A stretch of DNA of 64,000 nucleotides from Stenotrophomonas humi (GTDB lineage: Bacteria > Pseudomonadota > Gammaproteobacteria > Xanthomonadales > Xanthomonadaceae), in assembly GCF_001431415.1 (NCBI RefSeq), contig NZ_LDJI01000045.1, forward strand, positions 1 to 64,000. Direction: 5' to 3'. Made by a program: the position numbers and the translations under genes. This document shows, piece by piece, positions 1 through 64,000 of this stretch. Within the stretch, counting starts at the first letter, position 1, and every line of letters starts with the position of its first letter. The notes beneath the pieces were generated by a model. That model made no database searches and was not told where the DNA came from. It saw only the letters and a list, made by a program, of their open reading frames with translations.

Positions 1-207
1 CGGCGGCGGCGGTGCGTCGACCAGCGTCACCATGACGTTGCGTTCCTTCTCCGCTGCGGCCTTCGGGGCCACGGCAGGAATCAGGAGCATCATCAGAGCT
101 GCCAGATGAAGTGCGATTACAAAGGCAATGCCAGCGATCCGAGGCCAGCTGAGCCCCTTTTCTTTTTCGCTGTCATACCTGCTGTGGAAGACCAGTTGTT
201 CCGTCAT
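1..207 (-). CDS. tonB: TonB energy transducer, N-terminal part
   Basis: Only the first 69 codons are inside the window; the gene runs off the left edge. The protein starts MTEQLVFHSRYDSEKEKG, has one hydrophobic segment at about residues 22-45 (IAGIAFVIALHLAALMMLL), then a run of prolines (DAPPPP) where the window ends. A single N-terminal membrane anchor followed by a proline-rich periplasmic stretch is the layout of TonB, which couples the proton-motive force, via ExbB and ExbD, to outer-membrane receptors. The SxxxH pattern inside the anchor typical of TonB is only partly matched (a His is present in the helix). The gene lies 146 bp downstream of the TPR gene on the same strand. The call is good but rests on the N-terminus only. 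Confidence 0.75.
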   Translation of the reverse strand, partial: MTEQLVFHSRYDSEKEKGLSWPRIAGIAFVIALHLAALMMLLIPAVAPKAAAEKERNVMVTLVDAPPPP

Positions 208-353
208 GCGCCAAGAACTCGTTAGTGGGGCCGGAACGACACTGTTTTGTCGCCCCTGATTCAGCGGTGCATGACACCGCAGGAACCTCCAAGCTTATAC
301 CAATCCTGACCAGCTGCGCATCACAAATACAGCTGTTCAGGCGTTATTCCTGC

Positions 354-1544
354 TTACTTCAGGTTGATGATTTTGTCAGCATCGCCAGGGTTCTTGACAC
401 CCTTTGCCTTCGCATCACGCGCGGCCTGCTTGGCTTCGGGAATACGCCCTTCCGCATGCAGGACACGTGCCAGATTCAGATACGTCTCGCCATCCTTGGA
501 CAACGGCGCGGCGTTACGCCATGCCTCGATCGCCTGCGGCACCTGTTCGGTGTAGTAGTACGACTGTGCCAGGGCCAGGTAGGTCTGGTAATCCGGCTTG
601 AGGATGCCCTTGGACATACCCTCGTTGATCACCGCAATGACGTCCCGTTCCTTGTTCTCGGTGTTGGCATAGATCGAATACAGCTGCTTGTATTCGCGCT
701 CTTCGGTGAGCTGTCCAGCCGCGCGCAGTTTGTCCATCACTGCAGCGGCCTTGTCCATCTGGTCGGCCTGCATGTACATGCTGGCCAGGTTGAGCTGGGC
801 TTTCTTGTCCGCCGGGTTCCTGGCTGCCAGGGCTTCGGCTTCCTTGACCGCTTCACCGGTCTGGCCGGCTTCGGCGTAGGCAGCCATCAGCAGCTGGTTC
901 CAGTTGTCCTTCGGCTCGGGCGAAGCGGCGATGGCCGCCTTCAGCACCGGGATGGCCTCGGCGTACTTTTCGCTCTGGTACAGCGCCTGGCCCTTGATGA
1001 TCTGCTCTTCGGGCTTGTTCGACTTGGACTCGGCGAAGTACTTGTCCAGGTTGGCCAGGCCTTCGGCGTACTGGTCGTCCTGCAGCTGCAGCTGGGCCAG
1101 CATCAGCAGGGCCTGGTAGTGGCCGTTGTTGTCCAGGGCGTTGAGGGTGATGGCCTGCTGCAGGTACTGCTTGGCAGCGGCGTTGTCTTCCAGGTTGTAG
1201 GCGGCCTGCGAAGCCAGCTGGTTGGCAACGGCCTTGTCGTATTCGTTGGCGTCGGCAGCGGCGATGATTTCATCGGCCAGCGTGCGGGTTTCCGCGTACT
1301 CGTCCTTGTTGTAGGCGTCGAACAGCTTCTTCAGCTTGCCGCCCATCTTCGAGGAAGCCTTGACCTTGGGTTCTTCACGGGTGGCTTCCGGGAACAGCAC
1401 TTCGGCCTTGGCCGAACCACGATTGCCACGTTCGCTGCGCTCACTGGAACGCGACTGCGCCGAAGCGTCAGCCACCACAACACCACCAAGCGCGGTCGCG
1501 ATGAGAACGGAAAGCACGGCTTGTTTAGGGCTGCGGAAGATCAT
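354..1544 (-). CDS. Exported tetratricopeptide-repeat protein
   Basis: A 396-residue protein with a signal peptide (MIFRSPKQAVLSVLIATALG, predicted cleavage near ADASAQ) followed by a basic, Ser/Arg-rich stretch and then helical repeats. TPR-like units with the spacing of paired helices run from about residue 65 to the C-terminus (for example DEYAETRTLADEI, NKPEEQIIKGQALYQ and PQAIEAWRNAAPLS). TPR proteins are scaffolds, so the partner cannot be read from the sequence. It lies upstream of the tonB-type gene in the same direction, which suggests a periplasmic accessory role in TonB-dependent transport. That role is inference; the fold assignment is solid. Confidence 0.8.
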   Translation of the reverse strand: MIFRSPKQAVLSVLIATALGGVVVADASAQSRSSERSERGNRGSAKAEVLFPEATREEPKVKASSKMGGKLKKLFDAYNKDEYAETRTLADEIIAAADANEYDKAVANQLASQAAYNLEDNAAAKQYLQQAITLNALDNNGHYQALLMLAQLQLQDDQYAEGLANLDKYFAESKSNKPEEQIIKGQALYQSEKYAEAIPVLKAAIAASPEPKDNWNQLLMAAYAEAGQTGEAVKEAEALAARNPADKKAQLNLASMYMQADQMDKAAAVMDKLRAAGQLTEEREYKQLYSIYANTENKERDVIAVINEGMSKGILKPDYQTYLALAQSYYYTEQVPQAIEAWRNAAPLSKDGETYLNLARVLHAEGRIPEAKQAARDAKAKGVKNPGDADKIINLK

Positions 1545-1674
1545 GGTTCACCTCATTGAAACCGCCGGGGCGGCAAGAATTCAGACAATCGGAATGAAAC
1601 CGAGCTCGCAAACGTATCAGAAAATATTTGACGGAGAAATCACTTCCGTTGGTGTACTGCAACAATCTTCCGTG

Positions 1675-2481
1675 TCATCCGCATTTCGGCGTCACTCCGG
1701 ATTGCCGCGCCTGCCGATAAACCGGCTCCAGCGCGGGCACATCACGCTGCAATTCACGGATGCGATTGGCCGGGTCCGGGTGGGTGGACAACCACTGCGG
1801 GGAGCGGTTTCCGCTGGCGGCCATCATGTTCTGCCACAGGTTGACCGCCTGCGCTGGATCAAAGCCGGCCTGGGCCATCAACCGCTGACCAACCTCGTCA
1901 GCCTCGTTTTCCTGGGTGCGTGAGCCGGGCAGCAGCACCAGAGCCTGAGCACTCATGCCACCGAGTTGACTGACGGTGCTGGCGGCCGCATTGCCGTAGG
2001 CAGCGCCAGCAAGTGCGCTTGCCACCTGCAGCAGACCCGAGGTACCGAGCTGCTTGGTGATGCGTTCTTCGTGATGGCGCGAAATCACATGGCCGATTTC
2101 ATGGCCGATCACAGCAGCCAATTGATCCTGGTTGCGCGCCACGGTGAAGATGCCGGTGTTCACCCCGACCTTGCCGCCGGGCAGGGCGAAGGCATTGGGT
2201 TCCTTGTCGACAAAGACGGCGGTTTCCCAACGTACGCCACGGTACTGTGGTGGCAGCTGCGCGACGAGTGCATTGACCACGCATTGCACATAGGCGTTCT
2301 GCCTGCCGTCGCGGTTGACGGTCTGCTTGGCCTTGGTTTCGGCAAATGCCTGGGCACCCAGCTGATCCAACTGCTGTTGGGAAACACCACCTACCACCTG
2401 ACGACGGCCGGTGGGGGACGTGGTGGTCGCACAGGCGCTGAGGACCAGTGCTGCGGTAATGGCGAGGATGACGGCTTTCAT
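1675..2481 (-). CDS. M48-family metalloprotease lipoprotein
   Basis: A 268-residue zinc protease. The start chosen is the ATG at 2481, preceded by a G-rich ribosome site (GTGGGGGTTC); it gives a lipoprotein signal MKAVILAITAALVLSAC with the lipid-modified Cys at 17. The frame is open for 59 codons further upstream, but that stretch has no signal peptide and overlaps the CPBP gene. The zinc site HEIGH is at residues 127-131 and the downstream glutamate motif ENEADEVG at about 191-198 supplies the third ligand, as in the HtpX/BepA/LoiP group. Such lipoproteins do quality control of outer-membrane proteins. It lies just downstream of another membrane protease gene. Family call firm; exact orthology (LoiP-like) not certain. 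Confidence 0.88.
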   Translation of the reverse strand: MKAVILAITAALVLSACATTTSPTGRRQVVGGVSQQQLDQLGAQAFAETKAKQTVNRDGRQNAYVQCVVNALVAQLPPQYRGVRWETAVFVDKEPNAFALPGGKVGVNTGIFTVARNQDQLAAVIGHEIGHVISRHHEERITKQLGTSGLLQVASALAGAAYGNAAASTVSQLGGMSAQALVLLPGSRTQENEADEVGQRLMAQAGFDPAQAVNLWQNMMAASGNRSPQWLSTHPDPANRIRELQRDVPALEPVYRQARQSGVTPKCG

Positions 2482-2551
2482 GGAAGAACCCCCACATTCA
2501 TGACTGCAGTGTGCGAGCCCACGGCTTAATTTTTCGTCAATCGCGGAAGAA

Positions 2552-3400
2552 TCATTGCGCGCCGAAAAACACCAGTGCCGCCAGGGCGATGGCGTTGTTG
2601 ATCGCGTGTGCGCCAATCGCGGCCCAGAGCGTGCCGGTACGGCGATACAACCAGGCAAACGCGGCGCCCATTCCGCCGTAGATCAACCACAGCTGCAGCA
2701 TCGCCGGCAGGGTATTGGGGCTGGTGCCGGGGATTTCGTGGACCAGGGCGAAGGCGGCGCTGCTCAGCAGCATGCCCAGCCACGGCCGGTCCGCCGCCCA
2801 CAGGCGTCCAAAGAACACGCGCCGGAACAGCAGTTCTTCGTAGGCCGGTGCCAGAAACACCGCAAAGGCCACCAGGAAAGCGGGGTACTGGGCCAGCGCC
2901 TGTTCCATCAACGGCAGGTTGGTCGGCACTGGCTCGATGCCCATTTGCTTGGCAAGCATGCCGATCAGGCTGCTGCCGGCGAACACCCCGGCAGCCACCA
3001 GCACGGTCCAGCCCCAGGTCGACGCCCGCAACGCGGCCTGTCGCGACTGCATGCGTTCGCCTGGCGTGGCACGACGGCGCCAGAAGTACAGCAGCAACGC
3101 CGCACCGCCGGTGCCGATCAGGGCGATCAGCATCTGTGCCAAGGCGCCGGGTTGGCCCATCAAGGCAGCCATGTCCGCCGCTGCCGGAGCGCCGTTGCCG
3201 TTGCGGGCCGCCGCCATGCCGACCTCGATGCCGCGCCACACGCCCCAGGCCAGGCTGCAAGCCAGGCTCAAGCCCAACAACGCACCGATGGCTATCAGCA
3301 GATCAATGCCGAAGCCTGCCACCGGTGAACCCGGACGACGAGCGACGGGTGGCAACGAGGGCGTAGGGGAAGTAACCGGAACCGTGGGAGGGAGGGACAT
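2552..3400 (-). CDS. CPBP-family intramembrane metalloprotease
   Basis: A 282-residue membrane protein with about seven or eight hydrophobic segments. The three CPBP (CAAX protease and bacteriocin-processing) motifs are visible in order: the EELLFRR glutamate/arginine motif near residues 188-194, a second motif with His in FALVHEI near 219, and the C-terminal HAINN motif near 267. These residues form the buried catalytic metal-binding site of the Abi/Rce1 fold. The N-terminus is proline-rich and cytoplasmic. It ends 70 bp before the M48 protease gene on the same strand and starts 30 bp beyond the gyrB terminator, so it probably has its own promoter. Substrates of bacterial members are mostly unknown. 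Confidence 0.85.
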   Translation of the reverse strand: MSLPPTVPVTSPTPSLPPVARRPGSPVAGFGIDLLIAIGALLGLSLACSLAWGVWRGIEVGMAAARNGNGAPAAADMAALMGQPGALAQMLIALIGTGGAALLLYFWRRRATPGERMQSRQAALRASTWGWTVLVAAGVFAGSSLIGMLAKQMGIEPVPTNLPLMEQALAQYPAFLVAFAVFLAPAYEELLFRRVFFGRLWAADRPWLGMLLSSAAFALVHEIPGTSPNTLPAMLQLWLIYGGMGAAFAWLYRRTGTLWAAIGAHAINNAIALAALVFFGAQ

Positions 3401-3429
3401 CGCAGACCTGTGGGTAGCAGCGGACGGGC

Positions 3430-3464
3430 AAAAAAAAACGGGCGCCGCGAGAAGCAGGCGCCCG
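3430..3464 (-). terminator. Rho-independent terminator after gyrB
   Basis: On the minus strand an 8-bp perfect GC stem (CGGGCGCC / GGCGCCCG, 3439-3446 with 3457-3464) with a 10-nt loop is followed directly by nine T residues (the A-run at 3430-3438). It lies 20 bp past the gyrB stop codon and before the CPBP gene, so it should end the gyrB transcript. Confidence 0.9.
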
Positions 3465-3483
3465 CTGTTACGTCTGGATTGTG

Positions 3484-5967
<2,484 letters not shown>

Positions 5968-6055
5968 TCACGCACCGGCCCCGGAGGGCAGATGCATGAG
6001 AGATAGGGGATTGCGTACCGATTATACCCGCCGGGCAGATTTCCGCCCTGAAGGG

Positions 6056-7150
6056 TCAATTGACCGCCAGAACCGTGCCATGTTCCACGTGGAACACCGT
6101 TGCCGGGCGCAGTTCAGACGCCAGCGCCGGAGGGGTTTCCGTCGCAGTGATGAATACCTGTGCCGGGGTTGCAGCCAAACGCTGCAGCACCCGCTGTTGG
6201 TGATTCCGGTCCAGTTCCGAACCCAGATCATCCAGCGCAATGACCGGCCATTCGCCACGTTGCGCCGCATAGTCGTCCGCCTGCGCCAGCAGACACGCCA
6301 GCGCCGTGAGCTTGGCCTGGCCACGTGAAAGTGCATCGCGCCCAGGAATCTGCGTGAAACCCACGGTCCAATCCGCCCGATGCGGTCCAACCGACGTGTA
6401 TCCCATCACCCGGTCACGGTCCCGCGCCAATAACAGTGCATCGGCCAGCGACATTTCATTGCGACGCCAACCCGGCTGAAGTTCCATGGTCTGCAATTGC
6501 AGACTCGGCGCCAATTCGGCCGCCAGGGTGACCGCGCGTTCCTGCAGACGATCCAGATACTGCTGCCGCCGCGATGTGAGCGGCGTTCCGGCCTGCGCCA
6601 GCTCCGAGTCCCAGGCATCCAGCTGCTTTCCCGGTGCTCCGGCTTTGAGCAGGGCGTTGCGCTGCTTCAAGGCTCGCGTGTAACGGCGCCAAAGCGGAAG
6701 GAAGTCTGGTTCCACGTGGAACAAACCCCAATCAACGAAGCGCCGACGCGGTTCACTGCCGCCACTGACCAGTGCATGGCTGCCCGGCTCGAACGTCACG
6801 ACCGCCAATGCGGCGCATAACGTACCCAGCTGTGGAACATCCTCGCCATCCAGTCGGCCTTTCCAGGTTTGGCCGCTGTGGCGCAACCCGGCACGGCGCA
6901 ATACGCCCCCTGCATCGGTGCCTTCCTGCCATTCCACGAAAACGTCCAGGTTTTCCGCGCCTTTCTGCACAAGACCATCGCGCACGCGCCCGCGAAAGCT
7001 TCGGCCATAAGCCATCAGATGCAGGGCTTCCAGCAAGCTGGTCTTGCCCGCGCCATTGGCACCGGTGATCAGGTTGATACCAGGACGGGGGACCAGTTCC
7101 ACCGAATCGAACCGGCGTACGCGGTTCAAGGCAACACGGACGATATGCAT
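6056..7150 (-). CDS. recF: DNA replication and repair protein RecF
   Basis: A 364-residue ABC/SMC-like ATPase that loads RecA at single-strand gaps together with RecO and RecR. Walker A is GANGAGKTSLLEAL (residues 30-43), the ABC signature region is ALSRGQAKL (about 280) and Walker B is VIALDDLGSELD (about 310). The start MHIVRVALNRVRRF aligns with the usual RecF N-terminus. Unusually, two copies of the palindrome GTTCCACGTGGAAC (parS-like) lie inside the gene, each encoding the tetrapeptide FHVE: once mid-gene (LFHVEPD) and once near the C-terminus (VFHVEHG). The gene is separated from dnaN by a 1.17-kb spacer, unlike the compact dnaN-recF spacing common in other bacteria. Confidence 0.96.
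   Translation of the reverse strand: MHIVRVALNRVRRFDSVELVPRPGINLITGANGAGKTSLLEALHLMAYGRSFRGRVRDGLVQKGAENLDVFVEWQEGTDAGGVLRRAGLRHSGQTWKGRLDGEDVPQLGTLCAALAVVTFEPGSHALVSGGSEPRRRFVDWGLFHVEPDFLPLWRRYTRALKQRNALLKAGAPGKQLDAWDSELAQAGTPLTSRRQQYLDRLQERAVTLAAELAPSLQLQTMELQPGWRRNEMSLADALLLARDRDRVMGYTSVGPHRADWTVGFTQIPGRDALSRGQAKLTALACLLAQADDYAAQRGEWPVIALDDLGSELDRNHQQRVLQRLAATPAQVFITATETPPALASELRPATVFHVEHGTVLAVN
6082..6095. promoter_or_regulatory. parS: parS-like centromere site 1 (inside recF)
   Basis: Perfect 14-bp palindrome GTTCCACGTGGAAC, extended to a 16-bp palindrome by flanking T and A (6081-6096). It matches the ParB-binding consensus known from Pseudomonas and Bacillus. It lies in the 3' end of recF. 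Confidence 0.85.
6709..6722. promoter_or_regulatory. parS: parS-like centromere site 2 (inside recF)
   Basis: Perfect copy of GTTCCACGTGGAAC, followed by A (6723), within the recF coding sequence. It encodes part of LFHVEPD in RecF. Confidence 0.85.
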
Positions 7151-7257
7151 TGACGCTCAAGGAAAGTCGCGATGCCGCTACGACGCTCGTGGCTGGCAGA
7201 GGCGCAGCTTAAAGCATCCGCCCCCCGAAGGTTCTGCTATCCCAATCTGCTTGAACG

Positions 7258-7271
7258 ACTCCACGTGGAAC
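7258..7271. promoter_or_regulatory. Degenerate parS-like site
   Basis: ACTCCACGTGGAAC keeps 12 of 14 positions of the palindrome seen in the other copies; the two outer left bases differ. It lies in the recF upstream region. Confidence 0.5.
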
Positions 7272-7375
7272 AGGCGAGATTTCTTCAAATCTGGCAGACG
7301 GCGGCAGTACAACCTTTGCAGATTTCACAGAATCTTGCCCCAAAAGCAGGAAAGGACAGCTCTGGGGGCAAGCCC

Positions 7376-7450
7376 TGTGTATAAGTAGGTCAACCTGTGG
7401 ATAAAAAGAGGCCTTGATACCCCGCACCAGCTTATCCACAGCTATCCACA
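7376..7450. promoter_or_regulatory. DnaA-box cluster, recF-dnaN side
   Basis: Four 9-mers fit or nearly fit TTATNCACA: TGTGTATAA (7376-7384, reverse), TGTGGATAA (7396-7404, reverse), TTATCCACA (7432-7440, forward) and CTATCCACA (7442-7450, one mismatch). They are followed within about 30 bp by an A+T-rich tract (7480-7535) of the kind that unwinds at origins. Box density and the adjoining AT tract are typical of a bacterial origin. Confidence 0.75.
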
Positions 7451-7600
7451 GGCTGGAAGGGCAGTTTTACAGGGGGTTTCATACCCAATTATATTATTAA
7501 TAACAACAACTTAGACTACTTCTACATAAAATCTGGCTCTACCATCACCACCATGCTTTAGATTTATTCTCAGATTTAAAGCATAGAGCTACGGGAAACC
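7395..7600 (+). repeat. Origin-like module, inverted copy A
   Basis: Read on the plus strand, this segment aligns with the dnaA-dnaN intergenic region read on the minus strand (9632 down to 9422). Both have the same order: DnaA boxes, an AT-rich tract, a conserved block, then a GAAACC end. The best block is 39 bp (7529-7567 against 9494-9456, starting AAATCTGGCTCTACCA) with only two mismatches. Outside it, similarity is patchy but collinear (for example CTGTGGATAAAA near the start, TTATCCACAGCT, and GGGTTTCA). In copy B the block leads into the dnaN start codon; here it leads into non-coding DNA. Confidence 0.85.
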
Positions 7601-8169
7601 GTTCCCGGAAGCAGGGCAAAAGCAGGGCTTTGTTTCTTTGAATTCTGGGGTGTCCACTCCAGCTGCGTCGCTCGGAATTCACGAAATAGAGGGTCGGTTT
7701 GAAAACTGCTTCTTTCCTCCTTTTGCCGCGATAGCGAATCTCGTCCTTTCTGGCTCTCTCGCTGGCCACGGTGCTTCTGAAATTGAGCATTTCTTGGTTC
7801 TGAAGAGCCTGGAATAGGTCACTCCGGACCAGTGAGACCAACGTGGCTCCAGACGTGACCGTTTCAGGGAAGAAATCAGGGTCTGGATGCGAACCTTGCC
7901 GACAACCACAGCAAAAGGAACGTCAGCAGAGTTCTCCAGAACAAGCGTCTTTCTGGGCTGTCCATGAAACGCAGGTTTTCGGACACGGATGCTTCGATCG
8001 ATTGGGTTGCGAATGCTCGCAGGGCACAGGGCAGGAGGGCCTACGGCTCTATTTACCGCTGGACGACTTCACCGTCGGCGGGTTGTTATCGGTACGGCGG
8101 CAACACCGGAAACCAGGGCTCCAATCGGAGACCAATAGATTCCAAGTGCGGATGAGCTCAGAACCATTG

Positions 8170-8183
8170 GTTCCACGTGGAAC
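8170..8183. promoter_or_regulatory. parS: parS-like centromere site 3
   Basis: Perfect GTTCCACGTGGAAC palindrome in the recF-dnaN spacer, about 140 bp beyond the dnaN stop codon. Confidence 0.85.
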
Positions 8184-8271
8184 GTAGCTTCACTGGAAAC
8201 CCATTGAACATTGCCTGCAGGTTGCCGCACAAAGCACGGCACCAAGCCGGCACTTCTCGGATTCGGGGCAC

Positions 8272-8296
8272 AAAAAACCCGGCTTTCGCCGGGTTT
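8272..8296 (-). terminator. Rho-independent terminator after dnaN
   Basis: Stem AAACCCGGC (8275-8283) pairs with GCCGGGTTT (8288-8296) around a 4-nt loop. On the minus strand it is followed by a T-run (the A-run beginning at 8272), placed about 25 bp past the dnaN stop. A parS-like palindrome lies between the stop codon and this hairpin. The hairpin could also stop plus-strand transcripts, though its T-run on that side is short. Confidence 0.85.
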
Positions 8297-8302
8297 CTCG
8301 AT

Positions 8303-8316
8303 GTTCCACGTGGAAC
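8303..8316. promoter_or_regulatory. parS: parS-like centromere site 4
   Basis: Perfect GTTCCACGTGGAAC palindrome located 6 bp after the dnaN stop codon, between the gene and its terminator. Confidence 0.85.
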
Positions 8317-8321
8317 GTCAG

Positions 8322-9419
8322 TTAGAGACGCAACGGCATCACCACGTGACGTGACTTCTCGCTGCTGGCTTCACGTACCAGCGCCGAGGAGTTGGAATCG
8401 CGCAACTGGATCACAACGTGCTCGTCGCGCAATGCCGATAGGGCATCCAGCAGGTAGTTCACGTTGAAGCCGATGGCCAGGTCGCTAACCTCGGTGTCGG
8501 CTTCGATTTCTTCCTGCGCTTCTTCCTGTTCCGGATTGTGCGCACTGAGTTTCAGCTGCCCCGGGGTCACTTCGACGCGGACGCCGCGGTACTTTTCGTT
8601 CGACAGGATCGCGGCGCGCTGCAACGAGGCCCGCAACATCTCGCGATCAACCTTCACTTCGCGATCGGCACCGATCGGAATCACGGCTTCGTAATCCGGG
8701 AAACGGCCGTCGATCAGCTTGGAGGTGAAGGTCACATCGTCGCGCTTGACGCGGATGTGGCTGCGGCCAACTTCCAACTCCACTTCGCGATCGCCGCCTT
8801 CCAGCAGGCGTTGCAGCTCGGTCACGCCCTTGCGAGGCACGATGATCTGACGCTTGCCGGTGCTGGTTTCCAGCGATGTTTCGCACAACGCCAGGCGATG
8901 GCCATCGGTGGCCACACAACGCAGGGTCTTGTCGCGCAGATCAAACAACAGGCCGTTGAGGTAATACCGGACGTCCTGCTGGGCCATCGCAAATGCGGTG
9001 CGTTCGATCAGTTCTTTCAACGCCGCTTCCGGCACGGCAACGCGCTCGGTGGCTTCGACTTCGTCAACCGACGGGAAATCATTGGCCGGCAACGTCGCCA
9101 GAGTGAAGCGGCTGCGACCGGCCTGCACGGTGATCTTGTCGCCTGTCTGCGAAACCGTGATGCGGCTGCCGTCGGGCAGGGCACGGATGATTTCGAACAA
9201 CTTGCGTGCCGGAATCGTGGTTTCACCGTCCTGGGCGTCTTCGACCGCGATGCGGGAGACCATCTCCACTTCCAGGTCAGTACCGGTCAACGACAACTGA
9301 CCGCCCTGCACCTGAACCAGAAAATTGGCCAGAACCGGCAGAGTCTGGCGGCGTTCAACCACGTTGACGACCTGGGCCAACGGCTTGAGAAAGGCTTCGC
9401 GCTGCAGTGTGAAACGCAT
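8322..9419 (-). CDS. dnaN: DNA polymerase III beta sliding clamp
   Basis: A 365-residue clamp subunit, the normal size, that encircles DNA and tethers polymerase III and other partners. The N-terminus MRFTLQREAFLKPLAQVVNV and the C-terminus VVMPLRL (hydrophobic end forming the partner-binding pocket) are typical of DnaN. Three repeated clamp domains fill the length. It is transcribed away from dnaA across the presumed oriC in the 369-bp gap. Its leader includes origin copy B, so clamp transcription starts inside or right next to origin sequence. It ends at a parS-like site followed by a terminator, so recF must have a separate promoter. Confidence 0.97.
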   Translation of the reverse strand: MRFTLQREAFLKPLAQVVNVVERRQTLPVLANFLVQVQGGQLSLTGTDLEVEMVSRIAVEDAQDGETTIPARKLFEIIRALPDGSRITVSQTGDKITVQAGRSRFTLATLPANDFPSVDEVEATERVAVPEAALKELIERTAFAMAQQDVRYYLNGLLFDLRDKTLRCVATDGHRLALCETSLETSTGKRQIIVPRKGVTELQRLLEGGDREVELEVGRSHIRVKRDDVTFTSKLIDGRFPDYEAVIPIGADREVKVDREMLRASLQRAAILSNEKYRGVRVEVTPGQLKLSAHNPEQEEAQEEIEADTEVSDLAIGFNVNYLLDALSALRDEHVVIQLRDSNSSALVREASSEKSRHVVMPLRL

Positions 9420-9421
9420 GT

Positions 9422-9632
9422 GGTTTCGTGCCCCTATGCTCTTAAAAGATGTGGGATAAATCTAAAGCTTGGTGGTGCTGGTAGAGCCAGATTTGGCCTA
9501 AAACCAACTTAAATATTTGTTTTTAAAGGGTTTATATGCATTGAAACCCTTGTACTACTGGCCCGGAACCGGAGGGTGAAGCTGTGGATAAATTTGGCGC
9601 TGAAAAGAAACCTGATTTTATCCACAGATTCT
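9422..9632 (-). repeat. oriC: Probable oriC / origin-like module copy B (dnaA-dnaN gap)
   Basis: The 369-bp gap between dnaN and dnaA holds two perfect DnaA boxes (9583-9591 and 9618-9626, opposite orientations), an AT-rich tract (about 9500-9540, with AAATATTTGTTTTTAAA) and the conserved block 9456-9494 shared with copy A at 7395-7600. In xanthomonads the dnaA-dnaN gap is the expected origin location. On the minus strand the module ends at the dnaN start. I call this the likely oriC on gene context and boxes; function was not tested here. Confidence 0.75.
9583..9626. promoter_or_regulatory. Paired DnaA boxes in dnaA-dnaN gap
   Basis: TGTGGATAA at 9583-9591 and TTATCCACA at 9618-9626 are perfect consensus DnaA boxes facing each other, 26 bp apart. 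Confidence 0.85.
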
Positions 9633-9648
9633 CCCGCGTTTACCCCCG

Positions 9649-9699
9649 AATCATGCACCGTTTTGTGCGATGACGCCTCTGCGTCGTCGGTGCATCATT
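9649..9699. other. Large nested hairpin between dnaA and oriC
   Basis: Outer arms AATCATGCACCG (9649-9660) and CGGTGCATCATT (9688-9699) pair with one mismatch. Inside, GATGACGC (9669-9676) pairs with GCGTCGTC (9681-9688) around CTCT, with one G-T type mismatch; outer and inner stems are partly alternative. There is no T-run, so it may be a weak dnaA terminator or a structural element at the origin border. Confidence 0.5.
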
Positions 9700-9788
9700 C
9701 GTCCCGCTTCCCGCCCTTACCTCCGGTGACCTGATGACTGACTCACGCAACCTGGCCATGCGCCCGTCCCCCGGTCTTCCCGAAACCG

Positions 9789-11120
9789 CTACTCGCTGAG
9801 TTTGCGGATGAGTTTGTCCCAGTCCTCGCGAAGCTTGCCGTCGGCTTCCATCAGCGTTCTGATCTGGCGGCAGGCGTGCAGCACGGTGGTGTGGTCGCGG
9901 CCGGCAAAGGCATCGCCGATTTCAGGCAGGCTGTGTTCGGTCAGCTCCTTGGTCAGCGCCATCGCGACCTGGCGCGGCCGGGCCAGCGAACGGGTACGGC
10001 GCTTGGAGAGCAGATCCTTGATCTGCAGCCCGTAGTAATCGGCCACGATCTTCTGGATGTTGGGAATGCTGATCGCCTGCTGCTGGGCACGCAGCAGATC
10101 GCGCAGGGTTTCCTGGGCAAATTCGGTGGTGATGGCGCGGCCGGTGAAGTTGGCGCGTGCGGTCAGCGTGTTGAGCGCACCTTCCAGATCACGCACGTTG
10201 GAGCGCATCTTCTTGGCAATCAGGAATGCCACGTCATCCGGGATTTCAGCGCCACGTTCCAGTGCTTTTGCCAGCACGATGGCGGCACGGGTTTCAAAGT
10301 CCGGCGGTTCGATGGCCACCGACAAACCCCAGGCCAGGCGCGATTTCAGGCGCGCTTCCAGGCCTTCCACTTCGCGCGGATAGCGATCGCAGGTCAGGAT
10401 GATCTGCTGCTTGCCATCGAACAAAGCGTTGAAGGTGTGGAAAAACTCTTCCTGGGTGCGGTCCTTGCCGGCGAAGAACTGGATATCGTCGATCAGCAGC
10501 GCGTCCACCTGCTGGAACTGGCGCTTGAACTGGTCCATGGTCTTTTCCTGCAGCGCCCGGATCATGGCGCTGAAGAACTGTTCCGAACGCAGATAGAGCA
10601 CTTTCGCCGCCGGATTGGCCTGGCGCATCGCATTGCCGGCCGCCAGCATCAGGTGGGTTTTACCCAGGCCGGTGCCGCCGTACAGCAGCAACGGATTGTG
10701 CGCGCGGTCGCCCGGCTTCTGCGCCGCCTGGAACGCCGCCGCCAGACCCAGCTGGTTGCTGCGGCCTTCGACGAAGTTGGCGAAGGTGTAATGCGAATCA
10801 AGATTGCCGTTGAACGGCACCACCGGGGCAGCAGGCGCGGCCGGGAAACCGGCCGGGATCGCGATCGGCGCCGGTTCCGGCGCACGCGGGCGGGAACCAA
10901 TCTCCAGGATCACCTCGCCGAAACCGGCGAAATGGGCTAGCAGTTCGGCAATACGCGGCAGGTAGCGCTCGCGCACCTGCTCGACAATGAAGGCATTGGG
11001 CGCGTACAGCACGAGGCTGTCGGCACGTTGGTCGGCCTGTAACGGCTTCAACCAGGTGTGGACATCTTCGGGCGGGAATTCCGCCTCCAGACGTTCAAGG
11101 CAAAGAGACCATGCATCCAT
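9789..11120 (-). CDS. dnaA: Chromosomal replication initiator DnaA
   Basis: A 443-residue AAA+ initiator that binds DnaA boxes and melts the origin. Domain I opens with [19 protein letters not shown], a short Pro/Ala-rich linker follows (about 78-105), Walker [13 protein letters not shown] is at about residues 147-158 and Walker [11 protein letters not shown] at about 210. The C-terminal DNA-binding signature with [14 protein letters not shown] is at about residues 405-420. The short linker (total about 440) is typical of xanthomonads. It is transcribed away from rpmH, with DnaA-box-like sequences in the dnaA-rpmH gap that could serve autoregulation, and toward the probable oriC. Confidence 0.98.
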
Positions 11121-11246
11121 CAGAAATAATCTTCAAAGGCCTTGTCAGCCGGGCGCAGAAAGCCGCCGGGCCACAGGCCGGAAAGGGGGAAAGTGGATGG
11201 CGCAGACTACCACCGCCGGCCGGATGCGGGAATGCTTGTCCCCGAT

Positions 11247-11267
11247 TTATTCACAGGATCATCCACA
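11247..11267. promoter_or_regulatory. DnaA-box-like pair in dnaA-rpmH gap
   Basis: TTATTCACA (11247-11255) fits TTATNCACA and TCATCCACA (11259-11267) has one mismatch. They lie between the divergent dnaA and rpmH genes, about 130 bp upstream of dnaA, where DnaA could control its own transcription or that of rpmH. Confidence 0.55.
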
Positions 11268-11307
11268 AGCTATGCACCGGCCTGTGAACTCCATGCGCTG
11301 AGTAGGC

Positions 11308-11335
11308 TTGACGAGGCAGGGGGGAGGTCTATAGA
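11308..11335 (+). promoter_or_regulatory. Sigma70-type promoter for rpmH
   Basis: TTGACG (11308-11313) and TATAGA (11330-11335) are separated by 16 bp, close to the consensus, and lie 40 bp upstream of the rpmH start codon. Confidence 0.7.
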
Positions 11336-11374
11336 ATTTCCGGTTCTTTCCGTCTCATTCATACAGGTGCCCCC

Positions 11375-11515
11375 ATGGCCACCAAGCGCACGTTCCAACC
11401 CAGCAACCTCAAGCGCAAGCGCGATCACGGCTTCCGCGCTCGTATGAAGACCGCTGACGGCCGCAAGATTCTGTCGCGTCGCCGCGCCAAGGGTCGCAAA
11501 GTCCTCAGCGCTTGA
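11375..11515 (+). CDS. rpmH: 50S ribosomal protein L34
   Basis: A 46-residue basic protein, the normal L34 length: [16 protein letters not shown] at the start and [12 protein letters not shown] at the end. L34 sits in the large subunit near the tunnel. The ATG is preceded by AGGTG. The gene lies head-to-head with dnaA and its stop overlaps a possible TTG start of rnpA by 4 bp, the conserved rpmH-rnpA arrangement. Confidence 0.97.
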
Positions 11516-12015
11516 TTGCGTTGCCGCTCCCGGCGGCAAATGCAAATCCGATCGTGAGCAGTGACTTCCCGCGCAAGCGATTCCCTCGCTCTGCGCGGGT
11601 TCGTACGCGTGCCGAATATTCAACGGTCTTCAACGGTGCCCGCCGTGTGTCCGACCCGCTGATGACACTCCACTGGCTGAAGAGGGAAACCCCCGCTCGG
11701 CTGGGTATGGCTGTGTCACGGAAGGTCGATACACGTGCGGTCGGCCGTAACCGTATCAAGCGTGTGTTGCGCGATGCAACACGCCATCTTTTGCCGTGTC
11801 TGGCGCCTGGCGATTTTGTCGTCGTCGCCCGTTCCGCGGCAAAGACCGCCGACAACCAGCAGATCCGCGAGGCGTTTGAACGCCTGTTGCGCCGTGCTGG
11901 TGCATTGCCCCCTGCGGGCATGGGCGGCACAATGCCGCCGCGCGAGGGCGTCAATCCTCTTCCTTCTTTGAACGCGCCGGAAACTTCCTCCGGCGGAGCC
12001 GAGCCTGCCTGCTGA
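11512..12015 (+). CDS. rnpA: Ribonuclease P protein component
   Basis: Protein subunit of RNase P, which matures tRNA 5' ends with the M1 RNA. The signature [17 protein letters not shown] (RNR motif) is clear, as is [13 protein letters not shown] near the N-terminus. The start is uncertain: TTG 11512 (overlapping the rpmH stop, 167 residues) or GTG 11554 (153 residues, SSDFPRKRF); neither has a strong ribosome site, so translation may couple to rpmH. The C-terminus carries a 35-residue Pro/Gly-rich tail beyond the usual RnpA end. The stop overlaps the yidC ATG by one base (TGATG), and no yidD-like frame lies between them. Confidence 0.93.
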
Positions 12016-13718
12016 TGAACCAGACCCGTGTATTCCTGATTTTTGCCTGGCTGATGGTGGCGGTGCTGCTCTGGATGGAATGGGGTCGCGAGAAGAACGC
12101 GCCGGACCCGGCCACCGTCGCCGCAGCACAGCTGGCTGTCCCGGCCGCCACCGATGCGGACCTGGCACCGCCGACCGCCGGTAACGTGCCGCAGGCCACT
12201 GTGCCGGGCCAGGCACCTGCCGCTGCTGGTGTGGAAGCGACGACCGGCGCCGCCGCGCCGCGTGTGACCGTCACCACCGACGTGCTCAAGCTGGTGCTGG
12301 ATGGCCGCAGCGTGCTCGATGCCGATCTGCTGCAGTTCCCGCAGACCAAGGCCGCCGGCAGCCCGCCGGTACAGCTGCTCACCGAAGACAAGGCGCATCC
12401 GTACAGCGCCACCGCCGGTTGGGCCAGCCAGGCCAACTCGCCGGTACCCGGTGCCACCGGCTTCCAGCCGGCACAGGGTGTGACCGACGTGGTGCTGGCC
12501 GATGGCCAGGCCGAAGTGCAGGTGCCGTTCGTATGGAATGGCCCCAACGGCGTCAGCATCCACCGTACCTACACCTTCAAGCGTGGCGATTACGCCATCA
12601 GCGTGAAGGATGAAGTGGTCAATACCGGCACCACGCCGTGGCAGGGCTACGTGTTCCGCAAGCTCGACCGCGTGCCGCCGGTGATCACCAAGGGCATGAC
12701 CAACCCGGATTCCTTCAGTTTCAACGGCGCGACCTGGTACAGCCCGGAAGAGGGTTACGAGCGTCGCGCATTTGCGGATTTCCTGGACGACGGCAAGCTC
12801 AACCGCACCATCACCGGTGGTTGGGCTGCAATGCTGCAGCACCACTTCTTCACCGCGTGGATTCCGCAGGCTGACCAGTCGTCGTTGTACCTGCTGGAGC
12901 AGAACGGTCCGCGTCATGTGATCGAAGCGCGCGGCCCGGGTTTCACCGTGGCCCCGGGGCAGAAGGTCAGCACCCAGGCACGCCTGTGGGTGGGCCCGAA
13001 GCTGGTCAACCAGATCGCCAAGGAAGACGTGAAGGGCCTGGACCGCGTGGTCGACTACAGCCGTTTCTCGTTGATGGCGGTGATTGGCCAGGGCCTGTTC
13101 TGGGTGTTGAACCAGGTGCACAAGCTGGTCGGCAACTGGGGCTGGGCGATTGTCGGCCTGGTGATCCTGCTGAAGATGGTGCTGTTCCCGCTGGCCAATG
13201 CGCAGTTCAAGTCGCAGGCCAAGATGCGCAAGTTCCAGCCGCGCATCGCGCAGCTGAAGGAGCGCTACGGCGACGACAAGCAGAAGTTCCAGACAGCGAT
13301 GATGGAGCTGTACAAGAAGGAAAAGATCAATCCGCTGGGCGGCTGTCTGCCGCTGCTGATCCAGATGCCGATCTTCTTCGCCCTGTACTGGGTGCTGGTG
13401 GAATCGGTGGAACTGCGTCAGGCACCGTGGATGGGCTGGATCCAGGACCTGACCGCGCGTGACCCGTACTTCATCCTGCCGCTGATCAACATCGCCGTGA
13501 TGTGGTTCACCCAGAAGCTGACGCCGGCCGTGGGCATGGACCCGATGCAGCAGAAGATGATGCAGTTCATGCCGCTGGTATTCGGCGTGATGATGGCCTT
13601 CATGCCGGCCGGTCTGGTGTTGTACTGGGTCGTCAACGGCAGCCTGAGCCTGCTGCAGCAGTGGTTGATGATCAAGAAGCACGGCCAGGATGTCCCGGCC
13701 AAGGTCGAAGCCAAGTAA
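12015..13718 (+). CDS. yidC: Membrane protein insertase YidC
   Basis: A 567-residue insertase (Oxa1 family) that inserts inner-membrane proteins alone or with SecYEG. The N-terminal transmembrane helix is [20 protein letters not shown], then an Ala/Pro-rich stretch and a large periplasmic beta domain (about residues 90-340). The conserved membrane core follows from about 355 ([20 protein letters not shown]) with the positively charged cytoplasmic loop [16 protein letters not shown] and the conserved [17 protein letters not shown] near residues 440-455. Size and layout are those of Gram-negative YidC. The start overlaps the rnpA stop, indicating coupled translation. A terminator follows. Confidence 0.97.
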
Positions 13719-13723
13719 TCGTG

Positions 13724-13748
13724 AAAGCCCGCCGCAAGGCGGGCTTTT
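13724..13748 (+). terminator. Rho-independent terminator after yidC
   Basis: Ten-bp stem AAAGCCCGCC (13724-13733) / GGCGGGCTTT (13738-13747) with a GCAA loop and a short T-run, 6 bp after the yidC stop codon. Confidence 0.85.
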
Positions 13749-13805
13749 CGCATGCGGCGTTAGAATCGCCGGCACCTGCTTTCGCTGAAACAACCCGAGC
13801 TCGCC

Positions 13806-16487
13806 ATGCCCCGTGTGTCGTTGTCGCCCCGCCTGCTGTTGCCCTCACTGCTGCTGACCCTGGCCATTGCCGCCTGCAGCAGGAACGAAGCAGCGCCACC
13901 GGCCTCGGAGACGGTGACCCAACCCAGCGCGCAGGCCGCCGCTGCGGCGGACCCTGCGGCGGCACCGTTGCTGACATCACTGCAGAAGCTGCTCGACGGG
14001 CATCGCCGGATCATCGTGTTGCTGGCCGATGAAGCGCAGCAGTCGGCGGCTGACCGCACGACCTCCAGCCGCGTCGGCCAGCAGTTGTTCCATGATGGCC
14101 TGGAGCAACGCCTGGCCATCGCCGCGCAGTTCGACACGCTGCTGCGCAGCGCCAGTGCACAACGTTTCGCCACGCTGGGCACGGTGCTGGATTACATCGA
14201 ATCCTCGCCGGAGTTGTACGACGCCGATCGTCTGGCGTTCCGTGAAATCCTGCGCGACCTGCATGCGCGCGTGGGTGCGGATTCGTCGTTGCCGGCGGTG
14301 AAGCTGCACCAGCGCATCGGCGAGGACCTGGAAGCGCTCGATGAGATCGAGCGCAACTACAACCAGGAAATCACCCGCATCTTCAGCCGCTTCGAGCGCA
14401 CCCGCGCCATCGAGTTGAAGCGCGAGAAGTGGGACGACTACATCGCACACCTGCGCACGCAATACAGCCGCGAAGCGATCCTGCGCGACTACGGCGTGAT
14501 CGAGCCGTACCCGATGTCGATGAAGGACAGCGAGCGCGAGATATTCGGCCGCGACCTGCCGGCCAAGACCGTGGTGCTGACCTTCGACGATGGCCCGCAC
14601 AAGGCCTACACCGATGAAGTGGTGGCCATCCTCAAGCGCTACGACGTGCCCGGTGTGTTCTTTGAAGTAGGGCGCAACCTCGGCGCGGTGCAGGCCGATG
14701 GCCAGGTGAAACTGGGGCCGATGGCGGGCATCAGCCGCAACCTGATGGAGCAGGGTTACGCAGTGGGTAATCACAGCCTCACCCATGCGCAGTTGTCGCG
14801 AACCAGCGGCGATGCGCTGCGCGAGCAGGTGCTGGCCACCGATACGCTGCTCAAGGGGGTGGATAACCGCCGCGCGCCGTTGTTCCGCTTTCCGTATGGC
14901 GCGCGCAATGCCGAAGGCCTGCAGCTGCTGAACGAGGCCGGGTTGAAATCGATCATGTGGAACATCGATTCGATGGACTGGGCCGACCCGGTGCCGGAAT
15001 CGATCGTGCAGCGCGTGGTCGACCAGGTACAGAAAGAGCAGAAGGGCATCATCCTGTTCCATGACATCCACGACCGCGCGGTGAAGGCGCTGCCGCAGAT
15101 CCTGGACCAGCTGATTGCCGACGGTTACCAGTTCGCCGGTTGGAACGGCCGTGATTTCAGCGTCAGCCGTGCACGCAAGGGCGCTGGCAAGGATGCCACC
15201 GTCACCACCGGCTACGAAAAATCCTGGGCGATTGTGATTGGCATCGATGACTACGCCAAATGGCCGAAGCTCGAATACGCCGGACGTGATGCGCAGTCCA
15301 TCGCCGATACGCTGACCGGACAGTTCGGTTTCCCGTCCTCGCAGGTGATCGTGCTGAAGAACCAGCAAGCCACGCGCAACAACATCCTGGCCGCGTTCCA
15401 TGATCGCCTGGCCGATGACCGCACCGGCAAGAACGATCGTGTGTTCGTGTTCTTTGCCGGCCACGGCGCCACCCGCCAGCTCGCGTCCGGTCGCGACCTG
15501 GGTTACATCATTCCGGTGGATTCAGACCCCAACGAGTTCGCCACCGATGCCATTGCGATGACCGACATCCAGAACATCGCCGAGAGCATGCAGGCCAAGC
15601 ACGTGATGTTCGTGATGGATGCCTGCTACAGCGGACTGGGTTTGACCCGTGGCGGAGCGACGTCTTCCTCGTTCCTGCGTGAGAACGCCCGTCGCAGTGC
15701 ACGGCAGATGCTGACCGCTGGCGGTGCCGATCAACAGGTGGCCGACAGCGGCCCGAATGGCCATTCGGTATTCACCTGGGTGCTGCTGCAGGCGCTGGGC
15801 GGCAAGGGTGACCTCAACGGCGATGGCCTGATCACCGGTACCGAACTGGCGGCCTATGTGGCGCCTGCCGTTTCAGCAGTGTCGCGACAGACGCCGGCCT
15901 TCGGCAGCCTGCCGGGTTCGCAGGGCGGTGAGTTCGTGTTCCAGGTGCCGGACAGCCAGGAGTTCCTCAACGCGGATACGCGCCAGCTGTCGGCCGACGC
16001 CATCGCGCTCAACAACCGTGTCGATGCAGTGCAGGAAGCCAAGGCAGAAGGCGAAACGCCGGTGACCGTGGCCGACCTGCAGGGCGGCAGCAACACGCTG
16101 GTGGTGCCGGCGGCGGCGCCGACATCGGATCGCCAGCGCGCGCAGCAGGCCAATGACCGCGGCCTGCAGTTGTATCGGGAAAAGCGCTACGACGAAGCGG
16201 TCGCGCAGTTCACCGAAGCCCTGAAGCTGCGCCCGGATTTCGCCCTGGCGGCGAACAACCTGGGGTTCGTCTACTACCGCCAGCAACGTTATGCCGAAGC
16301 GGCGCGCTGGCTGGAGAACACCTTGAAGATCGATCCATCGCGCGCGGTGGCCTATCTCAACCTCGGCGATGCCTACTTCCATGTGGGTGACAAGGCCAGG
16401 GCGAAGCAGGCGTATACCACCTACCTGGAGCTGCAGCCGCAAGGCAGCGGCGCGACGCAGGCACGTTCGCAACTGCAGAAGCTGTAA
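13806..16487 (+). CDS. Lipoprotein with NodB deacetylase, caspase-like and TPR domains
   Basis: An 893-residue three-domain protein. The lipoprotein signal ends at Cys24 (LTLAIAAC). A helical region (about 50-245) precedes a polysaccharide deacetylase (NodB) domain: TFDDGPH at 259-265 with both catalytic Asp, metal ligands in NHSLTH at 322-327, FRFPYGAR at 360-367 and the late His in LFHDIHD at about 419. A caspase/metacaspase-like (C14) domain spans about 473-700 with its dyad: His553 in FFAGHG and Cys607 in MDACYSG. Two or three TPR units lie at about 776-885. Both enzymatic centres look intact. The signal places it on the periplasmic face of the inner or outer membrane. It sits alone between yidC and mnmE; mnmE starts 3 bp after its stop. 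Substrates are unknown; a role in cell-wall or surface-sugar processing is inference. Confidence 0.85.
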   Translation: MPRVSLSPRLLLPSLLLTLAIAACSRNEAAPPASETVTQPSAQAAAAADPAAAPLLTSLQKLLDGHRRIIVLLADEAQQSAADRTTSSRVGQQLFHDGLEQRLAIAAQFDTLLRSASAQRFATLGTVLDYIESSPELYDADRLAFREILRDLHARVGADSSLPAVKLHQRIGEDLEALDEIERNYNQEITRIFSRFERTRAIELKREKWDDYIAHLRTQYSREAILRDYGVIEPYPMSMKDSEREIFGRDLPAKTVVLTFDDGPHKAYTDEVVAILKRYDVPGVFFEVGRNLGAVQADGQVKLGPMAGISRNLMEQGYAVGNHSLTHAQLSRTSGDALREQVLATDTLLKGVDNRRAPLFRFPYGARNAEGLQLLNEAGLKSIMWNIDSMDWADPVPESIVQRVVDQVQKEQKGIILFHDIHDRAVKALPQILDQLIADGYQFAGWNGRDFSVSRARKGAGKDATVTTGYEKSWAIVIGIDDYAKWPKLEYAGRDAQSIADTLTGQFGFPSSQVIVLKNQQATRNNILAAFHDRLADDRTGKNDRVFVFFAGHGATRQLASGRDLGYIIPVDSDPNEFATDAIAMTDIQNIAESMQAKHVMFVMDACYSGLGLTRGGATSSSFLRENARRSARQMLTAGGADQQVADSGPNGHSVFTWVLLQALGGKGDLNGDGLITGTELAAYVAPAVSAVSRQTPAFGSLPGSQGGEFVFQVPDSQEFLNADTRQLSADAIALNNRVDAVQEAKAEGETPVTVADLQGGSNTLVVPAAAPTSDRQRAQQANDRGLQLYREKRYDEAVAQFTEALKLRPDFALAANNLGFVYYRQQRYAEAARWLENTLKIDPSRAVAYLNLGDAYFHVGDKARAKQAYTTYLELQPQGSGATQARSQLQKL

Positions 16488-16490
16488 ACC

Positions 16491-17840
16491 ATGAATCATC
16501 TGTCCAGCGGCGAAACCATCGTTGCCATTGCCAGCGGCGCAGCCGCGGGCGGCGTCGGCATGTTGCGGGTGTCCGGCCCCAGTTCGTTGCGTATCGCCGT
16601 TGCACTGGGATGCCCACCGCTGAAGCCGCGGCACGCGCATTACGCGAAATTCCGCGACGCGGCCGCAGAGGTGATCGATGACGGCATCGCGCTGTACTTC
16701 CCCGGCCCGCGCAGCTTCACCGGCGAGGACGTGGTGGAACTGCAGGGCCACGGCAGCCCGGTCGTACTGCGACAACTGCTTGCCCGGTGCATCGAACTGG
16801 GCGCACGCCAGGCGCGCGCCGGCGAGTTCAGCGAACGGGCCTTCCTCAACGGCAAGCTCGACCTGGCCCAGGCCGAAGCCATCGCCGACCTGATTGCCGC
16901 CGGTGACGTGCGCGCCGCGCGCGCTGCGCGGCGTTCCCTGGATGGCGTGTTCTCGCGCCGCGTGGAAGACGTCGGCGAGCAACTCGTGCGCCTGCGCATC
17001 CATGTTGAAGCCGCCATCGATTTCGCTGACGAACCGCTGGATACGTTGGGCGGTGCGCAGGTGCGGGCTGGCGTGGAGCAGGCCCGCGCGCTGTTGGAGC
17101 AGCTGCGCATCGATGCCGAGCGTGGCCGCAAGCTGCGCGATGGTCTGCACGCGGTGTTGATCGGCCCACCCAACGCGGGCAAGAGTTCGTTGCTCAATGC
17201 GCTGGCCGGCAGTGAGCGCGCCATCGTCACCGACATCGCCGGTACTACCCGCGACACGCTGCGCGAAACCATCCGCATCGACGGACTGGAGCTGGAACTG
17301 GTCGATACCGCAGGCCTGCGTGAAGGTGGCGATGCGATCGAACGCGAAGGCATGCGCCGTGCCCGCGCCGAGATGCAGCGCGCGGATCTGGCCATCGTGG
17401 TGCTGGATGCACGCGATCCCGAGGCGGGTCGGCAGGCGGTTGGCGATGCGGCGGCACAGGCGTCCCGCCAGCTGTGGATATTCAACAAGAGCGATCTGTT
17501 GCCACAGTGGCCGCAGGATCTGGACGAAAACAGCATCGCCTTGTCGGCAGCCAATGGCGAAGGACTGGAGCAACTGCACGCGCGGCTTCGCGAAATCGCC
17601 AGCGACGGTGCGGGCGAGGGTATGCAGGGTGAGTTCTCGGCACGGCTGCGCCATGTCGAAGCCATCCTCAGCGCTGCCGAGCATCTGGAAATGGCGGCCA
17701 CCCAGCTTCAATACGACCATCTGGAACTGGCGGCCGAAGAACTGCGCCTGGCACATGACGCACTGGGCGAGATCACCGGGCGGATGACCGCCGATGACCT
17801 GCTGGGGAAGATTTTCTCGAGCTTCTGCATCGGCAAGTAA
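16491..17840 (+). CDS. mnmE: tRNA uridine-5-carboxymethylaminomethyl modification GTPase MnmE
   Basis: A 449-residue tRNA-modifying GTPase that, with MnmG, adds the carboxymethylaminomethyl group to U34. The N-terminal folate-binding domain begins [21 protein letters not shown]. The G domain has G1 [14 protein letters not shown] (about 225-238), the GTTRDT switch, G3 [10 protein letters not shown] and G4 NKSD. The C-terminus ends CIGK, with the conserved catalytic Cys. Length is normal. It begins 3 bp after the deacetylase-caspase gene, so the two are probably cotranscribed. The mnmG, rsmG and parAB genes that follow mnmE in many bacteria are not in this window. Confidence 0.97.
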
Positions 17841-18077
17841 GGCTCACCGATCTTGCAGTACGGCGTTGAAGCGCTCGCAGTGGCGCAGCCCTTGGCATTG
17901 CAGATCCGCCGCAAGTGACACATTCAGCCTCACCGCAGTAGCCTATCCACCGTTACGGGATCCCCCCGCCTGCGGAGCCAGTCCAATGCGCCATTGATGC
18001 CACCGTCGCAATGACGGTCCCTTTCAGTCCCTGCTGCCGTTGGCGGCTGGGTGCTTCGGGCATCGATGGAACAACGC

Positions 18078-19691
18078 ATGACGACAACCGTATCGGTGAC
18101 GCTGGACAGCGTCGCCTGGCACACGCCTGATGGGCGCTGCCTTTTTTCCGACCTCAACGCTCGGTTCGACGCACGGCCCACGGGCCTGGTCGGGCGCAAC
18201 GGCGTGGGCAAAAGTGTGCTGGCGCAGCTGCTGGCAGGCCTGCGCGAGCCCAGTGCCGGGCAATGCCGGCGTATCGGCCGGGTGCATTACCTGGCCCAGC
18301 AGGTGGCCGCCCCTGCGGGGCAGCGCGTGGCTGAACTTGCGGCTGTGGATAACGTGGTGGATGCATTGCGCCGGATCGAGGCCGGCAGCACGCAACAAGC
18401 CGATTTCGACACCGTGGGCGAGCAATGGGGCTTGCGCGACAACCTGCAGCAGGCGTTGGCCGATGCCGGCCTGCAAGGCGTGGATGTTGATACGCCTGTG
18501 GACAACTTGAGCGGCGGGCAACGCATGCGCGTCGCCTTGGTGGGCGCATTGCTGCAGCCGGCGGAGTTGTTGATCCTCGACGAGCCCAGCAACCATCTCG
18601 ATCTGGCCGGCCGGCAATGGCTGCAGCAACAACTGGCACAACGTGGGCAGGGCTATCTGCTGGTCAGCCACGACCGGCTGTTGCTGGATCAGGTGCAGCG
18701 CATCATCGAACTGTCGCCGCAGGGGCTAAGCAGCCATGGCGGCAACCACGAAAGTTATACACAGGCGCGTGCTGCGGAGAAGGCGGCGGCGGAAACCCTG
18801 CTGCAGCAGCGCAGGCAGGAGCGCCGCAAAGGCGAGCAGGCACTGCAGGCGCAGCGGCAACGGTTGGAGCAGCGCAGCGCACGCGGCAATCGTGACGCCG
18901 CGAACGCCAATCAGGCACCGATCCTGCTGGGATTGCAGCGGCAACGGGCCCAGGCCAGCCTGGGCAAGGCCAAACAGCAACTGCAGCAGCGGCACGAAAC
19001 CCTGCATGATGCGGTACGCCAGGCACAGGCGCTGATCGACGAACCGGCGCCGGTGCTTCTGCCTCCGGTGCTGGAAAAAACCGCGCCCGAATGGGTCGCA
19101 CGGCTGCAGCAGGTGCAGTTGCCCTTTGTTGCGGAATCGCTGCAGTGCCTGGAGCTGGCCTTGCGTCGTGGCGAGCGCGTCGCTGTCAGCGGCATCAATG
19201 GCGCGGGCAAATCGACGCTGCTGAAAGTGCTCGCCGGACAACTGGCACCACGCTCAGGTGAAGCGCAGCTGCTTGTGCCGGCGGCGTTGCTGGATCAACA
19301 GTTGGAGCTGTTGCCCGCCCACCTCAGCGCGCTGCAGGGCGTGCGTGCATGCAACCCGCAGATGGAGGAGGGCGAGCTGCGCAGTCGCCTGTCTTTGCTG
19401 GGGCTGGATGCAACCCAGGCGCAGCTGCCATCGGCGCAGCTCAGTGGCGGGCAGCGATTGAAAGCGGCACTGGCCTGCGCACTGTATGCCGAGCCCCCGG
19501 CGCAGCTGTTGCTGCTGGACGAGCCGGGCAATCACCTCGACCTGGATGCGCTGGCGGCACTGGAATCACTGCTGCGCCAGTACCGCGGCACCCTGGTGGT
19601 GGTATCGCATGACGAAGCGTTTCTGCAGGCCATCGGCATCAGCGCGCGGTTGCGGGCCACGGAGGAAGGTTGGCGCTGGCAACCTTCCTGA
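18078..19691 (+). CDS. ABC-F family ATPase (duplicated cassette)
   Basis: A 537-residue soluble protein with two ABC ATPase cassettes and no membrane segment, the ABC-F plan. Walker A motifs are GRNGVGKS (39-46) and GINGAGKST (about 373), signatures LSGGQRMRVAL (about 150) and LSGGQRLKAAL (about 453), and Walker B LLILDEPSNHLDL and LLLLDEPGNHLDL. The central linker is rich in Gln/Arg and probably coiled coil, like the P-site tRNA interaction motif. ABC-F proteins act on stalled ribosomes; some confer resistance to ribosome-targeting drugs, but the sequence does not tell which subtype this is. I choose ATG 18078 (GGA 9 nt upstream) over in-frame starts at 18051 and 18066. A 237-bp gap without features separates it from mnmE. 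Confidence 0.85.
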   Translation: MTTTVSVTLDSVAWHTPDGRCLFSDLNARFDARPTGLVGRNGVGKSVLAQLLAGLREPSAGQCRRIGRVHYLAQQVAAPAGQRVAELAAVDNVVDALRRIEAGSTQQADFDTVGEQWGLRDNLQQALADAGLQGVDVDTPVDNLSGGQRMRVALVGALLQPAELLILDEPSNHLDLAGRQWLQQQLAQRGQGYLLVSHDRLLLDQVQRIIELSPQGLSSHGGNHESYTQARAAEKAAAETLLQQRRQERRKGEQALQAQRQRLEQRSARGNRDAANANQAPILLGLQRQRAQASLGKAKQQLQQRHETLHDAVRQAQALIDEPAPVLLPPVLEKTAPEWVARLQQVQLPFVAESLQCLELALRRGERVAVSGINGAGKSTLLKVLAGQLAPRSGEAQLLVPAALLDQQLELLPAHLSALQGVRACNPQMEEGELRSRLSLLGLDATQAQLPSAQLSGGQRLKAALACALYAEPPAQLLLLDEPGNHLDLDALAALESLLRQYRGTLVVVSHDEAFLQAIGISARLRATEEGWRWQPS

Positions 19692-19788
19692 AACCGCGTC
19701 GCGCAAGTACATCCTGACGTCACATGTCGAAGGCACAATGCCGCCTCTTTCTGCAGGTCGGCGCCGTTGTGCGCGATGGAGTGAACGG

Positions 19789-20880
19789 GTGTCCAAGTGG
19801 CGTGGGTGGTTGCTGGTGTGCGGGGTCATGGCATTCTGCGGGGTAATGGAAACCCAAGCCGCACCACGTTATCCACAGGTATCGGTGTACGCGCACCGGG
19901 GCGCCAGCGCCTTGTTGCCGGAACACACGCTGGCTGCGTATGCACAGGCCATCTCCGACGGCGCCGACTATATCGAGCCGGATCTGGTGATGACCAAGGA
20001 CGGGGTGATGGTGGCCCGTCACGAAAACGAGATCGGTTCGACCACCGATGTCGCCACGCGCGCTGAATTTGCCGACCGCCGCACCCGCAAGGTGATCGAC
20101 GGGCAGGCCGAGGAAGGCTGGTTCACCGAAGACTTCACCCTGGCCGAGCTGAAGACGTTGTACGCCCGCGAGCGCCTGCCGCAGGTGCGCGGCACGGCCT
20201 TCGATGGGCAATTCCGCATCGCCTCGCTGGACGAGATCATCAGCTTCCTGGTGCAGCAGGCCGGGCGCGCCAACCGTGGCATCGGCCTGGCACCGGAGAT
20301 CAAGCACGGCAGCTATTTCCGTGGCATCGGCCTGCCGATGGAAGACAAGCTGCTGGCCACGCTACGAGGCAATCCCTATACCAACGTCGCGCCGATCCTG
20401 CTGCAGTCGTTCGAGACCGACAACCTGCGTGCGCTGCGCGGAAAACTGGGCAAGGATTCCAACATCCGCCTGCTGCAGTTGGTGGGTAACCCCGCAGACA
20501 AACCGGCCGATGTCACGCTGGCCGGCGGTTCACTGACTTATGCACAGATGATGACGCCCGCCGGGCTGCGTGACGTCGCCGCCTATGCCGATGCCATCGG
20601 CGCCGAGAAGCGCGCCGTGGTGCCGATGGATGTGCAGGGCCGGTTGGGTGCGCCGACGGCATTGACCGCCGATGCGCATGCCGCCGGCCTGCAGGTGGTG
20701 GTCTACACGTTCCGGCCTGAGAATCCCTTCCTGCCGCCGGCGTTGCGCCAAGGGGCGGAGACCGCGCGCAATCCCGATGCTTCCGTGGCCGAGATGCGTG
20801 TGTTCCTGCAGGCGGGAATTGATGCCTTGTTTACCGACGATCCGGCGCTGGGGCGTCGTGCGGTGGATGGCGCTCCCTGA
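19789..20880 (+). CDS. glpQ: Exported glycerophosphodiester phosphodiesterase
   Basis: A 363-residue enzyme that hydrolyses glycerophosphodiesters to glycerol-3-phosphate and an alcohol. The catalytic motif AHRGAS (residues 35-40) is followed by PEHTLAAY and by the metal-binding IEPDLVMTKDG; the His of the ARHENEIG motif and EIKHGSYF also match the family. The GTG start at 19789 is chosen because GGAG lies 7 nt upstream and it gives a good signal peptide (WRGWLLVCGVMAFCGVMETQAA); an upstream in-frame ATG at 19738 is possible. The signal implies a periplasmic enzyme like GlpQ rather than cytoplasmic UgpQ. It lies downstream of the ABC-F gene on the same strand. Confidence 0.9.
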   Translation: MSKWRGWLLVCGVMAFCGVMETQAAPRYPQVSVYAHRGASALLPEHTLAAYAQAISDGADYIEPDLVMTKDGVMVARHENEIGSTTDVATRAEFADRRTRKVIDGQAEEGWFTEDFTLAELKTLYARERLPQVRGTAFDGQFRIASLDEIISFLVQQAGRANRGIGLAPEIKHGSYFRGIGLPMEDKLLATLRGNPYTNVAPILLQSFETDNLRALRGKLGKDSNIRLLQLVGNPADKPADVTLAGGSLTYAQMMTPAGLRDVAAYADAIGAEKRAVVPMDVQGRLGAPTALTADAHAAGLQVVVYTFRPENPFLPPALRQGAETARNPDASVAEMRVFLQAGIDALFTDDPALGRRAVDGAP

Positions 20881-20943
20881 GGATCGGGTGGTTGGGTTGA
20901 GGGGCAGCTCCCAAGCAGCCCCAACCAACAAGCAGAAACAAAC

Positions 20944-21723
20944 CTACTGCGGGCTGTCCGGGTCGCGTCGCCGCAGCGGCACCACGACTTCGTAGTCCCG
21001 GCCTTCGCGGGGTTGCCACAGCACCGGCACCCGGCCTGGCGCGGGTGGCTCCAGTTCGTTGTCAGCCAGCGGCTGCACGTCTTCCTCTTCTTCGTCTTCC
21101 CAGCTGTAGCGCTTGCGCGCTGCCATCGGGTCGGCACGGCGGAACATCAATGCGGCGATCAGGCCAGCGGCAGCGCCGCCCATGTGCGATTGCCACGACA
21201 CGCCCGGCTCGTGCGGCAGGATGGTGATCAACATGCTGCCGTAGAACAGGAAGCCGATCATGCTGGCGGCGATGGCCTGACGGTCACGGCGCAGCAGGCC
21301 CAGTACGAAGACCAGGAACATCAGGCCGTGGGTCACGCCACTGGCGCCCAGATGGTGGCTGCCGATATCGCCCAGCAACCAGGCACCCAGGCCGGAACCT
21401 ATCCACAGCAAAGGCAACGCGCGCAGCGTGGCCTGTGGATAAACACTGCCGGCCAGCGTGCCCAGGATCAGCAGGGCGACTGCGTTGGCGCCCAGGTGTT
21501 CGATGGAACCGTGCAGCAGCGGCGCGCCCAGCAGGCCGAGCAGGCCGTGGCTTTCCAAGGGCGCAACCGACCACGCCCGCCAGTCCCAGCCACTGCTCTG
21601 AACGGCGAATATCGCCACCAGCAGCAGCACGAAACCCAGGCTCAGGTTGAAGGCGCGCAGCACGCGGCTGCGGTCATTGCGGGCCGGCGCGTTGCCGGTG
21701 TCAGGCGCGATCTGCGTATCCAT
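20944..21723 (-). CDS. Rhomboid-family intramembrane serine protease
   Basis: A 259-residue membrane protein with six hydrophobic segments. The catalytic serine is S128 in GASGVTHG and the partner histidine H180 in SHMGGAAAGL; a conserved HGSIEHLGAN motif (residues 71-80) precedes them, as in GlpG-type rhomboids. The C-terminal 60 residues are charged and Pro-rich and probably cytoplasmic. Rhomboids cut single-pass membrane proteins inside the bilayer. The gene converges on the GDPD gene and lies 97 bp after terC in the same direction. Substrate unknown. Confidence 0.9.
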   Translation of the reverse strand: MDTQIAPDTGNAPARNDRSRVLRAFNLSLGFVLLLVAIFAVQSSGWDWRAWSVAPLESHGLLGLLGAPLLHGSIEHLGANAVALLILGTLAGSVYPQATLRALPLLWIGSGLGAWLLGDIGSHHLGASGVTHGLMFLVFVLGLLRRDRQAIAASMIGFLFYGSMLITILPHEPGVSWQSHMGGAAAGLIAALMFRRADPMAARKRYSWEDEEEEDVQPLADNELEPPAPGRVPVLWQPREGRDYEVVVPLRRRDPDSPQ

Positions 21724-21820
21724 GACATCAGAACTTGCGGCAGCCCCCGCGATTGCAAGGGGGCCGCGTTCGGGAACAGGCGTGCCACCAGCGGGACAAT
21801 CCCGCCGGTGGCACGGGGTA

Positions 21821-22780
21821 TCAGCCGTGGTTCTGCTTCGGCGGGATCTTCAGGCTCAGGATCATGGTGGCGATCAGGATCGCGGCCACCACGCCCAGCG
21901 ACACCGGCACCGGGATCTTGAAGATGTCGATCAGCAGCATCTTGGTACCAATGAACGCCAGGATCACCGCCAGGCCATACGGCAGCAGGTGGAAGCGATC
22001 CGCCATACCGGCCAGCAGGAAGAACATCGCGCGCAGGCCCAGCACCGCGAACACGTTCGAGGTCAGCACGATGAACGGATCGGTGGTGATGGCGAAGATG
22101 GCCGGGATCGAATCCACCGCGAAGATCACGTCGGTGACCGCTATCAGGATCAGCACCACGAACATCGGGGTGAACCAGCGCACGCCGTTCTTCTCGGTGA
22201 CCAGGCGGTTGCCGTTGTACTCATGGCTGATGCGCAGGTGCTTGCGCATGAACTTCAGCGCCGGGTTGTTGTCCAGGCTGGGCTCCTCGCCGGCGGCGGT
22301 CCACATCTTCCAACCGGTGAACAGCAGGAACGCGCCGAACACGTACAGCAGCCAATGGAACTGGCTGACCAGCACGGTGCCGGCGAAGATCATGACTGTG
22401 CGCAGCACGATGGCACCCAGGATGCCGATGATCAACACGCGTTGGCGCTGCGTCTCGGGCACCGCGAAGTAGCCCATGATCAGCAGGAACACGAAGATGT
22501 TGTCGACCGCCAGGGCCTTCTCGATCAGGTAACCGGTCAGGAACTGCAGGCCCACTTCGTTGGCCACGGCCACGCCGGCGGTTTCATTGAGGTAGTACCA
22601 GAGGCCTGCGTTGAAGGCCAGGGCCAGCGCCACCCAGCCCAGCGACCACCACAGCGCCTCCTTGAAGGTGACCTTGTGCGGGCCGCCGTGGCGCATGAGC
22701 ACCAGGTCGATCAGCAGGGCGGCAATGACGACGGCAACGAAGCCGCCCCAAAGCCAGGGATTACCAATTGTCTGAATCAT
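21821..22780 (-). CDS. TerC-family membrane protein, probable manganese exporter
   Basis: A 319-residue integral membrane protein with about nine segments. The TerC hallmarks are present: EKALAVDNIFVFLLIMGYF in the middle and TDVIFAVDSIPAIFAIT later, each carrying the acidic residues thought to bind metal. It begins MIQTIGNPWLWGGFVAVVIA. The gene is preceded by a leader that looks like a yybP-ykoY riboswitch, which senses Mn2+ and is known to control TerC and MntP exporters; this supports a role in manganese efflux or in loading exported metalloenzymes. Older annotation as tellurite resistance is not supported by context here. Confidence 0.9.
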   Translation of the reverse strand: MIQTIGNPWLWGGFVAVVIAALLIDLVLMRHGGPHKVTFKEALWWSLGWVALALAFNAGLWYYLNETAGVAVANEVGLQFLTGYLIEKALAVDNIFVFLLIMGYFAVPETQRQRVLIIGILGAIVLRTVMIFAGTVLVSQFHWLLYVFGAFLLFTGWKMWTAAGEEPSLDNNPALKFMRKHLRISHEYNGNRLVTEKNGVRWFTPMFVVLILIAVTDVIFAVDSIPAIFAITTDPFIVLTSNVFAVLGLRAMFFLLAGMADRFHLLPYGLAVILAFIGTKMLLIDIFKIPVPVSLGVVAAILIATMILSLKIPPKQNHG

Positions 22781-22844
22781 GGGGATTTCCGGTCATGTGA
22801 AAGGTTCTCGGGACCACACAGGCCAAGAGCTGGACACGGAATCA

Positions 22845-22985
22845 GGGGAGACCGGGGACAGAGCTTCGCCAATGCGGCGAAGGTCTTGCTCACAGTCCCG
22901 GCGGTCGGAACTGCCGTTGCACCGGAGCCTTGCGGCTCGAATTGACGGCGACAACGTCTGGGAGCTACTCCCCTTCTGGGGCTGA
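22845..22985 (-). ncRNA. yybP-ykoY-type manganese riboswitch leader of terC
   Basis: On the minus strand the terC leader contains AAGGGGAGTAGC (rc of 22964-22975), the conserved first loop of yybP-ykoY riboswitches, and farther on GAGCAAGACC (rc of 22882-22891) followed by a stem CTTCGCC/GGCGAAG (22864-22882). Position directly upstream of a TerC gene is the known context. Ends are approximate. No T-run follows the last stem, so control may act on translation or by Rho. Confidence 0.8.
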
Positions 22986-23059
22986 ATACTGCGGCCTATG
23001 GTCGCCACAGTCAACGAGTGCCCCTCGGGGCCGAGGCCCGGCACGGCTACAATAGCGCC

Positions 23060-24229
23060 ATGAATACCCCACTTCCCGTCGTACGCCTGAAGAACGCGTG
23101 GCGCTCCAGCCACCCGTGGATTTTCCAGAAGCTGGTCGAAAAGCCGACCGTCAAGCCCAAGTCGGGCACCATCGTCGACGTGGTCGGCGTGGATGAGGTG
23201 TGGATCGGCCGTGGTTTCTATAACGGTCATTCGCGTATCGCCGTGCGCATTCTGGAAACCGATCCGGATGTGGCGGTGGACCAGGCCTGGTTCTCCCGCA
23301 AGATCGCCGATGCGGTGTCGCTGCGTCGTGACGTGCTCAAGCTCGACGCGATCTCCGACGCCTGGCGCGTGGTCCACAGTGAGGGTGACGGCCTGTCCGG
23401 CCTGGTCGTGGACCGTTATGCCGACCTGATCGTGGTCGAGTTCTTCGCCGCCGGCATGTTCCGCCACCGCGAGTGGATCTATGAAGCGCTGCGCGAGCAG
23501 TTCCCGGGCTGCCGCTTCCACAGCTTCGCCGACGAACACGTGCAGAAGCAGGAAAGCTTCGATTTCCACGGCAACACCACCACCGAGCCGTCGGTGATCA
23601 CCGAATACGGCATCAAGTTCCGTGCCGACCCGGCCGGCGCGCACAAGACCGGTTTCTTCGCCGACCAGCGTGAGAACCGTGAGTGGTTGAGCCAGCAGGT
23701 GGAAGGCAAGACCGTGCTGGACCTGTGCTGCAACACCGGTGGCTTTGCGGTGTACGCCGCCGCGCGCGGTGCCAGTGAGGTACTGGGCGTGGACATCGAC
23801 CAGGACGTGATCCAGATCGCCAAGAGCAACGCGCGTCTGAACAACGCCAAGCCCAAGTTCGTGCAGGCCGACATCTTCCCGTGGCTGCGCGATGCGGCCA
23901 ACCGCGGCGAGCAGTACGACGTGGTGATCCTGGATCCGGCCAAGATGACCCGCGACCGCGACCAGGTCATCACCGCACTGAAGAAGTACCTGGACATGAA
24001 CAAGCTGGCACTGGGCGTGGTCAAGCCGGGTGGTCTGTTCGCCACGTTCTCCTGCACCGGCCTGGTGGCCGAGGATCAGTTCCTGGACATGCTGCGTCGT
24101 GCCGCGTTCTATTCCAACCGCACCATCCAGATCCTGAAGGTGGCCGGCGCCGGCCCGGATCACCCGTTCATGGCGCACGTGCAGGAATCGCGTTACCTCA
24201 AGGCCGTGTTCTGCCGCGTGGTGGATTGA
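23060..24229 (+). CDS. Class I SAM-dependent rRNA methyltransferase (RlmI-like)
   Basis: A 389-residue methyltransferase of the RlmI/YccW family, which methylates C5 of a cytosine in 23S rRNA. A PUA-like RNA-binding domain is N-terminal (VVRLKNAWRSSHPWIFQ). The SAM site is TVLDLCCNTGGFAVYAA with GVDIDQD as motif II. The catalytic region has ILDPAKM and FSCTGLVAEDQF, where the Cys is the likely nucleophile. ATG 23060 is chosen because the homologous N-terminus begins there; an upstream open extension lacks family similarity. Length is normal. It diverges from terC; the two share a 279-bp intergenic region holding the riboswitch and both promoters. Confidence 0.88.
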   Translation: MNTPLPVVRLKNAWRSSHPWIFQKLVEKPTVKPKSGTIVDVVGVDEVWIGRGFYNGHSRIAVRILETDPDVAVDQAWFSRKIADAVSLRRDVLKLDAISDAWRVVHSEGDGLSGLVVDRYADLIVVEFFAAGMFRHREWIYEALREQFPGCRFHSFADEHVQKQESFDFHGNTTTEPSVITEYGIKFRADPAGAHKTGFFADQRENREWLSQQVEGKTVLDLCCNTGGFAVYAAARGASEVLGVDIDQDVIQIAKSNARLNNAKPKFVQADIFPWLRDAANRGEQYDVVILDPAKMTRDRDQVITALKKYLDMNKLALGVVKPGGLFATFSCTGLVAEDQFLDMLRRAAFYSNRTIQILKVAGAGPDHPFMAHVQESRYLKAVFCRVVD

Positions 24230-24267
24230 ACGCCGCGCGCTGAATCTGCCGGTTCGCGGGATTGGCT

Positions 24268-24299
24268 TCCTCCCTTGCGCCACAGGCGAAGGGGAGGAG
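24268..24299. repeat. Palindromic extragenic repeat
   Basis: CCTCCC...GCGCC ACA GGCG...GGGGAGG forms an imperfect stem-loop between the methyltransferase and dipeptidase genes. It resembles other CT-rich/AG-rich palindromes in the window (31809, 31933, 39589, 56874, 62413). Confidence 0.55.
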
Positions 24300-24391
24300 G
24301 GCTCTTGTCGCCCCACGCCCATGCCGTCCGTCACTGGCCGGTGGCGCCATCACAGCGTTAAGGTCGGCCTTTCCATCCACGGTGAGGCCTC

Positions 24392-25633
24392 ATGACGCTG
24401 CGTCCCCTGTCCCTGTTGGTATCCCTGTCGCTGTGCTGGCCGCTTGCCGCCTCGGCGGTGGAGTTCAGCCAGGCCGAACTGGCCAAGGCCAGTGCGTTGC
24501 AGCAGCGGCTGCTCACCCTGGATACGCATCTGGATACGCCGGCCAACTTCGCCCGGCCGGATTTCAACATCATGCAGCGGCATGACCACAATGCGTTGTC
24601 GCAGGTGGATTACCCGCGCATGGTGGAAGGCGCGCTGGATGGTGGCTTCTTTGCGATCTACACCGACCAGGGCGACCGCACGCAGGCCGCGCACCGCGCC
24701 GAGCGCGACCATGGTCTGCAGCGGATGATGCAGATCCACGAAATGCTGGCGGCCAACCCGGACAAGTTCCAGCTGGCACTGACGGCCGACGATGCGGCGC
24801 GGATCAAGGCCGCCGGCAAGCGCGTGGTCTACATCAGCATGGAGAACGGCAGCCCGCTGGTGGCCGACCCGTCGCTGCTGAGCTTCTACCACGCTGCTGG
24901 CCTGCGGCTGATGTCGACGGTGCACTTCGCCAACAACGAATTCGCTGATTCGGCCACCGACCCCAAGGGCGCCGAATGGAAAGGGCTGAGCCCGACGGGC
25001 AAGGCGCTGGTCAACGAGGCGGTGAAGCTGGGCATCGTGATCGACCAGTCGCACGCCTCCGATGCGGTGTTCGACAACCTCATCGACATGATGCCGGTGC
25101 CCTTCATCCTGTCGCACAGCTCGGCCAAGGCGATCTTCAACCACGCGCGCAACCTCGACGACGCGCGTCTGCGCCAGCTCGCGGCCAAGGGTGGGGTGAT
25201 CCAGGCCAATGCCTACGGCGGTTACCTGATCGACGAAACCAAGAGCCCCGAGCGCAAGCAGGCCGAGGAAGCATTGGAGAAGCGACTGGGTGGCTGGGAA
25301 AACATGACCATGGCCAAGGGCGCGGAACTGGCCAGCGCCATGGCCGAGCTGGACAAGCAGTACCCCCGGCCCAAGGCCACGCTGGATGACTTCTTCCAGC
25401 ATTTCGGCCACATGCTCGACGTGGTCGGCCCGGATCATGTCGGTATCGGCATGGACTGGGACGGCGGCGGCGGCGTGACCGGCATGCAGGACGCCAGCGA
25501 CCTGCCCAAGATCACCGCGTGGATGCAGCGCCGTGGCTTGAGCGAGGCGCAGATCGCCAACATCTGGAGCGGCAACGTGCTGCGGGTGATGCGCCAGGCG
25601 CAGGATTACGCCGCCAGGCAGGCTGCCCCGTAA
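24392..25633 (+). CDS. Exported dipeptidase, peptidase family M19
   Basis: A 413-residue zinc dipeptidase. A signal peptide (MTLRPLSLLVSLSLCWPLAA, cleavage after SA) leads into the metal-binding TLDTHLDTP, with His46 and Asp48 as ligands. Further family motifs are VVYISMENGSPL with the bridging Glu, LGIVIDQSHAS, FILSHSSAKAIFNHARN with His ligands, and GIGMDWDGGGG near the C-terminus. M19 enzymes (renal-dipeptidase type) split dipeptides, including D-amino-acid-containing ones, and in bacteria work in the periplasm. GAGG lies upstream of the ATG. Convergent with the next gene. Confidence 0.92.
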   Translation: MTLRPLSLLVSLSLCWPLAASAVEFSQAELAKASALQQRLLTLDTHLDTPANFARPDFNIMQRHDHNALSQVDYPRMVEGALDGGFFAIYTDQGDRTQAAHRAERDHGLQRMMQIHEMLAANPDKFQLALTADDAARIKAAGKRVVYISMENGSPLVADPSLLSFYHAAGLRLMSTVHFANNEFADSATDPKGAEWKGLSPTGKALVNEAVKLGIVIDQSHASDAVFDNLIDMMPVPFILSHSSAKAIFNHARNLDDARLRQLAAKGGVIQANAYGGYLIDETKSPERKQAEEALEKRLGGWENMTMAKGAELASAMAELDKQYPRPKATLDDFFQHFGHMLDVVGPDHVGIGMDWDGGGGVTGMQDASDLPKITAWMQRRGLSEAQIANIWSGNVLRVMRQAQDYAARQAAP

Positions 25634-25690
25634 GCAGCGTGGTCCCGGATGCGCTGACGCGTGTCCGGGTTACCTCAAGGTGCGGTGTGC

Positions 25691-25719
25691 AACCCGGGGA
25701 GGCGCAGCGCACCCGGGTT
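25691..25719. terminator. GC-rich hairpin between convergent genes
   Basis: AACCCGGG (25691-25698) and CCCGGGTT (25712-25719) form a perfect 8-bp stem in the 93-bp gap between convergent genes. No T-run on either side, so it may slow or mark transcript ends rather than act as a full intrinsic terminator. Confidence 0.4.
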
Positions 25720-25726
25720 CGCTCAC

Positions 25727-27202
25727 TCAGCGCGCGGCCGGCAACGTCAGCCGGTAGACCAGCACGCGGTTGTCATTGTCGAACGCCGAATCGCAGCGCT
25801 CGCCCTGCATGACGCAGTGATGGGCGATGAAGTCGTTGTCGTTGCCGACCAACAGCAGCCAGTCATCCGGACGCGCCGGGTCCAGCGCCGGCTGCAGATC
25901 CATGGCCTCCCACTTTTCCGAGAACAGCTGCGGGTCGTTGTGGCGCGCGCTGTCCAGGTGCAGGCCGACACGTGCCAGTTGACTGGGGTCGAGCAGATTC
26001 AGCAGTTCGCTCCAGCGGGCCGGGATGATGCCGGGTTTGAGCATGCTGTGCGCCGGGTCGGCGAGCAGCGAGGTGGTGCCGGTTTCATAGGCGCTGCCGG
26101 CCAGATTGCTGGCACCGTCGGTATCCACCAGCAGGATGCTCTTGAACACCGCCGGCCAGGTTTTGTCGCTGCCCAGGCCGTTGCCGTCACGGGCCAGCAG
26201 CAGGAAGCGGTGTGTGTCCAGCGCACGCAGCTCGCTCTGCGCGGCGGTGCGGTTGGCCCCAGCGCCATCGCCCTTGGCGGTGTAGGCCGGCAACTGCACC
26301 ACGAAGTGCTGCAGCGGCTGCTTCGGCAACGGGTCCAGCGACACGTCGTAGACCAGCACGCGGGTATTGATGCGGCCATCGGCCCCACCGCTGCTGCTGT
26401 CCTGCACCAGCGCACTCTGCAATGCCACGAACAGGCGCGTGCCGTCCGGTGACAAGGCCATGCCTTCCACGCCCTGGTTGTTGCGGCGGCCACTGCGCGG
26501 CGGTTGCAGCGAACCGAAATCGGGCTGGCCGTCGCGCATCGGCTGCACCGCCGGCGGCGGTACCAGCACGCCCTGCAGGTGGCCATCGGGGCTGAAGTAG
26601 TACACGTTGGCCGCGTATTCGTCGCCCACGTAGAAATGGCCGTCGGTGGTGAACTGCAACGACTCGGCATCCATCGAGATCTTGCCGCCCCCGGTGCCGC
26701 TGCGCGGGACCGGTAGACGGATGCCGTGGCGGACCTGGCTGGCATTGCCGGGGTCGGCGCCAGTGAACGGTTGCCCGTCGAAATCGCGCAGCTCCAGCCC
26801 GCCATCCACCTGAAGGCTCACAACACCAGCGGTGCCGTTCTTGCCCGGCGCGATGTGCAGCTGCAGTTTCTCCAGCCGCGCCGGGTAGTCGTAGAACAGG
26901 CCGGCACCGGGATCGTTGCGGCCGCGGTCGGGCAGTGTCCACAACACGCCGCGGTAGCCGCCATCGGCATCACGCGTCCAACTGCCCGGTGCGACGGCCA
27001 GTGACGAGAACGAGCCGAAGGTATCGCCGAGGAAATCCCGCGTCGCCGCCGGCAGACTGCCGGCGGCGACCAGGCCGTGGTCGATGTACTGCTGCCCGTT
27101 GATCTGCAGGCTGCGTGGTGGCGGCTGCGTGACCAGGTGCGGGGTGGTGAAGCTGGCACCGGCCAGGCCGGCGGCGAGCAGAGCAGTGGCGAACAGTGGC
27201 AT
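25727..27202 (-). CDS. Exported phytase-like esterase
   Basis: A 491-residue exported protein of the esterase-like/phytase-like beta-propeller family (PF13449 type). It has a signal peptide (MPLFATALLAAGLAGASF) and repeated propeller-like strands with the family features WTLPDRGRND, NQGVEGMALSPDG (about residue 245) and the C-terminal LLVGNDNDF. Family members are linked to phytate or phosphoester use, but the reaction is not proven for this subfamily. It starts 12 bp after a TonB-dependent receptor gene and is surely cotranscribed with it, suggesting the receptor imports a compound the enzyme works on or its product. Confidence 0.78.
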   Translation of the reverse strand: MPLFATALLAAGLAGASFTTPHLVTQPPPRSLQINGQQYIDHGLVAAGSLPAATRDFLGDTFGSFSSLAVAPGSWTRDADGGYRGVLWTLPDRGRNDPGAGLFYDYPARLEKLQLHIAPGKNGTAGVVSLQVDGGLELRDFDGQPFTGADPGNASQVRHGIRLPVPRSGTGGGKISMDAESLQFTTDGHFYVGDEYAANVYYFSPDGHLQGVLVPPPAVQPMRDGQPDFGSLQPPRSGRRNNQGVEGMALSPDGTRLFVALQSALVQDSSSGGADGRINTRVLVYDVSLDPLPKQPLQHFVVQLPAYTAKGDGAGANRTAAQSELRALDTHRFLLLARDGNGLGSDKTWPAVFKSILLVDTDGASNLAGSAYETGTTSLLADPAHSMLKPGIIPARWSELLNLLDPSQLARVGLHLDSARHNDPQLFSEKWEAMDLQPALDPARPDDWLLLVGNDNDFIAHHCVMQGERCDSAFDNDNRVLVYRLTLPAAR

Positions 27203-27214
27203 CGAAGGCTCCGC

Positions 27215-29524
27215 TTAGAAACGCACATCCAGCGTGCCGAATACCTGGCGCGGGGCGGAGGCATGGAACACATACAGCTTGCCGTCCGGGTCGGTGGCGG
27301 CGAACACGCTCGAATCCAGGTTGCTGGCGTAGCGCTTGTCGGTGAGGTTGCTCACGTTGAGCGAGAGCTTCACCTTCTTCAGCAGGCCGACCTGGCCGAA
27401 GTCATAGGCGGCACCGGCATCGAAGGTGGTGTAGCCGCCGAAGCCCTGGTCGTTGGTGTAGGTGTAGAAGCGCTCGCCGGTGTACTTGCCGCGCAGCTGA
27501 GCCGACCACGGACCGGCGTTCCAGCGCAGTTCGCTGGACAGCAGCAGCTTGGGCGTATCGGCCTGCGTCTTGCCCTTGGTCGGCACCACGACGCCGTTCT
27601 GCGTGTAGTCCGAGTCATAGGTCGAATCGTTGTACGAGGCCGAGCTGTACCAACTCAGGCGTTCGCTGGCGGTCCACAGTGCAGTGAGCTCGGCACCGCG
27701 GCTGGTCACGCTGCCGACGTTGTAGAAGCGGTTGCCGCACAGCGGCCCCACCGGCTGGCGCGAATCGCAGGGGTTGTACTGCAGCAGGCGGTTGTCGAAG
27801 CGCACGTCATAGGCGGCCAGCGACAGCTGCAGGCTGTTACCGATCCAGCGGTAGCCCACTTCAAAGGTGCGCGACTTCTCCGGCTCCAGCGTCGCCTGGC
27901 TGTTCCAGGTGGCCTGGCTGACAGCCTGCGGGCCGAGCTTGAAGCCGCCCTGGAACATGGCGATGTTCTTGGCGAAGCTGGCGAACAGCTCCTGGTGCGG
28001 GTCGAGCTGGAAATAGACGCCAGCGCTGGGCAGGAAGCTGTCCTTGGCCCGCAGGCTGCCGGTGGCGAACTGGTTGTTGGAGCTGGGGGAGATCGGGGTC
28101 TTGGCCACGCCCGGCAGCGCGCGCGCATCGGAGCGGGCATCGATGGTCTTGAAACCGGCCTCCAGGCGCAGGCGGTCTTCCATCAGGCTGACCGTGTCCT
28201 GCAGGTACACCTGACGGGTTTGCCAACGGGTCTCCTGGGCGAACACGCCGGTATCCGGCTGGCCCTTGGCCAGGCCGCTGAAGTCGCGTGGGCCGTCCAC
28301 CGCACTCTGGTAGCGCGAAGCACTGCTGGTGTTGCTCTCGTACCAGCCGCCGGCCTGCAGGCGGTGGATCCCCATCTGCCATTCCACACCGATGGTGCCG
28401 CCGCTGCGCTCGATCGAGTACAGCGTGTTGCGGAAGATGATCGGCAGTTCCTTGGCGGTGCCCTTGTTCGACCACGCACCGCTGTTCCAGTTGTGGCCTT
28501 CGCCCTGGTCTTCGTGGTGGTAGCCGAGCACGCGCAGGGTTACGTCATCGTTGGGGAAGAACTCGGCCGAGGCGTAGTACAGGTCATCGTTGCGCAGGAT
28601 CTGGCCGGCGGTGAAGGCACCGTCGGCATCGGTGTCCGGGCCGCTGCTGTCGCAACGCGCGGCCACGTAGGTGTTCTTGTTGCAGTAGGCCTTGGCCACG
28701 GCCTTGTTCCAGTTCGGCGCATAGCCGCCCCAGTCCCAGCCCAACCCGCGCGCCATGGCGTCCTTGGACAGGTAGAAGTCGTTGGCCTGCGAGGTGCGCG
28801 AAGCGTCGGCGAAGCCGGTCAGGCGCATCCACTCGTTCTCGTATACCGCCTTGGTGTTGAACTGGCGGGTGGTGGAGGTGTTGTAGGCGGTCTGGTCGTT
28901 CCACAGGTCCGAGGTGGCGTACATGCCGGACACGTACATCGAGAAGCCGTTGTGCTGGCCGCTGTCGAAGCGGGCGAAGCTGCGGCGGTTGCCATCGCTG
29001 CCGAAGCTCTGCGACACGCGACCGCCCATCTGCTGCAGTGGTGCGTTGGAGAAATAAGCGATGGCGCCGCCGAGGTTGCTGGTGGACGGCGTGGACAGGT
29101 TGCCGATGCCCTGCGCCAGCTCGGCCATGCCGAGGTTTTCGGAGATCAGCGCGCGGTTGATGCTCAGACCGTTGTAGTTGTTGTAGGCGCCATCGCCCAG
29201 CGGCACGCCGTCCAGCGTGTAGCCGAGTTTGCTGCCGGTGAAGCCCCGCAGGCTCAGGGTCATCGACTGCTCGTTGGTGCCCAGTGCATCCACCGATTGC
29301 GCGTTCACGCCCGGCAGCAGGTTCAATATTTTCTGTGGACTCGTGCCTGGTGGCAGCACGTCCAGGTTCTCCGGCGTGATGCGCTGCACCTGGCGCAGTT
29401 CACCGCTGCCGATGACAGAGACGGCATCCAGTTCGGTGGCGGAATTCGGGCCGGCGGTTTCAGCGGCATGAGCAACGGGAGCCACGGCCAATGCAATGGC
29501 CAGGGCAAGCAGGTTTCGCGTCAT
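27215..29524 (-). CDS. TonB-dependent outer-membrane receptor
   Basis: A 769-residue receptor: signal peptide MTRNLLALAIALAVAPVAHA, a TonB-box-like stretch (ELDAVSVIG), plug domain (about 50-165, with LSLRGFTGSKLGYTLDGVPLGD) and a 22-strand barrel to the C-terminal phenylalanine (GTLDVRF). Such receptors take up bulky nutrients using energy from TonB/ExbBD. Pairing in an operon with a phytase-like enzyme suggests an organophosphate or similar ligand, which is inference. No convincing Pho or Fur box was found upstream, so the regulator is not evident. Confidence 0.9.
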   Translation of the reverse strand: MTRNLLALAIALAVAPVAHAAETAGPNSATELDAVSVIGSGELRQVQRITPENLDVLPPGTSPQKILNLLPGVNAQSVDALGTNEQSMTLSLRGFTGSKLGYTLDGVPLGDGAYNNYNGLSINRALISENLGMAELAQGIGNLSTPSTSNLGGAIAYFSNAPLQQMGGRVSQSFGSDGNRRSFARFDSGQHNGFSMYVSGMYATSDLWNDQTAYNTSTTRQFNTKAVYENEWMRLTGFADASRTSQANDFYLSKDAMARGLGWDWGGYAPNWNKAVAKAYCNKNTYVAARCDSSGPDTDADGAFTAGQILRNDDLYYASAEFFPNDDVTLRVLGYHHEDQGEGHNWNSGAWSNKGTAKELPIIFRNTLYSIERSGGTIGVEWQMGIHRLQAGGWYESNTSSASRYQSAVDGPRDFSGLAKGQPDTGVFAQETRWQTRQVYLQDTVSLMEDRLRLEAGFKTIDARSDARALPGVAKTPISPSSNNQFATGSLRAKDSFLPSAGVYFQLDPHQELFASFAKNIAMFQGGFKLGPQAVSQATWNSQATLEPEKSRTFEVGYRWIGNSLQLSLAAYDVRFDNRLLQYNPCDSRQPVGPLCGNRFYNVGSVTSRGAELTALWTASERLSWYSSASYNDSTYDSDYTQNGVVVPTKGKTQADTPKLLLSSELRWNAGPWSAQLRGKYTGERFYTYTNDQGFGGYTTFDAGAAYDFGQVGLLKKVKLSLNVSNLTDKRYASNLDSSVFAATDPDGKLYVFHASAPRQVFGTLDVRF

Positions 29525-29737
29525 CGGGAGAGTTGCCTGTCATGGAGGGACAGGCCATCCCCAAATGTCGGCCCGTCCTGGATCGTGGAAGAAACCGACG
29601 AGGCGAGCGGGGCCAGCAGAATGGCGGTGAGAGGCCCCGGCGTCATCGTCGCCGGGGCAGTCTTCCAGTATCGGATGACAGCAATATTTCGAATGTAATC
29701 CTGATTGCACGAACACACCGGAGCGGACGGCACCCAC

Positions 29738-29765
29738 AAAAAAGGCGGGCATCGTGCCCGCCTTT
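29738..29765 (-). terminator. Rho-independent terminator after the amino acid permease
   Basis: Ten-bp stem AAAGGCGGGC (29741-29750) / GCCCGCCTTT (29756-29765). On the minus strand it is followed by a T-run (A-run ending at 29743). It lies 26 bp past the permease stop. Confidence 0.88.
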
Positions 29766-29791
29766 CCGGTTATCCACAGAGTGCCTGTGGA

Positions 29792-31228
29792 TTACTTGCG
29801 CTGTCCCAGCACCGCGTTGCGACGGCTGTACAGCACATAGACCACCAGGCCCAGCGCGTTCCATGCCAGGAACCACAGCTGCGTGCGGGTGGGCAGGCTG
29901 AAGAACAGGTAGATGCAGCCCAGGATCGCGATCGGCCCGATGATCCATGCCAGCGGCGCGCGGAACTTGCGCTCGCGGCCAGCCTCGCGCTTGCGCAGCA
30001 CCAGCAGGCACAGACCCACGGCGGTGAACGCGGCCAGCGTGCCGGCATTGGCCAGCGCGGCGATTTCATCCAGACGCGCCACGCCGGCCATCGCCGCCAC
30101 CAGCACGGCGGTGAACACGGTGATGGTCACTGGCGTGCCCGTGCGCTTGTTCACCTTGGACAGGCCGCGCGGCAGCAGGCCGTCGCGTGACATCACAAAG
30201 AAGATGCGGCTCTGGCCATAGAAGAACGCCAACAGCACCGTCGGCAGCGCGATGATCGCCACGATGCCGATCACCAGCGCAGCAGTGCCGTGACCGAGCT
30301 CCCGCATGATCAGCGCCAGCGGCTCGGCGCTCTTGCCGAACACGGTGTAGCTCATCGCACCGACCGCAGCGGTCGCCACCAGCAGGTAGATGATGGTGCA
30401 GCCGATCATCGAACCGACGATGCCGATGGACAGATCACGGCCCGGATTCTTGGTCTCTTCGGCCGCTGTGGAAATGGCATCAAAGCCATAGAACGCGAAG
30501 AAGATGATTGCTGCCGCCGCCATCACGCCGCGCTCCACGCCATCGGCGCTCAGCGATTTGGGGAAGCCATAGGGCATGAACGGCTGCAGGTTTTCCGGGT
30601 TGAACGCCGGCAGTGCGACCGCCACGAACACCGCCAGCGCGATCAGCTTCAGCACCACCAGCACCGCATTGAGCGTGGCGCTTTCCTTGGTGCCGACCAT
30701 CAACATGCCGGCAACCAGGAAGGTGATGACGATGGCGGGCAGGTTGATGAAACCGCCTTCCACGTGCGGGCCGGCGGCCAGTGCCTGCGGCAGCATCACA
30801 TTCCAGCCGAAAGCAGTGTGCAGCCACTCCAGGAAGCCGACGAAGTAGCCTGACCAGCCCACCGCGACGGTGCTGACCACCAGCGAGTACTCCAGGATCA
30901 GGCTCCAGCCCACCACCCAGGCGACGGTCTCGCCCAGTGCGCTGTAGCTGTAGGTATAGGCGCTGCCGGCGGCCGGCATCATCGTCGACAGCTCGGCATA
31001 GGCCAGCGCCGCACAGGCGCAGATCACGCCGGCGATGATGAAGGACAGCAGCACCGCAGGGCCGGCCTTGTCCGCACCCACGCCGATCAGCGTGTAGATG
31101 CCGGTACCGACGATGGCACCGATGCCCAGCGCAACCAGATGGGGCCAACTCAGCGTGGGGATCAGCCGGCGGCCTTCCTCATGTTCGGTGAGCTGGTCGA
31201 TGGACTTGCGCCGGAGCCAGGATTGCAT
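29792..31228 (-). CDS. APC-family amino acid permease
   Basis: A 478-residue inner-membrane transporter with about 12 to 14 hydrophobic segments. The first helix carries the APC substrate motif GIGAIVGTGIYTLIG, and ELSTMMPAAGSAYTYSY is the conserved second motif. The cytoplasmic start MQSWLRRKSIDQLTEHEEG resembles cationic amino acid transporters (CAT/YfnA group). Function is amino acid uptake by proton symport or exchange; substrate cannot be read from the sequence, though the CAT-like N-terminus favours basic or broad-range amino acids. Single-gene unit with its own terminator. Confidence 0.88.
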   Translation of the reverse strand: MQSWLRRKSIDQLTEHEEGRRLIPTLSWPHLVALGIGAIVGTGIYTLIGVGADKAGPAVLLSFIIAGVICACAALAYAELSTMMPAAGSAYTYSYSALGETVAWVVGWSLILEYSLVVSTVAVGWSGYFVGFLEWLHTAFGWNVMLPQALAAGPHVEGGFINLPAIVITFLVAGMLMVGTKESATLNAVLVVLKLIALAVFVAVALPAFNPENLQPFMPYGFPKSLSADGVERGVMAAAAIIFFAFYGFDAISTAAEETKNPGRDLSIGIVGSMIGCTIIYLLVATAAVGAMSYTVFGKSAEPLALIMRELGHGTAALVIGIVAIIALPTVLLAFFYGQSRIFFVMSRDGLLPRGLSKVNKRTGTPVTITVFTAVLVAAMAGVARLDEIAALANAGTLAAFTAVGLCLLVLRKREAGRERKFRAPLAWIIGPIAILGCIYLFFSLPTRTQLWFLAWNALGLVVYVLYSRRNAVLGQRK

Positions 31229-31377
31229 GCGGACCTCGCGGTTCGTAGTGATTCAGGAAGTCGGCGAGTGTCGCCGAATGCAGTGCAGCAAAGCCAGAAA
31301 CATGCACGGTTTTACTGAGCCTTGGCGGCTGCCCCTGCCATCGGTGACGGAACCGGCACAAAAACCGATGGCAGCCG

Positions 31378-31737
31378 TCAATGTGAATGGCGGGGATGGG
31401 CGCGCAGGTAGTCGCGTAGCGCCACGGCCTGGTTGCAGTGGGTATCGCGCGCCCCGTAGACCAGCGTGATCGGCCCGGCGTCGAGCGCATCACGCAGTGG
31501 CTTGAGGTGCTGTGGATAAGTGGCCAGTTCCTGCCAATAGCGCTGCTGGAATTCGTCCCAGCGTTCGGCGCGGTGGTCGAACCACTGCCGCAGCTCGGTG
31601 CTGGGCGCGACATCCTTCAGCCAGATGGCATGCAACGCCTCACGGCTGACGCCACGCGGCCACAGCCGGTCGACCAGGAAGCGCTGCCCGTCGCTGGCGC
31701 TGGCGGTCTCGTAGGCGCGTTTGCAGTGGATATCCAC
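31378..31737 (-). CDS. DUF488-family protein
   Basis: A 119-residue protein of the DUF488 (YeaO-like) family: RFLVDRLWPRGVSREAL, then WLKDVAPSTELRQWF and LRDALDAGPITLVYGARD are family motifs. The GTG at 31737 is chosen since GGAGG lies 7 nt upstream; the frame stays open a further 49 codons but into palindromic repeat DNA. Function is unknown; a nucleotide- or nucleic acid-related role has been suggested for the fold. It stands between the permease and the LysE gene. Confidence 0.85.
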   Translation of the reverse strand: MDIHCKRAYETASASDGQRFLVDRLWPRGVSREALHAIWLKDVAPSTELRQWFDHRAERWDEFQQRYWQELATYPQHLKPLRDALDAGPITLVYGARDTHCNQAVALRDYLRAHPRHSH

Positions 31738-31808
31738 AGTGGGCCTCCACGAAAGCGTGGGAATGACCGGATCGTACAGGGCAGCGGCGGTGTGAGGCCC
31801 GTGCTCTA

Positions 31809-31841
31809 GCCCTCTCCCGCAAGCGTCTTGCGGAGGAGGGC
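31809..31841. repeat. Palindromic extragenic repeat
   Basis: GCCCTCTCCCGCAAG pairs with CTTGCGGAGGAGGGC around CGT, with small bulges. It is the first of two palindromes in the 258-bp gap between the DUF488 and LysE genes. Confidence 0.6.
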
Positions 31842-31932
31842 CGATCGAAATGGGAGTGCCTGTTCGACGCAGGCGCTTCAACAATCAGCTTGAACGCGCG
31901 CTGCGCGCTTCCCCTCATCCGCCCCCCGGGCA

Positions 31933-31956
31933 CCTTCTCCCGTGAACGGGAGAAGG
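31933..31956. repeat. Palindromic extragenic repeat
   Basis: Perfect 11-bp arms CCTTCTCCCGT / ACGGGAGAAGG with a GA loop. The upstream flank (CCCTCATCCGCC...GGGCA) recurs, inverted, in the element inside recD at 48122-48231. Confidence 0.65.
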
Positions 31957-31995
31957 GAAGAGCCAAAAGCGGAGGCCGAGACCGAAGCCCCGTCC

Positions 31996-32619
31996 TTACT
32001 CCATCCCCAATCGCACCCCGAACACCACCAGGCACACACCCACCGCCCGGCGCAGCCACACGCCAACGCGCGGATAGCCAGCCAGGCGACGGGCGATGAA
32101 CTGGCCACCGAAGATCAGCACCGAGCACCAACCCACGCTCAGCACCGCGATCAGGAACGCCATCGTCGCCATCGTCAGCGCACCGCGCTGCGTGGCCGGG
32201 TCGATGAACAGCGGAAAGAAGGCCATGTAGAACAGGATGGCCTTGGGGTTGAGCACCCCGACCAGCAACGCCTGGCGGAACCAGCGCCGGCCATGCTGCA
32301 CGGCACCGCTGCCGTTGCTCCCCGCTGCCGGCTCACGCAGCAGCTGGTTGCCTACCCAGATCAGGTACGCCGCGCCGATGTAACGCAGCCCGGCGAACAG
32401 CATCGGATGCGCCTGCAGCAGCGCGGCCACGCCGGTGGCTGCAATGGCGATCAGGATCTGGTCGCCCAGCATCAAACCGGCCAGCGTTGCGTAACCGGCG
32501 CGTACCCCGCCGCGCGCGGTCGCGGTGAGCAGGGTGAAGGTGCCCGGGCCGGGCAACATCAGGAACAGAATCACGGCCACCACGAAGGTGCCCAGATCGT
32601 TGATGCCCATCCACGGCAT
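31996..32619 (-). CDS. LysE-family exporter
   Basis: A 207-residue membrane protein with about six helices. The LysE/RhtB signature is seen near the start, FLMLPGPGTFTLLTA, followed by GYATLAGLMLGDQILIAIAATG, and the second conserved loop LVGVLNPKAILFYMAFFPLFI. These proteins export amino acids or derivatives such as homoserine lactone or threonine. It ends 258 bp from the DUF488 gene and starts 15 bp after the exported deoxyribosyltransferase-like gene, so they likely share a transcript. Confidence 0.88.
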   Translation of the reverse strand: MPWMGINDLGTFVVAVILFLMLPGPGTFTLLTATARGGVRAGYATLAGLMLGDQILIAIAATGVAALLQAHPMLFAGLRYIGAAYLIWVGNQLLREPAAGSNGSGAVQHGRRWFRQALLVGVLNPKAILFYMAFFPLFIDPATQRGALTMATMAFLIAVLSVGWCSVLIFGGQFIARRLAGYPRVGVWLRRAVGVCLVVFGVRLGME

Positions 32620-32634
32620 GGTGTGGCTCCGGGC

Positions 32635-33180
32635 TCAGGGCGCGCGCTGTTCGGCCAAGCGCTGCTTCACGGCGGCGATCAATGCCGGCAGGTCGTCGTA
32701 GCGCGGTACGCCATAGCGGTCGCCGGTGATGTCCAGGTTGCCCTTGCGCCAGAAGCCGGCCGGTGCGGCCACCAGCAACTTGCCCGAGCGCGCATACAGG
32801 CCGAATTCCAGCAGCGTGATCGGGCTCTGCGTACCGGGGGTGAAATACATCAGCACGATGTCGGCCTGTTCCAGCGCCGCCAGCTCCCATTCCACCTGGC
32901 GGCGGAACTCGGGTTCGTCGGCTTCAGCCCGCCAGGCGGGATTCCAGTCGGCTCGGCGCGGGTTGAGCATCAGCACACCGTCGTCGGCCAGCGCCTGCTG
33001 CACCTGCTGCTGCCAGTCACCAGCCTTGCCCATCTCGATGCTGCCGGCCAGGAAGACCTTGGGCCGCGTGTCATGGGCGGGCAGCGCATCGGGCGAGGTG
33101 ACAGTCTGCGAGCTGGCGGCCAGTGCCGACAGCGGCAGCAGGCAGCACAGGCCCAGCAACAGGGAAGGCAGCAACTTCAT
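32635..33180 (-). CDS. Exported nucleoside 2-deoxyribosyltransferase-like protein
   Basis: A 181-residue protein with a clear signal peptide (MKLLPSLLLGLCCLLPLSALA) ahead of a nucleoside 2-deoxyribosyltransferase-like fold (Nuc_deoxyri_tr2 type): KVFLAGSIEMGKAGDWQ, MLNPRRADW, EWELAALEQADIVLMYF and SPITLLEFGLYARSGK, where the Glu of LLEFG is the candidate nucleophile. Family members are normally cytoplasmic and transfer sugars between bases or act on nucleotides, so an exported form is unusual. It lies 15 bp upstream of the LysE exporter gene and diverges from rmuC. The fold call is good, the substrate unknown. Confidence 0.75.
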   Translation of the reverse strand: MKLLPSLLLGLCCLLPLSALAASSQTVTSPDALPAHDTRPKVFLAGSIEMGKAGDWQQQVQQALADDGVLMLNPRRADWNPAWRAEADEPEFRRQVEWELAALEQADIVLMYFTPGTQSPITLLEFGLYARSGKLLVAAPAGFWRKGNLDITGDRYGVPRYDDLPALIAAVKQRLAEQRAP

Positions 33181-33259
33181 GGGAATGGACGGCGCGTGGG
33201 GGCGTACATGATCGCAGATGCGACGCAGCCGATGAGACGCAGGAGGCTAAACTTCCCTC

Positions 33260-34807
33260 ATGCAAACTGAAACCCTGATCCTGGCCGGCCTGCTGGTCGC
33301 CGTCGTCGTGCTGCAGCTGGTGCTGCTGTTCCGTCGTGCCGACAACACCGCGTTGGAGAACGCATTGCGCGAAGAACAGCGCATCGGCCGCGGTGAACTG
33401 CGCGAACACCTGGAGGCGATGACCCGCCAGCAGGACACGCGCATGGATGGCTTTGGCCGCAACCTCACCGACTTGTCCACACGCACCGACCAGCGCCTGG
33501 ACCTGCTGCGCGATAGTCTCACCGACGACGCCCGCAAGGGCCGCGATGAAAACAGCAACGTCCAGCAACAGCTGTCCCAGCTGCTGGGCGCGCGGCTGCA
33601 GGAAGTTCGCGACCAACTCGATGTCTTCGGCCAACAACAGCAGGTGCGGATGGAAGCCTTTGCACGTCAGCTGGCCAGCCTGCAGCAGGCCCTGCTGGAA
33701 GATACCCGCAAGGGCCGCGAGGAGGGCGCGCAGGCGCAGCAACGTTTCGGCGAAATGCTCGGCCAGCGCCTGCTTGAACTGACCCAGCGCAACGAAACCG
33801 GCATCACCGAAATGCGGCAGACGCTGGAAGCACGCCTGAAGGACCTGCAGGGCGACAACGCCGCCAAGCTCGAACTGATGCGGCAGACCGTCGATGAAAA
33901 GCTGCAGAGCACGCTCAACACGCGGCTGGATTCCTCGTTCAAGCTGGTTTCCGAACGGCTGGAGCAGGTGCAGCGTGGGCTGGGTGAAATGCAGCAGCTG
34001 GCGACCGGCGTGGGCGACCTCAAGCGCGTGCTGAGCAACGTCAAGAACCGAGGCGGTTGGGGTGAAGTGCAGCTGGACAACATCCTTGAACAGACCCTCA
34101 CCGCCGAGCAGTACGCGCGCGGGGTGAAGGTGCGCCCGGACAGCGGCGAGATCGTCGACTTTGCCGTGCGCCTGCCGGGACGCGGCAACGATGAAACGCC
34201 GGTATGGCTGCCCATCGACTCCAAATTCCCGCGCGAGGACTACGAGCGCCTGCTGGATGCACAGGAAGCCGGTGACATTGAAGCCGTGCGTACCACCGGC
34301 AACCAGCTCGAACGCGCCATCCGCGTGCAGGCCAAATCGATCAGCGAGAAGTACATCGTGCCGCCGCACACCACCGATTTCGCGGTGATGTTCCTGCCTA
34401 CCGAAGGCCTGTACGCCGAGACCATCCGCCGCCCCGGGCTGGTGGATGTGTTGCAGCGCGAGCACCGCGTGGTGATCGCCGGACCGACCACCTTCACCGC
34501 ACTGCTCAACAGCCTGCAGATGGGCTTCCGCACGCTGGCCATCGAACAGCGCTCCTCCGAAGTGTGGAGCCTGCTCGGTGCGGTGAAGGGCGAGTTCGGC
34601 AAGTTCGCCGGCATCCTCGAACGGGCGGAAAAGCAGATCAACACCGTCGGCAAGAGCCTGGGCGACGCCAGCCGCAAGACCCGCACCATCGAACGCAAGC
34701 TGCGCGGTGTGGAATCACTGTCGGCCGATGCCTCACAGGCGCTGTTGGGCGATCTTGGTGGCGATGACGAAGGCGAAGAACAGAGCATTGATGCCAGTGA
34801 CGCATAA
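33260..34807 (+). CDS. rmuC: DNA recombination protein RmuC
   Basis: A 515-residue protein limiting recombination at inverted repeats. An N-terminal membrane helix (LILAGLLVAVVVLQLVLLF) is followed by a long coiled coil (about 35-240) and the nuclease-like core with NRGGWGEVQLDNILEQ, PIDSKFPREDYERL (PD-(D/E)XK-type residues) and VMFLPTEGLYAE. Order and length fit RmuC. It stands 79 bp from the divergent deoxyribosyltransferase-like gene. Confidence 0.93.
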   Translation: MQTETLILAGLLVAVVVLQLVLLFRRADNTALENALREEQRIGRGELREHLEAMTRQQDTRMDGFGRNLTDLSTRTDQRLDLLRDSLTDDARKGRDENSNVQQQLSQLLGARLQEVRDQLDVFGQQQQVRMEAFARQLASLQQALLEDTRKGREEGAQAQQRFGEMLGQRLLELTQRNETGITEMRQTLEARLKDLQGDNAAKLELMRQTVDEKLQSTLNTRLDSSFKLVSERLEQVQRGLGEMQQLATGVGDLKRVLSNVKNRGGWGEVQLDNILEQTLTAEQYARGVKVRPDSGEIVDFAVRLPGRGNDETPVWLPIDSKFPREDYERLLDAQEAGDIEAVRTTGNQLERAIRVQAKSISEKYIVPPHTTDFAVMFLPTEGLYAETIRRPGLVDVLQREHRVVIAGPTTFTALLNSLQMGFRTLAIEQRSSEVWSLLGAVKGEFGKFAGILERAEKQINTVGKSLGDASRKTRTIERKLRGVESLSADASQALLGDLGGDDEGEEQSIDASDA

Positions 34808-34860
34808 GCGGCGGGCTGCCGGTTTATGCTTGCGCTCCATCACCCCACCAGGAACACGCT

Positions 34861-35406
34861 ATGACTGCTTCCGTGTACGACACCGCGCTGACCACCATTG
34901 ACGGCGCACCGGCTTCGCTGGGCGACTATCGTGGCAAGGTATTGCTGGTGGTCAACGTCGCCTCCAAGTGCGGCCTGACCCCGCAGTACGAAGGCCTGGA
35001 AAAGCTGTACCGCGAAAAGAAGGATGCCGGCCTTGAAGTGCTGGGCTTCCCGGCCAACAACTTCAACGGCCAGGAGCCGGGCAGCGAGGAAGAGATCAAG
35101 CAGTTCTGCTCGCTCAACTTCGATGTCAGCTTCCCGCTGTTCTCCAAGATCAGCGTTGCCGGCACCGATGTGCATCCGCTGTACCAGCAGCTGACCGCTG
35201 CGCAGCCGGTGGCCACCGGTGAGGGTCCGATGCGCGAGAAGCTGATCGGTTTCAACATCGAACCGAATCCGGCACCGGGCGTGCTGTGGAACTTCGAGAA
35301 GTTCCTGATCGGCAAGGACGGCAGCGTGATCGGCCGCTTCTCGCCGGACACCGCGGCCGATGACGCGGGCCTGCGCGCGGCAATCGACCAGGCGCTGGCG
35401 GCGTAA
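34861..35406 (+). CDS. Glutathione peroxidase (thioredoxin-type)
   Basis: A 181-residue peroxidase of the GPx family with Cys37 in NVASKCGLTPQY as the peroxidatic residue. The conserved WNFEKFLIGKDG motif is present near residue 141. Two family positions differ: the usual FPCNQF motif reads FPANNF, so the resolving Cys is Ala and the catalytic-tetrad Gln is Asn. Such enzymes reduce hydroperoxides with thioredoxin or glutathione. It follows rmuC by 53 bp and ends at a strong terminator. Confidence 0.88.
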   Translation: MTASVYDTALTTIDGAPASLGDYRGKVLLVVNVASKCGLTPQYEGLEKLYREKKDAGLEVLGFPANNFNGQEPGSEEEIKQFCSLNFDVSFPLFSKISVAGTDVHPLYQQLTAAQPVATGEGPMREKLIGFNIEPNPAPGVLWNFEKFLIGKDGSVIGRFSPDTAADDAGLRAAIDQALAA

Positions 35407-35480
35407 GCGACGCGAACTGGGTTGTCGGTATGAGCGGCTCCGGCCGCTCATACGAAAGCCGGGAACAAATGCCCAAACAA

Positions 35481-35506
35481 AAAGCCCGGATTCTTCCGGG
35501 CTTTTT
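35481..35506 (+). terminator. Rho-independent terminator after glutathione peroxidase
   Basis: Ten-bp stem AAAGCCCGGA (35481-35490) / TCCGGGCTTT (35495-35504) with a TTCT loop and continued T-run. Confidence 0.9.
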
Positions 35507-35563
35507 CGTTGCCATCTCTGATCAATGCGATGATCGGCCCTGATCGGAGTGGAGTCGTTGCAC

Positions 35564-36028
35564 ATGTTGATTCGTCCCTATCGTGAACAGGATTGGCGCC
35601 GACTGTGTGTCATCCACGATCACGCACGCAGGGATGAACTGCGTGATGCGGGATTGGCCAACGCCTTCCTTCCGCTGGAAGTAGCGGCCGAACGCGAAGA
35701 CCTGTTCGCTTACACCGTGCTGGTCGCCGAGGATGCAGGCGTGGTGCAGGGCTTCGTTGCCTTCAGTGACGATGAGCTGAGCTGGTTGTACGTGGATCCG
35801 GCCTGCTACCGTCGTGGCATTGGTGCGGCGCTGGTGGATGCGGCTTTGGCCCACGGACCGCTGTCGATCGAGGTGTTGGCCGGCAACAACGCAGCCCTGG
35901 CGTTCTATGAGGCGCGCGGTTTCAGGCAGGTGCGCATGGTCGAAGGCCGAATGCCGGGCAACGAATCCTTTGCGGTGCGCGTGCATGTTCTGGAATGGAC
36001 TGCCCGGTCCAGCGCCGAGGCGGTATAA
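35564..36028 (+). CDS. GNAT-family N-acetyltransferase
   Basis: A 154-residue acetyltransferase. The GNAT fold is shown by LIRPYREQDWRRL at the start, the acetyl-CoA binding motif A VDPACYRRGIGAALVDAAL (R-R-G-I-G) at about 85-103 and the motif B region NAALAFYEARGFRQV. The ATG at 35564 follows GGAG by 9 nt; an in-frame GTG 15 nt upstream is less likely. Substrate unknown. Flanked by terminators on both sides, so it is a one-gene unit. Confidence 0.85.
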   Translation: MLIRPYREQDWRRLCVIHDHARRDELRDAGLANAFLPLEVAAEREDLFAYTVLVAEDAGVVQGFVAFSDDELSWLYVDPACYRRGIGAALVDAALAHGPLSIEVLAGNNAALAFYEARGFRQVRMVEGRMPGNESFAVRVHVLEWTARSSAEAV

Positions 36029-36070
36029 CGCAATAATCCGGGCAGCTGCGTTGCGCACACCGGGCAGCAA

Positions 36071-36099
36071 AAAAAGCCCGGGGGAAACCCGGGCTTTTT
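36071..36099. terminator. Bidirectional terminator between GNAT and mlaA
   Basis: AAAAAGCCCGGG (36071-36082) pairs with CCCGGGCTTTTT (36088-36099), flanked by A-runs and T-runs on both sides. It can end both the plus-strand GNAT transcript and the minus-strand mla operon. Confidence 0.92.
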
Positions 36100-36121
36100 T
36101 TGTCTCATGCGGCAAGGGCGA

Positions 36122-37129
36122 TCAGTTGCCCCAGTCAGGCATCGGCATCGCGTCGACCGGAATCGGCGACTGGCTGTCATCGTCATGCTTGCCGTCGCGG
36201 CGCAGGTCCTTTTCGATCTGGTAGCTGCGGCGCTGCAGCCAGGCATCGCGGGTCAGCGAGTACTCGTCCACCGCGCTGTCACGCAGGGAATCAATCGACA
36301 GCAACTGCGCACGCACGTCCACCAGCTGCAGGCCCTGCAGACCGATGCGTACCTTGTCCATCTCGATCTTGCGGACCGGCGAGAGCGGTATGTCGCCGGC
36401 CAGGCCGAGCACGTCGCGCACGGTCCGCGGGCCGAAGAACGGCAGTTCCACATAACGCGACTGACGCCAGCCCCAGGTACCCAGCGTCTGGCCGAAGTCT
36501 TCGCTGCGCTTGGGCACCATCGCCTTGCTGGCCGGATCGAACAGGCCGCCGATACCGAAGGTGGAGTTCATCAGGAAGCGGCCCAGCGTGTCCCACGCAT
36601 CATCGGCATGGCCCTGCAGCAGCTGGTTGACCATCGTCAGCGGCGAGCGCAGGTTGCTGAAGAAGTTGGTCACGCCGGTACGGGCGAACTGCGGTACGGC
36701 GCGGGTGTAGGCCGTTGCCAGAGGACGGGCGACGCTGCGATCCACCGCGTTGTTGAAGCGGTGCACGCCGCGGTTGTACTTCTCCCACGGATCGTAGGCC
36801 GGCGGTGCGCCGCTGTCGGTGTCACCGTTTGCGCTGGACACCGGGCCGCCATACAGCGCAGCGAAATCGTCTTCGGCGGCGGTAGGTGCGGCCTCATCGC
36901 TGGAGGTGCCGGCAACGTCGTTCTGCGCAACGGCATCGCTGCCGGCATCCGCTGCGACGGACTGCACATCGGCACCGGCAGCGGGCTGCGTTGCCTCGGC
37001 CGTGGCCGGCGCATCGGCCGGCGTCACCACGGTGGCTACGGGCGGCGCGGCATCACGTGCCGGCTTGCCGGCACAGGCGGCCAGCAGGGCAATGATGACA
37101 AGGAGGGGGAGGGTGCGGAGAAGACTCAT
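36122..37129 (-). CDS. mlaA: Outer-membrane lipoprotein MlaA (VacJ)
   Basis: A 335-residue lipoprotein that, with porins, removes misplaced phospholipids from the outer leaflet of the outer membrane. The start at 37129 gives the signal MSLLRTLPLLVIIALLAAC with Cys19 and has AGGA upstream; an upstream extension of 20 codons overlaps mlaB and has no role. Residues 20-105 are Ala/Pro-rich linker, longer than in E. coli. The core then shows DPWEKYNRGVHRFNNAVD, FFSNLRSPLTMVNQLLQG and GPRTVRDVLG, all MlaA hallmarks. It is last in the mlaFEDCB operon, 1 bp after the mlaB stop, so outer-membrane and inner-membrane parts are made together. Confidence 0.93.
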   Translation of the reverse strand: MSLLRTLPLLVIIALLAACAGKPARDAAPPVATVVTPADAPATAEATQPAAGADVQSVAADAGSDAVAQNDVAGTSSDEAAPTAAEDDFAALYGGPVSSANGDTDSGAPPAYDPWEKYNRGVHRFNNAVDRSVARPLATAYTRAVPQFARTGVTNFFSNLRSPLTMVNQLLQGHADDAWDTLGRFLMNSTFGIGGLFDPASKAMVPKRSEDFGQTLGTWGWRQSRYVELPFFGPRTVRDVLGLAGDIPLSPVRKIEMDKVRIGLQGLQLVDVRAQLLSIDSLRDSAVDEYSLTRDAWLQRRSYQIEKDLRRDGKHDDDSQSPIPVDAMPMPDWGN

Positions 37130-37130
37130 G

Positions 37131-37439
37131 TCAGCTTCCTGCTGAGGATGCGTTGAAATCGAGGGTCGGTGACAGCCGGTAAGCAGCACACAGTTCCTGC
37201 AGGCCCGCAGGCGTGCCGGTGACGTTGCCGCCGCCTTGGGCCCGCAGGCGCGCGGCCAGTTCGCTCACCAGCGCCAGGCCGGCGCTGTCGATGCGCTCGA
37301 CCGTCTGCAGGTCCAGCTGACGCAGCGGGCCCAGCCCACGCACCAGCTGCGGCCACAGTTCGGTCACCGCATCGCGGTCGAGCACGCCGGCAAGATGCAG
37401 CGTGTCGCCCTCGATGCGGAAAGTGACGTCACTTGCCAC
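37131..37439 (-). CDS. mlaB: STAS-domain protein MlaB
   Basis: A 102-residue STAS-domain protein, the small cytoplasmic subunit of the MlaFEDB transporter that steadies the MlaF ATPase. The core LDLQTVERIDSAGLALVSEL fits the STAS switch region. The GTG start at 37439 overlaps the end of mlaC by 11 bp, so translation is probably coupled; the frame is open upstream, but only inside mlaC. The next gene, mlaA, starts 1 bp after its stop. Confidence 0.85.
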   Translation of the reverse strand: MASDVTFRIEGDTLHLAGVLDRDAVTELWPQLVRGLGPLRQLDLQTVERIDSAGLALVSELAARLRAQGGGNVTGTPAGLQELCAAYRLSPTLDFNASSAGS

Positions 37440-38097
37440 GGGGAGCCGGGCCTGCGGCGGCCTGCATGCTGCCGCTGCGCAGTTCGGTGGCCACCTGCTT
37501 GATCGACTTCTGTCGCAGCGGCGCATCGAACTGGTTCTTGAAGGTCTGCACGTAGGAGATGCCTTCGATCATCACGTCGAAGATCTTCCACTGGCCGTTG
37601 ACGTTGCGCATCAGGTATTCGACCGGGGTCGGCTCGCTGCCTGCGCGGACCAGCTCGGTGGACACCTTGACGCCGCGGTTACCCGGCAGCGCGGTTTCCG
37701 CCTTGTAGCGGAAGCTGGGCTTGCCCTGGATGTCGAGCAGGGTGGAGCCGTAACGCGACATCAGGTTGTCGGCCATGGCGTCAGCGAACAACTTCACGTC
37801 CGCATCGGCAGCGCCACGGCCGTGTACGCCCAGCACCAGGCGGGCGGCGTAATCACGGTCGAAGGTGCGGCTCAGCTCGCTGTCGATGAAGCTGCGCAGC
37901 GCGGCCGGATTGGTGCGGAATTCGGCGCGACGGCTTTCCAGGGTGGTGAGGATGCGGCTGCTGGCATCGAGCACGGTGCGGCCGGCGGCCGAGGGCTGGG
38001 CAGCGGTGGCGGCCGGACGTGCCTGCGCCATGACCAGCGACGGCGTGGTGGCCAGCAGGGCCGAAGCGAGCACGGCGGTGAGCAGTTTCACTTTCAT
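37429..38097 (-). CDS. mlaC: Periplasmic phospholipid-binding protein MlaC
   Basis: A 222-residue exported protein that shuttles phospholipid between the inner-membrane complex and MlaA. The signal peptide is MKVKLLTAVLASALLATTPSLVMA. The family region includes LSRTFDRDYAARLVLG, MSRYGSTLLD and NVNGQWKIFDVMIEGISYVQ, the last being a typical MlaC/Ttg2D motif. Its start overlaps the mlaD stop by 4 bp and its stop overlaps the mlaB start. Confidence 0.92.
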   Translation of the reverse strand: MKVKLLTAVLASALLATTPSLVMAQARPAATAAQPSAAGRTVLDASSRILTTLESRRAEFRTNPAALRSFIDSELSRTFDRDYAARLVLGVHGRGAADADVKLFADAMADNLMSRYGSTLLDIQGKPSFRYKAETALPGNRGVKVSTELVRAGSEPTPVEYLMRNVNGQWKIFDVMIEGISYVQTFKNQFDAPLRQKSIKQVATELRSGSMQAAAGPAPRGK

Positions 38098-38621
38098 GGT
38101 TGCGGTTCCGTTGCGGGCGCGTCTGCGCCGGGGGTTTCGTTGCCGTTGGCACCGGCTGCATTGCCGCCGCCACTGAACATGTATTTGCCAACCAGCTGCA
38201 GCAGGTCCACCGCCGGCTGGGTGAAGGCGATTTCGTCACCGGACTTGAGCGGCTCCGGGTCACCGCCCGGCTGCAGTCCGATGTAGCTCTCGCCCAACAG
38301 GCCGCTGGTGAAGATGCCGGCCGAGGTATCGCCGGGCATGTCCTTGAACTTGCTGTCCAGGGACAGGGTGACGATGGAATCGTATTTAATCGGGTCCAGC
38401 TGAATATCAGCCACTTGGCCGATGGTCACCCCGCCGATCTTCACTGGTGCCTGCTTGCGCAGCTGGCCGATCTGGGAGAAGCGCGCGGTGAGCACGTAAT
38501 CACCGCCGCCGGTACCGAAGCGCTGGTTGGTGGAAGCGACGGCCAACACCAGCAGCGAGGCCAGGGCCAGCAGCAGGAAGGCGCCGACGGAAAATTCGAG
38601 TCGTGGTCCACGAATGGCCAT
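38094..38621 (-). CDS. mlaD: MCE-domain protein MlaD
   Basis: A 175-residue inner-membrane anchored MCE protein that forms the hexameric lipid channel ring of MlaFEDB. One transmembrane helix (FSVGAFLLLALASLLVLAVA) precedes the MCE domain, with LTARFSQIGQLRKQAPVKIG and GVTIGQVADIQLDP, then SAGIFTSGLLGESYIGLQPG. The C-terminus is a Gly/Ala/Asn-rich tail. It is 94 bp from mlaE upstream and overlaps mlaC by 4 bp. Confidence 0.93.
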   Translation of the reverse strand: MAIRGPRLEFSVGAFLLLALASLLVLAVASTNQRFGTGGGDYVLTARFSQIGQLRKQAPVKIGGVTIGQVADIQLDPIKYDSIVTLSLDSKFKDMPGDTSAGIFTSGLLGESYIGLQPGGDPEPLKSGDEIAFTQPAVDLLQLVGKYMFSGGGNAAGANGNETPGADAPATEPQP

Positions 38622-38715
38622 GTTGTTATCTCACTCCTGATCCATCTGGTGCTTCGCGGTGGGCGAAGCCGTTGTGTTTCTGTTCCCACGCGACGGGCGC
38701 GTGGCGTGGGGGTCA

Positions 38716-39465
38716 TTACTGGAAGAGCAACGCCGACAGTACGAAGTTGAACATCAGCACCAGCAGCGATGCGTTGACCACCGCGCGGGTGGTCGCTACC
38801 GAGGTGCCTTCGATGGTCGGCTCGGCGTGGAAGCCGACATACGCGGCCACCAAAGCCGCGGTGCCGCCGAAGATCGCCGACTTGAGCAGGGCCACGGCAA
38901 AGTCGTCCCAGAAGTCGACGCTGCCGCGCAGGCCCGACCAGAACGTCCCGTTGTCCTGGCCCAACACGTGCACCGCTTCGAAATAGCCACCGGCGATGGC
39001 CAGCGAACAGAAGATGCCGGTCAGCAACGGCACGGTGAGCACCGCCGCCCAGAAGCGCGGTGCCACGGCCTTGGCGATCGGGTCGATGGCCATCAGTTCC
39101 AGCGCCTTGATCTGGTCGGTGGCACGCATCAGGCCCAGCTCGGCGGCAATCGAGCTGCCGGCGCGGCCGATGAACAGCAGCGCGGTCAGCACCGGGGCCA
39201 ACTCGCGGTACAGCGACAGGCCCAGCAACGTGGACAACGCATCGGAAGCGCCGAACGTGGTCAGCGTGCGGTAGCCCTGCAGGGTCAGCACCAGGCCGAC
39301 GAAGGCACCACCGACCGCGATGATCGGCAGTGAACGCGCGCCGATCTTGTAGATCTCGCGGGTCAGCTCGGCCAGGAAATCGCGGGTCGGCAGCGAACCA
39401 CGCAGCACGGTCAGCGAGAACAGGCCGGCGCGGCCGAGTGAGCGGATCGAGGAGGCGAAGGGCAT
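38716..39465 (-). CDS. mlaE: Phospholipid ABC transporter permease MlaE
   Basis: A 249-residue permease with about five or six membrane segments. MlaE-family motifs are GGAFVGLVLTLQGYRTL, LGLSLYRELAPVLTALLFIGRAGSSIAAELGLMRAT (positions about 88-123) and the coupling-helix region DQIKALELMAIDPI. It forms the inner-membrane core with MlaF. A 181-bp gap with palindromic repeats separates it from the upstream mlaF, an interruption not usual in this operon. Confidence 0.93.
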   Translation of the reverse strand: MPFASSIRSLGRAGLFSLTVLRGSLPTRDFLAELTREIYKIGARSLPIIAVGGAFVGLVLTLQGYRTLTTFGASDALSTLLGLSLYRELAPVLTALLFIGRAGSSIAAELGLMRATDQIKALELMAIDPIAKAVAPRFWAAVLTVPLLTGIFCSLAIAGGYFEAVHVLGQDNGTFWSGLRGSVDFWDDFAVALLKSAIFGGTAALVAAYVGFHAEPTIEGTSVATTRAVVNASLLVLMFNFVLSALLFQ

Positions 39466-39510
39466 CAGAGAGCGACTCCTGAAGTGTTGGAGGTGCAGAA
39501 GCCGCTGTTG

Positions 39511-39613
39511 TCCTCCTCCCGCTTGCGGGGGGAGGTGCCCGAAGGGCGGAGGGGGGCAGCCTTGAGCGCAGAAGCGCCCTCACCCCAACCCTCTCCCGCC
39601 ATGCGGGAGAGGG
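39511..39613. repeat. Palindromic repeats between mlaF and mlaE
   Basis: Two palindromes: an imperfect CCTCCTCCCGC/GCGGGGGGAGG at 39512-39534 and a perfect CCCTCTCCCGC (39589-39599) / GCGGGAGAGGG (39603-39613). The flank CCCTCACCCCAACCCTCTCCCG is nearly the same as the start of the recD element at 48122. Their place inside an operon suggests insertion after the operon formed. Confidence 0.6.
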
Positions 39614-39646
39614 GGCAGGAATCACGCATTTCGTGCATCGGCACCA

Positions 39647-40444
39647 TCACGCGTTCTCCAGCCCGTAGTTGCGCGTCGGCGCATCGAACGGGATCGGGCC
39701 GTCGGGCTCGCCGTGCAGGAACTGGCGCACCAGCGGGTCCTGGCTGGCCTGCAGCGCATCCGGGGTACCGGAGAAGACGATGCCGCCATTGGCGATCACC
39801 ACCGCCTGATCACTGATCGGCAGGGTTTCATGCACGTGGTGGCTGACGATGATGCTGGTCAGGCCGAGGCTGTCGTTGAGGCGCTGGATCAGGCTCATGA
39901 TCACGCCCGAGGCGATCGGGTCCAGCCCGGTCAGCGGCTCGTCGTAGATCATCAGCGGCGGATCCAGGGCCAGCGCACGTGCCAGCGCGACGCGACGCGC
40001 CATGCCGCCGGACAACTCGCGCGGCCAGGCATCGGCGGCAGCCAGCAGGCCGACCGCATGCAGCTTCATCTGCACCAGGCGGTGCAGCACCGCCTCGGGC
40101 AGGCGCGTATGCGCTCGCAGCGGCAGGGCCACGTTGTCGGCCACACTCAGATCGGTCAGCAGGCCATTGCCCTGCAGCAGCACACCGACGTTCTTGCGCA
40201 TTTCCAACAGCGCGCGGTTGCCGTGCGGAATATCCTGACCAAACAGCTGCACGCTGCCGCTCACCGCACGCAGCTCGCCGGTCAACGCGGCCAGCAGCGT
40301 CGACTTGCCGCTGCCGGAAGGGCCAAGCACGGCGGTGATGCTGCCGCGTGGCACCTGCAGCGAAACGTCGCGCAGGATGGTGCGTCCGCCGCGGTCGATA
40401 CGCACGTTGGACAACTGCACCAGCGGTGGCCGGGATGAGGTCAT
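39647..40444 (-). CDS. mlaF: Phospholipid ABC transporter ATPase MlaF
   Basis: A 265-residue ABC ATPase that drives MlaE. Walker A is GPSGSGKSTLL (about 39-49), the Q-loop lies in GVLLQGNGLL, the signature is ELSGGMARRVALARA and Walker B is LMIYDEPLTGLDP. The degenerate GGM signature is typical of MlaF. The start at 40444 (MTSSRPPLVQLSNVRI) is chosen; the open upstream frame has no family similarity. First gene of the mla operon, divergent from recC across a 231-bp gap that should hold both promoters. Confidence 0.93.
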   Translation of the reverse strand: MTSSRPPLVQLSNVRIDRGGRTILRDVSLQVPRGSITAVLGPSGSGKSTLLAALTGELRAVSGSVQLFGQDIPHGNRALLEMRKNVGVLLQGNGLLTDLSVADNVALPLRAHTRLPEAVLHRLVQMKLHAVGLLAAADAWPRELSGGMARRVALARALALDPPLMIYDEPLTGLDPIASGVIMSLIQRLNDSLGLTSIIVSHHVHETLPISDQAVVIANGGIVFSGTPDALQASQDPLVRQFLHGEPDGPIPFDAPTRNYGLENA

Positions 40445-40675
40445 GGTGGCCTTTAACGGAAAACCAACGTTGTAGGATTGGCAGCAGCAGCTGAACATAA
40501 GCGTACTGGACCGTGCAGTATTGTCGCATCCCCTCACCGCAAGGGGATGTGGTCGGGTACACGACAGCCGAAACACACTGTCTGGCCGGTAACGAGGTCC
40601 AGTGCGCGCCGATGCCGTCTGGATAGACGCATTCATGTCTCGTCGGATGCGATGCGGCTACGGCAAGATGGTGCG

Positions 40676-43600
40676 ATGACAGCCGTGCCCGACTTCCGCC
40701 TCTATCACTCCAATTCGCTCGACGTGCTGGCCTCGCTGCTGGCCCATGCATTGCGCGAGCCTGCGCCCGGGCAGCCGCTGCTGGCGGCCGATACGGTGCT
40801 GATCCCGCAGGTGGCGATGCGGCGTTGGCTGCAGTCCACGCTGGCGGCCGAATACGGCATTGCCGCCAACCTGGAGTTCCTCACCCCCGGTGAGTTCGTG
40901 GCGCGGGCGCTCAAGGCCAACATCAATGGCGAGCGGGATGACCTGGGCGCCATCGGCCTGCATTGGCGCTTGTATGCGGCATTGACCGACACGCAGTTGA
41001 TGCGTCGCCCGGCGATGGCCGGGCTTAAGGCCTATCTGGACCGCGGTGATCCGCTGCGCCCGTGGGCGCTGGCGGCCGAGTTGGGTGGGGTGTTCGAGAA
41101 ATACCAGGCGTGGCGCCGTGACTGGCTGCTGCGCTGGGAGGATGGCGCCGAGCCGGACGACCCGCAGGCGATCCTGTGGCGACATATTGCAGGTGGCCAG
41201 CAGTACCGTGCCCGCCGCATCAACGAATACCTGGCGCGCTTCGAAGGCGAACACCAGCCGCTGCCACAGGGTTTGCCAGGCCGGTTGTTTGCCTTCGCCA
41301 CGCTCAATGTCTCGCCCGACGTGCTGCGGGTGATCGCCACCCAGGCGCGGGTCGGCACGCTGCACTTCTACATGCCCACGCCCACCCGCGCGTACTGGGG
41401 CGACCTGCAGACCCTGAGCGAGAAGCTGCGCAGCGGCGTTGACGATCCGTTCGGCATGGAAGCAGGCGAGAACCCGCTGCTGCAGGCCTGGGGCGCGGCC
41501 GGGCGTGATTTCATGGCGGTGCTGGGCAGCTACGAAGTGGTGCACCCGACCGGCGAAATCGCCGCCTACGTGGACCCGGAGGAGCATGCCGGCCCCGGCC
41601 TGGACCAGCACGGCCTGGGTGACAGCCTGTTGCACCGGTTGCAGGCCGACCTGTTCCATCGTCGCGCGCTGCCCTCGCCGTTGCGGCCGGCACTGCGGCT
41701 GGACGACCCCAGCATCCAGATCCACGCCTGCCACACGCGCCTGCGCGAAATGCAGGTGCTGCATGACCAACTGCGCGCGCTGCTGGAAGACCCGCGTTTC
41801 GATCCGCCGCTGCAGCCACGCGAGATCGCGGTGCTGGCGCCGGACATCGATCCCTACGTGCCTTATCTGGAATCGGTGTTCGGTGGCCGTGGTGGCAGTG
41901 ACGAGCACATCCCGTGGGCGCTGGCCGACGCCAGCCCGCTGCAGGGCGAGCCGCTGGCAGAGGTCTTCGTGCAGCTGCTGGGCCTGCCGGTGTCACGGTT
42001 TGGCCTCAATGAAATCCTCGATCTGCTCGCCAGCGCGCCGTTGGCCAGCGCGGCCGGGCTGGACGCGGCCGCGTTCGAGCGTCTGCATGGCTGGTTGCAG
42101 GCGGCGGGTGTGCGCTGGGGCCTGGACGCAATGCACCGGGAGCAGCATCAAGCGCCGCTGGATGACGCCTATACCTGGCAGTTCGCACTGGATCGCCTGC
42201 TGCTCGGCCATGCCAGCGGCAGCGACGAGGACATTGGCGGCGTGGCGCCGTGGCCGGAACTGGAAGGCGGCGCCCTGGCCGCGCTGGATGCGCTGATCCG
42301 CCTGTTGCGCGTGCTGGCCAGGCACCAGAAGACGCTGGCCGACGCACTCACGCCCGCGCAATGGCGCGAGCGCCTGCTCGGTCTGCTGCTGGCGCTGCTG
42401 CCGGAAACGCCCACCGAGCCCTCCGCGCAGCGCGCGCTGGATCGCCTGCGCAAGCTCATCAACGAATTCGCCGACGAGGCTGGCAAGGCCGGCTTCGATG
42501 CCCCGGTGCCGGCCGAGGTGGTGCGTGCGCACTTCGCTTCGGTGCTGTCCGAGGCCGATACCCGTGCGCCGCTGCTGACCGGCGGCATCAGCTTCGGCCG
42601 GATGGTGCCGATGCGGCTGCTGCCGTTCCGGGTGATCTGCGTGCTGGGCTTGAATGACGGTGATTTCCCACGTCGCGACCCGGCTGCCGGCCTGAGCCGC
42701 CTCACCGCCGAACTCGGCACGCAACGCCGCCGCCACGGTGACCGCTCGCTGCGCGAGGACGACCGTTTCCTGTTCCTGCAGCTGTTCGCCTCGGCGCAGG
42801 AAGTGTTCTACCTGAGCTACCTCGGCGCCGATGCGCGCGATGGCAGCGTGCGAGAGCCCTCGGTGCTGGTCAGCGAACTGGTGGATGCGGCGTCGGCATA
42901 TCACGACGAACCGGCCGCCGTACGCAAGCAACTGGTGGTGCGCCACCCGCTGCAGCCGTTCGCACCGGCGGCGTTTGGGGATGTCGCCGAGCCGCGTCGT
43001 TTCAGCTATCGCCGGCAGTGGTACCCGGCGGCGGGCGCGGTTGGCGGGGATCGCCGGCCGCTGGCACCGTGGTTCAGCGGCCCGTTGCAGGCATCGCTGC
43101 CGGAAGCCCTCAACGAAGAGCGGCTGTCGCTGGATGCACTGCGTCGCTTCCTGTCCGATCCGGCGGGCCAGTTCCTCGGCCAACGCCTGGGCCTGCGGCT
43201 GGCCGGTGATATCGACAGCAGTGACGACATCGAGCCGTTGGTGCTGCCCGGCGGGGGCCGTGAGCACTCGGCCCTGCAGCAGCATGTGCTGAGCGCGCTG
43301 CTGGAAGGCCGCGAGCAGGGCCTTTACGAACGGCTGCGCGCACGCGCGCTGCTGCCTTCCGGTGCGTTGGGCCGGCAGCAGTTCACGCGGCTGCTGGAGC
43401 GTGTCCGGCCCTGCGCCGAAGCGTATCTGCAGTGGGATGACGGGCAGTCACTGCAATCAGAACTGTACGAAGTTCAGCTCGATGGAATCCGCCTGCACGG
43501 GCGTGTCGATCAAATTCATCCACAGGGGCTGGTACGCCTGCACGCTGGTCCCGCAGGGGTGGCTTATGCGGTGCGCGGAGGGCTGGATTGGCTGCTGGTC

Positions 43601-44026
43601 AATGCCGCCGGTGCCGCATTGCCGCTGTTGCAGTTCCATGACGGCGGGCAGGCCGGGCATGGCCCACACACACTGCCGGCATTGCCGCAGGAACGGGCGA
43701 AAACTGCCTTGAAAGCATTGCTGCATCTACGTTCGGAAGGATTCCAGAAGCCGCTTCTGTTTGCGCCTTACACCGGCTGGGACATCTACAACAGTGATGC
43801 CGATGGCCGCGAAAAAGCCGCGCACGCGCGCTGGTACGGCGGCGATTACAGCTGGGGCGAGCGCAACGGCGAAGCGCTGCAATTGGCCTTGCGCGGGCTC
43901 GATCCGTTCGCCAGTGAAAACACTGCACACAGGTTTATCCACAACAGCCTGTTGATATTTTCAGCGCTGCGCGAGGGAAAAGTGCCGGTCGAATCCGATG
44001 GCCATGATGGCGGGGACGCGGCATGA
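40676..44026 (+). CDS. recC: Exodeoxyribonuclease V subunit gamma, RecC
   Basis: A 1116-residue subunit of RecBCD, the helicase-nuclease that processes double-strand breaks and recognises Chi through RecC. The start MTAVPDFRLYHSNSLDVLASLL at 40676 aligns with RecC N-termini; the upstream open extension does not. Internal RecC features include MRRWLQSTLA early, LPFRVICVLGLNDGDFPRRDP near residue 650 and the C-terminal nuclease-like scaffold. Length matches proteobacterial RecC. The stop overlaps the recB start by 4 bp (ATGA), indicating coupled translation; the order recC-recB-recD is that of gammaproteobacteria without ptrA between. Confidence 0.95.
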   Translation: MTAVPDFRLYHSNSLDVLASLLAHALREPAPGQPLLAADTVLIPQVAMRRWLQSTLAAEYGIAANLEFLTPGEFVARALKANINGERDDLGAIGLHWRLYAALTDTQLMRRPAMAGLKAYLDRGDPLRPWALAAELGGVFEKYQAWRRDWLLRWEDGAEPDDPQAILWRHIAGGQQYRARRINEYLARFEGEHQPLPQGLPGRLFAFATLNVSPDVLRVIATQARVGTLHFYMPTPTRAYWGDLQTLSEKLRSGVDDPFGMEAGENPLLQAWGAAGRDFMAVLGSYEVVHPTGEIAAYVDPEEHAGPGLDQHGLGDSLLHRLQADLFHRRALPSPLRPALRLDDPSIQIHACHTRLREMQVLHDQLRALLEDPRFDPPLQPREIAVLAPDIDPYVPYLESVFGGRGGSDEHIPWALADASPLQGEPLAEVFVQLLGLPVSRFGLNEILDLLASAPLASAAGLDAAAFERLHGWLQAAGVRWGLDAMHREQHQAPLDDAYTWQFALDRLLLGHASGSDEDIGGVAPWPELEGGALAALDALIRLLRVLARHQKTLADALTPAQWRERLLGLLLALLPETPTEPSAQRALDRLRKLINEFADEAGKAGFDAPVPAEVVRAHFASVLSEADTRAPLLTGGISFGRMVPMRLLPFRVICVLGLNDGDFPRRDPAAGLSRLTAELGTQRRRHGDRSLREDDRFLFLQLFASAQEVFYLSYLGADARDGSVREPSVLVSELVDAASAYHDEPAAVRKQLVVRHPLQPFAPAAFGDVAEPRRFSYRRQWYPAAGAVGGDRRPLAPWFSGPLQASLPEALNEERLSLDALRRFLSDPAGQFLGQRLGLRLAGDIDSSDDIEPLVLPGGGREHSALQQHVLSALLEGREQGLYERLRARALLPSGALGRQQFTRLLERVRPCAEAYLQWDDGQSLQSELYEVQLDGIRLHGRVDQIHPQGLVRLHAGPAGVAYAVRGGLDWLLVNAAGAALPLLQFHDGGQAGHGPHTLPALPQERAKTALKALLHLRSEGFQKPLLFAPYTGWDIYNSDADGREKAAHARWYGGDYSWGERNGEALQLALRGLDPFASENTAHRFIHNSLLIFSALREGKVPVESDGHDGGDAA

Positions 44027-47000
44027 ACCACGCTTCGCACGATCCTTATCTGGACCTTCCGCTGGATGGCCTGCGGCTGATCGAAGCCAGTGCCGGTACC
44101 GGCAAGACCTTCACCCTGGCGACCTTGTTCACCCGCTTGGTGGTGGAGCAGGGGCTGCGCATGGGCCAGATCCTGGCGGTGACCTTCACCGACGCCGCTA
44201 CCCAGGAGCTGCGCAAGCGCATCCGCGAGCGGCTGGATCTGGCGGCGCGACTGGTGGGCGTGGAAGCGGACGCTACCGACAGCCCGGAAACCGCACTTAC
44301 CCACAGCATCCTGCAGCGCCACCTGCAGCAGGGCGGTGAAACCGAGGTCCAGTTGGGCCGGCGGCTGCGTGTGGCGGCCGAGGAAACCGACCTTGCCGCG
44401 ATCTTCACCATCCACGGCTTCTGCACCCGGGTGCTGGGCGAATACGCACTGGAAAGCGGGCATACCTTCGCCGCGCCCGAGCTGCTGGCCAACACCCGCG
44501 AACTGCATGCCGAGCTGGCCGCGGACCTGTGGCGGCTGCATGCCGGGCAGGGTGGCAATCTCGAGGCGCTGCTGGGCCTGTGGAAAAGTCCCGATGCGCT
44601 GGCCAGGGATCTGCCGGCATTGACCGCCGAGCTGCCGTTGCTGCCGCAACCGCCAGTCACCTTGATCGAAGACCCCCGTCCGTTCCGTGACGCCGCTGCA
44701 AAACGTCTTGCTGCCGGCATTGCCGAACATGGTGAGGGCTATCTGCAGCAGCTGCGGGGTGCGCTGGAAGCGGGCGTGCTCAACAAGTCCAGCTACAAGA
44801 GCGAATGGATCGAAACGCTGTTCCAGCAACTGCTGCAGTGGAGCCGCCATCCCGATCCGACTGCCGAACTGGACGAACGGCTGGAGCGGCTCACGCTGGA
44901 GGCGCTCACCGCCAAGACCAACAAGGGCAAGACCACGCCGCAGTCACCGTTGCAGCCGCTGATCGCTGATTTCATGCAGGCCTGCGTGCAGGTGATGCTG
45001 TGGCAACGGCAGCAATCCATCCTGCTGTTGCACCAACTGCGTGGCGAAGTGCGGCAGCGCCTGGCCCAGCTCAAGCAGCAGCGCCGCGTGCAGACCTACG
45101 ACGACCTGATCGACAACGTCGCCAACGCCCTGCAGGGCGAACACGGCGCGCTGCTGGCCGAGCGCCTGCGCGCGCAGTACCGCTTCGCGCTGGTGGACGA
45201 ATTCCAGGACACCGACCCGCGCCAGTGGGACATCTTCCGCCGCGTGTTCGCAGCCGATGGTGGCGACGATGCCGCGCTGTTCCTGATCGGCGACCCCAAG
45301 CAGGCCATTTATGGCTTCCGTGGCGGCGACGTGCACACCTACCTGCAGGCCAAGGCCCTGGCCGAGGCGGCACCGCCGCTGGACCGCAACTTCCGTTCGC
45401 GCCCGGGCGTGCTGCGTGCCCTGCAGGCGTTGTACGACAACGCCGGCAGCAGCGCCTTCCTCGACGAACGCATCCGGTTCGAACCGGTGCTGCCGGGCAG
45501 CAAGCGTGGTGATGACGACTATCTGCTCGATGGCGCCGTCGCGCCCGCACTGACCGTGTGCCTGATTCAAGGCGATGCCGACGGCAGGCCGTTGAAGGCC
45601 GACGCATCGCGCGATGCGGCCACGCTGGCCTGCGTCACGGATATCCACAGGGTGCTGCTGGCATCGCGCGAAGGTCATGCGCGGGTCGATGGCAAGCCGG
45701 TGCAGCCCGGTGACATCGCGGTGCTGGTGCGTTCGCACAAGGAAGCGGCGCGCATCCAGCAGACCCTGGCTGCGGTTGGCATTCCGGCGGTGGCGGCGGG
45801 CAAGCAGAGCCTGTTCGCCAGCAGCGAGGCGCATGACGTGCGGTTGTTGTTGCTGGCATTGCTGCAACCGGCCGATGAAGGCCGCCTGCGTGCGGCGCTG
45901 TCCACGGTGTTGTTGGGCGAAAGCGCGGCGGCCATCGCGGCGATGGAACACGAAGGCGATCGCCAGCGCGCGCATCAGGAGCGTCTGCTGCAGTGGCGCG
46001 AGCGCTGGCAGCGCGGCGGCGTGTTCGCGCTGTTGTCGGACCTGTGCGCCGAACAGGCCGAGCGCCTGCTGGCGCTGGTCGATGGCGAGCGCCGCCTGAC
46101 CAACTACCTGCAGCTGGCCGAACAACTGCAGGAGGCCAGCAACCGCAGCATCGGCCTGCATGGGCTGCTGGATTGGCTGCAGACCCAGATCGCCCACGCC
46201 GATGAAGGCGACGAAGCGCAGCTGCTGCGGCTGGAATCGGACGCGCGTCGGGTGCAGATCATCACCCTGCACAAGAGCAAGGGGCTGGAGTATCCGCTGG
46301 TGTACCTGCCGTTTGTCGGCATTGCCACCAACGCGCCGGATGCTTCCAACCACCGCACCGTGCATGACGGCGAGCAGCGCGTGCTGCATTGGAAGATCGA
46401 CAAGGACGACGCGGACTGGAAGGCCATCGGCCAGCAGGTCAACGCCGAGGACGAGGCCGAAACCGCACGCCTGCTCTACGTCGGCCTGACCCGTGCCGAG
46501 CATGCGCTGTGGATAAGTGGCGGTGCACTGACCGGGCTCGCGTCGTCACGACTCGGGCCGATGCTGCGCGATCTGGATGCGCTGGCCGCGCATGCAGATA
46601 TCCACATCGTTGACGGCGGCCCGGAAGCGCTGCCGCCGCGCCTGCCCGCCGAACGCGAGCAGGCATTGCCGGCCGTGCGTGCGGTGCGCCGCGTGGTGCC
46701 GCACGACTGGTGGGTGTACAGCTTCACCCAGCTGGCACATGCCGAAGGCGGGCACGACACCTCGGCGGCAGCCACCGAGGACAGCGGCGGTGCGGCCGAT
46801 GAACCGGTGCAGGTGGACGTGGAAGCCGAACCGGCAGCGGACGTGCAGCCGGAGGTGTTCGATCCACGCTTTGCCGGCAGCCGCTTCGGCAATGTGCTGC
46901 ATGCCGCGCTGGAGAACGTCGACTTCGGCGTGTGGCGCGATTGGCACGCCGGTGACGCCGCGCCCGAAGGGCAGGCCGAGATCATCGCCAGGACACTGCG

Positions 47001-47640
47001 CAGCGATGGCTATGTGGAAGAAGACATCGACGACGGCGTGATGCTGCTCACCGGCCTGATCGGCCAGACCCTCACCGTCACCCTGCCCGAAGGCGGCGCC
47101 CTGCATTCGCTGGACGCAGGTGAGCGCCGCGCGGAAATCGAATTCCATTTCGCCATGCAGCCGACCACGGTGCCGGCGCTGCTGCGGGTGCTGCACGCAC
47201 ATGGCGTGGTGCGCGGGCGCCACGGTTTCGGCCTGCGTCGTCAGCTGGAAGGGCTGATGACCGGCAAGATCGACCTTACCTACGTCCGCGACGGCCGCTG
47301 GTACGTGCTCGATTACAAATCCAACCGACTACCGGACTACGCGCCCGCTCAGTTGGAAGCGGCCATGCGCCACAGCGAATACGACCTGCAGGCGCTGATC
47401 TACACCGTGGCGCTGCACCGCTGGCTGCGCTTCCGCATCGGCGCCGGTTACGACTACGCGCGTGATTTCGGCGGCATCCGCTATCTGTTCTGCCGTGGCC
47501 TGGATGCCAGCCGGCCGGTGTCACCGGGCCTGTACGCGCACAGCTTCGCGCCGGAGCTGGTGCATGCGGTGGATGAACTATTTGCGGGCGGCCAGCAAGG
47601 CCATGCGGCCCTGTTGGCGCGTCTGGAGGGCAGGGCATGA
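44023..47640 (+). CDS. recB: Exodeoxyribonuclease V subunit beta, RecB
   Basis: A 1205-residue UvrD-type helicase with a C-terminal nuclease. Walker A is IEASAGTGKTFTLATLF (about 23-39), motif II VDEFQDTDPRQWDIF (about 391), motif III region GDPKQAIYGFRGGDVHTY and motif VI YVGLTRAEHALW. The nuclease domain at the end has GKIDLTYVRD and VLDYKSNRLPDY, where Asp and Lys of D-x-K form the metal site. Normal length. Overlaps recC and recD by 4 bp each. Confidence 0.96.
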   Translation: MNHASHDPYLDLPLDGLRLIEASAGTGKTFTLATLFTRLVVEQGLRMGQILAVTFTDAATQELRKRIRERLDLAARLVGVEADATDSPETALTHSILQRHLQQGGETEVQLGRRLRVAAEETDLAAIFTIHGFCTRVLGEYALESGHTFAAPELLANTRELHAELAADLWRLHAGQGGNLEALLGLWKSPDALARDLPALTAELPLLPQPPVTLIEDPRPFRDAAAKRLAAGIAEHGEGYLQQLRGALEAGVLNKSSYKSEWIETLFQQLLQWSRHPDPTAELDERLERLTLEALTAKTNKGKTTPQSPLQPLIADFMQACVQVMLWQRQQSILLLHQLRGEVRQRLAQLKQQRRVQTYDDLIDNVANALQGEHGALLAERLRAQYRFALVDEFQDTDPRQWDIFRRVFAADGGDDAALFLIGDPKQAIYGFRGGDVHTYLQAKALAEAAPPLDRNFRSRPGVLRALQALYDNAGSSAFLDERIRFEPVLPGSKRGDDDYLLDGAVAPALTVCLIQGDADGRPLKADASRDAATLACVTDIHRVLLASREGHARVDGKPVQPGDIAVLVRSHKEAARIQQTLAAVGIPAVAAGKQSLFASSEAHDVRLLLLALLQPADEGRLRAALSTVLLGESAAAIAAMEHEGDRQRAHQERLLQWRERWQRGGVFALLSDLCAEQAERLLALVDGERRLTNYLQLAEQLQEASNRSIGLHGLLDWLQTQIAHADEGDEAQLLRLESDARRVQIITLHKSKGLEYPLVYLPFVGIATNAPDASNHRTVHDGEQRVLHWKIDKDDADWKAIGQQVNAEDEAETARLLYVGLTRAEHALWISGGALTGLASSRLGPMLRDLDALAAHADIHIVDGGPEALPPRLPAEREQALPAVRAVRRVVPHDWWVYSFTQLAHAEGGHDTSAAATEDSGGAADEPVQVDVEAEPAADVQPEVFDPRFAGSRFGNVLHAALENVDFGVWRDWHAGDAAPEGQAEIIARTLRSDGYVEEDIDDGVMLLTGLIGQTLTVTLPEGGALHSLDAGERRAEIEFHFAMQPTTVPALLRVLHAHGVVRGRHGFGLRRQLEGLMTGKIDLTYVRDGRWYVLDYKSNRLPDYAPAQLEAAMRHSEYDLQALIYTVALHRWLRFRIGAGYDYARDFGGIRYLFCRGLDASRPVSPGLYAHSFAPELVHAVDELFAGGQQGHAALLARLEGRA

Positions 47641-49655
47641 GCCTGTTGGCTGCATTGAACAAGGCCGGTGCGCTGCGCGCGCTGGACCACGCATTCGCGC
47701 AGAGCCTGCGTCGGCTGGATGTGGCGACACCGGATGAGGTGCTGACCGCAGCTGCATTGGCCTCGTTGGCGGTATCGCAAGGGCATGCGGGCTTTGATCC
47801 GGCCCAACCGCAGCGACTGGTGGATGCAGGGCTGACCTGGCCGATACCAGAGGAATGGAAGGCACAGTTGGCCGCGTCGCGCTGGATATCCACGGCTGTG
47901 GATAACACGGTGGAATCGGAGCAGTCGCCGCTGGTCTGGGAGAACGGGCTGCTGTATCTGCGCCGCTACCGCGAGTACGAGCGTCGCCTGGCACTGGGCC
48001 TGCAGCGGATTGGGCAGGCGTCGGTTGAGGACGGTGATGTTGCCGGCTTGGCGGGGGTGTTTGCGCGCTTGTTTCCGGGGCAGGGGGCGTCCGTCGTCCA
48101 GCAGGCCGATCTGTTCGACGCACCCTCACCCCAGCCCTCTCCCGAGAGGGGAGGGGGCAGCCGCCGTGCAGCCAACCTCGATTCCTTCCTTGTCCCCCCG
48201 GGAGAAGGTGCCCGCAGGGCGGGTGAGGGTCGGGCGCTGGACCACCAGGCCCACGCCGCCGCCGTCGCCCTGCGCCACAACCTGCTGCTGGTCACCGGCG
48301 GCCCCGGCACCGGCAAAACCACCACCATCACCCGTCTGCTGGTGCTGCTCGCCGCGCAGGCCCAGGCCGAAGGCAGACCCGCGCCGCGCGTCGCCCTGGC
48401 CGCACCCACCGGTCGCGCCGCCGAGCGCATGGCCGAAAGTCTGCGCAACGCCGTGCAGCAACTGCCCGCCACCGGCATCGATGCCGCCTTGTGCGAACAG
48501 CTGCCGAGTACCGGCACCACGCTGCATCGCCTGTTGGGTGTGATTCCGGACTCGCCGCGTTTCCGTCATCACGCCGACAATCCGCTGCCCTACGACGTGG
48601 TGGTGGTGGACGAAGCCTCGATGATCGACCTGCCGCTGATGACCAAGCTGGTCGAAGCCATCGCCGAGGGTACTCGTCTGGTGCTGCTGGGTGATCCGGA
48701 CCAGCTGCCGTCGGTGGAAGCCGGCGACGTGCTCAGCGCCATCCTGCGTGCCGCCGGTGACGGCCAACGCATTGCGGTCGACGATGCGCGCGTGCTGCAA
48801 CCGCTGCTGGGCGCGCTGCCTGCTGCCGCCATCCAAACGCAGCCCAACCCGTTCGCCGGCGCCCGCGTGCAGCTGCAGCGCGGCTATCGCCAAAGCGAAG
48901 CCCTGCAACTGGCCCCGCTGGCCAATGCGATGCGCCAAGGGGATGCCGCCGAAACGCTGGCACTGCTACGCGAAGGCAATCTGTCCGGCGTGCAGTTCCA
49001 TGAGGATGAAGTCGACCCGCTGCAGGCATGGCGCGAGCCGCTGCAGCAGTACTGGGAAGCACTGGCCACTGCGGCCAGCCCGGCAGAGGCCCTGGCCCTG
49101 GCGGGTCGTACCCGTCTGCTTACCGCCGTACGCGAAGGCCCGCAGGGTGCACGCGGGCTCAATGCCCGCATCGAAGAACTGCTCGCTGGCACCACACGGC
49201 GTGGCACCGGGCCGGGTTACTTCCACGGTCGGCTGCTGATCATCACCGAGAACAGCTATCGCCATCGCCTGTTCAACGGTGACATCGGCATCTGCCTGCG
49301 AAGCGAAGCGAGTCCCTTTTCGGGGAGTGAGGGTGGCAGTCGCGGTACCACCGCCTGGTTCCCCGGCGACGAACCAACCACCCCGCGCGCCTTCCATCCA
49401 GCCGCTTTGCCCGCGCACGAAAGCGCATTCGCCATGACCGTGCATAAAGCCCAGGGCTCGGAGTTCGACCAGGTGTGGCTGCAGTTGCCACGTCGCGACA
49501 ACCGCGTGCTCAGTCGTGAGCTGCTGTACACCGGCATCACCCGCGCCCGCCACGGGCTGCATATCGCCGGTAGTGCCGAGGTCATTGGAGCGGCGCTGGC
49601 ACGGCATGCCAGCCGCTGGTCGGGGTTGGCGCAACGGCTGTTGGTTGAGCGCTGA
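47637..49655 (+). CDS. recD: Exodeoxyribonuclease V subunit alpha, RecD
   Basis: A 672-residue SF1B 5'-3' helicase. Walker A is GGPGTGKTTTITRLL (about 221-235), Walker B region VVVDEASMIDLPLM and the C-terminal motif VHKAQGSEFDQVWL with YTGITRARHGL. Two unusual stretches interrupt the normal sequence. Residues about 163-199, between the N-terminal and ATPase domains, are rich in Pro/Ser/Gly/Arg (SPQPSPERGGGS, then PPGEGARRAGEG) and are encoded by palindromic repeat DNA. Residues about 555-575 (RSEASPFSGSEGGSRG) look like a similar insert in the 2B-side region. Both are in frame and the helicase motifs remain intact, so the protein is probably functional. Confidence 0.94.
   Translation: MSLLAALNKAGALRALDHAFAQSLRRLDVATPDEVLTAAALASLAVSQGHAGFDPAQPQRLVDAGLTWPIPEEWKAQLAASRWISTAVDNTVESEQSPLVWENGLLYLRRYREYERRLALGLQRIGQASVEDGDVAGLAGVFARLFPGQGASVVQQADLFDAPSPQPSPERGGGSRRAANLDSFLVPPGEGARRAGEGRALDHQAHAAAVALRHNLLLVTGGPGTGKTTTITRLLVLLAAQAQAEGRPAPRVALAAPTGRAAERMAESLRNAVQQLPATGIDAALCEQLPSTGTTLHRLLGVIPDSPRFRHHADNPLPYDVVVVDEASMIDLPLMTKLVEAIAEGTRLVLLGDPDQLPSVEAGDVLSAILRAAGDGQRIAVDDARVLQPLLGALPAAAIQTQPNPFAGARVQLQRGYRQSEALQLAPLANAMRQGDAAETLALLREGNLSGVQFHEDEVDPLQAWREPLQQYWEALATAASPAEALALAGRTRLLTAVREGPQGARGLNARIEELLAGTTRRGTGPGYFHGRLLIITENSYRHRLFNGDIGICLRSEASPFSGSEGGSRGTTAWFPGDEPTTPRAFHPAALPAHESAFAMTVHKAQGSEFDQVWLQLPRRDNRVLSRELLYTGITRARHGLHIAGSAEVIGAALARHASRWSGLAQRLLVER
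48122..48231. repeat. Palindromic repeat pair inside recD
   Basis: The element begins CCCTCACCCC and ends GGGTGAGGG, that is, with inverted ends. The left part holds a CCCTCTCC...GAGAGGGG-type palindrome, the right part CGGGAGAAGGTGCCCG, which matches in reverse the repeat at 31920-31956. It is about 110 bp and is translated as part of RecD. Confidence 0.7.
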
Positions 49656-49755
49656 AGCGCACCCCTCCCGCCGGCAGAAGAAGGCCCTCAGGTTCCCTTC
49701 GTTCCGAACCCGGTCTACAAATGACAAACCGAACACCCTCACGGAAAGGAAGCGT

Positions 49756-50310
49756 ATGAAAACCACAGGGATGATGATCCTGGTCTTGGCCCTTGCCGGC
49801 TGCCATCAGGAGCCTGCTGCCAGTTCCCCGACCGTTGCCTCGGCTTCCATGGCGGGCACCGCCGGCGCCGACGACATCACCTCGGCACGCGCCTTCCTCA
49901 CCCACCTCTACGCCGGCTATCACCCCGACGCGGGGCTGGACGCGATCCTGCCCGACGAGGAGGTCTACGCACCGGCCCTGTTGGCGGCCCTGCAGGCCAA
50001 CCGTGAGGCGTACAACGGCGAAGTCGGCTATCTCGATGGCGACCCGCTCTGCGACTGCCAGGACATCGCGCAGGACCTGCGCACCCTGGATGTCACTATC
50101 GATCCGCTGGTGGATGGCCGGCTGCGCGCCAGCCTGGCTTCGCCAGACCCACAGCATCCGCTGGACCTGCGCCTGACCCTGCAGCGCGACGGCGCCAGCT
50201 GGCGGGTCGCCGATATCGCCACGCTCACCGAACCCAGCCTGTTGCAGGCCCTGGAGCGTGACACCCGGACGGCCCTGCAGGAGTCCCCGGTGGCTGGGGA
50301 AACTCCTTGA
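49756..50310 (+). CDS. Small lipoprotein, DUF3828-like
   Basis: A 184-residue predicted lipoprotein with the signal MKTTGMMILVLALAGC (Cys16) and a strong ribosome site (AAGGA). The mature part resembles the DUF3828 family, with ARAFLTHLYAGYHP, a GYLDGDPLCDCQD motif containing two Cys close together, and a C-terminal strand pair including WRVADIATL. Family function is unknown. The start was moved from the longest open frame, which extends into recD. It lies alone between recD and folE. Confidence 0.7.
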   Translation: MKTTGMMILVLALAGCHQEPAASSPTVASASMAGTAGADDITSARAFLTHLYAGYHPDAGLDAILPDEEVYAPALLAALQANREAYNGEVGYLDGDPLCDCQDIAQDLRTLDVTIDPLVDGRLRASLASPDPQHPLDLRLTLQRDGASWRVADIATLTEPSLLQALERDTRTALQESPVAGETP

Positions 50311-50429
50311 AAAACATGAGGATGGGGTTCGATGGGAGCCGGCGCGACTTCCATGAATGCCGCTCTCCATGCCCCTGTACGCACCCGGCTGGTAGCATGT
50401 TCACCCCGTAATCCAAGCGCAGTTCTGTA

Positions 50430-51029
50430 ATGGCCGATTCCAAGAACCCGTCCGTCACCCAAGCCCAGGCCGAAGACGCCGTGCGCACCCTGCTGCGCTG
50501 GGCCGGTGAAGATCCCACCCGCGAAGGCCTGCTCGACACCCCGCGCCGGGTAGCCGAGGCCTATGGCGATTGGTTCAAGGGCTATAACGACGACCCGCGC
50601 GAGTACCTGGCCCGCACCTTCGAGGAAGTGGCCGGCTACGACGAAATGATCGTGCTGCGCGACATCGAGTATGAAAGCCATTGCGAGCACCACATGGCGC
50701 CGATCATCGGCCGTGTGCATGTCGGCTATATCCCCAATGGCCGCGTGGTTGGCATCTCCAAGCTGGCCCGTGTGGTCGAAGCCTATGCACGTCGCTTCCA
50801 GGTGCAGGAAAAGATGACCGCGCAGATCGCCGATGTCATCCAGGACGTGCTGCAGCCACTGGGCGTTGGCATCGTGGTGGAAGGCGCGCACGAGTGCATG
50901 ACCACCCGCGGCATCCACAAGCGTGGCGTCAGCATGGTCACTTCGCGCATGCGCGGCACCTTCCATGACGACGCACGCACTCGCGCCGAGTTCCTGCGTT
51001 TCATCGAAGTCGGCCAAGCCCGCCGTTAA
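50430..51029 (+). CDS. folE: GTP cyclohydrolase I
   Basis: A 199-residue enzyme converting GTP to dihydroneopterin triphosphate, the first step of folate synthesis. The active-site motif [20 protein letters not shown] carries the zinc ligands Cys and His, the second Cys ligand is in [11 protein letters not shown], and the substrate loop [20 protein letters not shown] is complete. N-terminal helical part ([21 protein letters not shown]) is normal. It precedes the condensin operon by 22 bp on the same strand. Confidence 0.97.
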
Positions 51030-51051
51030 TCCAAGGAACTGCGCGCGCTCG

Positions 51052-52521
51052 ATGAAGTACCCCCAACGCATTGCCGGCTATCAGCGCCTGCGCGAGCAGC
51101 CGCTGTGGAAGCTGCTGGCCTCCGATCGCGCGCCCGTCCTTATCGGCCTGTTGCAGGGCCTGTTGCTGGAGGCGGACCGGCGTGTGCCGGGCTCCATCCT
51201 GGCCGAACGCCTGCAGCAGCAGCTGGACGCGCTCAACGCCGAAGAGCTGGACGTGGAGCTGCCGCGTACCGCGCAGGCCTACATCGCCTACTGGCTGGCC
51301 CAGGGCTGGTTGGAGCGGCGTCTGCCGGAAGGCGCCAGCGAAGAGGAGTACGAGCTGTCGCGGCAGGCGGTGCAGGCCATCCGCTTCATTGCCGGTGTCG
51401 AGCACAACGCAAGCCTGGCCACTGAAAGCCGGCTGGCCATGGTCATGCACCAGCTTTCGCAGCTGGCGCAGCAGACCGAGGCCGATCCCGAAGCGCGTCT
51501 GGCAGCATTGCGCGCCGAACGCGAGCGCATCGACGCCGAGATCGCCCAGGCCGCCAGCGGCAAGGTGGCCACGCTCGACGGCAAGCGCGCGCTGGAACGC
51601 ACCCGCGATGTGATCCGCCTGGCCGACGATCTGGCCGAAGACTTCCGCCGCGTGCGTGACGACTTCGAACAGCTCAACCGCCGCTTCCGCGAACGCATCA
51701 TCGACGACGAAGGCGCGCGCGGTGACGTGCTCGACCGCCTGTTCAACGGCGTCGATGTGATTGGCGAATCCGACGCCGGCCGCAGTTTCCAGGGCTTCTG
51801 GGACCTGCTCAACGATCCGCAGCGCAGTGCCGAACTCGATGCCGCGCTGGACACCGTGCTCAACCGCGGCTTCACCCGCAAGCTGGACCGCAACGAGCGC
51901 AACTTCCTGCGCAACTTCACCAGCACGCTGCTCGAACGCGGCGGCCAGGTGCATGAAGTGATGCAGCATTTCGCACGCAGCCTGCGCGGTTTCGTGCAAA
52001 GCCGTGGCTACCTGGAACAGCGCCGCCTCAACCAGTTGCTCAAGCAGGCCCAGGGCCAGGCATTGCTGCTGCGCGATGAGGTGCGGCCCACGGCGGCCAC
52101 CGGCTTCGTGCTGCCGCTGTCCTCGGCGCGGGTGCGTTCCATCGGCCAATGGCGTCTGCACGACCCGCGCAGCCATCAGGTGGAAACCTCCATCTTCATG
52201 GCCGAGGCGGCCGAGATTTCGCTCGACAGTGTCGGCGACCTGGTCGCGCAGTCGGAAATCGACGTGCGCACGCTCAAGGACAACCTGTTCATGCTGCTCG
52301 GCACGCGCCCGCAGCTGTCCATCGCGCAGGTACTGCGCGAGCGGCCAGCGCGGCAGGGCCTGGGCAGCGTGATCGGCTATCTCTCCATCGGCACCCGCCA
52401 CGGCATGGTGGTGCGCGATCAATTGGAAACCGTGGAATGGACCGGCGGTGACGGCAACGTGCGTCGTGCACGCGTGCCGCTGGTGTGGTTCCTCAAGGAA
52501 AGACGCGATGAACTGGTCTGA
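51052..52521 (+). CDS. Condensin accessory subunit MksF/JetA (DUF3375)
   Basis: A 489-residue DUF3375 protein, kleisin-like subunit of the MksBEF/JetABC condensins. Start [13 protein letters not shown] at 51052 matches the family N-terminus; the longer open frame overlaps folE. N-terminal winged-helix region (about 1-120), a helical middle (about 160-330) and a C-terminal strand-rich domain ([26 protein letters not shown]) are visible. In defence versions (Wadjet) it acts with JetB, JetC and the nuclease-like JetD; in chromosome versions (MksBEF) with the SMC-like MksB. Its stop overlaps the next gene by 14 bp. Confidence 0.88.
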
Positions 52522-53218
52522 GACCGAACTGGAAACCGAAACCGAAGCCAACGCGGCGCCGGTCGCAACGCCGCCGGCAACCAAGGCCAACGGCGCCTTG
52601 TTCCTGGGCGACACCGGTACCCTGCCGGCCGAAGCACGGCGCGCGCTGTGCCAGTTGCTGGCCGGCCCCAGCGTCGATGCGCAGCGCCAGCCCACGCAAT
52701 GGGCGGCCCTGTTGCGGCATGAAGATGCCGTGCGCAGCCTGCTGAGCGAGCTGTTCCTGGAACTGGTACTGGACCGCGACGGCGGCATCGCCTTCACCCG
52801 CCAGGCCGATACCGCCGAGGTGGATTCGCCCACGCTGCTACGCAGCGCGCCGCTGACCTTCATCGAGTCGGTGTTGTTGCTGTTCCTGCGCCAGCAGCTG
52901 GCCGAGGCCGATACCCGCGGTGAACGCGCGGTGGTGGAAGAGTTGCAGCTGGTCGAAGCGATGAGTATCTACCAGAAGAACGTCTCCACCGACCAGGCCG
53001 GTTACGGCAAGCGCGTGAGCGCGGCCATCGCCAAGATGCGCGAGAACCAATTGCTGTCCAAGCTGCGTGGCAGCGAAGACCGCTATGAAATCTCGCCGGC
53101 ATTGAAGCTGCTGTTCTCCGCCGAAGACGTGCAGGTGCTGGCCGATGCGTATCGCCAGCTGCGCGACGGTGGTGCTGTTGAAGCCATTGAAGCCGTCAGC
53201 GACGACGCCGACGAATGA
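52508..53218 (+). CDS. Condensin subunit MksE/JetB (DUF4194)
   Basis: A 236-residue DUF4194 protein, the KITE-type partner of MksF. The conserved middle shows [25 protein letters not shown] (positions about 107-131), then [21 protein letters not shown] and [23 protein letters not shown]. The N-terminal 45 residues are a low-complexity Glu/Thr/Ala tail. ATG 52508 overlaps the end of mksF, so translation is coupled. It is followed 60 bp later by the SMC-like gene. Confidence 0.87.
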
Positions 53219-53288
53219 CGCGCCCGCGCGTCGCCCCAAATTTGTTTGCCACCGTCGCGCCCTGCGCGGCGGTTGAAGGATGAGCCGC

Positions 53289-56200
53289 ATGGAAACGACC
53301 ACCCAAACCCTGCTCCCGGCTGCCGCGTTGTTCAACGACCCGGCCAGCGATGCCCGCGCAAACCAGTTCCGCATGCGCCGCCTGCAGGTGCTCAACTGGG
53401 GGACGTTCTCCGGCCTGACCGAAGTGCCGATCGCCGAGCGTGGCTTCCTGTTCGTGGGTCGCTCCGGCTCGGGCAAGTCCACCCTGCTCGACGGCATGAG
53501 CGCGCTGCTGACGCCGCCGAGCATCGTCGACTTCAACGCCGCCGCGCGCGAAGCCGAGCGCTCCGGCCGCGACCGTTCGCTGGTCTCGTACGTGCGTGGT
53601 GCGTGGGCCGACCAGCAGGACAGCGAGTCCGGCGAAATCGCCACCCAGTACCTGCGCAAGGGCGCCACCTGGACCGCATTGGCGCTGGAATACCACAACG
53701 CCCGCGGCGACGCGGTGTCCATCGTGCGCATGTTCTGGGTCAACGGTTCCGGCACCTCGGCCAATGACGTGCGCAAGCACTACATGGTGGTGCCGCGTCG
53801 CTTCGACCTGACCGAGCTGGAAGGCTTCGATCTGGATCTGCGCAAGCTGCGTCTGCGTCTGAGCGAGGACGTTGCGCATTTCGACAGCTTCGCCGGTTAC
53901 GCCGAGCGCTTCCGTCACCTGCTCGGCATCGGCAACGACATGGCGCTGCGCCTGCTGCACAAAACGCAGTCGGCCAAGAACCTGGGTGACCTCAACGCCT
54001 TCCTGCGTGGCTTCATGCTGGAAGAGCCGCGCACGTTTGAAGCGGCTGATCGTCTGGTCGAGGACTTCTCCGAACTCGATGGCGCCCACCACGCCGTGGT
54101 CACCGCACGCCGTCAGGTGGAAACGCTGACCCCGGCGCGCGAGTTCCATCACGATCTGACCGAGCTGCGCAAGGGCGTGGCCAACCTGCGCGACCTGCAG
54201 ATCGGCATCGACGGCTACCGCGAGGAAACGCGGCTGGAGCTGGTCAACGAGCGCATGCGCGAAGTGGACGTGATCGACCGTGGCCTGATGGGTGAGGAGG
54301 GCCAACGCCGTCAGGCGCTGGACAACCACGAACAGAAGCTGGTCGAACTGGAACGCCTGCAGCGCGAGCAGGGCGGTGAGCGTATCGAGGAGCTGGAGCG
54401 CGAACGCACCCGCGTCGAACGTGAAGTCGAAGAGCGTGCGCGCCGCCGCAAACAGCTGGAAAGCGCCTGTCGTCAGTTGGGCATGGCGCTGGCCGATACC
54501 GCCTCCGCGTTCTCCGAGCAGGTGGAACAGGCACGCTCGCTGATCGATGGCAGCCGCGATGGCGCCGGCACCGTGGACGACGCCATCGCCGAGCGCATGG
54601 CCGAGCGTCGCGAAGACGAAAAGCGTTTCGCCGCATTGCGCGTGGAACTGGAATCGTTGAAGTCCACGCCCAGCTCCATCCCGGCGCCGCTGCAGCAGAT
54701 GCGCGCCCGCCTGTGCGACGACACCGGTCTGCCGGAATCGGTGCTGCCGTTCGTCGGTGAACTGGTCCAGGTGCGCGAGGACCAGATCGGTTGGCGCGGT
54801 GCCATCGAGCGCGTGCTGCACGGTTTCGCGCAGTCGCTGCTGGTGGATGAAAAGCACCACAGCCAGGTTGCCGAATGGGCCAACCGCACGCACCTTGGCA
54901 CCAAGCTGGTGTACTTCCGTGTGCGCGACAACGAGCTGCTGCATGCGCGCGAGCCGGAAAAGCGCTCGTTGATCCACAAACTGCAGCTGCGTGACCACGC
55001 CTTCGGTGATTGGGTCTACAACGAACTGCTGCGTCGCTTCGACTACACCTGTGTGGACAACGCCGGCCAGCTGCGCAGCGAAGACCGCGCGTTGACCCGC
55101 GAAGGCCAGATCAAACACCCCGGCGATCGCTACGAGAAGGATGACCGCCACGCGGTCAACGACCGCAAGCGTTGGATGCTGGGCCACGACAACCGCGACA
55201 AGCGTCGCGTGTTCGAGCGCGAAGGGCAGGAGCTGGCGCAGCGCATCGCGCGCAGCGAAGCCGACGTCGCCATGCTGCGCAAGCAGCGCGAAAGCGGCCA
55301 GGAGAAGCAGCTGGCCGCGCGCGTGCTGGTGGAGCGCGACTGGGACGAAATCGATCTTGGCCCGCGTCTGCAGCGCCTGACCGATATCGACGAGCAGCTC
55401 ACTGACCTGCGTGAAGGCGACAACGCGCTGGCGCGTGTCGGCCAGCAGATTGAATTGACGCGCGGCCTGCGCGACCAGGCCAAGCGCACTTACGAGGACG
55501 TACGCCTGGAGCGCGCACAGCTGTCGCGCGAGCGTGTGCGCCTGGAGCAGCAACGTGACAACGGTGCTGCCCGTGTCGCCAGCACACCGCTGACCGAGGC
55601 GCAGCGCGAGGGTCTTGGTGAGCGCCTGCAGGTATTGCCGGGCTTCAACCTGGACACGCTGGAAAGTCATTTCCGTGTGATCGAACGGGGTCTGGGCGAA
55701 GAGCTGGGGCAAAGCCAGAGCCGCGATGCCAAGCTCACCCAGCACCTGCTCGATTGCTTCCGCAAATACTGCCAGCAATGGCCGGAGGACTCCGGCGATT
55801 TCACCGTGTCGCTGAGCAGTGCCGACGATTTCCTTGCGCGTCTGCAGCGCCTGGAAAGTGATGGACTGCCGCGTCACGAAGGCCGTTTCTTCGACCTGCT
55901 GCAGACGCAGAGCAAGAACAACCTGCTGGCCCTGCAGCGCCACACCGCTGAAGCGCACAAGGCGATCAAGCAGCGCATGGACGAGGTCAACGCCTCGCTG
56001 GAGCAGGTGGCGTTCAACCGCGGCACCGTGCTGGCCATCGACGTGACGGACCGGCGCCTGCCGGAAGTACAGGATTTCCAGCTGCAGCTGCGTGCGGTGC
56101 TGACCCATCAGCAGACCGAAGACCGTTCGCTGGCCGAGACCCAGTTCAACGTGTTGCGCGACCTGGTGCGGCGCCTGGGTGCACAGGAGCCGGAGCTGCG

Positions 56201-56849
56201 CCGCTGGCGCGAGCAGGTGCTGGACGTGCGTCTGCATGTGGAGTTCATCGGCGTCGAGCTGGATGGCGAAACCCGCGAGCAGGTCGAGATCTACCGCAGC
56301 GGCGCGGGCAAGTCCGGTGGTCAGCGGCAGAAGCTGGCGACCACCTGCCTCGCCGCCGCACTGCGCTACCAGTTGGGTGGCGAAGACGGTGAGCTGCCGC
56401 GCTACGCGGCCGTGGTGCTGGACGAAGCCTTCGACAAGGCCGACAACGAGTTCACCGCGCTGGCGATGAACATCTTCGAGAACTTCGGTTTCCAGATGGT
56501 GGTGGCCACCCCGTTGAAGTCGGTGATGACGCTGGAGCCGTTCATCGGTGGTGCCTGCTTCGTCGAGATCAGCGGTCGCCACGATTCGGGCGTGCTGTTG
56601 ATCGAGTACGACGACGAAGCCAACCGCCTGAAGCTGCCGGCCCGTGCACGCGGTGCGGCTGCGCGCGCGCAGGATGATGCCGAGCAGGCGGCAAAGCAGG
56701 AGCCGCAGGTGGAAGCCATCGCACCGGAAGCCGAAGCGATCATCGAGGCGGCTGAGGCGGCAGTGGTTGACGCCGAAGTGATCGAGGCGCCGGTAAAGAA
56801 GGCACCGAAGAAGGCTGCTGCGAAGAAGCGTGCTGCTACCGAGAAGTGA
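53289..56849 (+). CDS. SMC-like condensin ATPase MksB/JetC
   Basis: A 1186-residue SMC-like ATPase. Walker A is GRSGSGKSTLLDGMSALL (about 57-74), the long central part is coiled coil (about 270-480 and 650-900) with a hinge-like segment between. The C-terminal signature is YRSGAGKSGGQRQKL and Walker B AAVVLDEAFDKADNEF. The last 50 residues, after the ATPase, are rich in Ala/Glu then Lys/Ala (KKAPKKAAAKKRAATEK), a basic tail like histone H1. ATG 53289 is chosen because AAGG lies 9 nt upstream; ATG 53280 directly follows it. With mksF and mksE this forms a complete SMC core; a JetD-type nuclease gene is not present on either side. Confidence 0.9.
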   Translation: METTTQTLLPAAALFNDPASDARANQFRMRRLQVLNWGTFSGLTEVPIAERGFLFVGRSGSGKSTLLDGMSALLTPPSIVDFNAAAREAERSGRDRSLVSYVRGAWADQQDSESGEIATQYLRKGATWTALALEYHNARGDAVSIVRMFWVNGSGTSANDVRKHYMVVPRRFDLTELEGFDLDLRKLRLRLSEDVAHFDSFAGYAERFRHLLGIGNDMALRLLHKTQSAKNLGDLNAFLRGFMLEEPRTFEAADRLVEDFSELDGAHHAVVTARRQVETLTPAREFHHDLTELRKGVANLRDLQIGIDGYREETRLELVNERMREVDVIDRGLMGEEGQRRQALDNHEQKLVELERLQREQGGERIEELERERTRVEREVEERARRRKQLESACRQLGMALADTASAFSEQVEQARSLIDGSRDGAGTVDDAIAERMAERREDEKRFAALRVELESLKSTPSSIPAPLQQMRARLCDDTGLPESVLPFVGELVQVREDQIGWRGAIERVLHGFAQSLLVDEKHHSQVAEWANRTHLGTKLVYFRVRDNELLHAREPEKRSLIHKLQLRDHAFGDWVYNELLRRFDYTCVDNAGQLRSEDRALTREGQIKHPGDRYEKDDRHAVNDRKRWMLGHDNRDKRRVFEREGQELAQRIARSEADVAMLRKQRESGQEKQLAARVLVERDWDEIDLGPRLQRLTDIDEQLTDLREGDNALARVGQQIELTRGLRDQAKRTYEDVRLERAQLSRERVRLEQQRDNGAARVASTPLTEAQREGLGERLQVLPGFNLDTLESHFRVIERGLGEELGQSQSRDAKLTQHLLDCFRKYCQQWPEDSGDFTVSLSSADDFLARLQRLESDGLPRHEGRFFDLLQTQSKNNLLALQRHTAEAHKAIKQRMDEVNASLEQVAFNRGTVLAIDVTDRRLPEVQDFQLQLRAVLTHQQTEDRSLAETQFNVLRDLVRRLGAQEPELRRWREQVLDVRLHVEFIGVELDGETREQVEIYRSGAGKSGGQRQKLATTCLAAALRYQLGGEDGELPRYAAVVLDEAFDKADNEFTALAMNIFENFGFQMVVATPLKSVMTLEPFIGGACFVEISGRHDSGVLLIEYDDEANRLKLPARARGAAARAQDDAEQAAKQEPQVEAIAPEAEAIIEAAEAAVVDAEVIEAPVKKAPKKAAAKKRAATEK

Positions 56850-56873
56850 TTTCAAAGCGCTGCTTGCTTGAAT

Positions 56874-56902
56874 GCCCCTCTCCCCTTGTGGGGTGAGAGG
56901 GG
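56874..56902. repeat. Palindromic extragenic repeat
   Basis: GCCCCTCTCCCC and GGGGTGAGAGGGGC form a long stem around TTGT, 25 bp after the mksB stop. It may stabilise the transcript end or act as a weak terminator. Confidence 0.55.
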
Positions 56903-57039
56903 CCGCTTACGAGACACCGGTCGCTGCCCATCGAATGCCCCGGCGCAAGGGCCAGGGCACGGAGCGGCAACTGAGCCCATGCGCCGAGGCACACAACAGG
57001 CTTGCCGGGCTACGATTCACCCTTCAACAGGAGCCATCC

Positions 57040-57417
57040 ATGCATTACGTAGAAATCGTCGCCATGCTGGTCGTGGTGCAGTACCTGTTCTTCATCTACC
57101 AGGTAGGTCGCGCACGCGGACGCTACGGCGTGAAGGCACCGGCGGTCACCGGCCACGAGAGATTCGAGCGCGCCTATCGCGTGCAGATGAACACGCTGGA
57201 GTTGATGGTCGCGTTGCTGCCGGCGCTGTTCGTCGCCGCGCGTTTCTGGCCGGCGACCTGGGTCGCGGCTATCGGCGTGGTCTACCTGATCGGCCGTTTC
57301 ATTTACTGGCGCGCCTACATCAGTGCACCGTCCAGCCGTGGTCTGGGTTTCGGCCTGTCGATGCTGCCGGTGATGGCACTGCTGACGATGGCATTGGCAG
57401 GCGCGGTCCTGCGCTGA
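57040..57417 (+). CDS. MAPEG-family membrane protein
   Basis: A 125-residue membrane protein with four hydrophobic segments, the MAPEG layout (membrane-associated eicosanoid and glutathione metabolism). The loop between helices 1 and 2 and the second helix give RGRYGVKAPAVTGHERFERA, where ERxxRVQMNTLE is the family signature (ERAYRVQMNTLE). A good ribosome site CAGGAG precedes ATG 57040; the long upstream frame is repeat and non-coding DNA. Bacterial MAPEG proteins are often glutathione-dependent; the exact reaction is unknown. Confidence 0.85.
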   Translation: MHYVEIVAMLVVVQYLFFIYQVGRARGRYGVKAPAVTGHERFERAYRVQMNTLELMVALLPALFVAARFWPATWVAAIGVVYLIGRFIYWRAYISAPSSRGLGFGLSMLPVMALLTMALAGAVLR

Positions 57418-57630
57418 TCATCGGGCCGCTGTACGAGCGGCGTCAGCCGCGAAGCCGGTGATGGCAACACCAGCAGCGCCCTCCATCATTGCAGTCAAAC
57501 CGATCGGATCGGGCAGCTGCGATTGGTTGGCGGATCCTTCCGTTGTTGGATCGTCATCAGTTTCGCGGCTTATGCCGCCCCTGCACCCAAACGTTCACCG
57601 ACAACGCAGAGAACAATCAGCACGCAGGAT

Positions 57631-57654
57631 AAAGGGAGCCTCGCGGCTCCCTTT
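57631..57654. terminator. Hairpin after the 57.7-kb TonB receptor gene
   Basis: AAAGGGAGCC (57631-57640) pairs with GGCTCCCTTT (57645-57654) around TCGC. Only short T-stretches follow, so strength is uncertain. It lies between the MAPEG gene and the convergent receptor gene in a 266-bp gap otherwise without features. Confidence 0.6.
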
Positions 57655-57683
57655 GTCGTTCCTGCATCCCTGCATCGCCCGGC

Positions 57684-60578
57684 TCAGAAATCCATGCTGA
57701 GCTTGGCGTAGCTGTAACGCCCCGGCAGGTCATACGTGCCCGGGTCGTAGCCGTTGAGCGTGCAGCTCAGGCAGATCGGTGGGTTCTTGTCGAACACGTT
57801 GTTGACGCCCAGCGTGACCTTGACCCCTTTCATCCACGCGTCGGTACGCCAGCTCACCTGCGCGTCGTGATACGTGGTCGCACCCAGCCAATGTTGATCG
57901 GCAACGCTGTCGGTACAGATCGGGAAGCCATTGGCGCCAGCGCAGCGTTCGCGCAGGCGGTCGATGTAGCGCATCGTCCAGTTCGCATTCCAGTTGCGGA
58001 AATCCCAGTTGGTGGTCAGCGTCGAGGTCCATTCCGGGATGGCGCTGTCATTGACCTCCACGCCCGGGCCCTTGGGTTCGGGCTGGCCGGATTCGTTGAT
58101 CAGCTCATAGCGCGACACCCAGGTCGACTTCCAGTCAAAGCCGAGCTGGCCCCAACCGGCTTCCGGCAACAGCCAGTGCGCGGTGAAGTCCCAGCCGCTG
58201 GTGTTGATGGTGCCCAGGTTGGCGAGGATGTCCTCGAAGCGGACGATCTGGCCACGGTCGTTGCGGGTATAGCTGGCGCAGGCGGCTGCGTCGCGGGTGT
58301 CGATACAGCGGTCCAGGATCAACTGCGCATCCGGTGCCTGGATCGCACCGTCGATGGTGTGTCGGTAGAAGGTCACGCCCAGGTCCAGCTTGCTCGCCCA
58401 ATTGCTGTCCGCCGCCCAGCCAGGGCTCCACACGAAGCCGGCCATGAACGAGCGGCTTTCTTCCGGATCCAGTTCACGATTGCCAGCCGTCACCACCGAG
58501 ATCTGCGGGTTGGCCTGCTCGTAGCCCGGAGGTACGCCATCAGCCACGCATTTTGGCGTGGTGGATGCAGCGTTGTTGCATGGATCCACCAGCGTTGCGT
58601 CGAAGCGGCTCAGCGTGCCGTACAACTCACCGATGGACGGTGCGCGGAAGCCCTGCGCGAATGACATGCGCAGCAGCAGTTCGTCTGCCGGCTGCCAGCG
58701 CAGGCCGATCTTGCCGGTGCCGGTGCCGCCGAAGGTAGAGTAGTCCGAGTAGCGACCGGCGATGCTCATGTCCAGGCTCTTGCCCCAGAAGCCGCCACGC
58801 GCCAGCGGGATGTCGAACTCGGCGTAGGCTTCCTTCACCGAATAGCTGCCGATGGTGACCCCCGAAGGCACGCCGTTGTATTCGCCAGCCACGGTGATCG
58901 GGTCGGGGTGGTACTCACCTTTGTAGCGGCGCCACTCGGCGCCGGCAGCAAAGGACAGCGGACCCGCCCACATGTCGAACAACTCACCGGTGATGTTGGC
59001 CGAGGCCTGGCTCAGCGTGTTCTTGCTGCGGTCACGCACGATCGGCGAGATCCACGCCAGCATGTCAGCGGTGATGGTGCCGGGCCCGCCGAAGATGTTC
59101 AACGGGACGCAACCGGCGATGGCGGCACACGCGGCAGGGTCGCCCAGTGCCTGGTTGATGTGCTTGATGTTGTAGCTGCCGGTGTTGGTCTGGGTGGCCT
59201 TGCTTTCACTGGTCATCGCATTGATGTCCCAGTTCCAGGTGCGCTGGTTGACCTCGAACGTGCCATCCAGGCCCGCGGCCGCGTACCAGGTCTTCACCTC
59301 CTGCTCGTAACGGCGTGGGCCGCCTTCCACCGGCCGTCGGCCAATCAGGAACAGGTTCGGGCTGCTGCCCATGGTGGTCAGGTCGAAGCCGAACGGGTTG
59401 TACGGATTGTTGGCCGAGATCACCAGATTCTTCTCGGCCCAATCGTTGTACACGCCCGCATCGGTGCCGAGGAAGAACGGCTCCGGGGCAGCCTGGTTGG
59501 CCGATTCGCGCTCGCTGTACATGCCGCGGAACCAGCCGCTCACGTTCGGGGTGAACTCAAAGCGCACCTGGCCGAACACCGATTTGCGCTCGTTGGGCGT
59601 CAGCAGCAGGTTGTTCGGTGCGAAGTTGTAGCGGTCCGGCGTGCCGAAGCAGTGGTAGTCATCGGTTCGGGGGCCGACGTTGCCGTTGGAGCAGGCGGCC
59701 TGGCCGGGGTCGAAGACCGGGCTGGTGACGCCGGTGTTGGAGGTGATGTTGTAGGTCTTGCCGCTGGGGTCGGCGAACACCAGCCGTCCCTGCGGTGTCG
59801 CCGAGCTGCCGTTGGCCAGGCCGGTACCCGGTACCGGAACGGTGGCCCACTTGTACTCGGTCGAGGCAACCTCCTTCTGCTTGAACCACGACGCGCCGAC
59901 GATCCATTGCGCGCGCTCGCCGCTCTTGCCGAAGCTCATATCGACACTGGTGGTGTCGCCGCCCTTGAGGTTGTAGTCGCCGTACTGCACTTCGACGTGG
60001 CCGCCGTCGGCATTCTTCTTGGTGATGATGTTGACCACGCCGGCGATGGCATCGGAGCCGTAAATCGACGATGCGCCGTCTTCCAGCACCTCGATGCGCT
60101 CCACCAGCGCCAACGGAATGGTGTTCAGATCCACCGACGAGCCGACGCCCGAGCCGGACGATTCATTGACCCAGCGGATGCCGTCGACCAGCACCAGCAC
60201 GCGTTTGGGCCCGAGGTGACGCAGATCCACCGTGGCCGCACCAGCACCCACGCCGCCGCCATCGGGCGGGAAGCCGAAGTTGCCGCTGGAGTTGAGTTTG
60301 GTGCTGAGCGATGCGCCGCTGGCGGTCAGGTGTTGCACCACATCCGCCACCGAGGTGTAGCCGGTGCGATCGATGGCTTCGCGGGTGAGTACCTGCACCG
60401 GTACCTGGGTTTCCAGCTCCGCTTTTTTTATGCGGCTGCCGGTGACCTGGACGGTGTCCAGGGTTCTTGCACTGTTGCCGGGTGCGTCCTGCGCGGCAGC
60501 GACGGTGGGCAACAGGCACAACAGGGAAAACTGGACGGCGAGCGTGAGGCGGTGCGTGCGTAGCGGTAACGACGTCAT
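57684..60578 (-). CDS. TonB-dependent outer-membrane receptor
   Basis: A 964-residue receptor. Signal peptide [20 protein letters not shown], a TonB box near TLDVTVQ-like TLDTVQVTG (residues about 39-47), plug domain with [38 protein letters not shown] and [18 protein letters not shown], then a large barrel ending [10 protein letters not shown] with the terminal Phe. The plug pattern belongs to the large group of receptors that xanthomonads expand for plant- or polymer-derived nutrients. Ligand unknown. AGGAG precedes the start. It is a single gene, with no enzyme partner beside it. Confidence 0.92.
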
Positions 60579-61102
60579 CGGGAAGCTCCTATGAATGCCG
60601 GACTACTTGCCCGCCGGAAGGGCGGGTGCCTCGCGGTTGTAAGCAATTCGTTAGAAACCGGCAAGCGGAGATGTCTTGAAACGCGGACACTGCAGGAGAC
60701 AGCAACATGAATCGGTTACCTTCTTCATCAACGCGTCAATATCAATCAGCAGTTGCTGCCTGATCTCCCATGTCGCGTGCTCGCAAGCAGCCGTATGTCG
60801 ACCCGACAAGCAGCCTGCCCATGCGCACGGGCTGAGGAAGAGTTCGCTCTCGGTGCACTGCGCGCGGATCACGTTGCTCACGCGCGACGCATTGGCTTCT
60901 TGCAGAAGGCGGTGCTCGCTGGTCTCCGTCACCATCCGACCCGATCCCGCGCGGCATCACGGCCAATGGTTCCGGCATCCGCTGCGATCGCGGTACGCGG
61001 GCTCGACGCAGCGCGCCGGGAGCAGGAGGCGCGGTGATGGCTTTCATCGTGTGCCACCGAGGTACGGCGGGCACGTGGCGCCGGCACGTACGCGCTGCGC
61101 GG
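60579..61102. other. Receptor-TauE gap (524 bp)
   Basis: No recognised gene. A minus-strand frame at 60651-60935 has some coding-like codon use in its first half (listed separately with low confidence). The rest shows many short overlapping frames in several phases, and a GC-rich palindrome-rich stretch at 60950-61100. It presumably holds the promoter of the receptor gene. Confidence 0.5.
60651..60935 (-). CDS. Possible small hypothetical protein
   Basis: A 94-residue open frame, MVTETSEHRLLQEANASRVS at the start, with five Cys in its middle and end (CAWAGC, ACEH, SCCC). The first 45 codons use G or C in third positions as real genes here do; the rest do not. No domain is recognised and the upstream GGGTCGG is a weak ribosome site. 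It may be a degraded gene or chance. Function unknown. Confidence 0.25.
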   Translation of the reverse strand: MVTETSEHRLLQEANASRVSNVIRAQCTESELFLSPCAWAGCLSGRHTAACEHATWEIRQQLLIDIDALMKKVTDSCCCLLQCPRFKTSPLAGF

Positions 61103-61882
61103 TTATGCCGCGCCCAGGGTATCCCAGGCCATACGCGCGATCAGTACCACCACCAGTGCCAGGAATAATTTCCGGATCAATGGTGTGCCGCCACGCAGTG
61201 CCATCCGCGTGCCAACCACCGCGCCGCTGATGTTGGCCATCGCCATGGGGACGGCAATGGCCAGCAACACGTTGCCGCTGGGCACGAAGAACGACAGCGC
61301 TGCCACGTTGGTGGCCACGTTCACCACCTTCGATGCGGCCGAGGCACGCAGGAAGTCCAGGCCAAAGAAACGCACGAACAGAAAGATCAGGAAGCTGCCG
61401 GTGCCGGGCCCAAAGAAGCCATCGTAGAAGCCGATCACGCCGCCCATGATCAACGCGATGGTCAACTCTTTGCGGCCGATCTCACGTGGCCGGTGCAGCG
61501 CGCCGAAGTCCTTCTTGGCCAGCGTGTAGCCCAGCATCACGATAAGCAGCGTCAACACCAGCGGCCGCACCGCATCCTTGGACAACAGCGTCACCGCCGT
61601 CGCACCCAGGAACGAACAGGCAAACGCCGCCGCCGATGCCAGCAGCACCGGCCGCCACGGGAACTGCACCGAGCGCGCATAGCGCCATGCCGATGCGGTG
61701 GTGCCGAACACCGAGCTGAACTTGTTGGTGCCGAGCAAAGCCGCCGGCGTGTGTTGCGGCAGTGTGGTGAACAGGCCGGGCAGCTGGATCAGGCCACCGC
61801 CACCGACCGCTGCATCCACCAGCCCGGCGATGAAGGCGATCACCAGCAACCAGGGCAGCTCGGGTGGCAGCAGTTCCAGCAT
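61103..61882 (-). CDS. TauE/SafE-family permease
   Basis: A 259-residue membrane protein with about seven to eight helices. The TauE signature is present twice: [23 protein letters not shown] near the start and [23 protein letters not shown] in the middle, each with the Gly-rich loop of the repeated half. These transport sulfite, sulfoacetate or other small organic anions. Start ATG 61882 is preceded by a purine-rich site; the longer frame overlaps ychJ. Divergent from ychJ with 94 bp between starts. Confidence 0.88.
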
Positions 61883-61976
61883 GGTGATTCCAGCGCGGGG
61901 CGCGACAGAATACGCGCCTTGCCCGGCATCGGCAGCGCAGCTGGAGCCCTTGCCGGGATCGGGGGAGAATACGTAC

Positions 61977-62378
61977 ATGCAGATATCTCCCACTTCCGCG
62001 TGTCCCTGCGGCCGCGACCTCGGCTACGGCGCCTGCTGCGGCCGCTATCACGCCGGCCTCGCGGCCCCGGATGCCGAATCCCTGATGCGTTCGCGTTACA
62101 GCGCCTATGTGCTCAAGGACGCCGACTACCTGCGCAGCAGCTGGCATCCGGATACCCGCCCCGAATCGCTCTCATTGGACGATGCCCCCGGTCAGCGCAC
62201 ACATTGGCTGGGCCTGAGCGTGAAACGGCACCTCGCCACTGGCGAAGACACCGCTGAAGTCGAATTCGTCGCCCGTTACCGCATCGGCGGCGGCAGTGCG
62301 GTCAAGATGACCGAACACAGCCGCTTCCAGCGCATCGACGGCCGCTGGTACTACCTGGACGCGGCAGGCGAAGCCTGA
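61977..62378 (+). CDS. ychJ: YchJ-like SEC-C motif protein
   Basis: A 133-residue protein of the UPF0225/YchJ family. The N-terminal zinc motif [17 protein letters not shown] and the following [23 protein letters not shown] are characteristic, with [11 protein letters not shown] and [13 protein letters not shown] near the end. Function is unknown; SEC-C motifs bind metal and the fold resembles NTF2 proteins. GGGGGAG upstream supports ATG 61977. Confidence 0.9.
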
Positions 62379-62412
62379 GCTGGCAATCCCGCTCCCGTCG
62401 TACTTGCGTTGA

Positions 62413-62438
62413 GCCCCTCTCACGTTCACGGGAGAGGG
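62413..62438. repeat. Palindromic extragenic repeat
   Basis: CCCCTCTCACGT and ACGGGAGAGGG around a short loop, with one mismatch, after ychJ. Same family as the repeats at 39589 and 56874. Confidence 0.55.
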
Positions 62439-62541
62439 CAGCCATTGATCTGCGCCGCGTTCCCCCACCGGCGCAGACGCGAAGCAAAACCACCTCCCGC
62501 ACTCCGCTTATCATCAACCCCCACAGCAAGGAGCTCGGCGG

Positions 62542-64000
62542 ATGAAAGCAACCCACCTGATGCGCGTCGCCGCCATATTGGCCGGCATCACACTGGCCGC
62601 GCCCGGCTTCGCCGCCACCACGGATTTCGGCACCTGCGGCACCAGCCTGAAAAACGCGGCCGCCGCCCAGAGCATCAGTGCCGAACGCTTCGACCAGCTC
62701 TTCGCCGACATCACCCCCGATCTCAGCGTGTTGCCATTGCTCAACGCGCAGCCGGAATTCACCACGCCGCTCTGGGACTATCTCGCGGCGCTGGTCGACA
62801 GCCAGCGCATCAACGATGGACGTAACCGTCTTGCCCAGCACCGCGCCTTGCTTGAGCAGGTGTCCGCCCAATACGGCGTCGACCCGGCCACGATCGTGGC
62901 GGTATGGGGCGTGGAGAGCGATTACGGCCGCGTGTTCGGCAAACGTCCCCTGCTGCAGTCACTGGCCACGCTGTCCTGCAATGGCCGGCGGCAACCGTTC
63001 TTCAAGGGCGAGTTGCTGGCCCTGCTCAAATTGATCGACAAGGGCGACCTCAACCCCGCTGGCTTGACCGGTTCCTGGGCCGGCGCTTTCGGCCACACCC
63101 AGTTCATGCCGTCGACCTACGCACGCATTGCGGTGGATGGCGACGGCGACGGCCGCCGTGATCTGGTCGCCAGCATTCCCGACGCACTGGCTTCCACTGC
63201 CAACTACCTCAAGCAGTCCGGCTGGCGCACGGGCCAGCCGTGGGGTGTCGAAGTCCGTATCCCGGCAGGCTTCAACGCTGCGCTTGCCGGCCGCACCCAG
63301 CGCAAGCCACTGGCTGACTGGCGCACGCTCGGCATCACCCTGGTCGACGGTACGCCGTTGCAGGTGCCGGCCATCGCCGACGATGCCAACGCCGCACTGC
63401 TGCTGCCAGCCGGTGCCAAGGGCCCGGCACTGCTGGTGTTCCGCAACTACGACGCGATCTATTCCTATAACGCCGCCGAGAGTTATGCGTTGGCCATCGC
63501 CACCCTGGCCGATCGTCTGCGCGGCGGCAACGGCCTTGCTGCAGCCTGGCCAACCGATGACCCGGGCATTGGTCGCGACGAGCGCCGCGAACTCCAGACC
63601 CTGCTGCTGGCCCGTGGCCACGACATCGGCAGCGCCGATGGCATGGTCGGCAACGCCACCCGGCGCGCCATCCAGGTCGAGCAGCAGCGGCTGGGCTGGA
63701 AGGACGCCGATGGCCGCGCCGGCACCCGCATCCTGCAGGCGCTGCGCGACGCCAGACCTGCCGAGCCCACCGCGTTCCGGCTACCGGCCGGCTACCAGCA
63801 ACTTGTCCAATCACCGATCGTACGGAGCAACGTTTCAATGAAGGATGTGCAGGGCCTGAGCACAGGCGACTTCAACGGCTTCACCGCCTGGAAGGTGGAA
63901 ACCCCGTTCTCGACCGCGGCGATCAGCGTGTTCGGTGGCCAGCTGCTGTCGTTCATTCCCAAAGGCGGGCAGGAGGTGATGTGGCTTTCGCCCACTGCCA
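62542..64000 (+). CDS. MltB-type lytic murein transglycosylase, open into a mutarotase
   Basis: The first 430 residues form a lytic transglycosylase: signal peptide MKATHLMRVAAILAGITLAA, then the MltB catalytic region with Glu125 in VWGVESDYGR and the later GAFGHTQFMPSTY. A peptidoglycan-binding domain follows at about 340-405 (RRELQTLLLARGHDIGSADGMVG). It cuts glycan strands to 1,6-anhydro products in the periplasm. AAGGAG precedes ATG 62542. No stop codon separates it from the following gene: the frame continues through an in-frame ATG at 63838 into hexose-6-phosphate mutarotase sequence, and is still open at the window edge. So the encoded product could be a fusion, or the mutarotase is made from an internal start. 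Confidence 0.85.
   Translation, partial: MKATHLMRVAAILAGITLAAPGFAATTDFGTCGTSLKNAAAAQSISAERFDQLFADITPDLSVLPLLNAQPEFTTPLWDYLAALVDSQRINDGRNRLAQHRALLEQVSAQYGVDPATIVAVWGVESDYGRVFGKRPLLQSLATLSCNGRRQPFFKGELLALLKLIDKGDLNPAGLTGSWAGAFGHTQFMPSTYARIAVDGDGDGRRDLVASIPDALASTANYLKQSGWRTGQPWGVEVRIPAGFNAALAGRTQRKPLADWRTLGITLVDGTPLQVPAIADDANAALLLPAGAKGPALLVFRNYDAIYSYNAAESYALAIATLADRLRGGNGLAAAWPTDDPGIGRDERRELQTLLLARGHDIGSADGMVGNATRRAIQVEQQRLGWKDADGRAGTRILQALRDARPAEPTAFRLPAGYQQLVQSPIVRSNVSMKDVQGLSTGDFNGFTAWKVETPFSTAAISVFGGQLLSFIPKGGQEVMWLSPTA
63838..64000 (+). CDS. D-hexose-6-phosphate mutarotase-like protein, N-terminal part
   Basis: From the in-frame ATG 63838 (GGAG about 10 nt upstream) the sequence reads MKDVQGLSTGDFNGFTAWKV and continues SVFGGQLLSFIPKGG and EVMWLSP, which match the N-terminus of YeaD-type aldose-1-epimerase fold mutarotases. 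Only 54 codons are in the window. It is in the same reading frame as the preceding transglycosylase with no stop between. Whether it is a separate protein or a C-terminal domain is open. Confidence 0.7.
   Translation, partial: MKDVQGLSTGDFNGFTAWKVETPFSTAAISVFGGQLLSFIPKGGQEVMWLSPTA

Follow-up and report, generated by a model that had tools for sequence, protein, structure and literature searches.

Two inverted modules on either side of dnaN

The window, a stretch of 64,000 nucleotides from Stenotrophomonas humi (genome G000, contig C40 in our labels), contains rpmH, dnaA, dnaN, recF, and gyrB in their usual order, with dnaA through gyrB on the minus strand. These genes are presumably what their position and general knowledge suggest; dnaA, dnaN, and recF were also identified by tblastn among relatives. 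The dnaA–dnaN gap measures 369 bp and the dnaN–recF gap 1171 bp, and each holds one copy of an origin-like module, here called copy B and copy A, respectively. The conservation of copy B was viewed in one third of the loci that carry copy A and in a sample of those that do not. The features are:

6056–7150, minus strand: recF, named by position and general knowledge
7151–8321, no strand: dnaN–recF spacer, 1171 bp, mostly unalignable outside copy A
7376–7384, minus strand: DnaA-box-like site TTATACACA, outside copy A, from the sequence
7389–7595, plus strand: copy A, putative second, inverted oriC module in the dnaN–recF spacer (R1 profile, similarity to copy B, nhmmer)
7396–7404, minus strand: DnaA box A1, exact TTATCCACA, from the sequence
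7432–7440, plus strand: DnaA box A2, exact TTATCCACA, which reads TTATGCACA in the sister genome G029
7442–7450, plus strand: DnaA-box-like site CTATCCACA, from the sequence
7476–7535, no strand: putative unwinding element of copy A, with the lowest duplex stability of any 60 bp in the window
7529–7567, plus strand: conserved core of copy A (ACCATCACCACC...GCTTTAGATTTAT), from the alignment
8322–9419, minus strand: dnaN, sliding clamp, between copies A and B (match in 288 of 297 family genomes)
9421–9634, minus strand: copy B, predicted family-wide oriC module of the dnaA–dnaN gap (R1 profile; conserved in carriers and non-carriers)
9456–9494, minus strand: conserved core of copy B, from the alignment
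9498–9557, no strand: putative unwinding element of copy B, with the second lowest duplex stability of any 60 bp in the window
9583–9591, minus strand: DnaA box B2, exact TTATCCACA, from the sequence
9618–9626, plus strand: DnaA box B1, exact TTATCCACA, from the sequence
9789–11120, minus strand: dnaA, initiator (tblastn against relatives; name by position and general knowledge)

Copies A and B are homologous. The sequence-only reading of this DNA had proposed that the two gaps share collinear sequence in opposite orientation, and pairwise alignment bears this out. Positions 7380–7660 and the reverse complement of 9420–9660 are collinear over about 210 bp with a local alignment score of 80, compared to a mean of 18.6 (sd 2.7) and a maximum of 33 for 500 dinucleotide shuffles, a similarity well above that of the shuffles and far longer than a short word. 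The two 39-bp cores (7529–7567 and 9494–9456) differ by exactly two mismatches, as had been claimed, and DnaA boxes and an AT-rich element are found in each copy. The R1 profile matches copy A with an E-value of 1.5e-35 and copy B with 1.6e-42, and an nhmmer model built from dnaA–dnaN gaps only detects the window's copy A at 8e-34. Among the 150 of 444 first-look candidates in the draft genome that were scored with the R1 profile, copies A and B are the only full-length matches and there is no third copy; two further, partial matches span the boxes on the opposite strand.

The module has the same order in both copies: facing exact DnaA boxes, GGGTTTC, an AT-rich stretch, the core with its ACCA-CACCACC and GATTTAT motifs, and an end near AGCATAG. 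The two copies aim at each other, with the cores towards dnaN and the boxes on the outer sides. dnaN thus lies between two box clusters, and the distance between the centers of the modules is 1.4–2.8 kb across the 42 loci found to carry both. The extent of the shared block was examined in an alignment of copies A that leaves out L078, adds L090, and lacks L014; this alignment also served for the box variants described below. The hexamer GAAACC, which the earlier reading had taken as the common end, occurs near the end of copy A in one of 42 carriers, the window's own. It is therefore a chance match and does not belong to the repeat. In the other carriers the shared block stops near AAAGCA, which places the final bases of the dnaN leader outside the duplication. 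Hence, of the suggested duplication of an origin and a dnaN leader inverted around dnaN, the origin module stands while the dnaN leader as such does not.

Distribution and history of the second module

We compared the same gaps in 150 loci, consisting of 30 from a dnaN search of 297 family genomes, 40 fetched stretches, and 80 named loci. The dnaN search returned best matches, and loci were read for 68 of the 288 dnaN-bearing family genomes, the window's own included (L003–L072). Two genomes were fetched twice and some named loci come from the same genomes as read ones; removal of identical gap pairs left 139 distinct loci. Carriers were called with a profile of 147 dnaA–dnaN gaps, duplicates included, which was run on all loci. 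This replaced an earlier score threshold that gave 40 carriers in 139 and missed L090 and L014.

An inverted module between dnaN and recF is present in 42 of the 139 distinct loci. It is on the opposite strand in every carrier, with E-values of 1.2e-17 or better, and the same profile gives no inverted match between dnaN and recF in the remaining 97. With group labels that we assigned from the search results, the carriers include all 39 sampled loci labelled Stenotrophomonas (24 g1 and three g44) or Xanthomonas sensu stricto (12, from g18 and named loci); the other three are one g43 locus, one g53 locus, and S. koreensis. The non-carriers comprise 16 g7 loci, 18 Pseudoxanthomonas, one g2 locus, and 62 others such as Lysobacter and Luteimonas. 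The median length of the dnaN–recF gap is 979 nt in carriers and 117 nt in non-carriers. In a sample of 151 genomes of the order, which overlaps the first sample, two matches with E ≤ 1e-6 were found in all 10 g1 genomes and in the one g18 genome, and a single match in 14 other genomes of the same family, among the matches listed. G450, which is not of this family, has two matches that overlap on opposite strands.

A quick gene tree of dnaA, dnaN, and recF (codon positions 1 and 2, 78 loci) places all 42 carriers, along with the g7 and g2 rows, in a single starred group of 53 rows, and two state changes suffice to explain the distribution. In a tree of the modules themselves, built from 28 of the 42 carriers and six non-carriers, one branch separates 28 copies A from 34 copies B with support 95/93.8. 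This single branch suggests one old duplication. Copy B is the family-wide oriC of the dnaA–dnaN gap and copy A its paralogue; the history looks like one duplication followed by losses in g7 and g2, although the formal minimum on the gene tree is two gains. We place the single origin of copy A most probably in the common ancestor of Stenotrophomonas and Xanthomonas sensu stricto.

The program warned of long branches in the module tree, and AU tests do not reject a grouping of A with B within Xanthomonas (p 0.23) or within g1 Stenotrophomonas (p 0.25), so that conversion between the copies is conceivable and some may have occurred. L007, the sister of the window, has a long well-matched stretch between its A and B, and in both L003 and L007 there are core letters common to their own two copies. 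The end branches of copies A are longer than those of copies B by eye, which suggests that copy A changes faster. A few copies A are worn: that of S. koreensis (L078) lacks most of the core, and that of the g53 locus (L044) sits on a very long branch.

Constraint, DnaA boxes, and duplex stability

Copy A is a conserved island inside a mostly unalignable, free-running spacer. Identities in 20-column blocks of the core are 0.93–1.00 among 12 S. maltophilia-like loci, compared to 0.78 for the fourfold sites of dnaN. The spacer of these loci is at about 0.0–0.4 except at its recF and dnaN ends, in short blocks on the recF side, and in the first 60 columns past the core. The core reaches 0.84–0.93 in nine loci of other Stenotrophomonas (fourfold sites 0.75) and 0.87–0.91 in 12 Xanthomonas loci (fourfold sites 0.66). 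In the Xanthomonas set the stretch from the boxes to the core is at 0.54–0.80, and parts of it, at 0.54–0.64, are no better than fourfold sites. The columns that are constrained in copy A are those constrained in ordinary origins of the family. Per-column entropy in the 42 copies A correlates with that in the 97 non-carrier origins (Spearman 0.65, 190 columns), compared to 0.29 for the best of 170 circular shifts, with shifts below 10 columns left out. Copies A match the non-carrier consensus at 90.5% in the 44 conserved columns and at 51.7% in the other 146. Copy A shows three sequence features expected of a DnaA-dependent oriC: it is related to the family's oriC gap and constrained at the same columns, it has a cluster of DnaA boxes, and an AT-rich element of low stability adjoins them.

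The box cluster in the window consists of two exact and two near boxes within or beside the module. Across the carriers, exact TGTGGATAA is found in 33 of 42 copies A and T[AG]TCCACA in 40. The extra box-like sites are clade-specific: TTATACACA or TTATGCACA occurs on the recF side in many Stenotrophomonas copies, and the 12 Xanthomonas rows have TGTGCATAA towards dnaN. With one mismatch allowed, box-like sites average 3.05 for copy A, counted with flanks of about 60 bp each, and 1.95 for the dnaA–dnaN gap, the two stretches being unequal in length. Box-like sites are present in two of the 97 non-carrier dnaN–recF gaps, which are shorter than those of carriers.

Computed duplex stability places the least stable 60 bp of the dnaN–recF gap within copy A in 41 of 42 carriers. 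The mean gap minimum in carriers is 71.5 kcal/mol for dnaN–recF and 73.8 for dnaA–dnaN. Non-carrier dnaN–recF gaps have a mean of 90.2, a weak comparison given that the gaps of carriers are far longer. The DnaA-trio system is described in passages of PMC6669920 and PMC10721633. The longest trio runs average 1.55 and 1.67 on the two strands of copies A (33 of 42 usable; shuffled 1.39 and 1.40) and 1.37 and 1.63 on those of copies B (38 of 42 usable; shuffled 1.23 and 1.45), only slightly above the shuffled level.

Exact DnaA boxes are crowded in this region of the genome. The window has 12, compared to 0.13 expected, and a 15-kb contig of the same genome (C47) has 12 more, out of 41 genome-wide (10 for a reversed control). 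Some of the C47 boxes and their flanks align to the origin regions of G029 and G209, which makes it probable that this contig is origin-near. In the sister genome G029, 22 of 40 boxes lie within 78 kb around dnaN. Seven other genomes have totals of 9–14 boxes, and no comparable crowding was observed in them, G221 being in many contigs. Seven of the eight window boxes outside the modules are intact in G029, with flanks of 80–90% identity, and the eighth is changed. For the 12 boxes of C47, the same genome has three intact and two changed, with no alignment for seven. In G209 one of these eight window boxes aligns, to a sequence that is no DnaA box, and one box of C47 is conserved.

Possible functions of copy A

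We consider it probable that copy A is a complete second oriC module, which arose most probably once, by duplication and inversion of the dnaA–dnaN origin, and has been kept by selection as an origin element. Several other roles would also account for parts of the data. Copy A could be a DnaA-titration or reactivation site, also raised in the sequence-only reading, which would bind DnaA and set the timing of initiation at copy B, with no melting or helicase loading of its own. Sites of the datA/DARS type are DnaA-box clusters outside the main origin, without a conserved unwinding element. Copy A resembles them in being such a cluster outside the main origin, the surplus of box-like sites around it relative to copy B points the same way (within the limits of the unequal stretches), and the crowd of exact boxes near the origin in the window's sub-lineage, with seven of the eight window boxes outside the modules kept in a sister, makes sequestration of DnaA there plausible. 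However, copy A differs from the datA/DARS type in retaining a low-stability element and the conserved core of the family oriC. The constraint extends over the AT-rich stretch and a non-box core that is as conserved as the boxes, and low stability is centered on copy A in nearly all carrier gaps. Boxes alone leave these kept non-box columns unexplained, which speaks against mere titration, a role that we regard as unlikely.

It is improbable that copy A represents a regulatory or promoter element duplicated from the dnaN leader and firing into the spacer, with an RNA product that would affect dnaN or the origin. In favour of this role, copy A largely retains the module end closest to the dnaN start (GCTTTTGATTTAT to AAAGC) and contains one sigma-70-like match. 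Against it, a single match equals the shuffle mean of 1.0, and the scan for promoters and terminators gave no more than shuffles. Between copy A and the dnaN stop lie 56 to 1446 nt of spacer, most of which does not align across species, Rfam finds no known structured RNA in 6900–9900, and the final bases of the dnaN leader fall outside the shared block. The idea of a second promoter firing into the spacer is weakened by the unalignable spacer and the lack of an Rfam match. The faster evolution of copy A, its few worn representatives, and its absence from g7 and g2 would fit a functionless, decaying relic of an old duplication. This is very improbable, and already disfavoured by conservation: the constrained columns coincide with those of origins in other genera, and copy A stands out as an island within three species sets. 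The arms are inverted and bracket dnaN, which would fit a recombination switch that flips dnaN, but the order and orientation of dnaA, dnaN, and recF are identical in 150 of 150 loci. The longest exact run between the two gaps has a median of 14 and a maximum of 23 nt in the 42 carriers, and A and B fall on opposite sides of one tree branch. We give such a switch, also suggested at the outset, practically no credence.

As an origin element, copy A would act in the same way as copy B. DnaA would bind the facing box pair, and a DnaA oligomer would extend in the direction of the AT-rich element and core (ACCATCACCACC/GATTTAT). The duplex would then melt at this element and core and helicase would be loaded. 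Since the modules face each other across dnaN, the origin of the chromosome would be a twin or bipartite one, whose two orisomes might act in parallel or cooperate by looping out dnaN. In bipartite origins of the Bacillus/Helicobacter type, both sub-regions are required and are brought together by DnaA looping. That Stenotrophomonas and Xanthomonas start their chromosome from two complete, opposite oriC modules around dnaN is a tentative proposal, and as a whole rather doubtful. With DnaA reported to engage a single strand at a melting origin, the mirror symmetry of the modules could let each of them load one helicase of the pair; alternatively both could fire, in which case dnaN would be among the first genes copied. 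The fourfold-site skews of dnaA, dnaN, and recF (duplicate dnaN rows dropped, group labels our own) differ between groups without pattern; that of dnaN gives no sign of a shift of initiation to copy A and does not tell the two modules apart as start sites. In the 2002 work of Yen et al., the 273-bp dnaA–dnaN gap of X. campestris is said to be enough for autonomous replication, so copy A would probably be dispensable on a plasmid. The g7 and g2 relatives manage without it. Copy A is more likely auxiliary than indispensable.

In passages of PMC11573517 and PMC8453159 that cite Yen et al. 2002, the Xanthomonas oriC has three DnaA boxes and is located between dnaA and dnaN. This corresponds to copy B, which lies in the same gap and has boxes of the same type. 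A second module is not mentioned in those passages, whereas copy A, second, inverted, and beyond dnaN, is also present in the 12 Xanthomonas sensu stricto loci sampled. In the bipartite origins of Bacillus subtilis and Helicobacter pylori, as outlined in PMC4285127, boxes lie on both sides of a gene, in most cases dnaA, and the unwinding element is in one of the two sub-regions. The present locus likewise has two nearby box clusters with a gene between them, but relative to that outline the gene is dnaN and the modules are homologous and inverted, each with a computed low-stability element. Double origins in DoriC, such as those of Acidaminococcus fermentans and Mycobacterium bovis BCG Pasteur, have a second dnaA or a copy of the cluster according to part of PMC4403523. 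They share with our case an origin duplicated near the dnaA cluster, but here only a module of about 210 bp has been copied, inverted, and kept across genera. Among the papers listed in our literature search, no publication on a second module in this family was found, which does not establish its absence from print.

Bacterial chromosomes are generally regarded as having a single oriC, and here a chromosome with one presumed start site may have a paired one. Why some origins are split is treated as an open question in the part of PMC4285127 concerned with them. Two well-studied genera have homologous inverted modules a short distance apart, and near relatives are missing the second one. This allows a direct test of whether the second module fires, sets timing, helps to load the second helicase, or adds robustness. 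If the second module works, the annotated origin of these bacteria would no longer be the dnaA–dnaN gap only.

Conserved motifs of the oriC gap and the dnaN–recF spacer

Apart from the DnaA boxes, the most conserved part of the dnaA–dnaN gap across the Xanthomonadaceae relatives compared is ACCA-CACCACC followed by GATTTAT, of which the window holds an example. In S. maltophilia-like genomes, a pair of the type TTGAAATCTG...CAGATTTCAA is kept in the dnaN–recF gap, between recF and copy A, the origin-like module of that spacer. The window has a similar pair there, and AAATCTG is found again within the core of copy A.

Window 9456-9494: ACCA-CACCACC and GATTTAT
Window about 7280-7340: pair resembling TTGAAATCTG...CAGATTTCAA, recF side of copy A

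Sites beside recF, dnaA and a priA-like gene

Four exact GTTCCACGTGGAAC palindromes, which we take to be parS-like, lie two inside recF and two inside the dnaN–recF spacer, compared with none in 100 shuffles. Two DnaA-box-like sites upstream of dnaA, TTATTCACA and TCATCCACA, possibly serve autoregulation. On contig C56 of the same genome, two exact DnaA boxes, inverted relative to each other and separated by 5 bp, adjoin a gene that is presumably priA-like, judging by a motif; an exact-box pair with the same spacing also occurs in all eight other genomes with boxes listed.

Window 6082, 6709, 8170, 8303: GTTCCACGTGGAAC palindromes
Window 11247-11267: TTATTCACA and TCATCCACA
G000:C56:189884-189906 (L154 1501-1523): inverted box pair

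DnaA boxes around the origin

Exact DnaA boxes form a field around the origin in this species and in its sister species (genome G029), accounting, with the modules counted, for 24 of 41 and 22 of 40 exact boxes per genome, respectively. No comparable field was seen in seven other genomes, which have 9–14 exact boxes each.

Window 18344, 19869, 21434, 29770, 31511, 43935, 46508, 47897: exact boxes outside both modules
L153 2774-14373: exact boxes of the field on contig C47
G029:C1:24460-102405: exact boxes of the field in the sister species
L153 10652-10919: four exact boxes in ~270 bp

Seven of the eight window boxes outside the modules are intact at the corresponding G029 position, as are 3 of the 12 on C47 (two are changed and seven have no alignment). 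C47, which is probably origin-near, bears the four-box cluster, upstream of a gene that we assume to be fbp-like, and this cluster could act as a DnaA titration site.
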